Shown piece after piece: positions 1-62,106 of a stretch of 62,106 nucleotides of DNA. The stretch is from Candidatus Eisenbacteria bacterium (GTDB lineage Bacteria > Orphanbacterota > Orphanbacteria > Orphanbacterales > Orphanbacteraceae), in contig JAFGGD010000014.1 of assembly GCA_016930695.1 (NCBI GenBank), forward strand, positions 1 to 62,106. The letters run 5' to 3'. The translations under genes were made by a program, and so were the position numbers. Within the stretch, counting starts at the first letter, position 1. Each line of letters begins with the position of its first letter. The notes under the pieces were generated by a model. That model was not told where the DNA came from. It saw nothing but the letters and a program-made list of their open reading frames with translations, and ran no database searches.

Positions 1-68
1 CAGCCGCGCGAGGTCGCACCCTTGTGGGAACTCCGTGGCGATCACGAACCCACCCAGGGGGCGGCACG

Positions 69-331
69 CCCCGGACTCCGAGAGGGAGACCCCGTCCGTC
101 CCACTCCCCACACCGTGCCCCGAAGGGAGACCGGTGGGGGAAGAGAATGAATCGATACCGATTCCAAACGCCCCGGATTCCGAGAGGGATTACCCGTCCG
201 TCCCTCTCCCCACACCGTGCCCCGAAGGGAGACCGGTGGGGGAAGGGAATGAATCGATACCGATTCCAAGCGCCCCGGACTCCGAGAGGGAGACCCCGTC
301 CGTCCCTCTCCCCACACCGTGCCCCGAAGGG
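69..331. repeat. 102-bp tandem repeat, about 2.6 copies
   Basis: Units start at 69, 171 and 273, so the period is exactly 102 bp, and the third copy decays after about 331. Each of the two complete units contains the near-palindrome GAATCGATACCGATTC (149-164 and 251-266) and a shared stretch reading CCCCACACCGTGCCCCGAAG. The period is a multiple of three, which keeps several frames open, but the translations are proline/arginine-rich and low in complexity, so I do not call a gene. Spacer-free units of this length are not CRISPR. It may be an intergenic repeat array or a regulator-binding cluster. Confidence 0.85.
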
Positions 332-355
332 AAGGCCGGCGGCGGAAAGGAGCGG

Positions 356-392
356 AAAAAAGGAAGGCGCGGCGTGACGGGCGTCACGCCGC
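356..392 (-). terminator. Candidate minus-strand rho-independent terminator (11-bp perfect palindrome plus T6)
   Basis: Bases 369-379 and 382-392 are perfect 11-bp inverted arms around a GG centre (core GGCGTGACG/CGTCACGCC). Read on the minus strand the hairpin is followed, after seven bases, by six T (A run at 356-361). It sits about 100 bp downstream of the minus-strand small ORF ending at 494, which fits termination of that transcript. The tiny loop also suits a dimeric-protein operator, so the role is uncertain. Confidence 0.45.
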
Positions 393-493
393 ACCGAGGG
401 GCTCCGGGCATTTGGAGCGATTGCCTTGCGCGGGACGCGTATGTGGCCATGTGCAGGAGAGCAACCCCGGCCGCCCCTCTACTACGCCATAGG

Positions 494-679
494 CTATTCC
501 TCCGCTTCGGTTTTTTCTCGGAACAGGCTGGCGATTTTCCTCTCCATGATCTCCCGATTGCGCGGGGTTATGAAGTCGAGGAGGTCGCCTTTTTCCCTAT
601 CCTCGGGAGCATGGATCCGCTGGGAATCGCCGGCCTGTTTTTCTCTCAGTCGTTTCTCCAGAAAGAGCAATTCCATCAC
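494..679 (-). CDS. Candidate small charged protein, 61 aa
   Basis: I do not recognise the family. The product is mostly Glu/Lys/Arg/Leu with predicted helical character (starts MMELLFLEKRLREKQ, ends REKTEAEE) and no signal peptide or membrane segment. It lacks the low-complexity Arg/Pro/Gly composition of antisense artefacts in this GC-rich DNA. GTG and ATG starts are adjacent at its 5' end; upstream there is only a weak G-rich ribosome-binding stretch. It lies about 150 bp downstream of another minus-strand small ORF (827-940) and upstream of a hairpin/T-run at 356-392, so a short two-gene transcript is plausible. Coding status is inferred only. Confidence 0.4.
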   Translation of the reverse strand: MMELLFLEKRLREKQAGDSQRIHAPEDREKGDLLDFITPRNREIMERKIASLFREKTEAEE

Positions 680-826
680 CCCCAGTCCCCGCCGTCCCGG
701 GCTCGCCCGCGACGGATCGCCGTGCTTTCCAGAAGGCTCCGGGGGAGAGGTCCTCGACGCGCCGCCTTATTACCGAGGCCTCCCCCCGCGGAGCGCATCA
801 CCCGCGGAATATCGCCGCGACGCAGG

Positions 827-940
827 CTACAGAAACCGCGCCAGGAAGCGGAAGAGGTGCCCCAGGCATTCCCCGGTCATCGGATCGTGCGCGGTCACTC
901 CGAAGAGCGCTGTGAACTCGAAAAGACCAAATGCGAACAT
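827..940 (-). CDS. Candidate small hydrophobic peptide, 37 aa
   Basis: An ATG at 940 follows GGAGGA with 8-nt spacing, one of the better ribosome-binding sites in the window, and opens a 37-codon frame ending in TAG. The peptide is Phe/Leu-rich with short polar stretches (begins MFAFGLFEFTALFG, ends LFRFLARFL), suggesting an amphipathic or membrane-associated peptide. A second in-frame ATG three codons upstream (949) overlaps the ribosome-binding site and is less likely. No family is recognised. The context is an otherwise gene-free stretch, followed on the same strand by a 61-aa candidate and a terminator-like hairpin. Confidence 0.4.
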   Translation of the reverse strand: MFAFGLFEFTALFGVTAHDPMTGECLGHLFRFLARFL

Positions 941-1082
941 TTTGACCATCCTCCTCCGAGATTCACCGACCGATCCGCCCTCCGTTCTTCTCCTCTTCTC
1001 TCCCTTTTCCGCGATTTCCGGTCGATCTTCTCCATTTCCTTCCACCGTCGTTGTCGTTCCGACCGAATGGATTCGCAAGGGG

Positions 1083-1104
1083 CGTGCCCGAAAGGGAGGG
1101 CACG
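1083..1104. repeat. Short inverted repeat in the gene-free region before the SDR gene
   Basis: CGTGCCC (1083-1089) pairs with GGGCACG (1098-1104) across an 8-nt loop. It lies about 100 bp upstream of the SDR start on the plus strand and about 140 bp upstream of the minus-strand peptide at 940. There is no T-run on either side, so a regulatory or RNA-structure role is as likely as termination. The rest of 393-493 and 950-1207 shows nothing I can name. Confidence 0.35.
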
Positions 1105-1207
1105 GCGGTTTCACCACCGGCTTCTTTCGTTTACATTGAGGGGGAGGGCCTCGGGGGGCGTGTCCCCCCAAGAAGATGACAATTCATGAGTTACACGGAG
1201 GGGCGGC

Positions 1208-2053
1208 ATGAAGAACGAGAGGACGGGACGGGGCGCGGCGCTGGTGACGGGCGCCGGGCGCGGAATCGGCCGGGCGATCGCGACGCGACTCGCCGCGGAC
1301 GGCGCCGCGACGGCGCTGGCCGCGCGCACCGCCGCCGAGCTGGAGGAGGCGCGGACGGAGATCGAGCGGGCCGGCGGGCGGGCGGCGACGTACATCCTGG
1401 ACGTGACGGACGCGGGGGCGGTGGAGGCGACCGTCGCCCGCGCGGAGTCGGAACTGGGACCCATCGATCTATTAGTGAACAACGCCGGCAGCCTCGCCGC
1501 CCTCGGCCCCACCTGGGAGACCGACCCGGAGGCATGGTGGACCGATCTCCGCACCAATCTGTACGGAGTCTATCTCTGTTGTCGCGCACTGATCCCGCGG
1601 ATGATCGCGCGCGGCGGGGGACGGATCGTGAACCTTGCCGGCGGCGGCACGGCCGGACCCTTCCCCTTCGCCTCCGCCTACGGGAGCACCAAGGCGGCGG
1701 TGATGCGTCTCACCGAAACGCTCACGGCGGAGTTGAAAATCGCAAGCGCGCCGATTCAGGTGTTCGCCCTCAGCCCCGGCTTCGTACGAACCGCCATGAC
1801 CGCGCCCTTCGCCGAAACCGAGGAGGGGCGCCGCTGGATGGGGCGTCTCGCGGACCGGATCGACCGGGGTCTCGACATCCCGCCCGAAAAGGCGGCGGCG
1901 ATGGTGGCCGCTATCGCCTCGGGACGGCTCGACGCGCTCCGGGGCCGCTACATGGACGCCCAGGACGATTCGGACCGAATCGAGGAGATGGAGGCGGGCG
2001 CCCGGGAAATCATCGAGAAGGACCTGCGCGTTCTCCGGATCCGTGACAAATAA
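1208..2053 (+). CDS. SDR-family NAD(P)-dependent oxidoreductase
   Basis: This is a classical short-chain dehydrogenase/reductase of 281 aa, slightly longer than the usual 250. The nucleotide-binding TGAGRGIG lies at residues 14-21, NNAG at 91-94 and the catalytic YGSTK at 158-162. The usual catalytic serine about 13 residues before the Tyr is replaced: the segment reads NLAGGGT, with Gly at the serine position and no neighbouring Ser. The protein may therefore use Thr148 or be catalytically altered. The ATG at 1208 follows GGAGGGGCGGC, which decides the start. It stands alone in the plus direction with about 145 bp before the next gene. The substrate cannot be inferred. Confidence 0.92.
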   Translation: MKNERTGRGAALVTGAGRGIGRAIATRLAADGAATALAARTAAELEEARTEIERAGGRAATYILDVTDAGAVEATVARAESELGPIDLLVNNAGSLAALGPTWETDPEAWWTDLRTNLYGVYLCCRALIPRMIARGGGRIVNLAGGGTAGPFPFASAYGSTKAAVMRLTETLTAELKIASAPIQVFALSPGFVRTAMTAPFAETEEGRRWMGRLADRIDRGLDIPPEKAAAMVAAIASGRLDALRGRYMDAQDDSDRIEEMEAGAREIIEKDLRVLRIRDK

Positions 2054-2090
2054 ACTTTCTCTTCCGGGGCCGGGGCACTCCACTCCTTTC

Positions 2091-2118
2091 TTGCATCGCG
2101 CCCCGTTTCGTCCATAAT
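2091..2118 (+). promoter_or_regulatory. Sigma-70-type promoter before the sulfur module
   Basis: TTGCAT (2091-2096) and CATAAT (2113-2118) are separated by 16 bp, 80 bp upstream of the MBL/rhodanese start. It is the only good hexamer pair I see in this intergenic gap and would drive 2199-4749 as one transcript. Confidence 0.5.
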
Positions 2119-2198
2119 TTCATGCGTCGAACCGATCCGGGACGCGCCCCCGGCGGGCCCGCGCCCCCGCCCGGACCGGCGGGACCAAGGAGAAGGAA

Positions 2199-3629
2199 AT
2201 GCGGATCCACCATCACTTCGTGCAAGGCATCGCCCACAGTTCCTATGTGCTCGGAGGCCGCAAGGAGTGCGCGGTGATCGACCCGGAACGAGACATCCGC
2301 CCCTATCTGCGCGCCGCCGAGGAGCTTGGGCTGAAGATCACCCGCGTGCTGCAAACGCATCTCCACGCCGATTTCGTGTCCGGCCACATCGACCTCGCCC
2401 GGGCGACCGGCGCGGTCATCGTGGCGCCGCGAAAGGCGCGCTGCCGCTTTGAGCACCTCGGCGTGAAGGAGGGGGATGAGATCCGGATCGACGATCTCAC
2501 GATCGGCGTGATCGAAACACCGGGTCACACGCCGGAGCACGTCTGCTACGTCGTCACCGACGGAAGCCGAAGCCGAGATCCGGTCGCCGTCTTCAGCGGC
2601 GATACGCTCTTCATCGGCGACGTGGGCCGGCCGGATCTCTTTCCGGGACGGGCGCGCTCCCTCGCCGCGTCCCTCTATGACAGCCTTCACGGGAAGCTGC
2701 TCCGCCTCCCCCCCTTCGTCGAGGTCTATCCCGCCCACGGGGCCGGCTCCCTCTGCGGCCGCGCCATGAGCGCCAAACGATCCGGCACGATCGGTTACGA
2801 GAAAAGAAACAACCGGGCGCTCCGCATTCGAGATCGGGAGCGCTTCATCCGTTCCCTCACCGAGGGGATGCCGCTGCCGCCGGATCACTTTTCCCGTTGC
2901 AGCGACGAGAACGCGAAGGGGCCCGCGCCGACGGGCCGCATGCCCCTTCCGCCGCCGCTGCCGCCGGTACTCTTCCGGGAGATGGCGGGCAAGCGGGGAC
3001 GGATCGTGCTGGACGTGCGTTCCTTCGAAGCCTTCGGCGCGCAGCACGTGCCGGGCGCCCTCCACATCGATCTCGCGGGCAACTTCCCCACATTCGCCGG
3101 CTGGGTGATTCCGCCGGACCGGCGGATCCTGCTCGTCGCCGACGATCGGCGGCGGGCGGAGGAGGCGACGATCCTGCTCCGCAAGGTGGGGCTCGACCGG
3201 GCCGAGGCCTACCTGGAGGGAGGGATGCGCGCGTGGGGGAGCGCCGGCCTGCCCGCGGAGCACGTCCCCCTTCTCTCGGCGGAGGAATTGCACTCGCGCA
3301 TCACCGGCGGGGAGCCGGGCGCGCTGATCGACGTGCGCGCCGAGAGCGAATACGAGGCGCAGAACATCCGGGGTTCCATCCATATTCCGGTGGCGGACCT
3401 CCGGTCGCGGTATCGGGAACTCGACCCGGACCTTCCCGTGGTCCTGCTCTGCTCGAGCGGGGTTCGTTCGAGCCTCGGCGCAAGTCTGTTGAAACGTCAT
3501 GGATTTCGCCGGGTCTTCAACGTGGCGGGAGGGACGGCGGGATACGCGGCGGCGGGATACGCGCCGGAGTGTCCGTTGTGCCTCGTCCCCCACGGCCCTC
3601 GCACTGCGGCGTTAGCGGGGAAGCCTTGA
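2199..3629 (+). CDS. MBL-fold hydrolase with two rhodanese domains (persulfide dioxygenase-like)
   Basis: The 476-aa protein combines an N-terminal metallo-beta-lactamase domain of the ETHE1/persulfide-dioxygenase type with two rhodanese domains. Metal ligands visible are H54, H56 and D58 in THLHADF, H110 in GHTPEH, and D135 in FSGDTLF. The first rhodanese domain (about 270-365) has VADDRRR where the active-site Cys loop should be, so it is probably non-catalytic. The second (about 370-450) has an intact loop CSSGVRS with Cys418. Family members handle persulfide/sulfane sulfur, oxidising glutathione persulfide or moving sulfur. The ATG follows GGAGAAGGAA. It is followed by two half-size YeeE/YedE transporter genes, supporting a sulfur import/oxidation operon. 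Confidence 0.93.
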   Translation: MRIHHHFVQGIAHSSYVLGGRKECAVIDPERDIRPYLRAAEELGLKITRVLQTHLHADFVSGHIDLARATGAVIVAPRKARCRFEHLGVKEGDEIRIDDLTIGVIETPGHTPEHVCYVVTDGSRSRDPVAVFSGDTLFIGDVGRPDLFPGRARSLAASLYDSLHGKLLRLPPFVEVYPAHGAGSLCGRAMSAKRSGTIGYEKRNNRALRIRDRERFIRSLTEGMPLPPDHFSRCSDENAKGPAPTGRMPLPPPLPPVLFREMAGKRGRIVLDVRSFEAFGAQHVPGALHIDLAGNFPTFAGWVIPPDRRILLVADDRRRAEEATILLRKVGLDRAEAYLEGGMRAWGSAGLPAEHVPLLSAEELHSRITGGEPGALIDVRAESEYEAQNIRGSIHIPVADLRSRYRELDPDLPVVLLCSSGVRSSLGASLLKRHGFRRVFNVAGGTAGYAAAGYAPECPLCLVPHGPRTAALAGKP

Positions 3630-3669
3630 GACCGCCGCGCGTTCGGCGATCCCTCGGCCGGAGCGAACG

Positions 3670-4188
3670 ATGACGAATCCCTTCCTCCTCGCACGGTGGT
3701 CCCCCTACGCGGTCGGCGCGGGAATCGGCGTTCTGTCGTGGATCGCCTTCCTCCTCTCCGACAAGGCGATCGGTTGTTCCACTCCCTTCGCGCGGGCGAG
3801 CGGCGCGATCGAGGCGCTCTTCCGCGGCGACCGCGCCCGGCTTCGCCCCTATTACCTCGAGGTAAAGCCTTCCTTCGGTTGGGACGGGGCTCTGGTGATC
3901 GGCGCGCTCGCCGGGGCGGCGATCTCCTCGCTCCTCTCCGGCTCCTTCCGGCTCGAGTGGGTGCCGCCCCGCTGGGAGGCTTTCTTCGGCGGGTCCGCCT
4001 GGGCGCGCTGGGCCGCCGCCCTCACCGGAGGCGTGCTGATGGGATTCGGCTCCCGCTGGGCGAACGGCTGCACCAGCGGGCACGGCATCAGTGGAACGCT
4101 CCAGCTCGCGCTCAGCGGCTGGGTCGCCGTCGCCGCCTTCTTCGCCGGAGGCGTCGCCGCCGCCTTCTTGCTCTTCGGGACGGGTTGA
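3670..4188 (+). CDS. YeeE/YedE-family thiosulfate/sulfur transporter, half-protein 1
   Basis: This 172-aa membrane protein has about four hydrophobic segments and the family signature region NGCTSGHGISG near residues 127-137, including the conserved Cys thought to relay sulfane sulfur through the pore in TsuA. Full-length YeeE proteins are about 350 aa; here the transporter is split in two, as in many bacteria. The second half begins three bases after this stop codon, and the MBL/rhodanese protein lies upstream, so the three genes probably act together. The exact substrate (thiosulfate versus other sulfane sulfur) is inference. Confidence 0.9.
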   Translation: MTNPFLLARWSPYAVGAGIGVLSWIAFLLSDKAIGCSTPFARASGAIEALFRGDRARLRPYYLEVKPSFGWDGALVIGALAGAAISSLLSGSFRLEWVPPRWEAFFGGSAWARWAAALTGGVLMGFGSRWANGCTSGHGISGTLQLALSGWVAVAAFFAGGVAAAFLLFGTG

Positions 4189-4191
4189 ATC

Positions 4192-4749
4192 ATGCTCGAC
4201 CGCCTACGCGCCGCACGGGGACCGCAGATCGGCGTCGGCTTCGGCCTCGGCGCCCTCTTCGGCTTTCTTCTCGACAAGAGCGGCGTGACACGGTTCGACG
4301 TCATCGCCGGCCAGCTCCTCCTGGAAGACTTCACCGTTCTGAAGGTGATGATGACGGCCGCGCTGGTCGGCATGATCGGGGTGTACGGGATGCGCGCCCG
4401 CGGTTGGGCGCGGCTCCATCCCAAGCCGGGAAGCTGGGGCGCCACCGGGCTCGGCGGGCTCCTCTTCGGCGTCGGCTTCGCGCTCCTCGGCTACTGCCCC
4501 GGCACCGTCGCCGGCGCGGTGGGGCACGGCGCGCTGGACGCCCTCTTCGGCGGCGCGGTGGGAATGCTGATCGGCTCGGGCCTTTTCGCGGCGCTCTATC
4601 CGGCGATCCGCGCGAGGGTATTGGAGAGGGGCGCCTTCCCGGCGCTCACCCTCCCCGAGCTTCTCGGCGCGCCGCCGCGCCTCGTGGTGCCGGCCGCGGC
4701 GGCGGTCTTGGCGGCGCTTCTCGTCGCCATCGAATGGGCCGGTCTCTGA
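4192..4749 (+). CDS. YeeE/YedE-family (DUF6691-like) sulfur transporter, half-protein 2
   Basis: At 185 aa this is the partner of the preceding gene, starting at an ATG only 3 bp after its stop. Several membrane segments are visible, and the family motif GYCPGTVAGAVGHG (about residues 101-114) carries the conserved Cys. In organisms with split YeeE the two halves assemble as one pore. Translational coupling with 3670-4188 is likely. It is followed after 23 bp by an unrelated lipid kinase, so the operon may run on. Confidence 0.9.
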   Translation: MLDRLRAARGPQIGVGFGLGALFGFLLDKSGVTRFDVIAGQLLLEDFTVLKVMMTAALVGMIGVYGMRARGWARLHPKPGSWGATGLGGLLFGVGFALLGYCPGTVAGAVGHGALDALFGGAVGMLIGSGLFAALYPAIRARVLERGAFPALTLPELLGAPPRLVVPAAAAVLAALLVAIEWAGL

Positions 4750-4772
4750 TCGGGCCCGAGGAACGGATCGTC

Positions 4773-5771
4773 ATGCCTCTTCTCGGCGACGCCGGAAAAG
4801 GGAAGGATGGCGGAAACCGATACCGTCGCATCCTGGCCATTCTGAATCCCAAGGCGGGATGGCGGATCCCGGGGTTCGATCCGCGGCACGCGTTGGAAAA
4901 GGCGCTGGAGCGGTACGACGGCGCGCACGCGATCCGGGAGACGGGGGGCGAGGACGACGCGCGGCGGTGGGCGGCGGCCGCGGCCGACGAGGGTTACGAC
5001 CTGTTGATCGTCGCCGGCGGGGACGGCACGATCCGGGAAGCGCTGGACGGCCTGATGACGGCGGGGGCGAAGATTCCCCTCGCGCCGGTGCCGACCGGTA
5101 CGGCGAACCTCCTCGCCCTCGGCATCGGTGTTCCTTTATACCCGAAATGGGCGCTCGACAAACTGTTGGAGGGGAGAGAGGTCCCCTTCGACGTGGGCCG
5201 GGTCGTCGGCGCGGACCGGTACTATCTGATCGCCGCCGGGCTCGGGCTTTTCGCGCAGTACATCGTGGACACCCCCCGCGACGTGAAGGCCCGTCTCGGT
5301 TTCCTCGCCTACGTCGGCGCCGGTATCCGAAACCTCTTTCGAATCCGGATCAACCGGGTGGAGATGAAGGTCGACGACCGCTGGCGCGTTTATCGCGCCT
5401 CGTCGGTGGTCATCGTCAACAGCCACGTCTCGGCGCCGCTGGAGGCGATCCTCGCCATGAGCGTCACCCCGCACGACGGCCTCCTCGACATCGTCGTAAC
5501 CCCGGTGCCGACCATCACCGGCCGGTTGAAGGTTCTCTCCCGGCGCCTCGCCTTCCGCCGGCACGACCTGGCGCTCCGGAAGGAGGATTTCCAGCTGATC
5601 CGGCACGAGCGCGGGCGTCGCGTCCGCGTCGAAACGAAGCCGCCCATGCCGGTCCACATCGACGGCGACCTGATCGGGGAGACTCCTTTCGAGACGGAGG
5701 TGATCCCCGGCGGCGTGCGCCTCTTGGTGCCGTCGGGTTACCGCTTCGGCGACGGGGGGCGGAAAGGATGA
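4773..5771 (+). CDS. Diacylglycerol kinase/YegS-family lipid kinase
   Basis: The 332-aa protein has NPKAG at 25-29 and GGDGT at 82-86, the nucleotide-binding motifs of the DagK/YegS/sphingosine-kinase fold. The C-terminal half is the usual beta-sandwich with the phrase VNSHVSAPLEAI and an ISV/VTPHDG-like segment. It phosphorylates a lipid acceptor at the cytoplasmic membrane; which lipid cannot be told. The frame extends far upstream, but the ATG at 4773 gives the normal family length and lies after the previous stop. Its TGA overlaps the ATG of the next gene (ATGA), so the two are translationally coupled. Confidence 0.92.
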   Translation: MPLLGDAGKGKDGGNRYRRILAILNPKAGWRIPGFDPRHALEKALERYDGAHAIRETGGEDDARRWAAAAADEGYDLLIVAGGDGTIREALDGLMTAGAKIPLAPVPTGTANLLALGIGVPLYPKWALDKLLEGREVPFDVGRVVGADRYYLIAAGLGLFAQYIVDTPRDVKARLGFLAYVGAGIRNLFRIRINRVEMKVDDRWRVYRASSVVIVNSHVSAPLEAILAMSVTPHDGLLDIVVTPVPTITGRLKVLSRRLAFRRHDLALRKEDFQLIRHERGRRVRVETKPPMPVHIDGDLIGETPFETEVIPGGVRLLVPSGYRFGDGGRKG

Positions 5772-6646
5772 ACCTGCTCGGCTCGGCTTTCGCCGCCTTC
5801 GGAGTGCTCCTGCGGGACGCCCTCTTCGAGTGGCGGCGGGACGCGGCGCAGCGCATGGCCGCCGCCCTCGCCTTCTACACGCTCATCTCGCTGGCCCCCC
5901 TTTTGGTGCTGATGATCGCCGTCATCGGTTTCGTCTTCGGCCGCGAGGCTGTGGAGGGAGAGCTGGTGATGCGGTTGCAGGGTCTGATGGGGGAGCCGGT
6001 GGCGCGAACGGTGCAGAACCTGGTGGCGGCGGCGGGCAGCGGGTCGTCGAAGCTGCTCGCCACCTCCCTCGGTCTCGTCTTTCTCGTCTACGGCGCCTCC
6101 GCCGTGTTCGGCCAGCTCCACGACTCGCTCAACATGATCTGGCACACCGAGAGACACCGCGTGAGCGGCTGGCGCGACTTCTTCCGCGCCCGGGTCTTCA
6201 GCCTTCTCATGGTTCTGGCGACCGGCTTCCTGCTGCTCGTTTCGCTTCTCGCGGGGACGGCGGTGACGGCGGCGACGGAACACTTCCGCCATCTCTTCCC
6301 CCAGATCGACCGGTTTTGGTACGGCGTTCACCTGGTCGCCGCCTTCGGCCTCCCCACCCTTCTCTTCGCGCTCATCTTCAAGATAATCCCGGACGTGCCC
6401 ATCGCCTGGCGCGACGCTTGGGGCGGCGCGATCCTGACGACCGCGCTCTACTCCATCGGACGGATGCTCCTCGGCATCTACCTGGGGCGCTCCACCTTCA
6501 CCTCCCTCTACGGGGCCGCCGGCTCGCTGGTGGTGCTCCTCTTCTGGATCTACTACACCGCCCAGATCCTCTTCCTCGGCGCCGAGTTCACCTACGTCTA
6601 CGCGCGCCGATTCGGATCACGACGGGGGGGCGGCGGCGCCCGGTGA
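5768..6646 (+). CDS. YihY/virulence factor BrkB-family membrane protein
   Basis: A 292-aa polytopic protein with about six transmembrane helices. The family pattern is clear: MAAALAFYTLISLAPLL near residues 30-46, a GASAVFGQLHDSLN loop, IIPDVPIAWRDA, and the final STFTSLYGAAGSLV helix. The frame is open much further upstream, but the ATG at 5768, inside GGAAAGGATG and overlapping the preceding stop by 4 bp, gives the normal length. YihY proteins were once called RNase BN in error; their function is unsettled and may concern lipid handling, which fits the coupled lipid kinase gene. Confidence 0.93.
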   Translation: MNLLGSAFAAFGVLLRDALFEWRRDAAQRMAAALAFYTLISLAPLLVLMIAVIGFVFGREAVEGELVMRLQGLMGEPVARTVQNLVAAAGSGSSKLLATSLGLVFLVYGASAVFGQLHDSLNMIWHTERHRVSGWRDFFRARVFSLLMVLATGFLLLVSLLAGTAVTAATEHFRHLFPQIDRFWYGVHLVAAFGLPTLLFALIFKIIPDVPIAWRDAWGGAILTTALYSIGRMLLGIYLGRSTFTSLYGAAGSLVVLLFWIYYTAQILFLGAEFTYVYARRFGSRRGGGGAR

Positions 6647-6662
6647 AACGGAGGGCGACGGC

Positions 6663-6809
6663 GTGACGGAACGACCCTTCGTCTCGATGATCGTCCCCGA
6701 CTTCCGGCCCGGCGGGCGGGACTCTCCCCGGCGCGGAGTCTCCCCCGTGGTTTCGCCGACGCGCCGTGAACCGCCCGTCGCCCGAGCGGCGCCCGATAGA
6801 GGTTCGTGA
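6663..6809 (+). pseudogene. Possible degenerate start of a family-2 glycosyltransferase
   Basis: A GTG-initiated 48-codon frame begins VTERPFVSMIVPDFRPGG, which resembles the first strand of GT2 glycosyltransferases (RPxVSVIVPxxN), then loses all similarity and stops. No later fragments of the domain follow in any frame I can see. It may be a decayed remnant left by a deletion, or coincidence. Confidence 0.25.
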
Positions 6810-6836
6810 TTGAAGGGTTTTGACCGCGAAGATCAT

Positions 6837-6960
6837 GAAGAGAAAAACTCGCGCGGCAACGCAGAGACGCGGAAAAATGCGAGGAAGATCTTCTCTTCTG
6901 CCTTGCGAAGGAGGGGGGCTTTTTCTTTCTCTCTGCGACACTGCGCGAGTTTTTCTCTTC
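6837..6960. repeat. Long imperfect inverted repeat, about 34-bp arms
   Basis: The left arm (6837-6870) contains GAAGAGAAAAACTCGCGCGG and GCAGAGACGC. The right arm (6927-6960) is its near-perfect reverse complement, with a short mismatch zone in the middle, and about 56 bp lie between. This CGCAGAGACGC-with-flanking-GAGAAAA sort of element looks like the dispersed intergenic palindromes seen in many genomes. It lies between the YihY gene and the secreted hydrolase and could form a long RNA hairpin ending one transcript. Beyond it, 6961-7063 contains a plausible -10 (TATACT, 7007-7012) without a clear -35. Confidence 0.8.
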
Positions 6961-7063
6961 TTCTTCCCGCGCTCCGTGGTTAGAACAAGCCTCCTTCGAT
7001 CCGTGCTATACTGAGGGTGAACATCCCCTCGCAGCCGTACGGCCCGTTCGTGAGGAGATCGCC

Positions 7064-8296
7064 GTGAGCACCTTTTTCCCCCGCGCCCTCGTTTTCGTCG
7101 CCCTCGCGCCGGCGCTCGCCTCAGCCTTCGCCGCACCGGCGGCGGCGGACTATTCCGTCGGTTCCCGAACCCTCTCCTACACAGACCCGGCCCGGGGGAA
7201 CCGTTCCGTGCAGGTCGACCTCTACTATCCCGCCGACGCGCCCGGCGAGGAGGTCCCCTTCGCCGCCGGCGATTTCCCGGTCCTTCTCTTCGGCCACGGG
7301 TACCAGATGAACGCCGACGACTACGACTACATTTGGGAGGGTGTGGTTCCGGCCGGTTACATCGTCGCCTTCCCCAGGACCGAGGAGGTGCTCTTCCCGG
7401 ATCACCTCGAGCTGGGCAGGGACATCGCTTTCCTGGCGGACCGACTCCGCGCCGCGAACGGGGAACCCGGTTCGCCGCTGGAGGGGCACGTGGACTCCTC
7501 CGTCGCCGCCGGCGGCCACTCGATGGGCGGAGGAGCGTCCCTTCTCTCCCTCGCCGAGAATCCGTCGATCGACGCGTCGGTGACGCTCGCCGCGGCGGAG
7601 ACGAATCCCTCGGCCATCGCCGCCGTTCAGGGCCTGACCGTTCCCGCGCTCCTCTTCGCCGGTTCCCGCGATTGCGTCACGCCCCCGGCGGACCATCAAA
7701 TCCCGATGTTCGACTCCTTCGGCGCGGGGTGCAAAACCTATCTGAACCTGACCGGCGCGAGCCACTGCCAGTTCGGAGAGTACGACTTCCTCTGCGGGCT
7801 CGGCGAGATCGGTTGCCCCTCGCCGCTGATCGACCGCGCCGCGCAGCACGACCTGGTCGTCGGGTACCTGACTCTCTTCCTGGACGCTCACCTGCGCGCG
7901 GACGCCGCCGCCTGGTCCGCCTTCACCGACCTCCTCGACACGGCCGCGGGGATCACCTGGATGCAGGAGTGCGTCGCCGTCGCGGTCGCCTCCGCCGCGC
8001 CGCCGGCACGCTCCGGCCCGGAGGTCCGCCTCCTGCCGAATCGTCCCAATCCCTTCAATCCCGCCACGACGATCGTTTTCGAGACGGCCCACGCCGGGGA
8101 GGCGAGGCTCGCCGTCTACGATCCCGCCGGGCGAGCGGTCCGCGTTCTCGCCGAGGGGCGGGTCGGCGCGGGGATTCACGAGATCCTCTGGGACGGAAGG
8201 GACGGCCGTGGTCGGTCGGCGGCGAGCGGCGTCTATCTGGTTCTTCTCCGGACCGATGGGGGTTCGGACGCGCGGCGGATCGTGCTCGCCCGCTGA
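7064..8296 (+). CDS. Secreted alpha/beta hydrolase with C-terminal FlgD/T9SS-like sorting domain
   Basis: The 410-aa product has a signal peptide (residues 1-28, ending AAPAAA), then a dienelactone-hydrolase/chlorophyllase-like alpha/beta-hydrolase domain. The nucleophile elbow is GHSMGG (about 146-151), the acid is probably the Asp in SRDCVTP, and the base is the His in GASHCQF. The final 85 residues start RPNPFNPATTI and carry VYDPAGRAV, WDGRD and SGVYLVLL, the FlgD-Ig-type C-terminal domain used for export/anchoring in FCB-group bacteria. The same tail type closes the proteins at 8878 and 59464. The GTG at 7064 follows GAGGAGATCGCC. The substrate is unknown; an ester or small polymer is likely. 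Confidence 0.88.
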   Translation: MSTFFPRALVFVALAPALASAFAAPAAADYSVGSRTLSYTDPARGNRSVQVDLYYPADAPGEEVPFAAGDFPVLLFGHGYQMNADDYDYIWEGVVPAGYIVAFPRTEEVLFPDHLELGRDIAFLADRLRAANGEPGSPLEGHVDSSVAAGGHSMGGGASLLSLAENPSIDASVTLAAAETNPSAIAAVQGLTVPALLFAGSRDCVTPPADHQIPMFDSFGAGCKTYLNLTGASHCQFGEYDFLCGLGEIGCPSPLIDRAAQHDLVVGYLTLFLDAHLRADAAAWSAFTDLLDTAAGITWMQECVAVAVASAAPPARSGPEVRLLPNRPNPFNPATTIVFETAHAGEARLAVYDPAGRAVRVLAEGRVGAGIHEILWDGRDGRGRSAASGVYLVLLRTDGGSDARRIVLAR

Positions 8297-8347
8297 TCGA
8301 TCCGTTCCTTCGCATTTAAGTGAATCGGTGCTCGAGAAAAAAAGAAA

Positions 8348-8366
8348 GGCCCGCCGCCGCCGGGCC
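8348..8366 (+). terminator. Weak hairpin after the secreted hydrolase
   Basis: GGCCCG (8348-8353) pairs with CGGGCC (8361-8366) over a 7-nt loop, and CCCTTTT follows at short distance. It is 52 bp after the hydrolase stop. The remaining gene-free stretch up to 8770 shows no gene or RNA I can identify. Confidence 0.4.
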
Positions 8367-8770
8367 GCGCCCTTTTCCGGTCGTCCCCTTCTCCATGCCG
8401 CCGCGAAGAACCGCGTGCGGCGGGAGAGCCGCTTTTCTTCCGACACCGGCCATCTATGGGCGCTTCACGCATTCCCCGGACCGATTCTCGTTTTGTGCGG
8501 GTGTTCCGCTGTTCTTTATACGGTCGCCCGGGTGATTCGAGACAGCGCGGCATCGGAAACGAAGAGAGGATAACAACCCCCGCGGCCGTTGTCCCGTTAA
8601 GGTCCGGTCAAAACGGTTAACCTTCCTTAATCGGAATCGCCCGCAATCGCGCCCCTCGCCCTCGCCGCGGATCCGGATCATGGGCGGAGGGTTTGCGTGA
8701 ATCGTCTCTCTTTTCTCTTCAACCGCGCCCCTGTCCCACGCCGGACGCCTTCACAGAACGACGGAACAGA

Positions 8771-8799
8771 TTGACTCGCATATGGTTATCTGGTATTAT
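8771..8799 (+). promoter_or_regulatory. Near-consensus sigma-70 promoter of the giant C10-peptidase gene
   Basis: TTGACT (8771-8776) and TATTAT (8794-8799) are exactly 17 bp apart, five of six matches each, with an expected start near 8806 and a leader of about 70 nt before the ATG at 8878. A GAGAGGAAAAGGGA ribosome-binding region precedes that ATG. Confidence 0.7.
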
Positions 8800-8877
8800 T
8801 GAGTTGGTTCTCGAGAGGTCTCCCGACCTTCCCCCCGCCGCTTCACCCGATTCGGACACGAACGAGAGGAAAAGGGA

Positions 8878-11800
8878 ATGCGTCACGCCACCCGTTTCAC
8901 CGCTCTTTTTATCATTCTCCTTCTCGCCGCCGCGGCCGCGCCCGTTTCCGCGGAGCGCGCCACGCAGGAGGAGATGGAACAGATCTGCCTCGCCTGGCTC
9001 GATCGCGCCGTGGACGCGTTGGGCGATTGGGGGGGATCGACCTCCCCGACCATCGCCGGCGCGCAGGCGATCACCTCCGGAGACACCCTTCTCGGCATGG
9101 CGTTCGACATCGAGCCGAGCGGTTTCGTGGTGGTTCCGGTCCTCAAGCAGATGGCGCCCGTGAAGAGCTACTCCACCGTCACCGACCTGAACATGGAAGA
9201 CGGCGGCCTCCCGGCGCTGATCCGGGACGTCCTCCGCGACCGCATCACCCGTTACGCGGAGACTTACGGCGACCTCGACGCGCGCGAAACGGACGGCTCG
9301 TCGGAGCGAATCTTCGCGCCGGAGCAGAGGCTCCTCTGGGACCGCTTCCTCGCCTCCGCCGAAACCGACGATGCGGGCGGGCGGATCCGCAAGGTGAACG
9401 GCTTCCGCGGCGTGGGCCCGCTGCTCACCGCGAGCTGGCACCAGGGCGCGCCCTACAACAACACCTGTCCCATGGGAGACGGCGGCCGCACCGTCGTCGG
9501 CTGCGTAGCGACCGCCGCGGCGCAGATCCTGCATTACCACGCCTGGCCGCCGAACGGCGAGGGAACACACAGCTACACCTGGGACGGCGATCAGTCCTGC
9601 GGCGGAAGCGTGGGGGGCGGCACGCAGTACGCCGATTTCTCGGACGCCTACGACTGGGCGAACATGCCCGACAATTGCGACGGCGGCTGCACGGCCGCGC
9701 AGGAAGCGGCGCTCGCCGAGCTGTGCCGCGAAACGGGCGTCGCCTTCAACATGGACTACGGCTTCTGCGGCTCCGGCGCATACACCAGCGACGCGCTCAC
9801 CGTTTTCCCCGAGTACTTCCGCTACGACGGCGTCTCCATCGACGAGGAGGACCGCTTCTGGCACACCGCCGATTCCTGGTTCGCCATCATCCAGGAGGAG
9901 ATCGACGCGAATCGGCCGATGCAGTACCGCATCGAAGGGCACTCCATCGTCTGTGACGGCTGGCGGGTGATCGAGACGACGAACCAGTACCACATCAATT
10001 ACGGTTGGGGCGGATCGCAAACCGCCTGGTACACCATCGACAACATCTACGGCTCCACCAACCCGATGGCGGAATCCCTGATCCGCGGAATCCAGCCGGC
10101 CCAGGAAAGCCTGGCCTGGACCGACGCGACCGCCGCCCCGCTCGGCGACGCCGGCGACGGCCGAGGCGCGGCGTGGGCGGACATGGACGGCGACGGCGAC
10201 CCCGACCTCTACCTCACCGTCGACGGCGGCGCGAACCGCCTCTTCCGCAACGACGGCGGCGGCGCCTTCACCGACGCCACCACCGCCCCGCTCGGCGACA
10301 CCGGGAACGGCCGCGGCGCGGCGTGGGGAGACGCCGACAACGACGGCGATCCCGATCTCTACCTCGTGAACGACGGCTCGGCGAATCGCCTCTTCCGCAA
10401 CGACGGCGACGGCGCCTTCACCGACGCCACCACCGCCCCGCTCGGCGACACCGGGAACGGCCGCTCCGCCGCCTGGGGCGACTACGACCTCGACGGCGAC
10501 CTCGATCTCTACCTCGTGAACGACGGCTCGGCGAACCGCCTCTTCCGCAACGACGGCGCCTCCTTCGTCGACGTCGCCTCCGGCGCCCTCGCCTCGGCGG
10601 GCGACAACGCCGCGGCCTGGGCGGACGCGGACGGCGACGGCGATCCCGACCTCTATGTCGCAACCGACGGTCCGAATGTTTATCTCCGAAACGACGGCGG
10701 CGTCTTCGTCGACGCCACGTCCGGCGCCCTGGCGGGGAACGCGCCGACCGCCGCCCTCGCCTGGGGGGATTACGACAACGACGGCGACCCGGATCTCTTC
10801 CTGGCGAACGACGGCGCCGCGGACCGTCTCCTCCGGAACGACGGCTCCGGCGTCTTCACCGACGCCACCCTCTCGCCCCTGAACGACGCGGGCGCGGGGC
10901 GCGCCGCCGCCTGGGTCGACCACGACAAAGACGGCGACCTCGACCTCCATCTCGTCCGGAGCGGCGTCGCGGACCGGCTCTATCGGAACGACGGCGGCTC
11001 CTGGGCGGAGACCGCTTCCGGCGCGATAGCCGACGCGGGCCTCGCGAACGGCGCGGCCTGGGCCGATTTCGACCGAGACGGCGACGCCGACCTCTTTCTC
11101 GCCCGCGACGGCGCGGACCTCCTCGTCCGCTGCGACTCGCCGACCCATATCGACATGGCTCACCGCTGGGTCCGCGTGGAGCCGGTCGGCACCGTCTCCA
11201 ACCGAACGAGCATCGGCGCCCGGGTGCGGGTCGTCGCCGACGGCGCGTCGCAGGTCCGCTGGATCGACGGCGGCTCCGGCGCCCTCTCCCAGCACGAGCC
11301 GGTCGCCCTCTTCGGGCTCGCCCGCGAATCCGTCATCGACTCGATTCTCGTCACCTGGCCCTCCGGCGTAACCCAGACGCTCGCCGGCGTCCCCGCCGAC
11401 GACGTCTACCCCGTCGTCGAGTTGATCGCCCCCTCCGTGACCGTTTTGAAACCGAACGGCGGCGAAGCATGGGGCCAGGGGAGCGTGCAGCCGATTCGCT
11501 GGACCAACGTGCACGAACCGGCCACCGAGGCGCTGGTGGAATACTCGGTCGACGCCGGCGCGAGCTGGGACACGGTCGCCGTCGTCGCCGCGGACACCGG
11601 CTACGGCGAGATCGCCTGGACCGTGCCCTCGCAGCCGACCACGCAGGCGCTGGTCCGCGTCCTCTCGACGAATCTCGCCGGCGCCGACGCCGACACGAGC
11701 AACGCCTTCTTCACCATCCTGCCGGTGCCGATCGTGGAGGTGACCTCCCCGAACGGCGGCGAGTTCTGGGAAGTGGGCGAGACGCGCGACGTGACCTGGA

Positions 11801-14800
11801 CGAACTCCGGCGATCCGGCGCTCTCCTACTCGATCTTCTGCAGCTCAGACAGCGGCGACTCCTGGTTCTCCGTGGCGGACTCCCTCGCCGGCGACCCGGG
11901 CTCCCACTCCTGGGACGTGCCGGACGCGCCCACATACGGCGCGCTCGTCCGAGTGGTCCTGCACAACGCCGCCGGATCCGGCAACGACACCAGCGACGCG
12001 CTCTTCAAAATCGCTCCGGCCTCCTTCGCCTCCACGGCGTTCACGCCTCTCACGGCGGGTCCGATCGGCGACGCGGGCGCGGGGCGCGGCGTCGCCTGGG
12101 GGGACAGCGACGACGACGGCGACCCGGATCTCTATCTCGTGAACGCCGACGGCGCGAACCGCCTTTTCCGTAACGACGGCGGCACGCTCGTCGACGCGAC
12201 CCCGGCGCCTCTCGGCGACGACGGAAACGGCCTCGGCGCCGCCTGGGCGGACGCCGACAACGACGGCGACCTCGACCTCTACCTCGCCAAGGCCGGCGCG
12301 AACCGCCTCTTCCGCAACGACGGCGGCGAGTGGATCGACGCGGCTTCGGGCCCGCTCGCCAACGCCGCCGAGGGGCGCGGCACCGCCTGGGCCGACTACA
12401 ACGGCGACGGCCTCGCCGACCTCTACCTGGTCAACCACGACGACGGGAACAAGCTCTTCCGGAACGACGGCGGCGGCGCATTCGCCGACGTGACGGGGAA
12501 CCTCTCCGTGGGCGGCACCCGCTGGGGCGCCCAGTGGGCCGACTACGATCTCGACGGCGACCCGGACCTCTACTCGGTGCGCACGGGATCGAACATCCTC
12601 TTCAAGAACCTCGGGAACGGCTCCTTCACCGACGTCACATCCGGACCTCTCGGCGACACGGGCCTCGGCCACGGAGCCGCTTGGGGAGACTACGACAACG
12701 ACGGCGACCCGGACGTGTACATCGCAAACCGCGGGATCAACCGCCTGCTCCGCAACGACGGCGCCGGCGCCTTCACCGACGTCACACCGGCGCTCCTCGC
12801 CGACCGGGGCACGAGCTACGGCGTCGCCTGGGCGGACTACGACCTCGACGGCGACCTGGATCTCTTCCTCGCCAACAACGACTACAACAAGCTCTACCGG
12901 AACGACGGCGGCGGCACCTTCGCCAACGTCGCGAACGCGGCGCTGCGCGACGCCGGCGACGGACGCGGCGCGGCTTGGGCCGACGCCGACGCCGACGGCG
13001 ATCTGGATCTCTATGTGGCGAACGAGGGGGCGAACGTCCTCTTCCGCAACGATCTCTCCGGCGGCGATCACTGGCTCCGCGTGCGCCTCCGCGGGACCGT
13101 GTCCAACGGCGCGGCGATCGGCGCGCGCGTGCGGGCCGTCGCCGGCGAACTCGTTCAGACCCGATGGATCGGCGGCGGCGGCGGTTACCTCTCCCAAGAC
13201 GAGCCGGTCGCCTCCTTCGGGCTCGGCGCGGCGACCGTCGTCGACACGATCCTCGTGTCCTGGCCTTCGGGGAACACGCAGCTCCTCGCGGGCACCGCGG
13301 CGGACACGGTCCTCACCCTCGTCGAGCCCTCCCCGGGCTGGGCCGACGCGACCCTCCCGCCGCTGGACGACGCCGGCGTCGGCCAGGGGATCGCCTGGGG
13401 GGACTACGACGGCGACCACGACCCGGACCTCTACATCACCAATCAGTCCTCGGCGAACCGTCTCTTCCGCAACGACGGCGGCGTCTTCGTCGACGCCACG
13501 CCCGCCCCGCTCGCCGACGCGGGGGGCGGATCCGGGGCGGCCTGGGGGGACACGGACAACGATGGAGACCTCGACCTTTACATCGTCAACAACGATCGGG
13601 CGAACCGCCTCTTCCGCAACGACGGCGGCGGCGACTTCGCCGATGTCACGCCGGCGCTCCTCGCCGACTGGGGCCTCGGCTTCTCTACGGCCTGGACGGA
13701 CTTCGACGGCGACGGGCTGCTCGACCTTTACCTGGCGAACGCCGGCTCGGCGAACAAGCTCTTCCGAAACGAAGGGGGAGGCGCCTTCACCGACGCCACC
13801 ACCGGGCCGCTCGGCGACATCGGTTTCGGCTTCGCCTGCGCCTGGGCGGACGCGGACAACGACGGCGATCCGGACCTCTACCTCGGCAACGCCTTCGGCG
13901 CGAACCGGATGATCCGGAACGACGGCGGCGGCGCCTTCACCGACGTCACCGCCGGACCGCTCGGCGACGCATCCTCCACCTACGGCGCCGCCTGGGGAGA
14001 CTACGACAACGACGGCGACCCGGACCTCTACATCACCAACGAGGGAGCGACGAACCGGCTCTTCCGGAACGACGGCGCCATGACCTTCGTCGACGCGACC
14101 GCCGGAGCGCTCGGCGGAAACGGCGACTGCTACGGCGTCGCCTGGACCGACTTCGACCTCGACGCCGACCTGGACCTCTTCGTGGTCCGCCCGGCCGGGA
14201 ACCTGCTCCTCGAGAACCTCGGCGACGGCGGGTTCGCCGACGCGGCCGACCCGACGCTTCGCGAAGCGGGCTCGGGGGCGGGCGCGGCGCTGGCCGACGC
14301 GGACGGCGACGGCGACCCCGACCTCTACCTGCCGAATCCGGGAGGCGCGAACATGCTCCTCCGGAACGATCAGGCGGGGGGGAACAACTGGTTCCGGCTC
14401 GTTCTCGCGGGAACCACGTCGAACGCCGCGGCGATCGGAGCGCGGGTGCGCCTCGTCGCCGGCGGTGTCGCGCAAACCCGCGAGGTCTCCGGCGGCTCCG
14501 GCTACCTCTCTCAAGACGACGGCATGCTTCTCTTCGGCCTCGGCGGCGCGTCGATCGTCGACACGCTGGAGATCCTCTGGCCCGGCGGCTCTCCGGAGAC
14601 GTTCACCACCCTCGCCGCGAACCAGACCTCGCTCATCGCCGAGGGGGGCGGCTCCACCGCCGTGGACGCGCCCGGCGCCGCGCCCGCCGCGTTCCGCCTT
14701 TTCCCGAACGCGCCCAACCCGTTCAATCCACGCACGGTGATCCGCTTCGAAGTGCCGAGGCGGGGCGCGGTGCGCGTGGACGTTTACGACATCACCGGCA

Positions 14801-14964
14801 GGATGGTGGCGACTCTCGTCGAGGGAACTCGCGACGCGGGTTCTTTCGACGCCGTCTGGAACGGCGCGGACGCCCGGGGGCGCTCCGTCGGCTCCGGCGT
14901 CTACTTTGCGCGGATGAGCGCCGAAGGCTTCACGGCGACCCGCAAGATGCTCTTAATTCGTTAA
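8878..14964 (+). CDS. Giant secreted C10 (streptopain-like) cysteine peptidase with FG-GAP/UnbV repeats
   Basis: This 2028-aa exported protein has a signal peptide (1-26), a C10-family peptidase domain (about 30-410), three blocks of FG-GAP/VCBS repeats (about 415-755, 1060-1395, 1485-1830), each closed by an ASPIC/UnbV module, two Ig-like SPNGGE domains (about 855-1055) and a C-terminal sorting domain (about 1940-2028, PNAPNPFNP). Catalytic Cys209 sits in GCVATAAAQ, His355 in GHSIVCDG, and the oxyanion/Asn-Trp region is NYGWGG at 374-379. The repeats carry DxDxDGDxDLY calcium-binding loops, so a stiff Ca-bound propeller-like stalk or ligand platform is expected. C10 peptidases are made as zymogens; the segment between the signal and Cys209 fits a propeptide. 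It is transcribed alone, from the promoter at 8771 to the terminator at 15001. Confidence 0.9.
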   Translation: MRHATRFTALFIILLLAAAAAPVSAERATQEEMEQICLAWLDRAVDALGDWGGSTSPTIAGAQAITSGDTLLGMAFDIEPSGFVVVPVLKQMAPVKSYSTVTDLNMEDGGLPALIRDVLRDRITRYAETYGDLDARETDGSSERIFAPEQRLLWDRFLASAETDDAGGRIRKVNGFRGVGPLLTASWHQGAPYNNTCPMGDGGRTVVGCVATAAAQILHYHAWPPNGEGTHSYTWDGDQSCGGSVGGGTQYADFSDAYDWANMPDNCDGGCTAAQEAALAELCRETGVAFNMDYGFCGSGAYTSDALTVFPEYFRYDGVSIDEEDRFWHTADSWFAIIQEEIDANRPMQYRIEGHSIVCDGWRVIETTNQYHINYGWGGSQTAWYTIDNIYGSTNPMAESLIRGIQPAQESLAWTDATAAPLGDAGDGRGAAWADMDGDGDPDLYLTVDGGANRLFRNDGGGAFTDATTAPLGDTGNGRGAAWGDADNDGDPDLYLVNDGSANRLFRNDGDGAFTDATTAPLGDTGNGRSAAWGDYDLDGDLDLYLVNDGSANRLFRNDGASFVDVASGALASAGDNAAAWADADGDGDPDLYVATDGPNVYLRNDGGVFVDATSGALAGNAPTAALAWGDYDNDGDPDLFLANDGAADRLLRNDGSGVFTDATLSPLNDAGAGRAAAWVDHDKDGDLDLHLVRSGVADRLYRNDGGSWAETASGAIADAGLANGAAWADFDRDGDADLFLARDGADLLVRCDSPTHIDMAHRWVRVEPVGTVSNRTSIGARVRVVADGASQVRWIDGGSGALSQHEPVALFGLARESVIDSILVTWPSGVTQTLAGVPADDVYPVVELIAPSVTVLKPNGGEAWGQGSVQPIRWTNVHEPATEALVEYSVDAGASWDTVAVVAADTGYGEIAWTVPSQPTTQALVRVLSTNLAGADADTSNAFFTILPVPIVEVTSPNGGEFWEVGETRDVTWTNSGDPALSYSIFCSSDSGDSWFSVADSLAGDPGSHSWDVPDAPTYGALVRVVLHNAAGSGNDTSDALFKIAPASFASTAFTPLTAGPIGDAGAGRGVAWGDSDDDGDPDLYLVNADGANRLFRNDGGTLVDATPAPLGDDGNGLGAAWADADNDGDLDLYLAKAGANRLFRNDGGEWIDAASGPLANAAEGRGTAWADYNGDGLADLYLVNHDDGNKLFRNDGGGAFADVTGNLSVGGTRWGAQWADYDLDGDPDLYSVRTGSNILFKNLGNGSFTDVTSGPLGDTGLGHGAAWGDYDNDGDPDVYIANRGINRLLRNDGAGAFTDVTPALLADRGTSYGVAWADYDLDGDLDLFLANNDYNKLYRNDGGGTFANVANAALRDAGDGRGAAWADADADGDLDLYVANEGANVLFRNDLSGGDHWLRVRLRGTVSNGAAIGARVRAVAGELVQTRWIGGGGGYLSQDEPVASFGLGAATVVDTILVSWPSGNTQLLAGTAADTVLTLVEPSPGWADATLPPLDDAGVGQGIAWGDYDGDHDPDLYITNQSSANRLFRNDGGVFVDATPAPLADAGGGSGAAWGDTDNDGDLDLYIVNNDRANRLFRNDGGGDFADVTPALLADWGLGFSTAWTDFDGDGLLDLYLANAGSANKLFRNEGGGAFTDATTGPLGDIGFGFACAWADADNDGDPDLYLGNAFGANRMIRNDGGGAFTDVTAGPLGDASSTYGAAWGDYDNDGDPDLYITNEGATNRLFRNDGAMTFVDATAGALGGNGDCYGVAWTDFDLDADLDLFVVRPAGNLLLENLGDGGFADAADPTLREAGSGAGAALADADGDGDPDLYLPNPGGANMLLRNDQAGGNNWFRLVLAGTTSNAAAIGARVRLVAGGVAQTREVSGGSGYLSQDDGMLLFGLGGASIVDTLEILWPGGSPETFTTLAANQTSLIAEGGGSTAVDAPGAAPAAFRLFPNAPNPFNPRTVIRFEVPRRGAVRVDVYDITGRMVATLVEGTRDAGSFDAVWNGADARGRSVGSGVYFARMSAEGFTATRKMLLIR
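10230..10560 (+). repeat. Nearly identical 150-bp repeat units inside the FG-GAP block
   Basis: The DNA around 10230-10313 recurs almost unchanged at 10380-10463, and 10356-10410 recurs at 10506-10560, an exact 150-bp (50-codon) offset. Shared text includes GCCTTCACCGACGCCACCAC. Identity at the nucleotide level, including third positions, points to recent duplication or gene conversion within the array rather than old divergence. Confidence 0.75.
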
Positions 14965-15000
14965 ATAATTGGCGTCGGTATTCCCGTTCGGCGACGCTCG

Positions 15001-15023
15001 GGCCCGGGAGAAGATCCCGGGCC
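15001..15023. terminator. Perfect 9-bp hairpin between convergent genes
   Basis: GGCCCGGGA (15001-15009) and TCCCGGGCC (15015-15023) flank the loop GAAGA. ATTTCTATT follows on the plus strand. It sits 37 bp after the giant peptidase stop and 26 bp beyond the end of the minus-strand glycosyltransferase, so it probably stops transcription from both sides. Confidence 0.8.
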
Positions 15024-15048
15024 ATTTCTATTCCCGCACGAGCGCCGG

Positions 15049-17052
15049 CTACTCCTTCGCCCCCGCGCGGATCCTCTCCAGCTGCGCGCGTAGGCGCTCG
15101 TTGTCCGGCTCGATCCGGAGCGCCCGGAGGAGGAGCGCCTCCGCCTCCGCGCGGTCCCCGGCGGCGACCCGGACCCGGGCGAGGTTGGCGTATCCCTTGA
15201 CGTACGAGGAATCCTCGGCGAGGAGTTCGCGGAAAGTCCGCTCCGCCCGGCCGAGGTCGCCCGTTTTCCAGAAGCAGAGGCCGATGTTGTTTCGCGCGCT
15301 CCGGGCGGCCGCCGAATCGCCCCGCTCCTCGAAGGACGCGAGAAGGCGCTCGAAATCGACGAGGGCGGCGGCGTAATCGCCGGCCCGGTAACGCTCCGCG
15401 GCGGCGGCGAGGGCGCGCGTGGCGTCGGAGATTTCCGGCGCGGCGCCTTCGTATTGTCCCGAAAGGGCGTAGCGCTCCGCCAGCTCCAGGTGCCGGGCGG
15501 CGCGCAGGTCGTCCCCCGCCGCGGCGTAAAGAGCGGCGAGGGCGGCGTGGGCGGGGCCGAAGCGCGGATCGATTCGGAGCGCGCCGAGGAACATCGCCTC
15601 CGCCCTCTCCCCCTCCCCGCGATCCCGGTAGAGAGTGCCGAAGTTGAGGTAGTCGACCCTCTTCCATGTCTGCGCATCCAGAAGGTCGTCCCGCAAATGC
15701 GCGAACAGGAGAAGCGGCGCGAGAATGAGCGCTGGGAAGAGAAGGGCGCGCGCCCCCCGGCGACGGGCCCGCCGCACCATCTCCTCCACGGCGGCGGCCG
15801 CGAAGAGAAGAAGGACCGGGGCGGCGGGCATCCGGTACTCGGCGCTCACGAAGAAGAGGAGCGCGGTCGCGAGGACGATCGCGACGAGGAGGGTGAGATG
15901 GAGATGTCGACGCCAATCCCTTCTTCTATAAATCATCCCGAGAACGGCGAGCGGCCCGACGAAGCCGAAGGTGAGCGGCAGCGCGCGGAGGAGGGTCGAA
16001 AAGTCGCGCGCGAAGTGGAAGTTGAGGTTGGTCGGCGACTCGACGGCGTTCCAAAAGTAGAAGAACTTCCGCGCCGCGAGGCGCGCTTCCGCCCCCGGGT
16101 GCGCCGCCGACCATGCGAGCCCCTTCCGGAAGAGGTGCCGGGCGCTCCCCGCAAGGGTAACCGGCCGGCCCAGCTCGCGGGAGACCGCCCCCCGGGTGCC
16201 GAGCACCTCCTCCGCGAAGCGGGCGCTCGTCGCGTACTCCGTCGGTTGGTAGAGGCCGCGCGCGTCCGCATTGTGACCGATGTAAAAGGCGGCGTAGTTG
16301 GCGGCGATGGGGACGAAGCGTCCCTCCACGAGGGCGTTCCGCGCGGTGACGAGGAGGGGCGGCGCCGCCGCGACGGCGGCGAAGAGCGCCCAGTGCGCGA
16401 GCGCCCGCCGCCGCCCCCCGCCTCGCGCGAGGAAAAAGGCGAGGGCGACGGGAACGTAGAGCGCCGCGTTCCCCCGGCCGAGGGCGGCGATCCCGACTGC
16501 GAGCCCGGCGAGCGCCGCGTGAACCGGCCGCCCCCGCTCCCCCCACGCCGTGAGGGCGAGGAGCGCCGCGAGAAACGCCGTCTCGATGAGAACCGGCGTC
16601 AGAAGCGCGCCCGCGTAAAAAACGGCCGGGCCGTAGAGGGCAAGCGCCGCGCCCGCGGCGATCCCGGCCGCCCTCCCGAAGAGCGGCGCGCCGATCCGCG
16701 CGAGGAGAACGGCGTTCAGGGCCCCCAGAACCGCCTGGACCACGCGCGCTGCCTCCGGGCCGCCGCCCACCTTGTAGACCGCCGCGAGGTACCAGGGATA
16801 GAGGGGGTTCATGGAGTAGATCGCCTCCCCGCGGAAGCGCCCCTCCAGAATCATTCGGGCGAATCGGTCGTAGGTCTCCGAGTCGATGAGGAGGACGTCG
16901 GCGATCGGCCCGCCGCGAATCTCCCACAGATAAACCAATCGCGCGGCGAGGCCCAGGAGGAAGAGAAAAAGCGCCGTTCGCGCGCCGAGCCGTCCCGGGA
17001 GGCGCGCCCCGGCCCCGTTCGCTTCGCCCCCCCTCTCTCCGCGACGGTCCAC
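15049..17052 (-). CDS. GT39/ArnT-like membrane glycosyltransferase with C-terminal TPR repeats
   Basis: The 667-aa protein has about ten to twelve membrane helices (roughly 25-450), preceded by the luminal motif with acidic residues (LLIDSETYDRFARMIL) typical of the DPM-mannosyltransferase/GT-C fold, which uses polyprenyl-phosphate sugars. Residues about 470-667 are soluble tetratricopeptide repeats (for example AYAALAALYAAAGD-like and NIGLCFWKTGDLGRAE helices). The GTG at 17052 follows AGGAGGGACGC and lies 9 bp after the SLC13 stop, so the two are probably cotranscribed. The acceptor is unknown; a cell-surface glycan or lipid is inferred. Confidence 0.85.
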   Translation of the reverse strand: MDRRGERGGEANGAGARLPGRLGARTALFLFLLGLAARLVYLWEIRGGPIADVLLIDSETYDRFARMILEGRFRGEAIYSMNPLYPWYLAAVYKVGGGPEAARVVQAVLGALNAVLLARIGAPLFGRAAGIAAGAALALYGPAVFYAGALLTPVLIETAFLAALLALTAWGERGRPVHAALAGLAVGIAALGRGNAALYVPVALAFFLARGGGRRRALAHWALFAAVAAAPPLLVTARNALVEGRFVPIAANYAAFYIGHNADARGLYQPTEYATSARFAEEVLGTRGAVSRELGRPVTLAGSARHLFRKGLAWSAAHPGAEARLAARKFFYFWNAVESPTNLNFHFARDFSTLLRALPLTFGFVGPLAVLGMIYRRRDWRRHLHLTLLVAIVLATALLFFVSAEYRMPAAPVLLLFAAAAVEEMVRRARRRGARALLFPALILAPLLLFAHLRDDLLDAQTWKRVDYLNFGTLYRDRGEGERAEAMFLGALRIDPRFGPAHAALAALYAAAGDDLRAARHLELAERYALSGQYEGAAPEISDATRALAAAAERYRAGDYAAALVDFERLLASFEERGDSAAARSARNNIGLCFWKTGDLGRAERTFRELLAEDSSYVKGYANLARVRVAAGDRAEAEALLLRALRIEPDNERLRAQLERIRAGAKE

Positions 17053-17061
17053 GCGTCCCTC

Positions 17062-19395
17062 CTACCGCACCGGAAAGAAAACCGGCGTGAGAAGAACGAG
17101 GAGCGCCAGCAGAATCAGGGTGAGCGGTGTGCCCGCGCGCAGGTAGTCCCGCACGCGATAGCCGCCGGCGCCCATGACGAGCAGGTTCGCTTTGTGGCTG
17201 AAGGGTGTCATGAAGGCGGCGGAGGCGGCGAGACCGACCCCCATCATCACCGTCCGCGGATCCATGCCGAGTTCCTCGGCGGTGGCGATCGCCACCGGCG
17301 TCAGGAGCACCACCGCCGGCGCGCCGTCCAACGACTGGCTGAGCAGGCTGGAGAGAACGACCAGGCCGGCGAGCACCGCGTAGGGACCGTGCGGGCCGGC
17401 GAGGTCGGTCACCGCGTGGGAGAGGAGCATGGCGGCGCCGGTCCTCTCCATGGCGATCCCCACGGGAAGGATGGCGGCGACGAGGAAGACGGCGCGCCAC
17501 TCCACGGCGCGGTACGCCTCCTCCATGGTGACCGCGCCGCCGAGGACGGTGAAAACGGCGGCGGCGAAGGCGGCGACGTGGATCGGCTGCCAGCCGGTGG
17601 AAACCAGCGCGATCAGGAGCGCCAGCGCGCCGACGGCGACCGGCGCGCGCCGGGTGCGGCGCGGCTCGGCGGCGCGGGTGGAGAGAACGACGAAGTCCGG
17701 GTCGGATCCGAGAAGGCGGATCCGGCTCCACGGTCCCTGCAGCAAGAGGGCGTCGCCGAACCGGAGGGGCCGGCGCGCGAAGCCGCTGTGAATCGGCTTT
17801 CCCTCCCGCCAAAGCGCGAGCACCTGGAGGCCGTATTTCTCTCGAAACTCCAGGTCTCTGAGCGACTTGCCGGCGGCGCGCGAACGCGGCGTCAGCGTCG
17901 CCTCCACGATCCCCACGTCCTCCGACTCCAGCTCGTCGTCCTCCGTCTCCGGCTGGATTTGCACGTCGCCGAGGGCGAGGAGAGAGCGGATCCGCCGCTC
18001 GTCGCCCGCCACCAGCAGGCGGTCGCCGGCCCGAAGCTTCTCCTCCGGATCGACGCCGAGAAGGGTCTCCTCGCCGCGGCTGATGCCGACCACGGTGAGG
18101 CCGGTCAGCTCGCCCAAACGGCTTTCGGCGACGCTGGCGCCGGCCAGCTTGGAGCCGTCGGGTACCTTGAGGAATGAAATTTGTCCGCGCAGGTCCTCGA
18201 AGAGAGAGGGCCCCATCGGCTGCATGTGGAAGTCCTTCTGCTTCGCCACCTCCTCGAGCTGCGCCTGGGTGCCGAAGACGAGGATCTCGTCTCCTTCGCT
18301 GAGGGGTTCGTCGGCGAGGGCGCGCTGGAGGAGCTTCTCGTCGCGACGGATGCCGACCACCATGGCGCCGAAACGGCGGCGGAAATGAACGCCCCGAAGG
18401 GTCCGTCCCGCCATCGCCGACCCGGATGCGATCCGCGCCGCGGCGCCGCCGATCCGTCCCGTCGCGCGGGCCAGGTCCCAGGGACGGGCGTCGGCGAGCT
18501 CGAGCCCCTGCATGCGGAAGAGTTCCTGCACGTCATCGAACTTCCCCTTCACCAAGAGCACGTCGCCGCCCCGCAGCGTCGCGTCCGCGTTCGGGGCGAG
18601 CTGCCTCTTCCCCTCGCGCAGGATACCGACCACCTGCACGCCGAGCGCGGCGCCGAGGCGCGAATCCTCCAGGGTGCGGCCGGAGAGGAGGGAGTCGTGG
18701 GGGATCCGGATCGAGAAGAGGAGGTCGCTCAGTTTGTAGGCGCGGACCAGGTCGCCGCCGCGGGCGGACTCCTCGGCTATGCTCCGGCGCGGCAGGAGGC
18801 GGCGCCCGACGGTCGCCATGAAGAGGATTCCCACGCCGAGGAGGACCGCGCCGATAGGTGTGAAGTCGAAAAGGGAAAACCCGGGGAGCCCTCGCGCGCG
18901 GAGCATGCTGTCCGCCAGGATGTTCGGCGGCGTGCCGACCAGAGTGGTGGTGCCGCCGAGGATCGCGCCGAAGCTGAGGGGGATGAAGAGGCGCGACGGC
19001 GACACTTTTGCCTCGCGGGCGATGCTCGCCACCGCCGGCAAGAGCACCGCCGCGGCGGCGATGTTGTTCATGAAGGCGGAGAGGACGCCGGCGACCAACA
19101 TGATCGCCACGATGAGGGGCGTCTCCCGGCTCCCGAGGAGGCGGTGGACGCGGTTTCCGATCCAGTCCGCCACGCCGGTGTGGAGGAGGCCGGCGCTCAC
19201 GAAGAAGACGGAGAACATGGTGATGACCGCCGGCGACGCGAACCCGGTGAACGCCTCGTCCGTTCCGAGGAACCCGGCGAGGGTGAGGATCACCAGCCCG
19301 GCGAAGGCGGTCAGGTCGACCGGCAGCTTCTCGGTGAAGAAGAGATACGCCATGCCGCCGAGGACGGCGAAGAGGATTCCGATCTCCGGGGTCAT
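17062..19395 (-). CDS. SLC13/DASS-type anion permease with four RCK_C (TrkA-C) domains
   Basis: Residues about 5-200 and 590-777 are the two halves of an SLC13/CitT-like transporter (helices such as FLVAAILPVGIAMERTGAA and LSQSLDGAPAVVLLTPVA). Between them lie four successive TrkA-C/RCK_C regulatory domains, each with the pattern GxxL-xxxR-xxGxxVxGIxRxxxxL-GD-LLVxG. Family substrates are dicarboxylates, sulfate or other anions. I prefer the ATG at 19395 (MTPEIGILFAVLGG), which starts directly at the first helix; an ATG 12 codons upstream would add an atypical Arg/Pro-rich leader. No clear ribosome-binding site precedes 19395. It follows rsmG on the same strand. Confidence 0.9.
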   Translation of the reverse strand: MTPEIGILFAVLGGMAYLFFTEKLPVDLTAFAGLVILTLAGFLGTDEAFTGFASPAVITMFSVFFVSAGLLHTGVADWIGNRVHRLLGSRETPLIVAIMLVAGVLSAFMNNIAAAAVLLPAVASIAREAKVSPSRLFIPLSFGAILGGTTTLVGTPPNILADSMLRARGLPGFSLFDFTPIGAVLLGVGILFMATVGRRLLPRRSIAEESARGGDLVRAYKLSDLLFSIRIPHDSLLSGRTLEDSRLGAALGVQVVGILREGKRQLAPNADATLRGGDVLLVKGKFDDVQELFRMQGLELADARPWDLARATGRIGGAAARIASGSAMAGRTLRGVHFRRRFGAMVVGIRRDEKLLQRALADEPLSEGDEILVFGTQAQLEEVAKQKDFHMQPMGPSLFEDLRGQISFLKVPDGSKLAGASVAESRLGELTGLTVVGISRGEETLLGVDPEEKLRAGDRLLVAGDERRIRSLLALGDVQIQPETEDDELESEDVGIVEATLTPRSRAAGKSLRDLEFREKYGLQVLALWREGKPIHSGFARRPLRFGDALLLQGPWSRIRLLGSDPDFVVLSTRAAEPRRTRRAPVAVGALALLIALVSTGWQPIHVAAFAAAVFTVLGGAVTMEEAYRAVEWRAVFLVAAILPVGIAMERTGAAMLLSHAVTDLAGPHGPYAVLAGLVVLSSLLSQSLDGAPAVVLLTPVAIATAEELGMDPRTVMMGVGLAASAAFMTPFSHKANLLVMGAGGYRVRDYLRAGTPLTLILLALLVLLTPVFFPVR

Positions 19396-19479
19396 GGGCG
19401 GAATTGTACACGGCGCCGGGGCGCGCCGCACGGGGTTTCGGGCGGGGCGGCGGGCGAGGGAGGGCGCGGGGAACCGCGC

Positions 19480-20123
19480 TCAGATTTTCTCCGCCAAGAG
19501 GAAGATCCTCTCTTTGCCGTCGCCGAGAGAATGGCTCTTTTCCTCGCGAAGCTCGAAGGTCTTGGAGCGCCCGATGACGAGCCGGGCGGCGGGGGCGCTC
19601 TCCGGTCCCTTGAAGAGGAGGAGGAGGCCGCCGGGACGGAGAAGACGGGATTGGGCGGCGAGGGCGCGGCGGTCGGTGGGGACGCCGCGACTCGCCACCA
19701 GGTCGAATGCGCCGGCGAGATCGGGGGCGTCGCCGCGCCCCTCGACGGCGCGCGCGTTCGCGAGCCCGATCGCCTCGGTGGCGGCGGCGAGGAAGCGCGC
19801 CTTCTTGTGCTTCGATTCGAGGAGCGCGACGCTCATGTCGGGGCGGAGGATCGCCCAGGCAATGCCGACGATGCCGCCGCCCGCGCCGAAGTCGACTACT
19901 CGCGCGCCCGTTTCGGGGTCGGCGAAAAGAAGCGCGTCGACGGCGTCCTCGAGATGCCTCGTGATCCCGCCCGTATCGGCGAGGTCCGCCGCCGAAAGGA
20001 GCGACAACATCCCTCCCTTCTCGCGGAGCATGTCGCGATAGGCGCGAAGGCGGTTCCTCGTCTCCGGCGTCGCCTCGATCCCCCCGGCGCGGGCGCGGAG
20101 GATCAGCTTGTCGGGGAAGTGGC

Positions 20124-20127
<4 letters not shown>
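19480..20127 (-). CDS. rsmG: 16S rRNA (guanine-527-N7)-methyltransferase RsmG
   Basis: The 215-aa protein methylates G527 of 16S rRNA using S-adenosylmethionine. It shows the GidB/RsmG fold: VVDFGAGGGIVGIAWAI (SAM-binding loop, about 79-95), LLESKHKKARFL, and the catalytic-region text ASRGVP. The open frame extends into mnmG, but the ATG at 20127, overlapping the mnmG stop by 4 bp (ATGA), gives normal family length. Loss of RsmG in other bacteria gives low-level streptomycin resistance. Position directly after mnmG is the classical gidA-gidB arrangement. Confidence 0.95.
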
Positions 20128-22007
<1,880 letters not shown>

Positions 22008-22180
22008 GAAACGCGCTCCCCCGCGCCGCCGGTGCGCGGCGCTTTTGCCTATTCTACCTTTTCATGAGGATTCGCGCAGGGAAGAGATTCGGAGGAAGAG
22101 CTTCGTGCGGGGGCGCGGACCAGCCCAGACAATGGTAGTAGAAGGGATGCGATGAAAAGACCCCCGAGTCCGGGCGCCTC

Positions 22181-23554
22181 TCACTTCCCGATGCAGAACC
22201 GCTGGAAGATGCGGTCCAGCACCTCCTCGCGCGTGCCTTCGCCGAGGATGGAGCCGATTTGCGAGGCGGCTTCGCGGAGGTCTTCGGCGAGTAGTTCGCC
22301 GCGATCGATGGATTGCAGGGCGCGGGAGAGGGCGCGCTCGGCGGCACGTACAGCCTCGAGATGCCGCACGCCGCTGATCACCGCGTCGCCGATCTTCGCG
22401 GTCTCCTCCCCCTCGACCGCCGCGAGGAGCGCCGCGCGGAGGTCTTCGACGCCGTCGCCGGTGAGACCGCTCACATTCACCGCGCGCTCCCCCTCGATGA
22501 GCGGCGGCGGGCCCGCGCGATCCGGCAGGTCGCTCTTGGTGAGCGCCACCACGCGCGCCGCGCCGGCGGTTTCGGCGAGCACGCGCATATCTTCATCCGT
22601 CAACGGTTCCGAACGGTCGAGCACCACGATGCGGACATCCGACTCGCCGCTCCGCCGCCGCGCGCGGCGCACCCCCTCCTCCTCCACCGCGCCGGGCGCC
22701 TCCCGCATCCCCGCCGTGTCGGAGAGGCGGAAGAGGAGGCCGCCGATCGCCGCCTCCCCTTCGAGAAGGTCGCGGGTCGTTCCCGGTTCGGGGGAGACGA
22801 TCGCCCTCTCCTCGCCGAGGAGCGCGTTGAAGAGAGTCGACTTTCCGCTGTTGGGGCGGCCGACGAGCGCCGCCCCCACCCCCTCGACGAGGACGCGCCC
22901 CCTCTCCCCCTCGCCGGCGAGACGCTCCGCCTCCCGCCGCACCTCCTCGACGATTCGCCGCGCCTCCTCACGGTCGTAGGCGGGGAAGCGCTCCTCGTCG
23001 GCGAAGTCCAGGTCCGCCTCCACCCGCGCCAACAGATCGACGGCGCGCCCGCGCATCGCGCGAAGCGCTCCCGAGAGTTCGCCGCCGAGCTGGCGGAGCG
23101 CCGTCCGCGCCGCCCCCTCGGTCCGCGCCCGCACCAGGTCCGCCACCGACTCCGCCTGCGCGAGGTCGATCCTTCCGTTCCGGAAGGCGCGCCGCGTGAA
23201 TTCCCCCGGCGCGGCGGCGCGCGCCCCCGCGCGGATCAAGCGCTCCACCACGGCGCGCACCGGCCACGGCCCTCCGTGGCAGCTGATCTCGACCACGTCC
23301 TCGCCGGTGTAGGAACGGGGAGCGGGAAAAAGAATGAGGAGCGCCTCGTCGATGGGGCGCTCCCCTTCGTCGACGATCTTTCCGTGAAGCGCGGTGCGCG
23401 GCCGCGCGCGGCTCGGCGCGGTCCGCCCGCGGAAAACGGCGTCGGCGATCCGGATCGCCGCCGGACCGCTCACGCGCACCACCGCCAGCGCCCCCACGCC
23501 GGGGGGCGTGGCGGGTGCGACGATGGTGTCGTCTTCCTGGTAAGGTACGGTCAT
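22181..23554 (-). CDS. mnmE: tRNA modification GTPase MnmE
   Basis: At 457 aa this is full length. The N-terminal folate-binding domain starts TIVAPATPPGVGALAVVRVSG. The G domain carries the P-loop GRPNSGKSTLFNALLG, switch I with PGTTRD, DTAG, and the TKSD specificity motif. The C-terminus is FCIGK, whose Cys is the conserved catalytic residue. It dimerises in a potassium-dependent way and pairs with MnmG. The start ATG at 23554 is the first with the conserved N-terminus. Position between jag and mnmG is standard. Confidence 0.97.
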   Translation of the reverse strand: MTVPYQEDDTIVAPATPPGVGALAVVRVSGPAAIRIADAVFRGRTAPSRARPRTALHGKIVDEGERPIDEALLILFPAPRSYTGEDVVEISCHGGPWPVRAVVERLIRAGARAAAPGEFTRRAFRNGRIDLAQAESVADLVRARTEGAARTALRQLGGELSGALRAMRGRAVDLLARVEADLDFADEERFPAYDREEARRIVEEVRREAERLAGEGERGRVLVEGVGAALVGRPNSGKSTLFNALLGEERAIVSPEPGTTRDLLEGEAAIGGLLFRLSDTAGMREAPGAVEEEGVRRARRRSGESDVRIVVLDRSEPLTDEDMRVLAETAGAARVVALTKSDLPDRAGPPPLIEGERAVNVSGLTGDGVEDLRAALLAAVEGEETAKIGDAVISGVRHLEAVRAAERALSRALQSIDRGELLAEDLREAASQIGSILGEGTREEVLDRIFQRFCIGK

Positions 23555-23615
23555 CGTTCGTTCGGGGCGGGGGCGCGGCGCGGGAAACCCGCCGCGGCGC
23601 CGAAGCCCCGCTCGA

Positions 23616-24371
23616 TCAGCGGCGCGCGGTGCGCCGCCGGGAGCGGGAGCGCCCGCCGCCGCGGTTGCCGCCCCCCTCGCCGTCGCGGTCGCGATTTTGG
23701 GAGCGCGACCCGCGCGGCCGCCCGCCGCCGGAGCCCCGCCCGTCCCCCTTGCCCGCCGGGGCGACCACCACGCTCTTGTAGAGCCCGTCGCCGACGGTGT
23801 AGGTGCGCACGCCGCTATCGCCGGTGAGCGCCAGATGGACCACCCGCCGGTCCGGCGAAAAGAGAGGATCCGTCGCGACCTCCCGCCCCGTTTCCTTCAC
23901 CTTTCGCGCCATCCCCAGCGCCTTGTCGCGCAGCTGATCGTTCCGCCGCTTCCGGTAGCCGCCCACGTCCAGCTTCACGCGCCCCTGCTCGGCGCTGTCC
24001 TTGTGCACGATCCGGTTCAAGAGGTGCTCCAGCGCATGGAGCGTCTCGCCGTGCTTGCCGATCAGGAGGCCGTCGGACTCGACGGTGCCGATCTCGACGC
24101 TGAAGTCCTCCTTTTCGCGGGCCACCTCGATCTGGGAGGGAATGCCCATCAGGCGAAGCGTGCCGCCGAGGACCTCCTCGATCCGCTCCTCCGTCCGCAG
24201 CTGATTCGAAACCTTCACACGGCAACTGCCGCCGCCGAGCAGCCCGAAGAGGCGGCCCTTCTTCTCTTCGATCACCTCGATTTTAACCTGGTCGATGCGG
24301 CTGCCGAGGCGTTGCAACGCCCGGTCGACCGCTTCCTCCACGGTGCGTCCCTCGATGATCACGCTATCCAT
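23616..24371 (-). CDS. khpB: RNA-binding protein KhpB/Jag with long Arg/Gly tail
   Basis: The 251-aa protein has Jag_N (1-50, MDSVIIEGRTVEEAVDRAL), a KH domain (about 75-150, with IGKHGETLHALEHLLN as the GxxG loop region), an R3H domain (about 150-205, ending AYTVGD-like text), then about 45 residues of Arg/Gly/Ser-rich tail ending RSRRRTARR. Jag/KhpB with KhpA binds many RNAs and influences cell division. The tail is longer and more basic than in most homologues and may add nonspecific RNA binding. It lies between yidC and mnmE in the conserved block. Confidence 0.93.
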   Translation of the reverse strand: MDSVIIEGRTVEEAVDRALQRLGSRIDQVKIEVIEEKKGRLFGLLGGGSCRVKVSNQLRTEERIEEVLGGTLRLMGIPSQIEVAREKEDFSVEIGTVESDGLLIGKHGETLHALEHLLNRIVHKDSAEQGRVKLDVGGYRKRRNDQLRDKALGMARKVKETGREVATDPLFSPDRRVVHLALTGDSGVRTYTVGDGLYKSVVVAPAGKGDGRGSGGGRPRGSRSQNRDRDGEGGGNRGGGRSRSRRRTARR

Positions 24372-24431
24372 TGTGTCTCCCCGCGCGGGAGTACCCGCCT
24401 GGATTGTCCCGTACTTCGTGCGTAATCCAGG

Positions 24432-26237
24432 CTATGGGCGGCCTCCTCGCGCCTTGCTCTTGGTCTTGGTCTTGTTTTGCGCGGCTTTCCCGTTTCCTGC
24501 GTCCTCGCCGTTCCCCTCCGCGGGCGCCGGCGCCGGCTCGATGCTCCGGTGGACGAACCACTGCTGGCCGATGGAGAGCACGTTGTTGACCAGCCAGTAG
24601 AACACCAGGCCGGAGGGGAGCCGGTAGAAGAAGAAGGTGAAGAGGATGGGCATCATGTAGACCATCGCCTTCTGGCGCGGGTCCGCGGTAGTCATCTTCT
24701 GTTGCACGTACATGGAGACGCCCATCAGGAGGGGCAGGAGGCTCAGCGTCGTTCCCAGGAAAGGAAGCGAAACGGGGAGCGTGGCGAGCACGTCCGGCCG
24801 GGACAGATCATTGATCCACCAAACGAAAGGCGCCTGCCGGAGTTCGATGGTGCTCCGCAGGACCGAGTAGAGGGCGATGAACACCGGCATCTGGAGCATC
24901 ATGGGGAGACATCCCCCCATCGGGTTCACGCCCTCCTTCTTGTAGAGCGCCATCGTCTCTTTCTGCACCCTCTGCGCGTCGTTCTTGTACTTCTCCCGGA
25001 GGGCGCTCACCTGCCCCTGGATCCTCTGCATGTCCTTCATCGACTTCAGGCTCTTGTTGGTGAGCCGGTAGAAGACCAGCTTGGTGAGCAGGGAGATGAC
25101 GAAGATCACCAACCCGTAGTTGGGAATGTAACGGTGCAGGAAGAGCACGAAGGCGAGGGTGAGGCGCGAGATGGGACGGATCAAGCTCCATCCCATGTCG
25201 ACCATGTTTTCGAAGCCGGGCGCCTGCGCCTTCAGGCGGTCCATGTCGAGCGGCCCCGCCCAGAACCCGAAGTCGGCCCGCGCCGGGCCCGTTTCGCGGA
25301 TCGCGAACTTCATGTCCAGGGAGACGCGGTCCTCCGCTCCGATGCGGCGCAGCCGCACGTCCGCCGTCTCCCCCTCGGACGGGATGATCGCGACGGTGAA
25401 GTACTTGTTCCGCACCGCCGCCCAGCGCACACCGGTCCGCTCCTTCCCCTCCTCGGGGTCCACCTTGCCGGCCACGTCCTTCACCACCTTCTCGCCGATG
25501 GCGGTGAAGGCGGCCATGTCCCTCTTCTCCTCGTCCGGAACCCCTTCGGTGAAGGCGATGCCCGGCTCCCAGAGCAGGCGGTAGGAAAAGACCTCCGGCG
25601 CGGCGGGATCCCGGTCGATGATCTGCTCCAGGTCGATGCGGTAGGTGTCGCCGTGAAAGCGGAAGGTGCGGCGGACGCGGATCCCGTCCGGGAGAACGCG
25701 CTCCAGGGTGAGCGTTTTCTCCCCCTCCGGTCCGACCTCGATCGCGTCCCGGTCGGCGTTGAAGTTCCTCCCCCGGACGTCGACCTCCCCGTCCCGTGTC
25801 GCGATCACCAGCCCGAGCCCCGCCGGCCCCTCCGGGTCGATCAGCTCCACCGGCCCTCCATCGTTCGGCAGGTCGAACTCGGCGAGGCGGATCGAGCGGA
25901 TCAGGCCGCCGCGGGTGTCGATCTCCATCTCGTAGAGAGGCGTGCGGACCGGGATGATCCGCCCCTCCGGCTCCTCGGCGTCCACATCGAAGAGGGCCGC
26001 CGACTCGTCCGGGCCCCTCTCGGCGCGCATCTCCGCCCCCGTCTCCGGCGGCGGCGCGCCCGTCTCTCGGGCGGTGGCGTCCCCGGGCGTCGCCCGCTCC
26101 GTCGCCGCGCCTCCCTCGACGAGGGCGGCCGGCGTCTCGCCGGGAGCGACATCGTCCGGCCGCGGGGCGAAAAATATCTGGTAGGTCAAAATCAAGAGGG
26201 TCGAGAGGGCGATGGCGATCAGTGCGCGTCGGTCCAT
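24432..26237 (-). CDS. yidC: Membrane protein insertase YidC
   Basis: The 601-aa protein has the Gram-negative architecture: an N-terminal signal-anchor helix (MDRRALIAIALSTLLILTY), an Ala/Glu-rich linker, a periplasmic beta-sandwich (about 90-350), then five conserved helices (about 365-570) with MGGCLPMMLQMPVFIALYSV and WINDLSRPD. The C-tail is basic, ending KTKSKARGGRP, as expected for ribosome contact. It inserts membrane proteins alone or with Sec. It follows yidD by 96 bp, with no other feature between. Confidence 0.97.
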   Translation of the reverse strand: MDRRALIAIALSTLLILTYQIFFAPRPDDVAPGETPAALVEGGAATERATPGDATARETGAPPPETGAEMRAERGPDESAALFDVDAEEPEGRIIPVRTPLYEMEIDTRGGLIRSIRLAEFDLPNDGGPVELIDPEGPAGLGLVIATRDGEVDVRGRNFNADRDAIEVGPEGEKTLTLERVLPDGIRVRRTFRFHGDTYRIDLEQIIDRDPAAPEVFSYRLLWEPGIAFTEGVPDEEKRDMAAFTAIGEKVVKDVAGKVDPEEGKERTGVRWAAVRNKYFTVAIIPSEGETADVRLRRIGAEDRVSLDMKFAIRETGPARADFGFWAGPLDMDRLKAQAPGFENMVDMGWSLIRPISRLTLAFVLFLHRYIPNYGLVIFVISLLTKLVFYRLTNKSLKSMKDMQRIQGQVSALREKYKNDAQRVQKETMALYKKEGVNPMGGCLPMMLQMPVFIALYSVLRSTIELRQAPFVWWINDLSRPDVLATLPVSLPFLGTTLSLLPLLMGVSMYVQQKMTTADPRQKAMVYMMPILFTFFFYRLPSGLVFYWLVNNVLSIGQQWFVHRSIEPAPAPAEGNGEDAGNGKAAQNKTKTKSKARGGRP

Positions 26238-26333
26238 GATCCATCCCGCGCGGCGGCCGCGCCGTTCGTTTTCCTGGGTCGCCCCGGCGGCGGACCCGCC
26301 GGCGCCGGCACGGAACTTCGTGCGTTGTCCGGG

Positions 26334-26543
26334 CTAAGGCACCGGGTCTTCGCCCCCCGCGTGAAACGGGTGACAGCGGAGGACGCGCCGGAGCGCCATC
26401 CATCCACCCCGCAGTGCGCCGTAGCGCCCGACGGCTTCCAGGGCATAGGCCGAGCAGGAGGGATCATACCGGCAGGAAGGGGCGAGGTACGGCGCAACCC
26501 CACATCGGTAGAGACGAATCAAAAGGATCAAGGGCGATCGCAC
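26334..26543 (-). CDS. yidD: Membrane protein insertion efficiency factor YidD
   Basis: The 69-aa protein matches the whole family: [24 protein letters not shown], the paired Cys region, then [25 protein letters not shown]. YidD is an inner-membrane-associated helper of YidC. The start overlaps the end of rnpA by 16 bp, a common arrangement in this block. Confidence 0.95.
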
Positions 26544-26950
26544 GCGCCGTCTCCCCGGCTTTCGGTATCGGTCGGAAGAAATCCCGCCCGGGCCAAGACG
26601 CCTCGCATCTCTTCTTCAATCTCCCGGGAGCCGCTTCCGGCGAAGTCCCGGTTCGCGACGAAGACCAGGTCGAGACCCGCCCGCGCTTTCAGATCGCCTT
26701 TGACCTTACGAAACGCCTCTCGGAGCAGACGCTTGATGCGGTTTCGCGTAACCGAATTGCCGACTTTTTTTCCCGCCACGAAGGCGCCGCGCACCGGATA
26801 GAGAGAGGGAAGATCGTCCCGTTCCAAATAGTAGACCCTGAAATTTTCCCCTCTGGCGATTTTCGGGTCTTGGAAGATACGGGTGAAGTCGCGTTTTTTT
26901 CTGATTCGTTCCGGTTTGCGAAGCTTCTGGCGTTTCCCCTGCTCATACAA
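26528..26950 (-). CDS. rnpA: Ribonuclease P protein component
   Basis: The 140-aa basic protein carries the RnpA signature [17 protein letters not shown] (about 76-92) and the N-terminal KRDFTRIFQ. It binds the P RNA and helps it cleave tRNA 5' leaders. It starts 10 bp after rpmH, as in most bacteria, and overlaps yidD. The C-terminal 15 residues are non-conserved. Confidence 0.96.
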
Positions 26951-26960
26951 GAGCGGAACC

Positions 26961-27095
26961 TTACGGTGCGAGTCGTTTTCTCCCTTTGGCCCGACGCCGG
27001 GCCAGCACCGCGCGCCCGCCGCGGGTCTTCATCCGCGCGCGGAACCCGTGGTTCCTCTTCTTCTTCAGGTTGCTTGGCTGAAACGTACGCTTCAA
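26961..27095 (-). CDS. rpmH: 50S ribosomal protein L34, TTG start
   Basis: Translation from the TTG at 27095 gives 44 aa beginning [18 protein letters not shown] and ending [10 protein letters not shown], the complete L34. AGGAGA lies 7 bp upstream of this TTG, which decides it; the in-frame ATG 23 codons upstream would add an extension that L34 does not have. It is the first gene of the long minus-strand block driven from 27180-27208. Confidence 0.95.
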
Positions 27096-27179
27096 CTTCT
27101 TCTCTCCTGGCTTGGGGGGGAGGGGCCTGCCCGTGACCGCTCCTCGGCCGGGCTTACCCTCCACGGGCTTTGCCGAGAA

Positions 27180-27208
27180 AGTCTATGGGGGTGCGCAAGT
27201 TGTGTCAA
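27180..27208 (-). promoter_or_regulatory. Promoter of the rpmH-rnpA-yidD-yidC block
   Basis: On the minus strand TTGACA (27208-27203) and TAGACT (27185-27180) are exactly 17 bp apart, a perfect -35 and a good -10. The start is expected near 27173, giving a leader of about 78 nt before the rpmH TTG. It points away from dnaA, on the edge of oriC. Confidence 0.85.
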
Positions 27209-27253
27209 GCGGAAATCCGGAAGAAGCGGGGCCGTATTGGGGCGCACGACCCC

Positions 27254-27675
27254 TGTGGAAAAAATATCCACACCCCACCCCCACCCCATCTTGTTCTGTT
27301 CTAGACAGATAGGGGTGTGCGTTTGGGGACGAACCAAAAATTTCTTGCGCCCCCCTTCGCGCGCGTGCTAGTATCCTCCCGCTTCCGGAGATCCTCGGTG
27401 ATCTCCCGCTGAAGGTGTGGATCGTTTCTGCCTGGTCAAGTTCGGATTTCTGCTTCTTAGGATGATGCGACCGGCGATTTGTCCCCTTTTTTGGGGGTAG
27501 TCCGACGAAAACCCGGGGCAGTTCGGCCCTAACCAAATGGAAATTAACGACTTGGTTGTGTTGTCCACACATGTGGATCTTCGGGGGATTTTTTGTCTCT
27601 ACACCGGAATCGGGTCGGTTTTCCCCCGGTTTTCCACCTCCGATGGTGGAGTTCTCTGTGGATAACAGTGGATAA
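27254..27675. other. oriC, upstream DnaA-box cluster
   Basis: The rpmH-dnaA gap contains boxes resembling TTATCCACA on both strands: TGTGGAAAA (27254-27262), ATATCCACA (27264-27272), TGTGGATCG (27416-27424), a back-to-back pair TTGTCCACA (27561-27569) and TGTGGATCT (27572-27580), a perfect TGTGGATAA (27657-27665) and AGTGGATAA (27667-27675). The last two directly precede the dnaA ribosome-binding site, so DnaA probably also autoregulates. Position between rpmH and dnaA is the standard site of a bacterial chromosome origin. Confidence 0.88.
27345..27374 (+). promoter_or_regulatory. Candidate dnaA promoter
   Basis: TTGCGC (27345-27350) and TAGTAT (27369-27374) are 18 bp apart. A long leader of about 310 nt containing several DnaA boxes would follow, so initiator feedback on its own transcription is likely. 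The hexamers are only moderate matches. Confidence 0.45.
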
Positions 27676-27692
27676 CTAGAGGAGAAGCCCCC

Positions 27693-29048
27693 ATGTCTCC
27701 CTCCGAAGTCTGGTCGCGCGCGCTGAAGTTCCTCAAAGAGTCGGTCAACAAACAGACCTTCGAGGCCTGGTTCCTCCCCACCCGGTGCGTCGCCTTCTCG
27801 GCGGAAGGGGTGCGGATCCTTGTGCCGAATCAGTTCTTCGCGGATTGGCTCAAGGACAATCACCTTCCTCTGATCCGCGAATCGCTCGCCCGGGCGATCG
27901 GGGCCTCCCCGCCCGACGTGGATTTCGCCGTCTCCGACGAACCGGTGCGGCGCCCCGCCCCGCCCCCGCCGCAGCCACAAACACAACCGCCCCCCCAGGC
28001 TCCCCGGCCGGCGCCGTCACAGTGGAGCGGCTGCCAGCTGAGCGAGCGGTTCTCCTTCGACACCTTCGTGGTCGGAAGGAGCAACGCCTTCGCCCACGCG
28101 GCGGCGCAGGCCGTGGCGGAGAATCCGGGCCATGCCTACAACCCGCTTTTCGTCTACGGGGGCGTGGGGCTCGGCAAGACCCATATCATCCAAGCCATCG
28201 GTCACCGCGTGATGGAGAAACAGAACGGATCGAGCGTTCACTATGTTTCCGCGGAGAGCTTCATGAACGAAATGATCCAGTCGATTCAGACGGGATCCAC
28301 CCTTCGCTTCAAGGAGCGCTACCGCAACATGGATCTCCTGCTCCTGGACGACGTCCAGTTCCTCGCCGGCAAGGAGAGCACCCAGGAGGAGTTCTTTCAC
28401 ACGTTCAACGCGCTCTTCAACGCGCGCAAGCAGATCGTTCTCACCAGCGACCGGCCGCCGAAGGAGATCACCAACCTCGAGGAGCGGCTCGTTTCCCGCT
28501 TCGAATGGGGTCTCGTGGCGGACATTCAATCGCCGGACCTGGAGACGCGCATCGCCATTCTGCGCAAGAAGGCGGAGATGGAAAATCTCTCCATCCCCGA
28601 CGAAGTGCTCCTCTTCATCGCCAACTCGATCCGCTCCAACATTCGCGAGATCGAAGGCTCCCTGGTGCGCCTCCTCGCCTTTTCCTCTCTCACGGGGCAG
28701 GACATCACCATCGACATGGCCCGCGACGTTTTGAAGGATTTTCTCTCCCGGCGCGGGAGGAACGCCACGGTTCCGTTGATCCAGAAGGCGGTCGCGAAGG
28801 AGTTTCACGTGCCCGACGACGCGATGGTCTCCAAGCGCCGCACCGCCGATATCGCCCTCGCCCGCCAGGTGGCGATGTACCTCGCCCGCGAACTGGCCGG
28901 TCTATCGCTCAAGCAGATCGGCACGCGCTTCGGCGGGAGGGACCACACGACCGTGCTGCACGGATTTCAGAAGGTGGAGGCGATGATGAAAGCGGACGAC
29001 GAATTCCGGGCGCGCATCGACCGCCTCGTCGATCAGGTCACCTCTTGA
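27693..29048 (+). CDS. dnaA: Chromosomal replication initiator protein DnaA
   Basis: The 451-aa protein is complete. Domain I (1-80) recruits helicase. A short proline/glutamine-rich linker (about 85-110) is domain II. The AAA+ domain has Walker A GGVGLGKT at 156-163 and Walker B LLLDDVQFL. Domain IV (about 340-451) includes the DNA-binding signature GGRDHTTVLHG. GAGGAGAAG precedes the ATG. DnaA boxes flank the gene on both sides, so it lies within its own origin. Confidence 0.98.
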   Translation: MSPSEVWSRALKFLKESVNKQTFEAWFLPTRCVAFSAEGVRILVPNQFFADWLKDNHLPLIRESLARAIGASPPDVDFAVSDEPVRRPAPPPPQPQTQPPPQAPRPAPSQWSGCQLSERFSFDTFVVGRSNAFAHAAAQAVAENPGHAYNPLFVYGGVGLGKTHIIQAIGHRVMEKQNGSSVHYVSAESFMNEMIQSIQTGSTLRFKERYRNMDLLLLDDVQFLAGKESTQEEFFHTFNALFNARKQIVLTSDRPPKEITNLEERLVSRFEWGLVADIQSPDLETRIAILRKKAEMENLSIPDEVLLFIANSIRSNIREIEGSLVRLLAFSSLTGQDITIDMARDVLKDFLSRRGRNATVPLIQKAVAKEFHVPDDAMVSKRRTADIALARQVAMYLARELAGLSLKQIGTRFGGRDHTTVLHGFQKVEAMMKADDEFRARIDRLVDQVTS

Positions 29049-29360
29049 ACCGATCGGGGAACCGTATCGCCCGCCGGCGCTCTACTCGCCCGCGGGCTTT
29101 TTTCTTTTCGTCCACCCCCGGCGTGGACAAACCGCGGGAAACCGGTGGAGAAAGAACCTCCCTCTGTGGACCACTGTCCCCCACGGACTCCCCCGGTGGA
29201 AAAACATCCTCCTTCCACCCTTTCATCCACAACCCCTGTGGGCTTTTCCCCCTCGTCAGGGGCATCGAGAGGCCGCGAGGAAACCATTCTTCCTCTTTCT
29301 CCACATATCCCCCGGCCCTACTACTCCTACAACTCTTTAAAAAACAAGAGAATATAGGAC
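29049..29360. other. oriC, downstream part with DnaA-trio-type unwinding element
   Basis: Further DnaA-box-like 9-mers occur at 29165-29173 (TGTGGACCA) and 29223-29231 (TCATCCACA). At 29297-29305 TTCTCCACA is followed by a GC cluster (29308-29318), then the triplets TAC TAC TCC TAC AAC (29319-29333), then AT-rich DNA (29337-29357). Box, GC cluster, trio, AT-rich tract in this order is the layout of the basal unwinding system described for Bacillus, also located between dnaA and dnaN. The remainder of this gap up to the dnaN promoter shows no gene. Confidence 0.7.
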
Positions 29361-29448
29361 CGGGGAGAACAAGACTCCCTTCGCGGGCGCGTTCGTTCGC
29401 GTCGCCGTAAACGGTTGGAATAGAAAGAATTGACTTTCATGTTTTTGC

Positions 29449-29477
29449 TTGCCCGGCCCGGGGTGATCTCCTATACT
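29449..29477 (+). promoter_or_regulatory. Promoter of the dnaN operon
   Basis: TTGCCC (29449-29454) and TATACT (29472-29477) are 17 bp apart, 62 bp before the dnaN ATG. It would drive dnaN-recF-dciA-gyrB-gyrA-hflX, whose gaps are all short. Confidence 0.65.
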
Positions 29478-29539
29478 GCACGAGATTGGGGTGGAGCGGC
29501 TTCGAAAGGGTCGTTCCCCCTTGCGAAGGAGGACAGTTG

Positions 29540-30655
29540 ATGGAATTCGTCACGGACAAGGCGGAGCTGGCGCGGACCCTGGACCTGGTCCTTCACATCG
29601 TTCCGCCCAAAACGACTCTTCCGGTCCTTTCCAACCTTCTCCTGGACGTGAAGAAGGATGCGATCATGGTGGTGTCCACGGACCTCGACACCTCCATTTC
29701 CACGAGCGTGACCGGAGAAGTCGTTTCCGAGGGAATCATCACGGTTCCCGCCCGCCGTTTAGGCGAGATCGTGCGTCTTCTGCCGAACAAGCCGATTCAC
29801 TTCACTCTCGAGGGGGAGACGCGGATTCACATTCAATGCGGCGAGACGCGATACGGGATCATGGGGATTGCCGAAGACGAGTTTCCCAAAATCCCGCCGA
29901 TTCAGTCGAAGGAGAAAATACTCCTTCCCGCCGGTGTGCTGCGCCGCATGATCGCCAAAACCTCCTTCGCGGTTTCCAAGGACGAGACGCGGCCGGCGCT
30001 GAATGGGATCTTTTGGCGCGTCGAGCCGGAGCGCATGGAGATGGTCGCCACGGACGGATACCGGTTGGCGAAGATTGAGAAGAGGGGGACTTTCCCGGTC
30101 AAGGGGAAGAAGGAATTTCTCGTCTCGCCGAAGGCGCTCGGACAGATGGCGCATCTCTTCGCCGATTCCGAAGAGGAAGTGGATATCACGGTAGACAACA
30201 ACTACCTGGTCTTCTCCTTCGCCGGGACGGTGGTGTACTCCCGCCTGCTCGAGGGTCCTTTTCCCCGTTACGAGCAGGTCATTCCGAAGAACAACACCAA
30301 GTCGCTCCTGGTGGACCGGGAAGAGGCGATGGTCGCATGCCGGCGCGTGGCCATTCTCTCCGACACGCTGACTCACCAGGTGCAGGTTTCTCTTAAAAAG
30401 AACAGCATGATCCTGCGGTCGAACACGCCGGACCTGGGCGAAGCGATCGATCAGGTGGTCGCGGAGTACGCCGAAGACGAAATGGAGATCGGCTACAACG
30501 CGGCCTATATGACGGATATCCTGAAAAACATCGACGGCGCCAGGGTCCGTTTCCGTCTCGACACGCCGATCAAGGCCGCGCTGATGGAGCCGGAGGAACA
30601 GCAGGAGGATGAACATTACTTCTGCCTGCTCATGCCGCTCCGTTTGGCCGAGTAG
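29540..30655 (+). CDS. dnaN: DNA polymerase III beta sliding clamp
   Basis: The 371-aa clamp has the three repeated domains and family text such as LPVLSNLLL (near 28), GTFPVKGKKEFLVSPKAL and the final YFCLLMPLRL, whose Met-Pro-Leu-Arg end is the hallmark of bacterial clamps. The open frame reaches 18 codons further upstream, but the ATG at 29540 sits behind AAGGAGGACAG, and MEFVTDKAEL is the standard N-terminus. Confidence 0.98.
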   Translation: MEFVTDKAELARTLDLVLHIVPPKTTLPVLSNLLLDVKKDAIMVVSTDLDTSISTSVTGEVVSEGIITVPARRLGEIVRLLPNKPIHFTLEGETRIHIQCGETRYGIMGIAEDEFPKIPPIQSKEKILLPAGVLRRMIAKTSFAVSKDETRPALNGIFWRVEPERMEMVATDGYRLAKIEKRGTFPVKGKKEFLVSPKALGQMAHLFADSEEEVDITVDNNYLVFSFAGTVVYSRLLEGPFPRYEQVIPKNNTKSLLVDREEAMVACRRVAILSDTLTHQVQVSLKKNSMILRSNTPDLGEAIDQVVAEYAEDEMEIGYNAAYMTDILKNIDGARVRFRLDTPIKAALMEPEEQQEDEHYFCLLMPLRLAE

Positions 30656-30675
30656 CGCCGGCGCGAGAGCGGGAG

Positions 30676-31765
30676 GTGACCCTCGAGACCCTACGACTGT
30701 CCGACTTCCGAAACTTCGGTGATCTCGAGGTCGATTTCGCCGGCCGAACGGCAGCCGTGTGGGGACCGAACGGCATGGGGAAAACCAACCTCCTCGAGGC
30801 CGTCTTTCTTCTCGGCACAACCCGATCCCACCGCACGCGCAAGGACGCCGAGATGGTCCGGTTCGGCGCGCGCGGGTACGTCGTGGGCGGGGTCTTCCGC
30901 CGCTCCGGCGGGGAGCGGACCGAAATCGCCCTCGCCTATGAGGAGGGTGGGCGCAAGCGGGGGCGGGTGGACCGCAAGGACGTGGACCGCCTCGCCTCTC
31001 TGGTCGGCTTGTTCGGCGTGGTTTTCGTCTCTCCCGAGGACGTGGAGATCACGCGTGGCGGGCCGGACAGGAGAAGACAGTATCTGGACCTGACGCTCTG
31101 CTCCGTCGATCCGGTCTACCTGAGGGCGTTGCAGGAGTACAACCGGGCGCATCGGCAGAGGGGCCGCCTCCTTCGGGAGGGGCGCGGCCCCGGCCTGGAG
31201 GCGCAGATCGATTCCTGGGACCGGCAGCTCGCCCGCTCCGCGGTCCCCCTGGACCGGGCGCGGCGCGAGGCGGTGGATCGTTTGTCTCCGGCGGCGGAGA
31301 GGACCTACGCCGACCTGGGCGGCGGCGAGCGGCTCGAGATGGCGCTGGTTCCGGGGAGCGGGGAGGGAGCGGTCGACGAGGAGGCTCTTTTGGAGCGGTT
31401 GCGCGCCGGCCGGGAGGTGGACCGACGGACCGGGCGCACCGGCGTCGGTCCCCACAGGGACGACCTGGAGGTTCTCCTCGACCGGCGCCCGATCCGGAGC
31501 TACGGCTCCCGCGGGCAGAACCGCACGGCGGTGCTGGCGCTGAAGATCGGTGCGGCGCGCTACATGGAGGAGAGGACCGGGGAGAAACCGCTGCTCCTCC
31601 TGGACGATGTCTTCACCGAACTGGATCGGTCGCGCTCCCTCGCGCTGGCCGAGCGTCTCCGCGGGGAGGGGCAGGTCTTCGCCACCGGCACCGATCGGGG
31701 CGGCCTGGAACGGTACTTCCCGGACGCGGAATGGTTTTCGATCCGGGAGGGGGGAAGGTTGGTTC

Positions 31766-31776
<11 letters not shown>
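30676..31776 (+). CDS. recF: DNA replication/repair protein RecF
   Basis: The 366-aa SMC-like ATPase has Walker A GPNGMGKTNLLEA (about 31-43), the SHRT segment and the C-terminal LLLLDDVFTELD Walker B plus signature region. It loads RecA at single-strand gaps with RecO and RecR. The GTG at 30676 follows GGGAG. It is 20 bp after dnaN and overlaps the next gene by 11 bp. Confidence 0.97.
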
Positions 31777-34040
<2,264 letters not shown>

Positions 34041-34079
34041 AGGAGCGTCCGCTCGGCGACGACCCGAGGACGACGAACG

Positions 34080-36554
34080 ATGGCGGAAGAGACGATACTC
34101 CCGGTTTTTCTCGAAAAGGAGATGAAGGAGTCCTACCTCACCTACGCGATGAGCGTGATTATTCAGCGCGCCCTGCCGGACGTGAGGGACGGCCTGAAAC
34201 CTTCGCAGCGGCGCATCCTGGTCGCCATGAACGACCTCAATCTCGCGCCGGGGGCGCAGCACAGGAAGTGCGCCAAGATCGCCGGCGACACCTCCGGGAA
34301 CTACCACCCCCACGGCGAGCAGGTGATCTATCCCACGCTGGTCCGCATGGCGCAGGGCTTCAACCTCCGCTATCCGCTCGTGGACGGCCAGGGAAACTTC
34401 GGGTCCATCGACGGCGACCCGCCGGCGGCGATGCGCTACACCGAAGCGCGCATGGCCGCACCCGCGATGGAGCTGCTGGAGGACCTGGACAAGGACACGG
34501 TCGACTTCATCAGCAACTACGACGAGACCAAGGACGAGCCCCGCGTTCTCCCGGGCAAGTTCCCGAACCTGGTGGTGAACGGCTGCTCCGGCATCGCCGT
34601 CGGCATGGCGACCAACATACCCCCCCACAACATCCGGGAGGTGGGCGAGGCGCTGATCGCCCTCATCGATGATCCGGAGCTCCCCGACGTGGCGATGCTC
34701 GACTACGTACGGGGCCCCGACTTCCCCACCGGTGGCGTGATCCACGGCACCCAGGGGATCCGCGACGCCTACCTGACCGGCCACGGCCGGCTGACGGTGC
34801 GCGCCCGCACGGTGATGGAGGAGATGAAGGGCGGGCGCGAAAGGATCGTGGTCCAAGAGATCCCTTATCAGGTAAACAAAACCGCGCTGATCGAGAAGAT
34901 CGCCGGCCTGGTGCGGGACGGGGACGTGGAGGGGATCGCCGACATCCGGGACGAGTCGGACCGGAAGGGAATGCGGATCGTCATCGAGCTGAAGAAGGAC
35001 GCGCCCACCCAGGTCATCCTGAACCAACTCTTCCAGAGGAGCCAGCTGCAGGACACCTTCGGCGTGTCGCTGCTGGCGCTGGTGGACGGCGGCCCCCGGG
35101 TGATGACGCTGAAACAGCTCCTCACCGAGTACCTCCGCCACAGGCGGGAGGTCGTGGACCGTCGCACCCGCTTCGACCTGGAGAAGGCCAAGGCGCGGGC
35201 CCACATCCTCGAAGGGCTCCGCATCGCTCTCGACAACATCGACGCCATCATCGACCTGATCCGCTCCTCCGCCGATCCGGCCGAAGCGAAGCAGGGGTTG
35301 ATGGAGCGCTTCGGGCTCTCCGAGAAGCAGGCCCAGGCGATCCTCGACATGCGGCTCCAGCGGCTTACCGGGCTGGAGCGGAAGAAACTGGAGGAGGAGT
35401 ACCTCGGCCTGATCCAGACGATCGAGGACCTGGAGAGCATCCTCCGGAGCGAGGCGCGGGTTCGGGAGATCCTGAAGGACGAGATTCGCTACATGATCGA
35501 GCGTTTCGGCGACGACCGCCGCACCGACATCATCGACGCGGTGGTCTCCTTCGACCTGGAGGACCTGATCGCCGACGAGGACATGGTGGTCACCATCTCC
35601 CACAACGGCTACATCAAGCGCCTGCGCGTCGACACCTACCGGAAACAGAGGCGCGGCGGTCGCGGCATCACCGGCACGGTGCTGAGGGACGAGGATTTCG
35701 TGGAGAATCTCTTCATCGCCTCCACGCACTCCTACGTGCTCTTCTTCACCGACCAGGGGCGTTGCTACTGGCTCAAGGCGCATCAGATTCCGCAGGCGGG
35801 ACGCACGGCGCGCGGCAAGGCGATCGTGAACCTGATCCGCCTCCGGGAGAACGAGAAAATCACCGCCACCGTGCCGGTGCGCGAGTTCCGGGACGACCTT
35901 TTCCTGCTCCTCGCCACGCGCAAGGGGACGGTGAAGAAGACCCCGCTCACCGCGTACAGCAATCCGCGCCGCGTCGGGATCCACGCGATCCTCCTCGACG
36001 AGGGGGACAGCCTGATCGAGGCGAAGCTGACCGACGGGACCCGGGAGATCGTGCTCTCCAAGGCGCTCGGCAAGGCGATCCGCTTCCACGAGGGGGAAGT
36101 GCGGCCCATGGGCCGAACCGCCCGGGGCGTGCGGGGCGTGATCTGCGATCCCGGCGACGAGGTGGTCGGCATGGTCACCCTCGAGAGGAACGGCTCCCTC
36201 CTGATGGTCACCGAGAACGGCTATGGAAAGCGGACCACGATCGACGAGTACCGGATCACCCGTCGCGGCGGCAAGGGGATCATCACCGTGCGCGCGAACG
36301 ACCGGAACGGACGGCTCGTGGCGATCCGCGAAGTCATCGACTCGGACGAACTGATGATCATGAGCCGCAAGGGGATCATCATCCGCATGGCCGTCGGCGG
36401 AATCTCCCTGATGGGTCGGAACACCCAGGGCGTGCACCTCATCAACCTCGACGAGGGAGACACGGTGGTGGGCATGACCCGAGTCGTCACCGATGACACG
36501 GAGGAGCTGGAGGTCGGCTCCGAACCGGACGGCGACGAAGGCGGAGGGGATTGA
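34080..36554 (+). CDS. gyrA: DNA gyrase subunit A
   Basis: The 824-aa protein has the winged-helix/tower breakage domain with catalytic Tyr120 (in MRYTEARM), the coiled coil, and a C-terminal beta-pinwheel. The GyrA box reads QRRGGRGI (about residue 524), which marks a true gyrase rather than topoisomerase IV. The quinolone-determining region reads [17 protein letters not shown], with Glu where many sensitive gyrases have Asp/Ser-type residues near position 83. The tail is acidic. Its stop overlaps the TTG of hflX. Confidence 0.96.
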
Positions 36555-37891
36555 CGGAAAAACGCGGGTCGAAACGATTCATCCACGAAACCGTTTTTCG
36601 TGACGAGACGGACATCGCCGCCGGCGGGAGCACCGAGCCCGCGCCGGAGACGGCGGTGCTCGTCGGCGTGGGCCTCCCCGCCGACACGGCGGCGGCCGTC
36701 ACCCGCTCTCTGGACGAACTCGCCGAGCTGGCCCGCACCGCCGGCGCCGAGGTGGTGGGGCGCTTCACCCAGCGCCGCACGCGGGTAGAGGGGGCCACCT
36801 ATATCGGCAAGGGAAAGCTGGAGGAGCTGACCCGGTTCGTCGAGGAGCGGAAAGCCCGCCTCGTCCTCTTCGACAACGACCTCTCCCCCGCGCAGGCCCG
36901 AAACCTGGAGAAGGAACTCCGGGTGAAAGTGATCGACCGGAGCGAGCTGATCCTCCACATCTTCTCGATTCACGCCCGCACCGACATGGCCAAGCTGCAG
37001 GTGGAGCTGGCCCAGCTCGAGTACGCGATGCCGCGCCTCCGGCGGCTGTGGGCGCACCTCTCCCGGCTCGGCGGAGGCATCGGGACGCGCGGGCCGGGGG
37101 AGACCCAGCTCGAGGTGGATCGCCGCCGCGTTCGGGAGCGGATCCATCACTTGAAGCAGGAACTGAAACGGTTCGACACCTGCCGGGACGAACAGCGGAA
37201 GGCGCGGGCCGGCAAAGAGGTCGGCGTCGCCCTCGTCGGCTACACCAACGCGGGAAAGTCGACGCTCTTAAACCGTCTCGCCGGAAGCGACGTGGAGGCG
37301 GAGGACTTCCTCTTCTGCACCCTCGACACGACGAGCCGCGTGGTCGACCTGGACCGGGACTACCGCATCGTCCTCTCCGACACGGTCGGTTTCATACGGA
37401 AGCTCCCCCACGGCCTGGTGGCCTCCTTCCGCGCCACCCTGTCGGAGGTGCGCCACGCCGACCTCCTGATCCACGTGGTGGACGCGTCGAACGAGGACGC
37501 GGAGGCGCAGATCGAGGCGGTGCACGGTGTGCTCGAAGAGCTGGGCGCGGCGGAGAAGCCGACCATCCTCGTGCTGAACAAGGAGGACGCCGTCACCGAC
37601 ACGCTCGCGCTGAACCGTCTCGCCGATCAACATGGTCCGGCCCTCTCCCTGAGCGCCCGAACCGGCGCCGGGACCGCCCGCCTCCTCGACGAAATCCGAA
37701 GAGAGGTCGCCTCCATGCGCCTGGCGGTGGATCTCGTCTTCCCCGCCACCGCCTCGGCCGAGGCGGCCCGGGTGCATCGCGAGGGGGAGGTGCTGGACGT
37801 CCGCTACGAAGAGGAAACGATCCACATCCGCGCCCGCCTCCCCGTCTCCCTGCTCGAACGTCTTCGGAAAAAGGGATACGTGAGGGAATAG
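36551..37891 (+). CDS. hflX: Ribosome-associated GTPase HflX
   Basis: The 446-aa protein has the HflX N-terminal domain (TQRRTRVEGATYIGKGKLEEL), the glycine-rich linker GGIGTRGPGETQLE, and a G domain with GYTNAGKSTLLNRL, DTVGFIRKLPH and NKED. HflX rescues stalled 70S ribosomes by splitting them. The start is a TTG overlapping the gyrA stop (TTGA) behind GGAGGGGA, the only reasonable initiation codon near the conserved region. The C-terminal part (VRYEEETIHIRARLP) resembles the usual HflX end. Confidence 0.95.
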   Translation: MTEKRGSKRFIHETVFRDETDIAAGGSTEPAPETAVLVGVGLPADTAAAVTRSLDELAELARTAGAEVVGRFTQRRTRVEGATYIGKGKLEELTRFVEERKARLVLFDNDLSPAQARNLEKELRVKVIDRSELILHIFSIHARTDMAKLQVELAQLEYAMPRLRRLWAHLSRLGGGIGTRGPGETQLEVDRRRVRERIHHLKQELKRFDTCRDEQRKARAGKEVGVALVGYTNAGKSTLLNRLAGSDVEAEDFLFCTLDTTSRVVDLDRDYRIVLSDTVGFIRKLPHGLVASFRATLSEVRHADLLIHVVDASNEDAEAQIEAVHGVLEELGAAEKPTILVLNKEDAVTDTLALNRLADQHGPALSLSARTGAGTARLLDEIRREVASMRLAVDLVFPATASAEAARVHREGEVLDVRYEEETIHIRARLPVSLLERLRKKGYVRE

Positions 37892-38019
37892 AGCCCCCGC
37901 GGGGGCGGACGCGGACCCGGAAAACCCACAAGGCGTCGGGAACGAATGCGAGCCGGGATCGACCGGCGGTTTCATGCGCACACGGGTAGGCGGAACGTGT
38001 CGTGAATCGCTCTCGCGGT

Positions 38020-40764
38020 TCAGCGCGCGTCCGAGGAGGCGAGCTCCATTTCGGCGCGGCTCAATCCTTCCCGGGCGGCTGCCAGATCCGGGTTTTCGGA
38101 GAGGGCGCGCCGGAAGTGTGTCGCCGCCTCCTCGCTTCTCTTCTCGGCGAGAAGCACTTCGCCGAGGGCGCACTCCGCCCAGGGAAAGTCGGCGCCTTTC
38201 TCGATCGCCTCGCGAAGGTCGCTTTCCGCGCCGGCCCGATCACCCGATTCGGCGCGCAGCCTCCCGCGGATCGCATAGGCGGCGCCGATCCGCGAATCCA
38301 GCTCAATGGCCCTCTCCGCCGCCGCCGCCGCGCCCTCGCGGTCTCCCATCTGCATGCGAACGTGCGCCAGCTCCACCTGGGCGAGCTTGTGGCGCGGCCG
38401 GAGTTCGACCAGGAGCGCCAGGAGGCGCTCCGCCTCGGCGTAGCGCCGGTCTCCCCGGTAATGACGGGCCAGCTTGAAGAGGGCCTGGGGGTCGCGGCTC
38501 CCCGCCTGCACCGCCGCCTCCAGCGTGGCGATCATCGCGGCGGCTTCCCGTAAAAGCCCTCCGGCTATCGGATCGTCCGGATAAATGTCGAGCGCTTCCC
38601 GGTAGGCGGCGCGAGCCGCGTCCTTCTCCAGGAGCAGGTCGGCCGCCAAGCCGCGCAGGACGCAGGCGGAGGCGCATTGCCGGCGCTCGACACAGGCGCG
38701 GACCGCCGCGCATTCCTCGGGCGAATCCCCCAGGTTCTCCAGCAGCGAGAGAAGGGGGCGCCGCCGCTCCAGAAGAGCCTTCAGGTTGCACGCCCAGATC
38801 TCCCGATCTCCGCTCGCCTGCACGCGGGGCGCCGAGAACTCCATATAGGGCCGGTCGAAGGTGTTCACCCGCGCCCCCGCGGTATAGGCGCGGATCGCCT
38901 CCGGGTCGAGCATGAAGGCGTCCAGCAGGCGGACCGGATCGCCGAGCCCCACCTCCTCCAGGTCCTCGCGGATCTCCGGAAGTTCACCGAGGCGGTTCGC
39001 CACGCGGCCGTAGTCGATCCGCAGGGGGCTGTCGTCGCATTTCCAGCCGAGGAGAAGCGCGTTCCGGGTCAGACAATTGGTTCCGACCCAAACGGTGCTT
39101 ACGGGAAACACTTCCTGGAATGTGTGGAGGAGCATCTTCATGTCGTCCTCGGTGAGCATGCCGATGGGGAACCAGGAAGACATCATGCCGTCATCGGCGA
39201 GCCGACCCCGGCAGGCGGCGAAGTAGTCCCGCGCGTAGAGGTCCGAACTCCCCCGCATCATCGGGTGGACCGAGTCGTTCAGGATCAGGTCGTAGGTTTC
39301 CTCCGTGGCGAGCACGTGATTTTTGGCGTCCTCGATCACGATGCGGAGGCGCGGGTCGCGATAGACTTCCTCGTTGATGCGGTGGAAGTAGGGGCCCGCC
39401 GCGATCACTTCCGGCGAAATGTCCACGCCGTCGAGTCGCTCGATGGGATGAAGCAGGATCGAGTGGGCCGTTTCGCCGCTGCCGAGGCCGACCTGCATCA
39501 CCCGGCGCGGATCGGGGTGGAGCAGAAGCGGGATGTGGGCTTGCAGCTTCTGGGTGGTCCGGAGCATCCGCGTGGTTCCCGCCACGTCGGCGCCGTTGAT
39601 GGAGAGCATGCGGCTGGCGGGCGAGTCGTGAATCGTGACCGTTCCGGTGATCCCCTCCCGGCAGTAGATGATTTCGCCCCCCCTCAGGTTGTAGCCGAAG
39701 ACGGGGAGAAAGGCGTTCTCCGGAAGGGAGAGGGAGAGGAGGAGAAGCGCCGCGGCGGGGGCCGCCGCCGCCGCGAACGCCCGCGCGCCGGAGAGACGGA
39801 AGGAGCGGAGAAGCAGCACGCCCCCGAGAAGTCCGTTGGCGGCGGCGAGAAACACCACCGTGCTTTGCGTCCCCAGGAGCGGAATCAGCAGGAAACCGGC
39901 GGCGAAGGACCCGAGCACGGCGCCGACCGTGTTCACCGCGACGATCCGGCCGACCCGTTCGCCGATCTGGCCGATGTCCCGCGCGTAGAGGGTGGAGACG
40001 AGGGGAAAGGTCATTCCCATGAGCAGCGTGGGGAGAAAGACCACCAGCACCGCCTCGACGAACTTCACGATCGCAAGACGCTCCCAGCTCGCAACGCGGA
40101 AGAGGAGGATCAGCAGATCGCTCACGTGGGGAAAGTGGGCGAGGAGCGCCACCGAGAGAAGCGCCGCCACGCCGATGCCGATCTCCAGCGCGCCGAAGAG
40201 GGCGAAGCCGCGGCGGAGGCGGTCGACGCGGGGCGCGAGAATCATGCTCCCCAGAGCGAGACCGAAGAGAAAGACCGACAGCATGATGGTAAAGGCATAA
40301 ACGGATGCGGAGAGAACGTAGAGGAGCACGCGGGTCCAGGCCACCTCATAGGCCAGGGCGAGAAAACCGCTGATGCCGATGGCGGCGAGGGCGAGGCGCG
40401 CGCCGGCGGGGCGGCCCTCCCGACCCCGGACGGCGTCCTCCGCTCCGGCCGGTTTCGCGGCGACCGGGGCGCGGGTCGGGCGGAGCAAGCCCGCGCCGAG
40501 GGCGGCAAAACCGATCACGAAATTGACGGCGGCGGCGAGAAAGAGGGTGTGCCTCACGCCCAGGCTCGCGATCAGGAGAAACCCGGCGAGAAGGCATCCC
40601 CCCATTGCGCCGAAGGTGTTGATGGCGTAGAGGACGCCCATGCTCCACCCCACGTCATCGCTCGAACGGACCCGGTAGCGAACCAGCACGGGCAGGGTCC
40701 CCCCCATTAAGGCGGCCGGTAGGATCAACACGAGGAAGGCGAAGGCGAAGCGGACAAGGCTCAT
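38020..40764 (-). CDS. Fused MFS transporter/spermidine-synthase-like/TPR protein, downstream part of an interrupted gene
   Basis: From the ATG at 40764 the frame gives 914 aa: about nine membrane helices (1-320), a spermidine-synthase-like Rossmann domain (about 345-560, with VMQVGLGSGETAHSI and VIEDAKNHV) and a C-terminal tetratricopeptide region (about 690-914). Fused MFS/polyamine-synthase-like proteins normally begin with an extra N-terminal pair of helices. Exactly that segment is encoded in the same frame at 40894-41109 and is separated only by one TAG at 40894-40896; sense codons run from there to 40764. This is therefore either a nonsense-interrupted gene or a sequence error. Amber codons are used as ordinary stops elsewhere in the window (dnaN, hflX), which argues against general recoding. 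Confidence 0.85.
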   Translation of the reverse strand: MSLVRFAFAFLVLILPAALMGGTLPVLVRYRVRSSDDVGWSMGVLYAINTFGAMGGCLLAGFLLIASLGVRHTLFLAAAVNFVIGFAALGAGLLRPTRAPVAAKPAGAEDAVRGREGRPAGARLALAAIGISGFLALAYEVAWTRVLLYVLSASVYAFTIMLSVFLFGLALGSMILAPRVDRLRRGFALFGALEIGIGVAALLSVALLAHFPHVSDLLILLFRVASWERLAIVKFVEAVLVVFLPTLLMGMTFPLVSTLYARDIGQIGERVGRIVAVNTVGAVLGSFAAGFLLIPLLGTQSTVVFLAAANGLLGGVLLLRSFRLSGARAFAAAAAPAAALLLLSLSLPENAFLPVFGYNLRGGEIIYCREGITGTVTIHDSPASRMLSINGADVAGTTRMLRTTQKLQAHIPLLLHPDPRRVMQVGLGSGETAHSILLHPIERLDGVDISPEVIAAGPYFHRINEEVYRDPRLRIVIEDAKNHVLATEETYDLILNDSVHPMMRGSSDLYARDYFAACRGRLADDGMMSSWFPIGMLTEDDMKMLLHTFQEVFPVSTVWVGTNCLTRNALLLGWKCDDSPLRIDYGRVANRLGELPEIREDLEEVGLGDPVRLLDAFMLDPEAIRAYTAGARVNTFDRPYMEFSAPRVQASGDREIWACNLKALLERRRPLLSLLENLGDSPEECAAVRACVERRQCASACVLRGLAADLLLEKDAARAAYREALDIYPDDPIAGGLLREAAAMIATLEAAVQAGSRDPQALFKLARHYRGDRRYAEAERLLALLVELRPRHKLAQVELAHVRMQMGDREGAAAAAERAIELDSRIGAAYAIRGRLRAESGDRAGAESDLREAIEKGADFPWAECALGEVLLAEKRSEEAATHFRRALSENPDLAAAREGLSRAEMELASSDAR

Positions 40765-40893
40765 CTCGTAGAAGGAGGGATGGAAGGCGCGGTGAAAGGC
40801 GATCAGGAGCTGTTCCGTCCCGGCGAGAGCGGGGAGAAGGAGAATGGTGGAGATTCCGATGCCGATCTCCAGAAGCCCATAAACGCGTAACTC

Positions 40894-41109
40894 CTAGCCG
40901 GCCCGATCGATACGCCGCCCGAGCCACCAGCTTCCGAGGGCGAGCCCGGCCATGAAGGCGGCGAGGACGGAGCTGACGGCCAGGGCGGTGCTGCCGAAAA
41001 CGACGGAGAAGAGCCTCGTCCAGGCGACTTCGTAGACGAGCCCGGTCGCTCCGGAGAGGAAGAATAGCAGCAATACGAACCGGCGCGGCCGGGGGAGGCC
41101 GTTCCGCAT
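40894..41109 (-). pseudogene. N-terminal fragment of the fused MFS/spermidine-synthase gene, ended by in-frame TAG
   Basis: The 71-codon fragment starts at an ATG behind GAGGCGGATC and encodes the first helices of the family: FFLSGATGLVYEVAWTRLFS and VLAAFMAGLALGSWWLGRRI. It ends at TAG after IDRAG. The next codons in the same frame read ELRVYGLLEIGIGIST, which is exactly what should follow in intact homologues. Intact, the gene would span 38020-41109 and encode about 1029 aa. Confidence 0.8.
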
Positions 41110-41189
41110 GATCCGCCTCGGGGCGCGGGGGAGACCGTGGCGTCCGTGGAGCCGGAAACCACGTGGCGCGCCATCCTACCCATGTCGAC

Positions 41190-41219
41190 AGTATACCAGA
41201 AAAAGGGTCGCGGGATCAA
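41190..41219 (-). promoter_or_regulatory. Promoter of the interrupted MFS fusion gene
   Basis: On the minus strand TTGATC (41219-41214) and TATACT (41195-41190) are 18 bp apart, about 80 bp upstream of the ATG at 41109. A conserved-looking promoter suggests the gene is or recently was expressed. The rest of 41110-41504 has no gene on either strand that I can support. Confidence 0.6.
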
Positions 41220-41504
41220 CGCGGGGAAGGGCGGGGGCGCGGCGCGGGCCCCTGTATACATGTAACCATATGGCCCGTAGTCCTTGCATGCGTGATGGAC
41301 CGGCCCGGGACCCGGCGTGGGCGGATCTTCCCCGCGAGGATGGCCCGGGAGCGCGGGAACGACGCGAACGCGCGTCCCCATGTCCGGTGGAGAGCCATCC
41401 TCCCCATCCCCCCGAAAGGCCCGTCAAGCCCCTCTCCCGGCGGGCCGATCCGTAGGAGGAGGACGTATCGGGGGCGCGCGCCGCGCGCCCATGACGGGGG
41501 AGCC

Positions 41505-43106
41505 ATGATCGACGCGTATCTCGTGGATGACGCTCTTCGGGACCCGCGGACGGCGGAGTTCGTCGATGCGGCGGGCCGGCTGTACGGCGGGCCGGTCGAG
41601 GTTCTCGACGCCGTCGGCGGGCTCGTGGCGGCGGCGGCGGTTCCCCCCGGCGCCCCCCCCCCGATCGCCTGCGAACGCCCGATTCGGATCGGCCGGGAGA
41701 CGGTGGGGCTGGTGCGGGTGCGGGAGGGGCGCGGCGACGGGGAGGACGCGGCTCGGGTCGCCGATCTGGTCGCCGCCTTCGCGGAGAGCGCCGTCGATTC
41801 GATTTTCCGCATCGACAACCTCGCCGGCGAGGTGAACGAGCGCTATGAGGAGATCAACCTCCTCTACGGGCTCGGCCGCGATCTGAGCGCTCTCTTCGAC
41901 GAGGAAAAGATCGGCCGCAAGGTCCTGGAGAGGCTCGGCATGGTCCTTCCGGTCCGGGGAGCGTGGTTCCTGCTGATCGACGGGGCCGATTTCCGCGTCG
42001 CCGCCCGCAGCGTCGCCCGAACGGCGGCGGAGGGCGGCTGCGCGCGGCCCGGAACGAGGATCCCGGCGGATGGGGGGCTTTTCGCGCGCCTCCTGCGGGA
42101 GCGCCGCGCGATTCAGATCGACGACCCGGCCGACGTGGCGGACGCGGCCGCGATTCTCGGCTTCGATCCCTCCGCGCGTTCGATCCTGGCGGCCCCGCTG
42201 ATTCGCCCCGTCGAAAAGGGAGAGGAATCGATTCGGGGGGCGATCGTTCTCGTCGCAAAAGAGGGCGGCGGCGATTTTCTCTCCGGCGACCAGAAGATCG
42301 TCGCCACCATCGCCGTCCAGGCCGCGATCGCCATCGGCAACACACGCATGGCGGGACAGCTCGAGTCGGCCGCCCGGATCCGGCGGGACCTGGAAATCGC
42401 CCGGGAGATCCAGGCCTCCCTCCTCCCCGCCCATCCTCCGGCCATCGACGGGGCGAACGTGGCGGGGCGCTGCGTCACCGCCGCCAAGGTGGGGGGCGAC
42501 TATTACGATTTCGTCCCCGGTAGGAACGGATCGCTCAACATCCTTCTCGGCGATGTGGCGGGGCACAACGTGGGATCCGCGCTGCTCATGACCGCGCTAC
42601 GCGCCACGCTGCGCGCCGCCGCCGCCGAGTCGGCCCAGCCGGGCGTGATGCTGGAGAAGGCGAACCGTCTTCTCTATCGCGATCTCGACCGCGCGAACAG
42701 CCTCGTGTCCATCTTCGCCGCCCGCTATATACCGGAGGGGAGACGACTCCTCTACTCCAACGCCGGCCACAATCCGCCCCTGCTCCTTCGCCACGGCACC
42801 GACTGGGTCGATCGCCTCGACACGGAGGGGTTGATCGCCGGCGTGGTGGAGGAGGCGACGCACGACGTGGGCCTCCGCGACCTGAACCGCGGGGACAGAA
42901 TCCTTTTCTACACCGACGGGCTCGTGGAGGCGCGCGGTCCGGATGGGTTCCCCTTCGGCGAGGAACGGCTCGAAGCGGCCCTTCGGGAAGTGCGCGCGCT
43001 TTCCGCGGAGGGGATCCTGGACGCGGTGTTCCAAGCCGTGGAGAGGCACGTCGCCGGCGAGCGCTACGCCGACGACGTCACCGTGGTCGCCCTCGCCGTG
43101 GAATGA
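41505..43106 (+). CDS. GAF-domain PP2C/SpoIIE-type serine phosphatase
   Basis: The 533-aa protein has an N-terminal sensory region of about 120 aa, a GAF domain (about 125-295), a short coiled-coil linker with the RsbU-type signature ARIRRDLEIAREIQASLLP, and the SpoIIE phosphatase domain (about 320-530). Metal-binding acidic motifs include VGGDYYDF, GDVAGHNVGSALLM, and FYTDGLVEA. Such proteins dephosphorylate anti-sigma antagonist proteins (STAS). No partner STAS or anti-sigma kinase gene is next to it. The ATG at 41505, behind GGGGAG, is chosen because the upstream frame translates to Arg/Pro-rich text. Confidence 0.9.
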   Translation: MIDAYLVDDALRDPRTAEFVDAAGRLYGGPVEVLDAVGGLVAAAAVPPGAPPPIACERPIRIGRETVGLVRVREGRGDGEDAARVADLVAAFAESAVDSIFRIDNLAGEVNERYEEINLLYGLGRDLSALFDEEKIGRKVLERLGMVLPVRGAWFLLIDGADFRVAARSVARTAAEGGCARPGTRIPADGGLFARLLRERRAIQIDDPADVADAAAILGFDPSARSILAAPLIRPVEKGEESIRGAIVLVAKEGGGDFLSGDQKIVATIAVQAAIAIGNTRMAGQLESAARIRRDLEIAREIQASLLPAHPPAIDGANVAGRCVTAAKVGGDYYDFVPGRNGSLNILLGDVAGHNVGSALLMTALRATLRAAAAESAQPGVMLEKANRLLYRDLDRANSLVSIFAARYIPEGRRLLYSNAGHNPPLLLRHGTDWVDRLDTEGLIAGVVEEATHDVGLRDLNRGDRILFYTDGLVEARGPDGFPFGEERLEAALREVRALSAEGILDAVFQAVERHVAGERYADDVTVVALAVE

Positions 43107-43168
43107 CCGGCCCGCCCGCATCTCCGCCCTTCCCTGCGAATCATGCGAACCCGCCCGGGATTTTCGAG

Positions 43169-46100
43169 TTATCGCGGAACGAGCCAGGTGCCGGACAGAA
43201 TGTCTTGCACGCCCCTTTCCGGCCGGAGCGTGCCCAGGATCACCGCCCCCGCCCAGAAGAGAACGAGGGCGATCTCCACGGGGAAGAACACGGCGGCCGC
43301 GGCGGAGCGGGCGGTGTGAAACCAAAGATGGGCGATCAGGAGAAGGGAGAGCACGAAGGCGGGGGACCAGGAGAGGATCGTCCGCCGCAGTCCCCGCCCG
43401 CGCCGGGCGGGCCGTCCCGAACCGTCCACCACCGCGATGCCGAAGGGACGGAAGAGGGCTCCGCCCGGATGCGCCAAGCTCGAGAGAAGGGCGAGGATGC
43501 CGATGAAGAGTCCGGTGAAACCGATTCCGGCGATCGATGCCTGAAGTGTTTCCCGGAGGATGTTGTTCGATGAGGCGATCCGCTCCTCCTCGGCCCGCAG
43601 GAAAGGGTCGAGACGTGCGCGGGCGGCGGCGACCTCCTCGGCGGTCGGATCTCCCGCCCGGCGGATCGCCTCCTCGCCGAGGGCGCGTCGCGATTCGTTG
43701 ATGTATCCGTTTCCGGAGAGATAGGTCGCGTCGGTCTCCCAGAAGTCCGCCTCACCGAAGCGGGCGCCGAACTCGGCGGCGAGGATCCTTTCCAGCGCCG
43801 CGCGATCCTCCGGTCCGTCCGGCCTCCCCGCGGCTCCTTCCCGGGAAGCGGAGGGCTCCGCTCTTTCGATCGCCCTCAGGTAGGTTTTCAGCCACAGGTG
43901 ATCCGGGTGGTTCTTCTCCCACATCGCCATGTGATTGCCGGTGATCGTGGCGCCGGCGGCCATCATCAGAATCACCGAAAGGGGGATCAGAATGTGGCCG
44001 AGCCGCCGCCAACGCGAAAGGGCGATTCCCTCCAACGAATAAGCGACCAGCGCCCGCAGGAGATCCCCCGGTCCCTCCCAGGATTTCGCGCCGAGCCGAT
44101 CGACCAGGCGGGTGGCGGTGAGGGGAAGGGGCGCCGCGCGTCGGTCGCCTCCTTCGGGGGCGGCGGCGCCGCGCAGCGACGAAGAGACGATCCGGTGAAG
44201 GAACGACTGGACCTGCTCGAAATCGCCGGGATCGATCTCGTCCGCGGGCCCGCCGGAAAAATCGGCCGCCGTCGGCGCGGGAAAATCGAGGAGAACCGCC
44301 CTCCCCTTCGCCTCGATCCAGACCCGATCCGTTCCCACCCTCTCCGGGAGGGTTCCGCTCCTCCGCCCCTCCTCGAATTCCGTCGCCAGATCGAGAAGCC
44401 AGCGCCGCGTCTCTTTCCAGGGGCGGGCCCGGCGGGCGGCGTCGGGAAAGGCCCACCCGTCCGGCGCCTGATAGGCGTCCCAGTTCCCTGCGCCCCCGCG
44501 CCGTCCGGTGAGCCACCGGAGTCTCCCCGGGCGCGCGATATCCCTCCGCGCCGCCGGAACGGGGGGCGTCCCCGGAGGAACACGAACGATCCAGATCCGG
44601 CGATCGAGCTGCTCGTCGTAACCGAGCAGAACCCTCTCGTTCTCCGTCCCCCCGATCTCGCCGATGACCGAGTAGGGCCCGATCCTTTCGGGCGTCGCGG
44701 AGACGAATGCATCCGGTTCTCGGGAAACGATGGCGGCCGTCTCCCGGCGGGGAGTGCGATGGACCACGCGTGTTCCGGAGAGCAACTCGTGAATCCCCGC
44801 GAATCCGTTGCTCCGCCGCGCCCGGATGAAGAGCAGGAGAATGACGACCATTGAGAGGGCGTCGAGCGAACTCGAAACGAGGGTGAAGTTCCGCACTCCA
44901 CCCGAGTAGATGGGGATTCCAAGGAGCGGTACGGCCGCGTGGACGGCGAAGACCGCCGCACGGACCGCCGCGCGCCGGACACCCGGTTTCCCGCCGTCCG
45001 GTCCCACCGTGCGGAGGCCGCACATCCACTTCCCCACCGTCGTTCCCGTGAGCCCCTCGAGCAGAACGCCGTAAAGAAGGAAGAGGAAGATCGAGTAGAG
45101 GATGAATTGCGGGGCCGGCCCCCCTGCGCGCTCCTGCGCGCCCTGGACGGCGTTGTAGAAGGAGAGGCCCGGGACGGGGATGAGCCGGAGGAACACATCG
45201 ACGATTAAAATGTCGACGATCCCGGCGGCGAGCCGGATTCCCGGTGCCGCCGGTGTTGACGCGGAAGGGGCGAAACGGCGGAGCGAGCGGATGAAAGCGT
45301 CCCAATCCGCGAAACGCCGCTCCGGCGACTTGGCGAGGCAGCGAAGAACGAAATCGCTCAGCGCCTTCGGTATCTTCGGTCTCGCCGCCCGGGGGGGCTC
45401 CGGCGGCCGCTCCAGAATCGCCGCGAGAAGGGCCACGCCCTTCGCCTCCTCGAAGGGGGTCCGCCCGGTGAGCAGGTAGTACAGCGTCGCGCCGAGCGAG
45501 TAGATGTCGGAGCGGACGTCCATCTCGCCGCCGCGCACCTGTTCCGGCGACGCGAAAGCGGGGGTGCCGATGAAGGATCCCTCGGTCGTCAGTTTGGTCT
45601 CCTCCGGCGCGCTCACCGAAAGGGAGAGGCCGAAGTCGCCGATCTTGACCTTTCCGTCCCCGTCGATGAAACAGTTGGACGGCTTGATGTCCCGGTGGAG
45701 AATACCCGCCTCGCCGGCGGAGCGGAGGCCGGCGGCGAGTTGAAGGACCGCGTCGACCGCTTCCTCGTGGGCCATCGGTCCGCGTTTCTCCACGCGCTCT
45801 TCCAGGGTGCCTCCCCGCACCAGCTCCATCGAGATGAGGAGCGCTCCCTCCGTTTCTTCCGTGCCGAAGATGTAGACGCTGTTCGGATGGTTGACCGCCG
45901 CAGCCAACTGTCCTTCCCTCTCGAAACGCTTCTTTTCAAGGGGGGAACGGCGTGGATTCGCGCGCATCGCCTTGAGCGCGACCCGGCGCCCGGTGTCGAC
46001 CTGCTCCGCCTCGTACACCTCGCCCATACCGCCGCGGCCGAGAAAGCGGAGAACGCGAAAAGAACCGACGCGGTTTCCGAAGAAGAACATCGCGTCCGGG

Positions 46101-46231
46101 GGGAAGGAACCGGCCGCCGTGCTGGATCGACTCGAAGGATCGGGGGGGCGATAGAGGACGGTGTCGCCCGCTTCCGGCTCGGGAGGCGCGCCGTTCGGAC
46201 GATCGTCCGTGGGATGTTTATCGTTGTTCAT
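43169..46231 (-). CDS. Large Ser/Thr protein kinase with second kinase-like domain and two RDD regions
   Basis: The 1020-aa protein begins with an active Hanks kinase: P-loop GRGGMGEV (65-72), Lys87 in VALKAM, HRDIKPSN with Asp181, DFG at 199-201, and SPEQ. Residues about 330-500 form an RDD membrane domain (IRLAAGIVDILIVD; GTTVGKWMCGLR). Residues about 515-700 look like a second kinase fold without catalytic residues (IGPYSVIGEIGG start, VLLDFPAP in place of DFG). After another helix near 760 and a soluble acidic part, a second RDD-like block ends RGVQDILSGTWLVPR. It is probably a membrane signalling kinase. It lies convergent to the PP2C phosphatase gene, a possible kinase/phosphatase pair. 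Confidence 0.85.
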   Translation of the reverse strand: MNNDKHPTDDRPNGAPPEPEAGDTVLYRPPDPSSRSSTAAGSFPPDAMFFFGNRVGSFRVLRFLGRGGMGEVYEAEQVDTGRRVALKAMRANPRRSPLEKKRFEREGQLAAAVNHPNSVYIFGTEETEGALLISMELVRGGTLEERVEKRGPMAHEEAVDAVLQLAAGLRSAGEAGILHRDIKPSNCFIDGDGKVKIGDFGLSLSVSAPEETKLTTEGSFIGTPAFASPEQVRGGEMDVRSDIYSLGATLYYLLTGRTPFEEAKGVALLAAILERPPEPPRAARPKIPKALSDFVLRCLAKSPERRFADWDAFIRSLRRFAPSASTPAAPGIRLAAGIVDILIVDVFLRLIPVPGLSFYNAVQGAQERAGGPAPQFILYSIFLFLLYGVLLEGLTGTTVGKWMCGLRTVGPDGGKPGVRRAAVRAAVFAVHAAVPLLGIPIYSGGVRNFTLVSSSLDALSMVVILLLFIRARRSNGFAGIHELLSGTRVVHRTPRRETAAIVSREPDAFVSATPERIGPYSVIGEIGGTENERVLLGYDEQLDRRIWIVRVPPGTPPVPAARRDIARPGRLRWLTGRRGGAGNWDAYQAPDGWAFPDAARRARPWKETRRWLLDLATEFEEGRRSGTLPERVGTDRVWIEAKGRAVLLDFPAPTAADFSGGPADEIDPGDFEQVQSFLHRIVSSSLRGAAAPEGGDRRAAPLPLTATRLVDRLGAKSWEGPGDLLRALVAYSLEGIALSRWRRLGHILIPLSVILMMAAGATITGNHMAMWEKNHPDHLWLKTYLRAIERAEPSASREGAAGRPDGPEDRAALERILAAEFGARFGEADFWETDATYLSGNGYINESRRALGEEAIRRAGDPTAEEVAAARARLDPFLRAEEERIASSNNILRETLQASIAGIGFTGLFIGILALLSSLAHPGGALFRPFGIAVVDGSGRPARRGRGLRRTILSWSPAFVLSLLLIAHLWFHTARSAAAAVFFPVEIALVLFWAGAVILGTLRPERGVQDILSGTWLVPR

Positions 46232-46434
46232 GAAAGATGATTCCCTCGCCCCAGTGTACTTTGGGAATCAAGCCCGGGACAAGGGATTCCCCGCGACGAC
46301 GCCGGTCCCGCCCCCCCGCGCGCCGCGCCGCGAAGCGCGAGCGATCAAAAGATAGACGGCGCGGGGAACCATGATAGTATCGGGGAAGGCGATCGCCGCC
46401 CGTGCGGCCGGGCGCGCGCGAACGGAGCGCATGA

Positions 46435-47781
46435 ATGGAAACCCGAAGCGAAAAGAGAGCGGGGCGCCTTCCGATCGACATCCCCATTCTCTTCCTGCTC
46501 GTTTTCCTGAACCTCCCCAGCGAAGGACGCCTCGAATTCGGCCGTGAGCTGGCGGGCCTCGCGGAGACGGGCGGTTTCTGGGCCGGGATCTTCGAGAAGA
46601 GCCTGGTGCGGAACCCGATCGGCGCGCTCCAGGTCGCCGCCTGCACGGCGCTTCTTTTCCTTTATGGTTTCGTGGCGACCGGAGACGTTTCGTTCCGCGT
46701 ACGACGGCGGGCGAAGGGGGCGATCCTGGTGCTCCTGATCGCCGCGCTTCTCGTGCTGCCCGCGATCGGTTCGATGGCGCTCCGCTTCCAAGACGGTCCG
46801 CGGGGTCACGCCCACGACGGCGGCGTCATCCAGACCGAGGAGGCGCTCCGCTTTTTTCTCCGTGGCGAGAACCCCTACGCCGCCGATTACCGCTCCACGC
46901 CGATGGCGGGACTCGACTGGGGACCGGGGAACCCGGCGATTCTCCATCTCCCCTACTTCCCGCTCAGCTTCCTGATACATCTCCCCGGGTACGCGGTCGG
47001 GAAGGCGCTTTTCGGCGGTTACGACGCACGCGCCACCTATCTGCTCCTCTACCTGCTCCCCTTCTTCTGGATTCCGAGGTGGACCGCCGATCCGGAGAGG
47101 AGGGTGCTGCTCGCGGCCTTCTGGGGGCTGAACCCCTTCCTGGTTCCGCACCTGATCGAGGGGAGGAACGACGTCGTTCCCCTGGTGGCGATGCTCGGGG
47201 CGACGCACCTGATGCTGAGCGGCCGGGCGCGCGGCGCGGCGCTCTTTCTCGGCGCGGCCTGCGCGGCCAAACAGTTCGCCTTTCTGATGATCCCCTTTTT
47301 CGTGATTTACCTGGGGCGCTCGGAAGACGGGTGGGCCGGCGCGGTCCGTGCCGGCGTCCGTCGCGCCGCCCCCCTTCTGCTCCCCGTGGCGCTTTTCGTG
47401 CTCCCCTTCTTCCTTTGGAATCCGGGGGCGTTCGTCGACGACACGTGGCTCTTCAACACCGGCCTGTCGGAGGTGAGCTACCCGCTCGGCGGAACGCCCG
47501 GATACGGACTCGCCAATCTGATCAACGTGTTCGGCTTGGTGGAGAGCCGTTACCACTACTTCCCCTTCGGGCTCTTTCAGATCCCGCTCATGATCGCAGT
47601 CGGGTGGGTTCTTCTCCGGCGACAGAGGACGCGGGTCGGCGCGGGCGCACCGATGACCGCCTTCGCGCTCGCACTCTTCGCTTTTCTTCTCACCTCGCGC
47701 ATCTTCCACCATAACTATCTCGCCTTTCTCTTTCTTTTCCTCGCCCTCCCCCTCTTCGCCGAGCGATTGGGAGAGGATTGA
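46435..47781 (+). CDS. GT-C (GT87/DUF2029-like) polyprenol-dependent membrane glycosyltransferase
   Basis: The 448-aa protein has about ten membrane helices. A luminal loop with acidic and proline residues (RGENPYAADYR, then PGNPAILHLPYFPL) matches GT87-type mannosyltransferases, which use polyprenyl-phosphate-mannose. Further text includes EGRNDVVPLVAM and CAAKQFAFLMIPF. Family membership is assigned from the pattern, and the sugar and acceptor are inference. It starts at 46435, divergent from the kinase gene across about 200 bp that hold only a weak TAGTAT -10. Confidence 0.75.
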   Translation: METRSEKRAGRLPIDIPILFLLVFLNLPSEGRLEFGRELAGLAETGGFWAGIFEKSLVRNPIGALQVAACTALLFLYGFVATGDVSFRVRRRAKGAILVLLIAALLVLPAIGSMALRFQDGPRGHAHDGGVIQTEEALRFFLRGENPYAADYRSTPMAGLDWGPGNPAILHLPYFPLSFLIHLPGYAVGKALFGGYDARATYLLLYLLPFFWIPRWTADPERRVLLAAFWGLNPFLVPHLIEGRNDVVPLVAMLGATHLMLSGRARGAALFLGAACAAKQFAFLMIPFFVIYLGRSEDGWAGAVRAGVRRAAPLLLPVALFVLPFFLWNPGAFVDDTWLFNTGLSEVSYPLGGTPGYGLANLINVFGLVESRYHYFPFGLFQIPLMIAVGWVLLRRQRTRVGAGAPMTAFALALFAFLLTSRIFHHNYLAFLFLFLALPLFAERLGED

Positions 47782-47816
47782 CGAAGAAAAGAGAACCGTG
47801 CGGAGAGCGCGGAGCG

Positions 47817-47850
47817 AAAAAACACCCGCGCCCCCAAAGAGGGAGCGCGG
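47817..47850 (-). terminator. Rho-independent terminator of trxA
   Basis: Read on the minus strand, CCGCGCTCCC (47850-47841) pairs with GGGGGCGCGG (47835-47826) over a 5-nt loop, with one mismatch, and TTTTTT (47822-47817) follows. It lies about 90 bp downstream of the trxA stop. Confidence 0.75.
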
Positions 47851-47941
47851 GCGGGAGGTTCCATAGAGAAATGCGGTTTTTCTAAAGGGGGCGGCCTCCG
47901 AGGGCAGAGAGGAGGCGCGCCCGCCATGATACGGTTTGTGT

Positions 47942-48286
47942 TTAGTGCTGGCCGCTTTCGACCCCGAAGGCTTGGGAGATCCTCTCGCGGAGCGCCTGTT
48001 CCGGATACGCGCCCACCACGGTGTCGACCAACTCGCCGTCCTTGAAGAAGAGGAGCGTCGGGATCCCCTGGATGCCGTACTTCGCCGCGTGCTGCGTGTT
48101 CTCGTCCACATTGACCTTCACGAACTTCACGGAGCCGTTCATCTGCTCGCTCAGGCTCTCGATCACAGGCCCGACCATCCGGCAGGGGGCGCACCAGGGA
48201 GCCCAAAAATCGATGACCACCGGGATGTCGGACTGAATCACTTCCTTCTCGAACTGCTGATCCGTAATCGCCGTCGGCTTGCTCAT
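47942..48286 (-). CDS. trxA: Thioredoxin with WCAPC active site
   Basis: The 114-aa thioredoxin has the redox motif WCAPC (Cys32, Cys35) in place of the usual WCGPC, the cis-Pro in GIPTLLFF, and the normal length. It reduces protein disulfides in the cytoplasm. The ATG at 48286 follows GGAGGTGATCGGC; a GTG three codons upstream overlaps that site and is rejected. It is alone in its transcript, ending at 47817-47850. A TGTTGC palindrome 170 bp upstream may mean control by the neighbouring sigma-54 activator. Confidence 0.95.
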   Translation of the reverse strand: MSKPTAITDQQFEKEVIQSDIPVVIDFWAPWCAPCRMVGPVIESLSEQMNGSVKFVKVNVDENTQHAAKYGIQGIPTLLFFKDGELVDTVVGAYPEQALRERISQAFGVESGQH

Positions 48287-48459
48287 GCCGATCACCTCCG
48301 TTATGAAAAGGGCCTTGTTTTGCTGTTCGCGTCTTCGTCGCGCGTTCTTCTCCTTCCCTATCGCAGGAAACGTGACAATCCAGAGGGAAAAACCTAATTG
48401 ATTGTAAAAATTGAAGTTATGGGGGTGGCCGTGTGTGCGGCGCCTCCAGATCGGGTGGG

Positions 48460-48479
48460 TGTTGCGGTGTGGTGCAACA
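48460..48479. promoter_or_regulatory. Palindrome TGTTGC-N8-GCAACA between trxA and the sigma-54 activator
   Basis: Half-sites TGTTGC (48460-48465) and GCAACA (48474-48479) are 8 bp apart, the exact geometry of another site at 49965-49984 in front of the neighbouring regulator. It lies about 180 bp upstream of trxA, a typical enhancer distance, though I see no convincing -24/-12 promoter before trxA. Confidence 0.5.
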
Positions 48480-48503
48480 TGGGGAAGGGGGAGGGGGGCC
48501 GCG

Positions 48504-49904
<1,401 letters not shown>

Positions 49905-49932
49905 CGAGTTCCTCCGCCCGACCCGCACGAGG

Positions 49933-50015
49933 TGTTGCACGGGCTGCAACGCGGACGCGGTCTGTGTTGCGCCCCGTTGCAACAAATATGGCACGATAGG
50001 GCGGGTTGCGCAACA
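49933..50015 (-). promoter_or_regulatory. Promoter and TTGC/GCAA palindrome cluster of the sigma-54 activator
   Basis: On the minus strand TTGCGC (50013-50008) and CATATT (49990-49985) are 17 bp apart. The palindrome TGTTGC-N8-GCAACA at 49965-49984 covers the expected start site, GGTTGC-GCAACA (50004-50015) covers the -35, and a third copy, TGTTGC-N7-GCAACG, is at 49933-49951 in the leader. Overlap with the core promoter suggests self-repression. Confidence 0.6.
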
Positions 50016-50161
50016 GAAGAGGAGCCTTTCCGGTGGTCCGCGCGGGCCGGGAAGACTATATTTCTATCCGAGAAGGTGATTCAGCCGGACACCCCGGCGT
50101 TTCAGGGCGGGAAGAGCGCACAGTGGGGAGGCCGCGAATGGCCCGTATCGGGAGGCGAGGG

Positions 50162-50248
50162 ATGGAAGGTTGGTGGATCATCGGTTTTCTCGTGTTCTAC
50201 CTGCTGCTCAACTGGTTGATTCTTCCCAAGATGGGAGTGAAAACCTGA
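50162..50248 (+). CDS. Candidate 28-aa single-pass membrane peptide
   Basis: An ATG at 50162 behind GGGAGGCGAGGG opens a 28-codon frame: MEGWWIIGF, a hydrophobic helix through LLLNWLI, and a polar end LPKMGVKT. A single transmembrane segment with a basic tail is clear. I believe similar tiny proteins with a P-[KR]-[LM]-G-V-x-T end occur in other bacteria, but I cannot confirm this here. It lies divergent from the sigma-54 activator, whose palindrome cluster is about 150 bp upstream, and 114 bp before the FAH hydrolase gene; a GGGACGG/CCGTCCC hairpin (50262-50278) follows. Function unknown. Confidence 0.55.
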   Translation: MEGWWIIGFLVFYLLLNWLILPKMGVKT

Positions 50249-50361
50249 GGCTCCGCCCTGTGGGACGGGTGCCGTCCCGAAGAGAGCGCGGGGAGCGAGA
50301 AAAGGACGCCCGCTCAAGAGGACACCCCTCTTGACGATTCCAAGGCCGGCGGGGAAACGCG

Positions 50362-51024
50362 ATGAGCGCGGCCCGTGTCGATCTCGCCGGACAAGCCGTT
50401 CCGGTGCGCAAGATACTCTGTGCCGGACGAAACTACGCCGCCCACGCCGCCGAAATGGGATCCGTTCCCCCGGCGGCCCCCTTCCTCTTTCTGAAACCGC
50501 TCACCGCGCTGCACACCGGCGGAGGAGAGGTCCGCGTGCCGGAAGCGCTGGGGCTCCTTCATCACGAAGTGGAGCTGGTCGCCCTTCTCGGCGGCGGCGG
50601 GAAGAATCTCTCTCCCGGTGAGGCGGAGCGCCTGATCGCGGGCTATGCCGTCGGCGTCGATCTCACGCTCCGGGAAGAGCAGGAGAGGGCGAAGCGATCG
50701 GGCGGCCCCTGGGCGCTCGGCAAGGGTTTCGACTGCTCCGCGCCCGTGGGGGCTTTCGTTCCCGCGGCCGAGGCGGGCGACCCCCTCGATATGCCGATCC
50801 GCCTCGAGGTGAACGGCCGAGCCCGGCACGACTCGCGCACATCCTTCATGCTCTTCCGCCCCGGCGAGCTTCTCGCCTACGTCTCGCGCTTCCTCACCCT
50901 CGAAGAGGGGGATCTTCTTTTCACCGGCACGCCGGAGGGGGTCGGCCCCCTGGCCGGCGGAGACCGCGTGGTCGCCCGCGCCGGGAATCTGCCGGAGTTG
51001 CGGTTCACAATCGTTCGCCCATAA
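50362..51024 (+). CDS. Fumarylacetoacetate hydrolase-family protein
   Basis: The 220-aa protein is the compact FAHD1/YcgM-like type: GRNYAAHAAEMG (residues about 21-32), metal ligands in HHEVELVALLGG (Glu-x-Glu) and an Asp in GVDLTLRE, and the end TGTPEGVGPLAGGD. Enzymes of this group act as acylpyruvase or oxaloacetate decarboxylase/tautomerase; the substrate cannot be resolved. The ATG at 50362 gives the normal length. It is followed by a GGGGGCG/CGCCCCC hairpin. Confidence 0.92.
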   Translation: MSAARVDLAGQAVPVRKILCAGRNYAAHAAEMGSVPPAAPFLFLKPLTALHTGGGEVRVPEALGLLHHEVELVALLGGGGKNLSPGEAERLIAGYAVGVDLTLREEQERAKRSGGPWALGKGFDCSAPVGAFVPAAEAGDPLDMPIRLEVNGRARHDSRTSFMLFRPGELLAYVSRFLTLEEGDLLFTGTPEGVGPLAGGDRVVARAGNLPELRFTIVRP

Positions 51025-51031
51025 AAGGAAA

Positions 51032-51049
51032 GGGGGCGCGAACGCCCCC
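51032..51049 (+). terminator. GC-rich hairpin after the FAH-family gene
   Basis: GGGGGCG (51032-51038) and CGCCCCC (51043-51049) flank a CGAA tetraloop, 8 bp after the stop codon. No T-run follows, so this would be a pause or a rho-assisted stop between convergent genes. Confidence 0.5.
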
Positions 51050-51093
51050 GCTCCACGCACCGATTTTTCGTTCCCGGACCGGTCCGCCGCCGC

Positions 51094-51810
51094 CTATTCG
51101 TCCCCCGCCGGGCGATCGAGCAACCCCTCGATTCGCGTGGCGTCGATCCTCGGGTGGAATTCCGTCGTGGGGGCGAAGCCGATCGACACGCGATCGGCGT
51201 TGAAACCGCGGGCGAACATTTCGATGCTCCGCCGCGCGGATGTTTGGGCGTCCCCCTCGGCGGAGGAGACCAGGTCCGCGGCGAGCCGCACCGCCTGGTC
51301 TTTCGCCTCGTCGATCAGGGCGTTCTTCTGCTCCACGGAAAAGCCGCCGGTGATGAATCGGTTGACCATCTCCGGCATCAGCCAGGGGAGAAGCTCGGTT
51401 CCCTTTTCGCTGTGCATCCGCATGTCCAGAATCCGCACCTCGTAGGAGCATGGGGGGAGGCGAACCGTGAAACCGCCCCGGCCGTCCTCGGAGACCGCCA
51501 TCTCGGGGCTGGCGAGGTTGTAGCGGAAGTCCACGTCGAATTCGAAAATCATGGTCATCCGTTTCGTGGAGATGAGCCAAGAGAGATAGCGCTTGCCGAA
51601 ACCACCGAACCAGTGGTCCGACGCGGTGATGATCTCCTTCGTGCGGATTCGGAAGACGGAGAGTTCCGAGACGGCCCGGAGGCCGGTGACGAAGGAGTGG
51701 ACCTCCGTCGAAGGCGAAACCTCGCGGGGGCGCCGGGAGCGGCGGAAGGCGATGGCGACGAAGACCGCCGCGGCCAGACCGATGACGAAACCGACAAGCA
51801 GGGTGTCCAA
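51094..51810 (-). CDS. DUF4230-family membrane-anchored protein
   Basis: The 238-aa protein has one N-terminal helix (LLVGFVIGLAAAVFVAIAF) and then a soluble domain matching DUF4230 (LRAVSELSVFRIRTKEIIT, FEFDVDFRYNL, LPPCSYEVRILD). Family function is unknown. The start is a TTG at 51810 behind GGAGGTATAAACA, the only good initiation site. It follows ornithine aminotransferase on the same strand but is separated from it by a terminator-like hairpin. Confidence 0.85.
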   Translation of the reverse strand: MDTLLVGFVIGLAAAVFVAIAFRRSRRPREVSPSTEVHSFVTGLRAVSELSVFRIRTKEIITASDHWFGGFGKRYLSWLISTKRMTMIFEFDVDFRYNLASPEMAVSEDGRGGFTVRLPPCSYEVRILDMRMHSEKGTELLPWLMPEMVNRFITGGFSVEQKNALIDEAKDQAVRLAADLVSSAEGDAQTSARRSIEMFARGFNADRVSIGFAPTTEFHPRIDATRIEGLLDRPAGDE

Positions 51811-51919
51811 TGTTTATACCTCCGGGGGGCGTCGCGCCGCGCCCGCTCATCATACCAAGCCCGCCCCGCCCCCCACCCGCTTTTTTCGCCGAAACGTACC
51901 GCGGCGCTCAGGACCGAAA

Positions 51920-51948
51920 GGGGCGGAAGGCTTTCGGCCCACCGCCCC
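51920..51948 (-). terminator. Hairpin terminator of the aminotransferase gene
   Basis: GGGGCGG (51948-51942) and CCGCCCC (51926-51920) pair on the minus strand, with inner GGGC/GCCT pairing around CGAAA, and TTTC follows. It is about 30 bp after the rocD stop. Confidence 0.65.
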
Positions 51949-51978
51949 GTCCGAATCGGAATGTCGTAGAGGCCGTCC

Positions 51979-53184
51979 CTACGATTCCAGGACCGCCTTT
52001 ACCTGTTCGAATGCCCAGTCGATCTCGTCTTTCTTGATGATCAGCGGCGGGGCGATACGGATCACCATCTCGTGGGTTTCTTTGCAGAGCATACCCTTCC
52101 GCTGGAGCGCTTCGCAGTCGGGCCGCGCCGGACGGTCGAGCTCGAGCCCGACCCAGAGCCCGCGGCCGCGCACTTCCTTGATGCGGCTCGAACGGATGGT
52201 GCGGAGCTTCTCCATGAAGTAGGGGCCCAGTTTCGCCGCGTTCTCCACCAGTTTCTCGTCCCGGATCACCGCGAGCGCCTCGCGGGCGATCGCCGCGCCG
52301 AGCGGGTTGCCGCCGAACGTGCTTCCGTGGTCGCCGGGATGAAAGACGCCCATCACTTCTTCGTTGGAGCAGAACGCCGAGACGGGATAGAAGCCGCCGC
52401 TGAGCGCCTTGCCGACGATGAGGCCGTCAGGCTTCACGTTCTCCCATTCGTGGGCGAACATCTTGCCCGTGCGGCCGAGGCCGGACTGGATCTCGTCCAG
52501 AATCAGAAGGACATTACTCCCGCGGCAGAGCGCCTCCGCCTCTTTCAGATAGCCGTCGGGCGGGATGATGATCCCCGCCTCGCCCTGGATCGGCTCGACC
52601 AGGAAGGCGCAGGTATTCGCGTTGATCGTCGAGCGAAGCGCTTCGATGTCGCCGAAGGGGATGATGTGAAACCCGGGGGTGAAGGGACCGAAGCCGTCCC
52701 TGTACTGCTCGTCGCTGGAGAAGCCGACGATGGTGGTGGTGCGCCCGTGAAAGTTGTTCGAGCAGACGATGATCTCCGCCTGGTCCTCCGGGATCCCCTT
52801 GACCTTGTATCCCCACTTGCGCGCCGCCTTGACCGCCGTCTCCACCGCCTCGGCGCCGCTGTTCATCGGCAGGAAGCGCTCCATACCGGTCGCCTCGGCC
52901 AGCGCCTCATACAACGGTCCCAGCTGGGCGTTGCGGAAGGCGCGGCTGGTGAGCGTCACGCGCTCGGCCTGCTCCTTCATCACCCGGAGGAGGCGGGGAT
53001 GGCAGTGCCCCTGGTTCACCGCCGAGTAGGCGGCCAGGCAGTCGAGATATTTCTTTCCCTCCACGTCGTGGACCCAACACCCCTCGGCCCGCTCGATCAC
53101 CACGTCGAGAGGATGGTAATTGTGCGCGCCGAGGCGGTCTTCGATCTCCATGAACACGCGGGAATCCATCTGTTTCTTATCCAT
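51979..53184 (-). CDS. rocD: Ornithine--oxo-acid aminotransferase
   Basis: The 401-aa class-III PLP enzyme converts ornithine plus 2-oxoglutarate to glutamate semialdehyde and glutamate. It shows the ornithine-aminotransferase N-terminus ([17 protein letters not shown]), [29 protein letters not shown] with the cofactor Asp, and the PLP-lysine segment [18 protein letters not shown]. The reading frame extends upstream, but the ATG at 53184 behind AGGAGCGGCAAT is the normal start. Ornithine catabolism is more likely than arginine biosynthesis because the ornithine-type N-terminus is present. Confidence 0.93.
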
Positions 53185-53782
53185 ATTGCCGCTCCTGTGC
53201 AGCTTCGACTCGGTGGGGAGGAAGCCTGGAAGAAGGTATCGACCCTTGAATGGTATCGCGGAGTCGCTCTCGGGGGGAACCCCCAAAAAGCGGGGCGCGG
53301 CGGTTTTCCGCGGCCCCCGGGGCGCGCCCTTTCCGGGGGACGGGAGGGCTCCGGGCCGGGTAACCGGCGGCGGGGCGCCCTTCGCGCCGGGGGCGCGCGT
53401 GACCCGGGGGGGGAACCGAGCGCAAAAAAACACGAGGGGCGGTCGGGCTACGCCCGCTGGGTAAACGAGGTGCGGGCTTTTCGCCCTCCCTCGATCACCA
53501 GCCCGAACCCCACCCCTCGCTCGAGGAAATCCGTCTTTCACGGGTCATCTTACCCCGACCCGATCGGGAGCGCAAGCGGAAGATGCAAGTTTCGTTCGTC
53601 CCGCTCCCGGAACAAGATTAGACAAGGAACACCGGAAAGGGCCAGTAAAAAAAACACGTCCCCGGGGAGGCGGTCGACGGTGCGCGGCGCCCCCGAGTCG
53701 GCTAAAATGAAAAGACGGACGGGGGCGGCGATCCGCCGGCCGGCACAGACCGTTTATGTGATAAATAAAAGAGGAGGGACCG
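53185..53782. other. 598-bp gene-free region
   Basis: No gene is supported here. An inverted repeat CGGGAGCG (53565-53572)/CGCTCCCG (53602-53609) with a 29-nt loop lies in the middle; bases around 53300-53450 are G/C homopolymer-rich. A GGAGGGACC ribosome-binding site for the following GH57 gene starts at 53772. Confidence 0.6.
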
Positions 53783-56359
53783 ATGAGACGGATGATGGTT
53801 TTTTGCGCGGTTTTCGCGGCGGCGCTCCTGTGGGCCGTCGCGGAGGCGGGCCCGCCGGAGGTCGTGGAGGGGGGCGTGCGCTTCACCTTCCGGTCGCCCG
53901 GCGCGGCGCGCGTGAATCTGGCGGGCGAGTTCAACGGATGGTCCGCCGACGCCATGCCGATGCAGCGCGGCGATGGCGGGGCGTGGAATCTCGTGGTTCC
54001 CCTCGCGCCGGGCACGTACCGGTACAAGTTCGTCGTCAACGGTACGGACTGGAAAGAGGACCCGGACAACCCGACCAAGGTGGACGACAATTACGGCGGC
54101 TTCAACAGCCTGCTGGTGGTCAAGCCGGACGGGGGCCTTTCCTTCGAGGAGGGGGCGCGGGAGATCCCCGTGAGCGACGAGTACGACACGGACCGGGGGA
54201 CGGTCTTTTTGAACCTGGTCTGGCACCAGCACCAGCCGCTCTATTTAGATCCGGAGAAAGACCAACTCCAGGGACCCTGGGTGCGCGCCCACGGCACCAA
54301 GGACTACTACGACATGGCGTCGATTCTGAGGCGCTACCCCGACGTCCACTACAACGTGAATCTCACGTCGGTGCTTCTTTTCCAGCTCCAGACTTATTAC
54401 GTGGAGAGGCTCCGTCCCTTCGTGGATCCCGTCGGGAACCGCGTCGACGAAGAGGGTTTTTTCGCGGCCTGGAAAGGGCGCACCGACCCGTGGATCGACA
54501 TGGCGCTGATGGACACCGAAGCCTTCGGGGAGACCGAGGACGCCCATCTTTTCCGGAACGCGTGGAACAGCTTCGGCGTTTCCGAGGTGGTCATCAACCG
54601 CTTCCCGCAGTATCTCGCGCTCCGCGAGAAGGAGGGGAAGGACTACACGGTCCAGGAGAAGCGTGCGATCAAGACTTGGCACTACCTCGCCTGGTTCGAT
54701 CCGGACTTTCTGCGCGGGCCGGTGGAGCTGCCCGGGGGGTGGGTCACCGACCTTTCGGACCTGGTCGCCGAGGACGAAAGCGGAAACTTCCGGCTCCGCC
54801 GCGCACTCTCCGAGGAGGACGCCAACCGTCTCGTCGCGGAGACATGGAAGGTGCTCGCCTCCGTGGTGCCGATCCACGAGGAGCTGATGTACGACCCGGC
54901 CGCCGGCGAGGGCCAGATCGAGGTGATGACCACTCCGTACTATCACCCGATCCTGCCGCTGATCTACGACTCGGACGTGGCCCGGATCTGCCAGCCGAAC
55001 GATCGTCTGCCGGAGCGCTTCTCCTATCCCGCCGACGCGGAGGCGCAGGTGGCGAAAGCGGTGGTTCTCTTCAAGGAGCTTTTCGGCCAGCCGCCGCGGG
55101 GGATGTGGCCGGGCGAGGGCTCGGTGTCCGAGTCGATCGTGCCGATCCTGGCGAGAAACGGCATTCGCTGGATGGCGACGGCGGACCGGGTGCTGGGCAA
55201 ATCCACGCCGGCGGGGCAGTCGATTCTTTATCCCTATCGGGTCGAGTCGCGCGAGGGACCGGGGAAACTGGCGGTCGTGTTCCGCGACACCCCTCTCTCC
55301 GACAAGATCGGTTTCCGTTACCAGCGTCTCTACGGCGAGGAGGCGGCGGACGATTTCATTCGCGACGTGCTGCGGGCGGCTCCGCCCGTGGGGGAGGGGG
55401 ACCGGCTGCTGACGGTGATCCTGGACGGCGAGAACGCCTGGGAGTGGTACGTCCGGGACAACGACGCCAAGGAGTTTCTGCACGCCCTCTACCGAAAGCT
55501 CTCCAAGCTCTACGAGGAACGGAAGGTGGTCACGGTCACCACCAGTGAGTACATCGAGGGGAACCGGAAACGGGGCGTGCCGCCCCACCCGATCGCCGAC
55601 ATGAAGGGGCTGGAGCGGCTTTGGCCGGGGAGTTGGATCGACGCGAACTTCGCCACATGGATCGGGGAGCGCGAGGAGAACCTCGCATGGGAGATTTTGC
55701 GGCGAACGCGCGAGGATCTGGAATCGACCGGTATCCCGGCGCCGGACCCGAGGGCGGCGGAGACGGCCCCCACCCCGGGCGCCATGGCCTGGGAGGAGAT
55801 GTACGCCGCCGAGGGCTCGGACTGGTTCTGGTGGTACGGGACCGATCAGAACGCGCCGGGGGGGGACGAGCCCTTCGATCGGGCTTTCCGCACGCACATC
55901 GAGAACGTCTACCGCTACGCGCGCGAGGCGGGGGCTTCGATCGAGGCGCCGGAGATCGAGCCGGTGATCCGATCGGCTTCGACGGGGGGCGGCGGCGCGA
56001 TGGCGCAGGGGGGCGGGAAACCGCTGCCGGTGCTCTTCACATGCGACGCCACGGCGCAGAAGGTGGCCAAGGCGATCTACATCGTCGGGAACCAGCCGGA
56101 GTTGGCCGACTGGACGCCGAACAAGATCCCCATGTACGACGACGGTACGCATGGCGACGAGAAGGCCGGCGACGGGATCTGGTCGCTTCTGATCGAGTTT
56201 CCCGAGGGGGCCCGCATCGAGTACAAATACACCAACAGCGGTCCCGAGGGGTCCTGGAGTCCGTCGGAGGAGTTCCCCGTCTCGAACCGGTCGGTGGACG
56301 TCTACCTCGACAAGGGGGCGACGCGCGTGATGACGAAGGATCTGTTCGGGCAGATGTAG
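53783..56359 (+). CDS. Exported GH57 glycoside hydrolase with CBM48-like and CBM20-like domains
   Basis: The 858-aa enzyme has a signal peptide (about 1-22), a CBM48/glycogen-binding-type domain (about 25-110, FRSPGAARVNLAGEFNGW), a GH57 catalytic barrel (about 135-720) and a C-terminal starch-binding domain (about 750-858, AIYIVGNQPELADWTP). GH57 motif 1 is HQHQP (His148), nucleophile Glu445 lies in WPGEGSVS and acid/base Asp548 in LDGENAWEW. It probably cleaves alpha-1,4/1,6 glucan (amylopullulanase-like) outside the cytoplasm. The ATG follows GAGGAGGGACCG. Confidence 0.9.
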   Translation: MRRMMVFCAVFAAALLWAVAEAGPPEVVEGGVRFTFRSPGAARVNLAGEFNGWSADAMPMQRGDGGAWNLVVPLAPGTYRYKFVVNGTDWKEDPDNPTKVDDNYGGFNSLLVVKPDGGLSFEEGAREIPVSDEYDTDRGTVFLNLVWHQHQPLYLDPEKDQLQGPWVRAHGTKDYYDMASILRRYPDVHYNVNLTSVLLFQLQTYYVERLRPFVDPVGNRVDEEGFFAAWKGRTDPWIDMALMDTEAFGETEDAHLFRNAWNSFGVSEVVINRFPQYLALREKEGKDYTVQEKRAIKTWHYLAWFDPDFLRGPVELPGGWVTDLSDLVAEDESGNFRLRRALSEEDANRLVAETWKVLASVVPIHEELMYDPAAGEGQIEVMTTPYYHPILPLIYDSDVARICQPNDRLPERFSYPADAEAQVAKAVVLFKELFGQPPRGMWPGEGSVSESIVPILARNGIRWMATADRVLGKSTPAGQSILYPYRVESREGPGKLAVVFRDTPLSDKIGFRYQRLYGEEAADDFIRDVLRAAPPVGEGDRLLTVILDGENAWEWYVRDNDAKEFLHALYRKLSKLYEERKVVTVTTSEYIEGNRKRGVPPHPIADMKGLERLWPGSWIDANFATWIGEREENLAWEILRRTREDLESTGIPAPDPRAAETAPTPGAMAWEEMYAAEGSDWFWWYGTDQNAPGGDEPFDRAFRTHIENVYRYAREAGASIEAPEIEPVIRSASTGGGGAMAQGGGKPLPVLFTCDATAQKVAKAIYIVGNQPELADWTPNKIPMYDDGTHGDEKAGDGIWSLLIEFPEGARIEYKYTNSGPEGSWSPSEEFPVSNRSVDVYLDKGATRVMTKDLFGQM

Positions 56360-56388
56360 TCGGGACCCGTTTCGCGGGAGTCATGAAA

Positions 56389-56427
56389 CGAGGGGGAGGG
56401 CGCCGCCGCCTTCCCCCTCGCCGTTTT
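56389..56427 (+). terminator. Rho-independent terminator of the GH57 gene
   Basis: A 13-bp stem (56389-56401 with 56408-56420, one G-T wobble), a 6-nt loop and then CCGTTTTTT follow 30 bp after the stop. On the minus side the next gene ends at 56465, so it may serve both. Confidence 0.85.
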
Positions 56428-56464
56428 TTCGCGTGTGCCGCATCCCCTTCCCCGGAGGGGCGGT

Positions 56465-59464
56465 TCAGCGGAGACGGACGACGCGCCGCGCCTGGGCGCC
56501 CCGCGGCGTGCGGCAGCGAACGAAATAGACGCCGGGCGCCGCGTCGCGTCCCGCGTCGCTCCTCCCGTCCCACGCCGTTTCGTGAACGCCGGCGGGGTAG
56601 ACGGCGTCGGCGAGGGATCGTACCCGGCGGCCGGCGATGTCGTAGACGCCGAGGACCACCCGCCCCGGTCGGTCGAGGGAGAAGGAGAGCCGGGTTTCGA
56701 CGGTGAACGGCGCGGGACGGGGGGCGGAGAGGATCGTCGGGAGGGGTCTCGCGCCGGCGGCATTCTCGACGAGGGCCACGCCCGTCTCTACCGATTCACA
56801 CCGAAAGTAAATCTCCGTGTTCCCGTGCCGGTAATCGGTCCAGGCGGCGCAGAGGAAGCCGCAACCGTTGGCGGCGATCGAGGGGAGCATGGAGTGGTCC
56901 GGGCCGCCGCTGAGGCGCATGTCGCCGGACCAGATTCCGCCCTCGCGGGTGCGCGCGTAGATCTCCGACCGGCTGTGCCGGTGGTCGACCCAGGCGACGT
57001 GGACGCGGCCGTCTCCGCCGGCGGCGACCGACGGGGTGCCCGCTTCGGCGGTGGCGGAGGCGAGTGATTCGGCCGCCGCCCAGGAGGAGCCGTCGTATTC
57101 GGCGTAGAAGATGTCGCCTCCGCCGTGTTCGTAGTCCTGCCAGACCACGTGGAGCGTTCCCGCCGGGCCGGCGGCGATCACCGGGTTGCGGGACGGGGCG
57201 AGGCCGGAGGCGAGCACGTCCGCGGAGGACCAGGTGTCGCCGTCCCAGCTTCTGTGCCGGATCTTTTCCCATTCCGCCGTGGTTCCCTCCCGTTCGTAAA
57301 CCAGGTGGAGCAGGCCGTCGGTTCCCCAGGCGAGCGAGGGACGGTAGGAGTTCTTTATGGACGAATCGTCCGGTTGCATCGGGTCGGACCAGCCCGTATC
57401 GGTCCGGGCGGAGAAGAGGACGGCGTAATAGCTAAGGCCGCTTACGTTTCTCTGCCAGGCGAGATAAACCCCGTCGCCGCCGGCGGCGATGGTGGGGGCG
57501 AAGTCGGCTCCCGAGAACGAGGTCACCCTTTCGTCGGCGGACCAGCCGGAGCCGTCGTTCGTTTTGTAGTAGATTTCCCGCTCGCCGTCTCGGGTGTCCA
57601 CCCAGGCGACGTGCACCCCCCCCGTTTCGTCCAGGGCGATGGCCGGGCCGTCGGAGAAAGCGGTGTCGGCGGTGAGGCGCGTTTCCGTTTGCCAGGTTCC
57701 GCCGGAGAGGACGCGGTAATAGATCTCGCCGTTACCATTCCGGGAGTCCGACCAGACGACGTGGACCGTGCCGTCATCCTCCACGGCCAGGGCGCGGCCG
57801 CCGGGGAAACCGGTGCCGGAGGCGGCCGGGTCGGAGGTGAGTCGTACCTCGTCTTCCCAGCCGTCGAGGCGGGCCGGGTCGACCTGTACCGTTTCGAGAC
57901 CGTGGCCGCCGATGCTGTCCTGGTAGGAGCCGTAACTCCAGCAGGATGCGGAGACGGTTCCCCGCGCGCCGAAACGGATATCAAATGCGCCGGGGGTCGG
58001 GCCGGCCGCCACTTCCCAGGAGACGGTGTCGGCGTTGCCGGAGGAGAGGTCCGACAGAGATTGCGCCGCGCTTCCCGAAACGAGGGAGAAGCCGGAGGGG
58101 AGGTGGATCTCGGCGAGGCAACCGGTACAGGGGTTTTTTCCGGTGAAGACGCCGGAGCCGGGGTAGACAACCTCTAACTCGACGAGGAAGGTGTCGCCGG
58201 CGGCGATACCGGAAGAGATGGAAGGGTTGAGCAGCCAGGGGGCGGGGGTCATCGCCCACTGATTGGTATACGCCCAAAGGTCCTCGACGAAGAAGGTCTG
58301 GTCGAAAAGCACGTCCGGGCCGGAATAGGGGGCGCCGTACCACGGATCGTGAATCAGAAAAACGTCCAGGTTGTCGTCATATCCCCGGATGACCCTGTAG
58401 TGGCCGGAGGTATGGGTCGGCCCGTACCAAGTCAGGGCGAAGAGGGGCTCGTGGGAGCAGATCCGGTGCTTCGTCTGGGAGCGGGGGTTGGGGTAAATGC
58501 CGAGGTTGAAGTCCGGACAGGCGTAGCCCAGTTTCCTTTCCGCGTAACCACGGAGGGTGGTGTCCTGTATGGCGGTGCTCATCCCGCTGAAATGCGCCGC
58601 GCGGAGCATGTCGTCGGAATAGCAGCCGGAGCCGGTGACGTCATTCGCCACGTCGCTGATCGGGTGCTGGCCGATCTCCTCGCCGTAGTAATCCATAACC
58701 ATCTGGAGCGCGGCGGGACCGCAGAACCAGCTGGTGATCTGATAGTGGTAGGGGACGCCGGGGATAACGTAGGCGTCGGGAATGGCGCGGTCGGTGTCCG
58801 TCCCGGCTTTGTCCGGGAGTGGCGCGAGGGTTTCGGCGGCGCGGCCGCGGCGGAGATCGACGGGTGTGGCGAGCGCCGCACGATGCGAGCCGTCCACCGA
58901 GCCGAGGACGTCGGCGCCGGGGCGCCCGGCGTCGACCAACCAGAAGTCGTCGCCCGGCGCGTCGAACGCCCAGTAGAGTCGCTTGTCGGCCCCTTCCACG
59001 AGGCGTCCCTCCGCGGATGGTTCGGGCGCGCCGAGGGAGCGGGCATGCTCGGCGGCGCGCTCCGCCGCCCGGCCGGGCGTCACGGGCGGGAACCGCTCCT
59101 GTTCGCTCCCGAAGCTGATCCACAGGCGCCTGTCGCCGGATGCGTTCACGCCGATCAGCGCGATGGCGCGGCCGCCGGAGAAAACCGGCACGAGACGATA
59201 CGCGACTTCGCCGGATCGGGGATGATGGACCGCCAGGGGCTGGCCGGGCGCGGCTCCCCTCAGGTCGGGCAGGCCGAGCGAGCCGGCGCCTTCGTACGAG
59301 GCGATCTCGGAGATCGTCCGCGTGGCCACATCCATGGTTCCGGCTTCCGGAGTCACGGAAAGAGACGCGGCGCGAATGGCCGGGATGGGAAAAAGAAATA
59401 CGATCAGCGTGATCGAACAAAGGAGGAGAGACGCGGGGATAGAGCGCCTTCTCGTCGGGGGCAT
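56465..59464 (-). CDS. Secreted C39-like cysteine peptidase with propeller-type repeats and sorting domain
   Basis: The 999-aa exported protein has a signal peptide (about 1-31), a propeptide-like region (about 32-225), a papain-like C39_2 domain with Cys248 in SWFCGPAALQ and His355 in SGHYRVIRGYDD, then an approximately 120-aa linker domain, sialidase/propeller-like repeats (about 465-880; repeated text VHVVWSDSRNGNGEIYYR, VHVAWVDTRDGEREIYYK), and a C-terminal FlgD-Ig sorting domain (about 905-999). The ATG at 59464 behind GAGGAGGTGCTGG gives the signal peptide; the frame extends upstream without coding character. It may process surface peptides or host/environmental protein. It shares the overall plan with the C10 protein at 8878. 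Confidence 0.86.
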   Translation of the reverse strand: MPPTRRRSIPASLLLCSITLIVFLFPIPAIRAASLSVTPEAGTMDVATRTISEIASYEGAGSLGLPDLRGAAPGQPLAVHHPRSGEVAYRLVPVFSGGRAIALIGVNASGDRRLWISFGSEQERFPPVTPGRAAERAAEHARSLGAPEPSAEGRLVEGADKRLYWAFDAPGDDFWLVDAGRPGADVLGSVDGSHRAALATPVDLRRGRAAETLAPLPDKAGTDTDRAIPDAYVIPGVPYHYQITSWFCGPAALQMVMDYYGEEIGQHPISDVANDVTGSGCYSDDMLRAAHFSGMSTAIQDTTLRGYAERKLGYACPDFNLGIYPNPRSQTKHRICSHEPLFALTWYGPTHTSGHYRVIRGYDDNLDVFLIHDPWYGAPYSGPDVLFDQTFFVEDLWAYTNQWAMTPAPWLLNPSISSGIAAGDTFLVELEVVYPGSGVFTGKNPCTGCLAEIHLPSGFSLVSGSAAQSLSDLSSGNADTVSWEVAAGPTPGAFDIRFGARGTVSASCWSYGSYQDSIGGHGLETVQVDPARLDGWEDEVRLTSDPAASGTGFPGGRALAVEDDGTVHVVWSDSRNGNGEIYYRVLSGGTWQTETRLTADTAFSDGPAIALDETGGVHVAWVDTRDGEREIYYKTNDGSGWSADERVTSFSGADFAPTIAAGGDGVYLAWQRNVSGLSYYAVLFSARTDTGWSDPMQPDDSSIKNSYRPSLAWGTDGLLHLVYEREGTTAEWEKIRHRSWDGDTWSSADVLASGLAPSRNPVIAAGPAGTLHVVWQDYEHGGGDIFYAEYDGSSWAAAESLASATAEAGTPSVAAGGDGRVHVAWVDHRHSRSEIYARTREGGIWSGDMRLSGGPDHSMLPSIAANGCGFLCAAWTDYRHGNTEIYFRCESVETGVALVENAAGARPLPTILSAPRPAPFTVETRLSFSLDRPGRVVLGVYDIAGRRVRSLADAVYPAGVHETAWDGRSDAGRDAAPGVYFVRCRTPRGAQARRVVRLR

Positions 59465-59752
59465 CCAGCACCTCCTCAAAACGCATTCTCTGAGTCGAGC
59501 GTAGAGCAATACCGGCAATTCCACTATAAGGATCTCACAAAGGAGGCCGAGTTTCAAGTTATATGTTTGCAAGGCGTTAGATCGAGTCCGGTCGGCCCGG
59601 CGGCTTGGTCCGGCGCCCCTCGCGATGTCCTGGTGGGCGCGGCCGTGGATCCGCGCGAGACGCCGCCCCTTGCAGAAGGAGGCTTTTCTCCGGGTACGGC
59701 CTATGCTAGCATTCTCCGCGGCTGTGTCCCCTGTCGGTCGAGCGAGGAGAGC

Positions 59753-60133
59753 ATGGAAATGGAGGCGAAAAGAATCGCCATTATAGGCGCATCCAACAAC
59801 CCGGACAAGTACGGGAACAAGGCCGTGAAAGCCTATAAGCGAAAGGGATATATCGTCTTTCCCGTCACGCCCAAAGAGGAAGAGGTGGAAGGGCTCCAAG
59901 CGTACGCCTCGATCCGAGACATCCCGGGGGAGGTGGATGCCGCCTCTCTCTATCTGCCGCCGAAAGTAGGCATTACCGTTTTGGCGGATATCGCCGAAAA
60001 GAGGGTTGGGGAGCTTTTCGTGAATCCTGGGGCGGAAAGCGAGGAGTTGATCGAAGAGGCGAGGCGGCTGGGGCTCCGGCCGATCGTCGCCTGTAGCATC
60101 CTCGCGATCGGCCTGCATCCCGAGGAGGTATAG
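59753..60133 (+). CDS. CoA-binding domain protein
   Basis: The 126-aa protein is a single CoA-binding Rossmann domain (YccU-like): AIIGASNNPDKYGNKAVK (about 8-25), LYLPPKVG, and the end VNPGAE...CSILAIG. Such proteins bind CoA or a related nucleotide; their physiological role is unclear. The ATG at 59753 follows GAGGAGAGC. It sits 17 bp before the CNNM/CorC gene and may be cotranscribed. The stretch 59465-59752 otherwise holds the divergent leader of the peptidase gene. Confidence 0.9.
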   Translation: MEMEAKRIAIIGASNNPDKYGNKAVKAYKRKGYIVFPVTPKEEEVEGLQAYASIRDIPGEVDAASLYLPPKVGITVLADIAEKRVGELFVNPGAESEELIEEARRLGLRPIVACSILAIGLHPEEV

Positions 60134-60150
60134 CCGCTTGCGCGGCGCGT

Positions 60151-61485
60151 ATGGAAGATCCTCTATCTAAGATCCTCGTCGTTTTCCTGCTCGTTTTCCT
60201 GAACGCGTTTTTTGTAGCGGCCGAGTTCGCGATCGTGAAAGCGCCCGTCGCCTGGTTCGAGAGGCGGGCTAAAGAGGGGGGACGGCGAGCCCGATGGGCG
60301 CTGCGCGTCAGCCGCCACCTGGACACTTATCTGTCCGCCTGTCAGCTCGGTATTACCCTGGCCAGCCTGGCGCTCGGCTGGGTCGGCGAGCCCTTCGTCG
60401 CCCGCCTGCTCGACCCGGTTATCCGGGGCGTCGGGATTCACTCCGAGACGATCCTGCACTCACTTTCTTTCGTGATCGCTTTTTCAACCATCACGTTTCT
60501 GCACATCGTCATCGGAGAGCAAGCGCCCAAATCGTTCGCGATTCGCAGGGCTTTCGGCGTGGCGTTGAACATCGCCCTGCCCCTGCGGATTTTTTTCGTG
60601 CTCTTCTATCCGTTCATCCGCCTGCTGAACGGGGCGTCGCTCCTGACCCTCCGCTTGATCGGCATCCGGACCACCGACCCCTACGAGTTCTATCTGACCG
60701 AGGCGGACATCCGCGCGCATTTCACGCGCTCCGCCGCGAACGGGGAGATGACGGAGCAGCAGAGCCGGATGCTGGAGCGCGTCCTCGACTTCGATGATCG
60801 CGAGGCGCATCAGGTGATGGTGCCCCGGACCGACATGGTGGTGCTCTCAGTCGAGAGCGAGGTGGAGGAGAACCTGAAGGTGGCCGAGAAGTGCGGCTAC
60901 ACGCGCTTTCCTCTCGTCGAGGGGAGCGTGGATCGCGTGATCGGTTTCGCGCACGTCAAGGATCTTTACCGGGCGGTCCGCGTTTCCGATCAACCGGTGA
61001 ATCTCCGCAATCTGCGGAGGGACATCCTCTTTTTCCCGGAACACACGCCCCTCGGCACGATTCTGAAGGAGTTTCAGCAGAAGAAAGTGCACCTGGGAAT
61101 CGTCTTGGACGAGTATGGCGGGACCCTGGGTATGCTCACCCTTGAAGACGTAATCGAGGAGTTGGTCGGCGAGATACAGGACGAATTCGACCGGGAAACT
61201 CCATCGGTGCAACGGGTCGGGCGCGACGAATTTCTTCTCGATGGAGGGTGCGGCACGGAAGAGTGCCGCGAGCAGACCGGCGTGATCATGCCCGATACCG
61301 GCGCCGACACGGTCGCCGGCGTTTTGCTGGATACGGTGGGCGATCTCCCCGAAGAGGGAACGCGGGTGGCAATCTTGGGCGCCGAGATGATTGTGGAGCT
61401 GGTGGAGGATCAGCGGATCAAGCGCGTGAGGATGATTCGCAAAACGGTCCAGGAGGGAGAGCTCTCCCCCCGTTCGGGCGGGTGA
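60151..61485 (+). CDS. CNNM/CorC (hemolysin III-type) transporter
   Basis: The 444-aa protein has an N-terminal CNNM domain with four helices (about 5-185; VFLNAFFVAAEFAIVK, HIVIGEQAPKSFA), paired CBS domains (about 205-330; MVPRTDMVVL, DEYGGTLGMLTLEDVIEELVGEI) and a CorC_HlyC C-terminal domain (about 350-435). Proteins of this type move or regulate magnesium and other divalent cations. Length and order are standard. Confidence 0.94.
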   Translation: MEDPLSKILVVFLLVFLNAFFVAAEFAIVKAPVAWFERRAKEGGRRARWALRVSRHLDTYLSACQLGITLASLALGWVGEPFVARLLDPVIRGVGIHSETILHSLSFVIAFSTITFLHIVIGEQAPKSFAIRRAFGVALNIALPLRIFFVLFYPFIRLLNGASLLTLRLIGIRTTDPYEFYLTEADIRAHFTRSAANGEMTEQQSRMLERVLDFDDREAHQVMVPRTDMVVLSVESEVEENLKVAEKCGYTRFPLVEGSVDRVIGFAHVKDLYRAVRVSDQPVNLRNLRRDILFFPEHTPLGTILKEFQQKKVHLGIVLDEYGGTLGMLTLEDVIEELVGEIQDEFDRETPSVQRVGRDEFLLDGGCGTEECREQTGVIMPDTGADTVAGVLLDTVGDLPEEGTRVAILGAEMIVELVEDQRIKRVRMIRKTVQEGELSPRSGG

Positions 61486-61573
61486 AACCCCAATCTCTCC
61501 CCGGGAAGCGGGAACCGTGTATGAAAACGCCCAGGACCGCGTTGAAGCTTATTTTCTCCGCACCCGCTCCGCA

Positions 61574-61996
61574 CTAGCGATGAAGGGAGAGGATCGGCAA
61601 GTAGGCGACCCGCTCCTCCGATGTTCCCGTCAGCGGGTCGGTCCGCGAGGTCCAATCCGGGCGGGGCAGAGACACGAGCGCGCCCTCGGGACCGATCTGA
61701 AGAAACGCGCCACGCGGTTCCGGTCTGTGCGTGACATGCCAAAGACCGAGCGCCAAGCCGGCGAAGGTGCCGCCCACAAAAGACCACTTCAGGATTTCTC
61801 CGTCATCGTCCTCGGTAGCCAAAGCGACCGCCCCGCCGAGGAGCAGCCCACCGAGCCCGCCCCAGAAAATCGATTTGGTGACGGAGACCGCCGGATTTTC
61901 ATCCCCCTGTCTCGTGACGACCACCTGTGCGCCGGCGACGTGGGGGAGCAGAAGGGAGAGGATGAGCAGGACCGGTATCGGTTTGTGAGTCCGCAT
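61574..61996 (-). CDS. Small exported protein of unknown function
   Basis: The 140-aa product has a signal peptide (1-23, ending HVAGA), one or two glycine-rich hydrophobic segments (WGGLGGLLLGGAVALA, VGGTFAGLALGLW) and a soluble C-terminal tail. No family is recognised. The promoter at 62038-62066 lies 42 bp upstream. Confidence 0.75.
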   Translation of the reverse strand: MRTHKPIPVLLILSLLLPHVAGAQVVVTRQGDENPAVSVTKSIFWGGLGGLLLGGAVALATEDDDGEILKWSFVGGTFAGLALGLWHVTHRPEPRGAFLQIGPEGALVSLPRPDWTSRTDPLTGTSEERVAYLPILSLHR

Positions 61997-62037
61997 CGGT
62001 AGACGCTCCGGAAGGGGTATATATTCGCGACCGGCTG

Positions 62038-62066
62038 ATTATAGGATTCGGTCTTGGCCGTGGCAA
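62038..62066 (-). promoter_or_regulatory. Consensus promoter touching a C22 tract
   Basis: On the minus strand TTGCCA (62066-62061) and a perfect TATAAT (62043-62038) are 17 bp apart, the best promoter in the window. A run of 22 C (G on this strand) ends immediately upstream of the -35, so slippage could alter promoter strength. Confidence 0.8.
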
Positions 62067-62106
62067 CCCCCCCCCCCCCCCCCCCCCCGCCACCCGCCCC
62101 CCCCCC
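62067..62106. repeat. C22 homopolymer and C-rich end of the window
   Basis: Bases 62067-62088 are 22 consecutive C, then GCCACCCG and ten more C to the edge. It may be a phase-variable tract, or a sequencing/assembly artefact of a contig end (poly-G on the opposite strand). Confidence 0.9.

Follow-up and report, generated by a model that had tools for sequence, protein, structure and literature searches.

A fused MFS/spermidine-synthase-like/TPR gene in a Candidatus Eisenbacteria bacterium is interrupted at codon 72 by a single in-frame TAG. Apart from this codon the gene is intact, and the TAG is very probably a private one-base change of this genome, stemming from a recent mutation to a nonsense codon or from a consensus error. 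The gene lies on the minus strand of the window, by which we mean the whole 62,106-nucleotide stretch of DNA analysed (contig JAFGGD010000014.1, assembly GCA_016930695.1). The relevant features, including one tRNA gene elsewhere in the source genome, are:

38020..41109, minus strand: fused MFS/spermidine-synthase-like/TPR gene with one TAG inside (translation; NCBIfam NF037959; Pfam PF01564 and TPR families)
40894..40896, minus strand: in-frame TAG, codon 72, where the closest ortholog (L036) has GAG (translation, alignments to relatives, codon comparison)
40897..41109, minus strand: upstream fragment of 71 codons, 76% amino acid identity to L036 (translation, pairwise comparison)
38020..40764, minus strand: downstream ORF of 914 amino acids, from the first in-frame start codon past the TAG (ORF list)
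41190..41219, minus strand: sigma-70-like promoter, TTGATC-18-TATACT (consensus match only)
L093:1501-1598, equal to genome C45:31083-31176: tRNA-Sec (UCA)

Translation of the minus strand from the ATG at 41109 to the TGA at 38020 gives 1029 codons plus the stop and confirms the single TAG at 40894-40896 that a sequence-only reading had reported. With the TAG read as X, one 1029-residue protein is obtained with no further stop before the terminal TGA, in which an MFS-like membrane region at the N-terminus is followed by a spermidine-synthase-like domain (residues 521-672; PF01564, 4.9e-21) and then by TPR repeats; it scores 131.9 bits against the MFS_SpdSyn model NF037959, for which the curated cut-off is 40. 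The frame had been described as intact on either side of the TAG, and BLAST alignments bear this out, family members aligning across the codon without gap or frame change. Because the homologs are contiguous there, this is a single gene with one interruption, not two genes. The clean frame of 914 codons claimed downstream corresponds to a real ORF, but that count begins at the ATG at 40764, and the true sense frame past the TAG is 957 codons. A promoter-like site is indeed found where one had been proposed, at 41219-41190, with 9 of 12 consensus matches (one found versus 0.3 expected by shuffling). The interrupted gene is divergent from a GAF/SpoIIE-phosphatase gene and convergent with an HflX-like GTPase gene, which lies beyond dnaA-dnaN-recF-gyrB-gyrA. 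This replication-origin type cluster, with the HflX-like gene at its end, occupies 27693-37891 on the plus strand; dnaN and recF were identified by N-terminal sequence and by position within the cluster.

A search of public genomes identified L036, from the metagenome-assembled genome M3-44_Bin_119 (JALGZR010000042.1), as the closest ortholog at 62% amino acid identity, and the reverse search from L036 returned the window gene as best match, also at 62%, with the next paralog at 39%. No shared synteny was found among the neighbouring genes tested, so the orthology is based on reciprocal best hits. L036 belongs to the NF037959 family with a C-terminal TPR region, has the same domain order and is contiguous across the site; it differs from the window gene in having GAG where that gene has TAG, and its TPR tail is longer, the protein measuring 1142 amino acids from its first start codon. 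At the site, L036 reads DRRGEELRIYG (GGC GAG GAG) and the window gene DRAG*ELRVYG (GGC TAG GAG). All 37 relatives have a sense codon in this column (N in 8, D in 7, R in 7, K in 4, E in 3, S in 3, Q in 2, and M, W and H in one each), a count that includes a few loci fetched twice; the column is variable and hydrophilic across the family, and no other family member compared has a stop there. Among the seven genomes of the phylum searched, including the source genome, none of the others holds a sequence closer than 41%, and six other genomes of the source's family carry relatives of at most 41% identity over their full length. No second genome of the source's genus and no further copy of the site in viral contigs were found. 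The same codon in relatives had been proposed as the check that would separate readthrough from error or private mutation; with GAG in the ortholog and TAG conserved in no relative, the result points to one of the latter two. The ancestral codon was presumably GAG, judging from one close ortholog, and GAG to TAG would be the simplest single-base route, while AAG, CAG, TGG, TCG, TTG, TAC or TAT are possible alternative one-step sources.

The change may thus have arisen either as a nonsense mutation, fixed or present as one strain's allele, or as a wrong base in the consensus assembled from the metagenome. We lean somewhat towards the first, in which a real and recent nonsense mutation, or a polymorphism among strains, inactivates the gene. 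The TAG is one step from the ortholog's codon, and the genome holds redundant paralogs. If the base is real, translation would stop after 71 residues, apart from any ordinary amber readthrough at a low level, and the gene would be effectively off, a loss that the three or more strong full-length paralogs in the genome perhaps make tolerable. Losses in this large family do occur at times, as is shown by a same-family paralog in a related genome (G003:C24:14896-17007), which contains two TAG and one TAA codons and is likely an older pseudogene. More broadly, the source genome (G000) encodes many fused MFS/spermidine-synthase-like paralogs, several of them full-length, and related genomes do likewise.

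Against a real mutation stand the 957 downstream codons, which show neither a second lesion nor faster change at conserved sites, a state that a base error would also explain. In comparison with L036, dN/dS (NG86) comes to about 0.22/0.85 for the part before the TAG and 0.35/1.09 for the part after it, values that record selection over the long history common to both genes and not the age of the lesion. Family-conserved sites are altered at ten positions only in the window gene and at seven only in L036, thus giving no sign of decay. Since only 198 of the 8613 possible single substitutions downstream create a stop, the lack of further stops is by itself a poor clock. A very recent mutation and an error would each be compatible with both results; with conserved sites decaying no faster than those of the ortholog, the mutation, if real, would be recent. 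In terms of pseudogene status, the gene, set against its intact ortholog, carries an inactivating lesion (TAG versus GAG), provided that the base is real, and it shows neither relaxed selection (the same 10 versus 7 changes) nor any other stop or frameshift.

A consensus or assembly error at this base is a serious contender, to which we give rather less than even weight; the ranking of mutation ahead of error is a rough judgement. Outside this codon the gene has no lesion and equals its ortholog in conservation, and the source genome is a fragmented draft (3.78 Mb in 60 contigs). Yet no internal stops occur in 36 ABC-transporter domains or in 12 other matches to the family within this genome, and base errors are thus not frequent.

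It is improbable that the gene has become split, with the downstream part made from a new start at the ATG at 40764. The 914-amino-acid ORF does begin there, but its product would lack about 115 N-terminal residues, the bases preceding this ATG (tccttctacgag) include no good ribosome-binding site, and L036 is fused across the corresponding point.

Least probable is programmed readthrough or recoding of the TAG, which would act as a regulated switch between 71- and 1029-residue products; equally slight is the chance of a lineage-specific amber codon read through at a low level, which would supply the full-length membrane protein in small, tuned amounts. The intact downstream frame would suit readthrough, as would the case made by Belinky et al. 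2021 (PMC7918605) for frequent tolerance of stop codons within bacterial reading frames. The window gene resembles their cases in having one in-frame TAG while the rest of the coding frame is conserved, but their candidates had to be common to at least two species, whereas the window TAG is common to no relative found and falls, as described above, in a variable column with sense codons throughout. An RNA element at the stop was also rejected: the 81 nucleotides around and past the TAG fold no better than shuffled sequences (z -0.36), and no Rfam family matches the site.

Nor does the genome appear equipped to decode TAG. RF1 is present, scoring above the curated cut-off of its model, and the release factor family has one more full-length match, a weaker one that is probably RF2. 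In a genome about 96% complete, pyrrolysine decoding was ruled out by the absence of PylS from the genome search, and a suppressor tRNA by the absence of a CUA anticodon among the 42 tRNA loci with anticodons read. The genome does encode SelB and a tRNA-Sec, but the latter carries the anticodon UCA and so reads UGA instead of UAG, excluding selenocysteine at this position; UGA selenocysteine decoding is expected in the source genome. As the earlier reading had argued from ordinary TAG stops, TAG terminates 8 of 31 large selected ORFs in the window, and with RF1 present and TAG an ordinary terminator, a TAG-reassigned code was rejected: the source genome uses the standard code. Of the origins which that reading had left open while leaning against recoding, a private mutation or an error are those that survive, no TAG-decoding machinery having been found.

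A literature search on the fused MFS/spermidine synthase family returned nothing relevant. The TAG at codon 72 reveals nothing new about decoding. Its significance is one of caution, in that an annotation pipeline would split this gene or label it a pseudogene, although the family member in relatives is normally full length.
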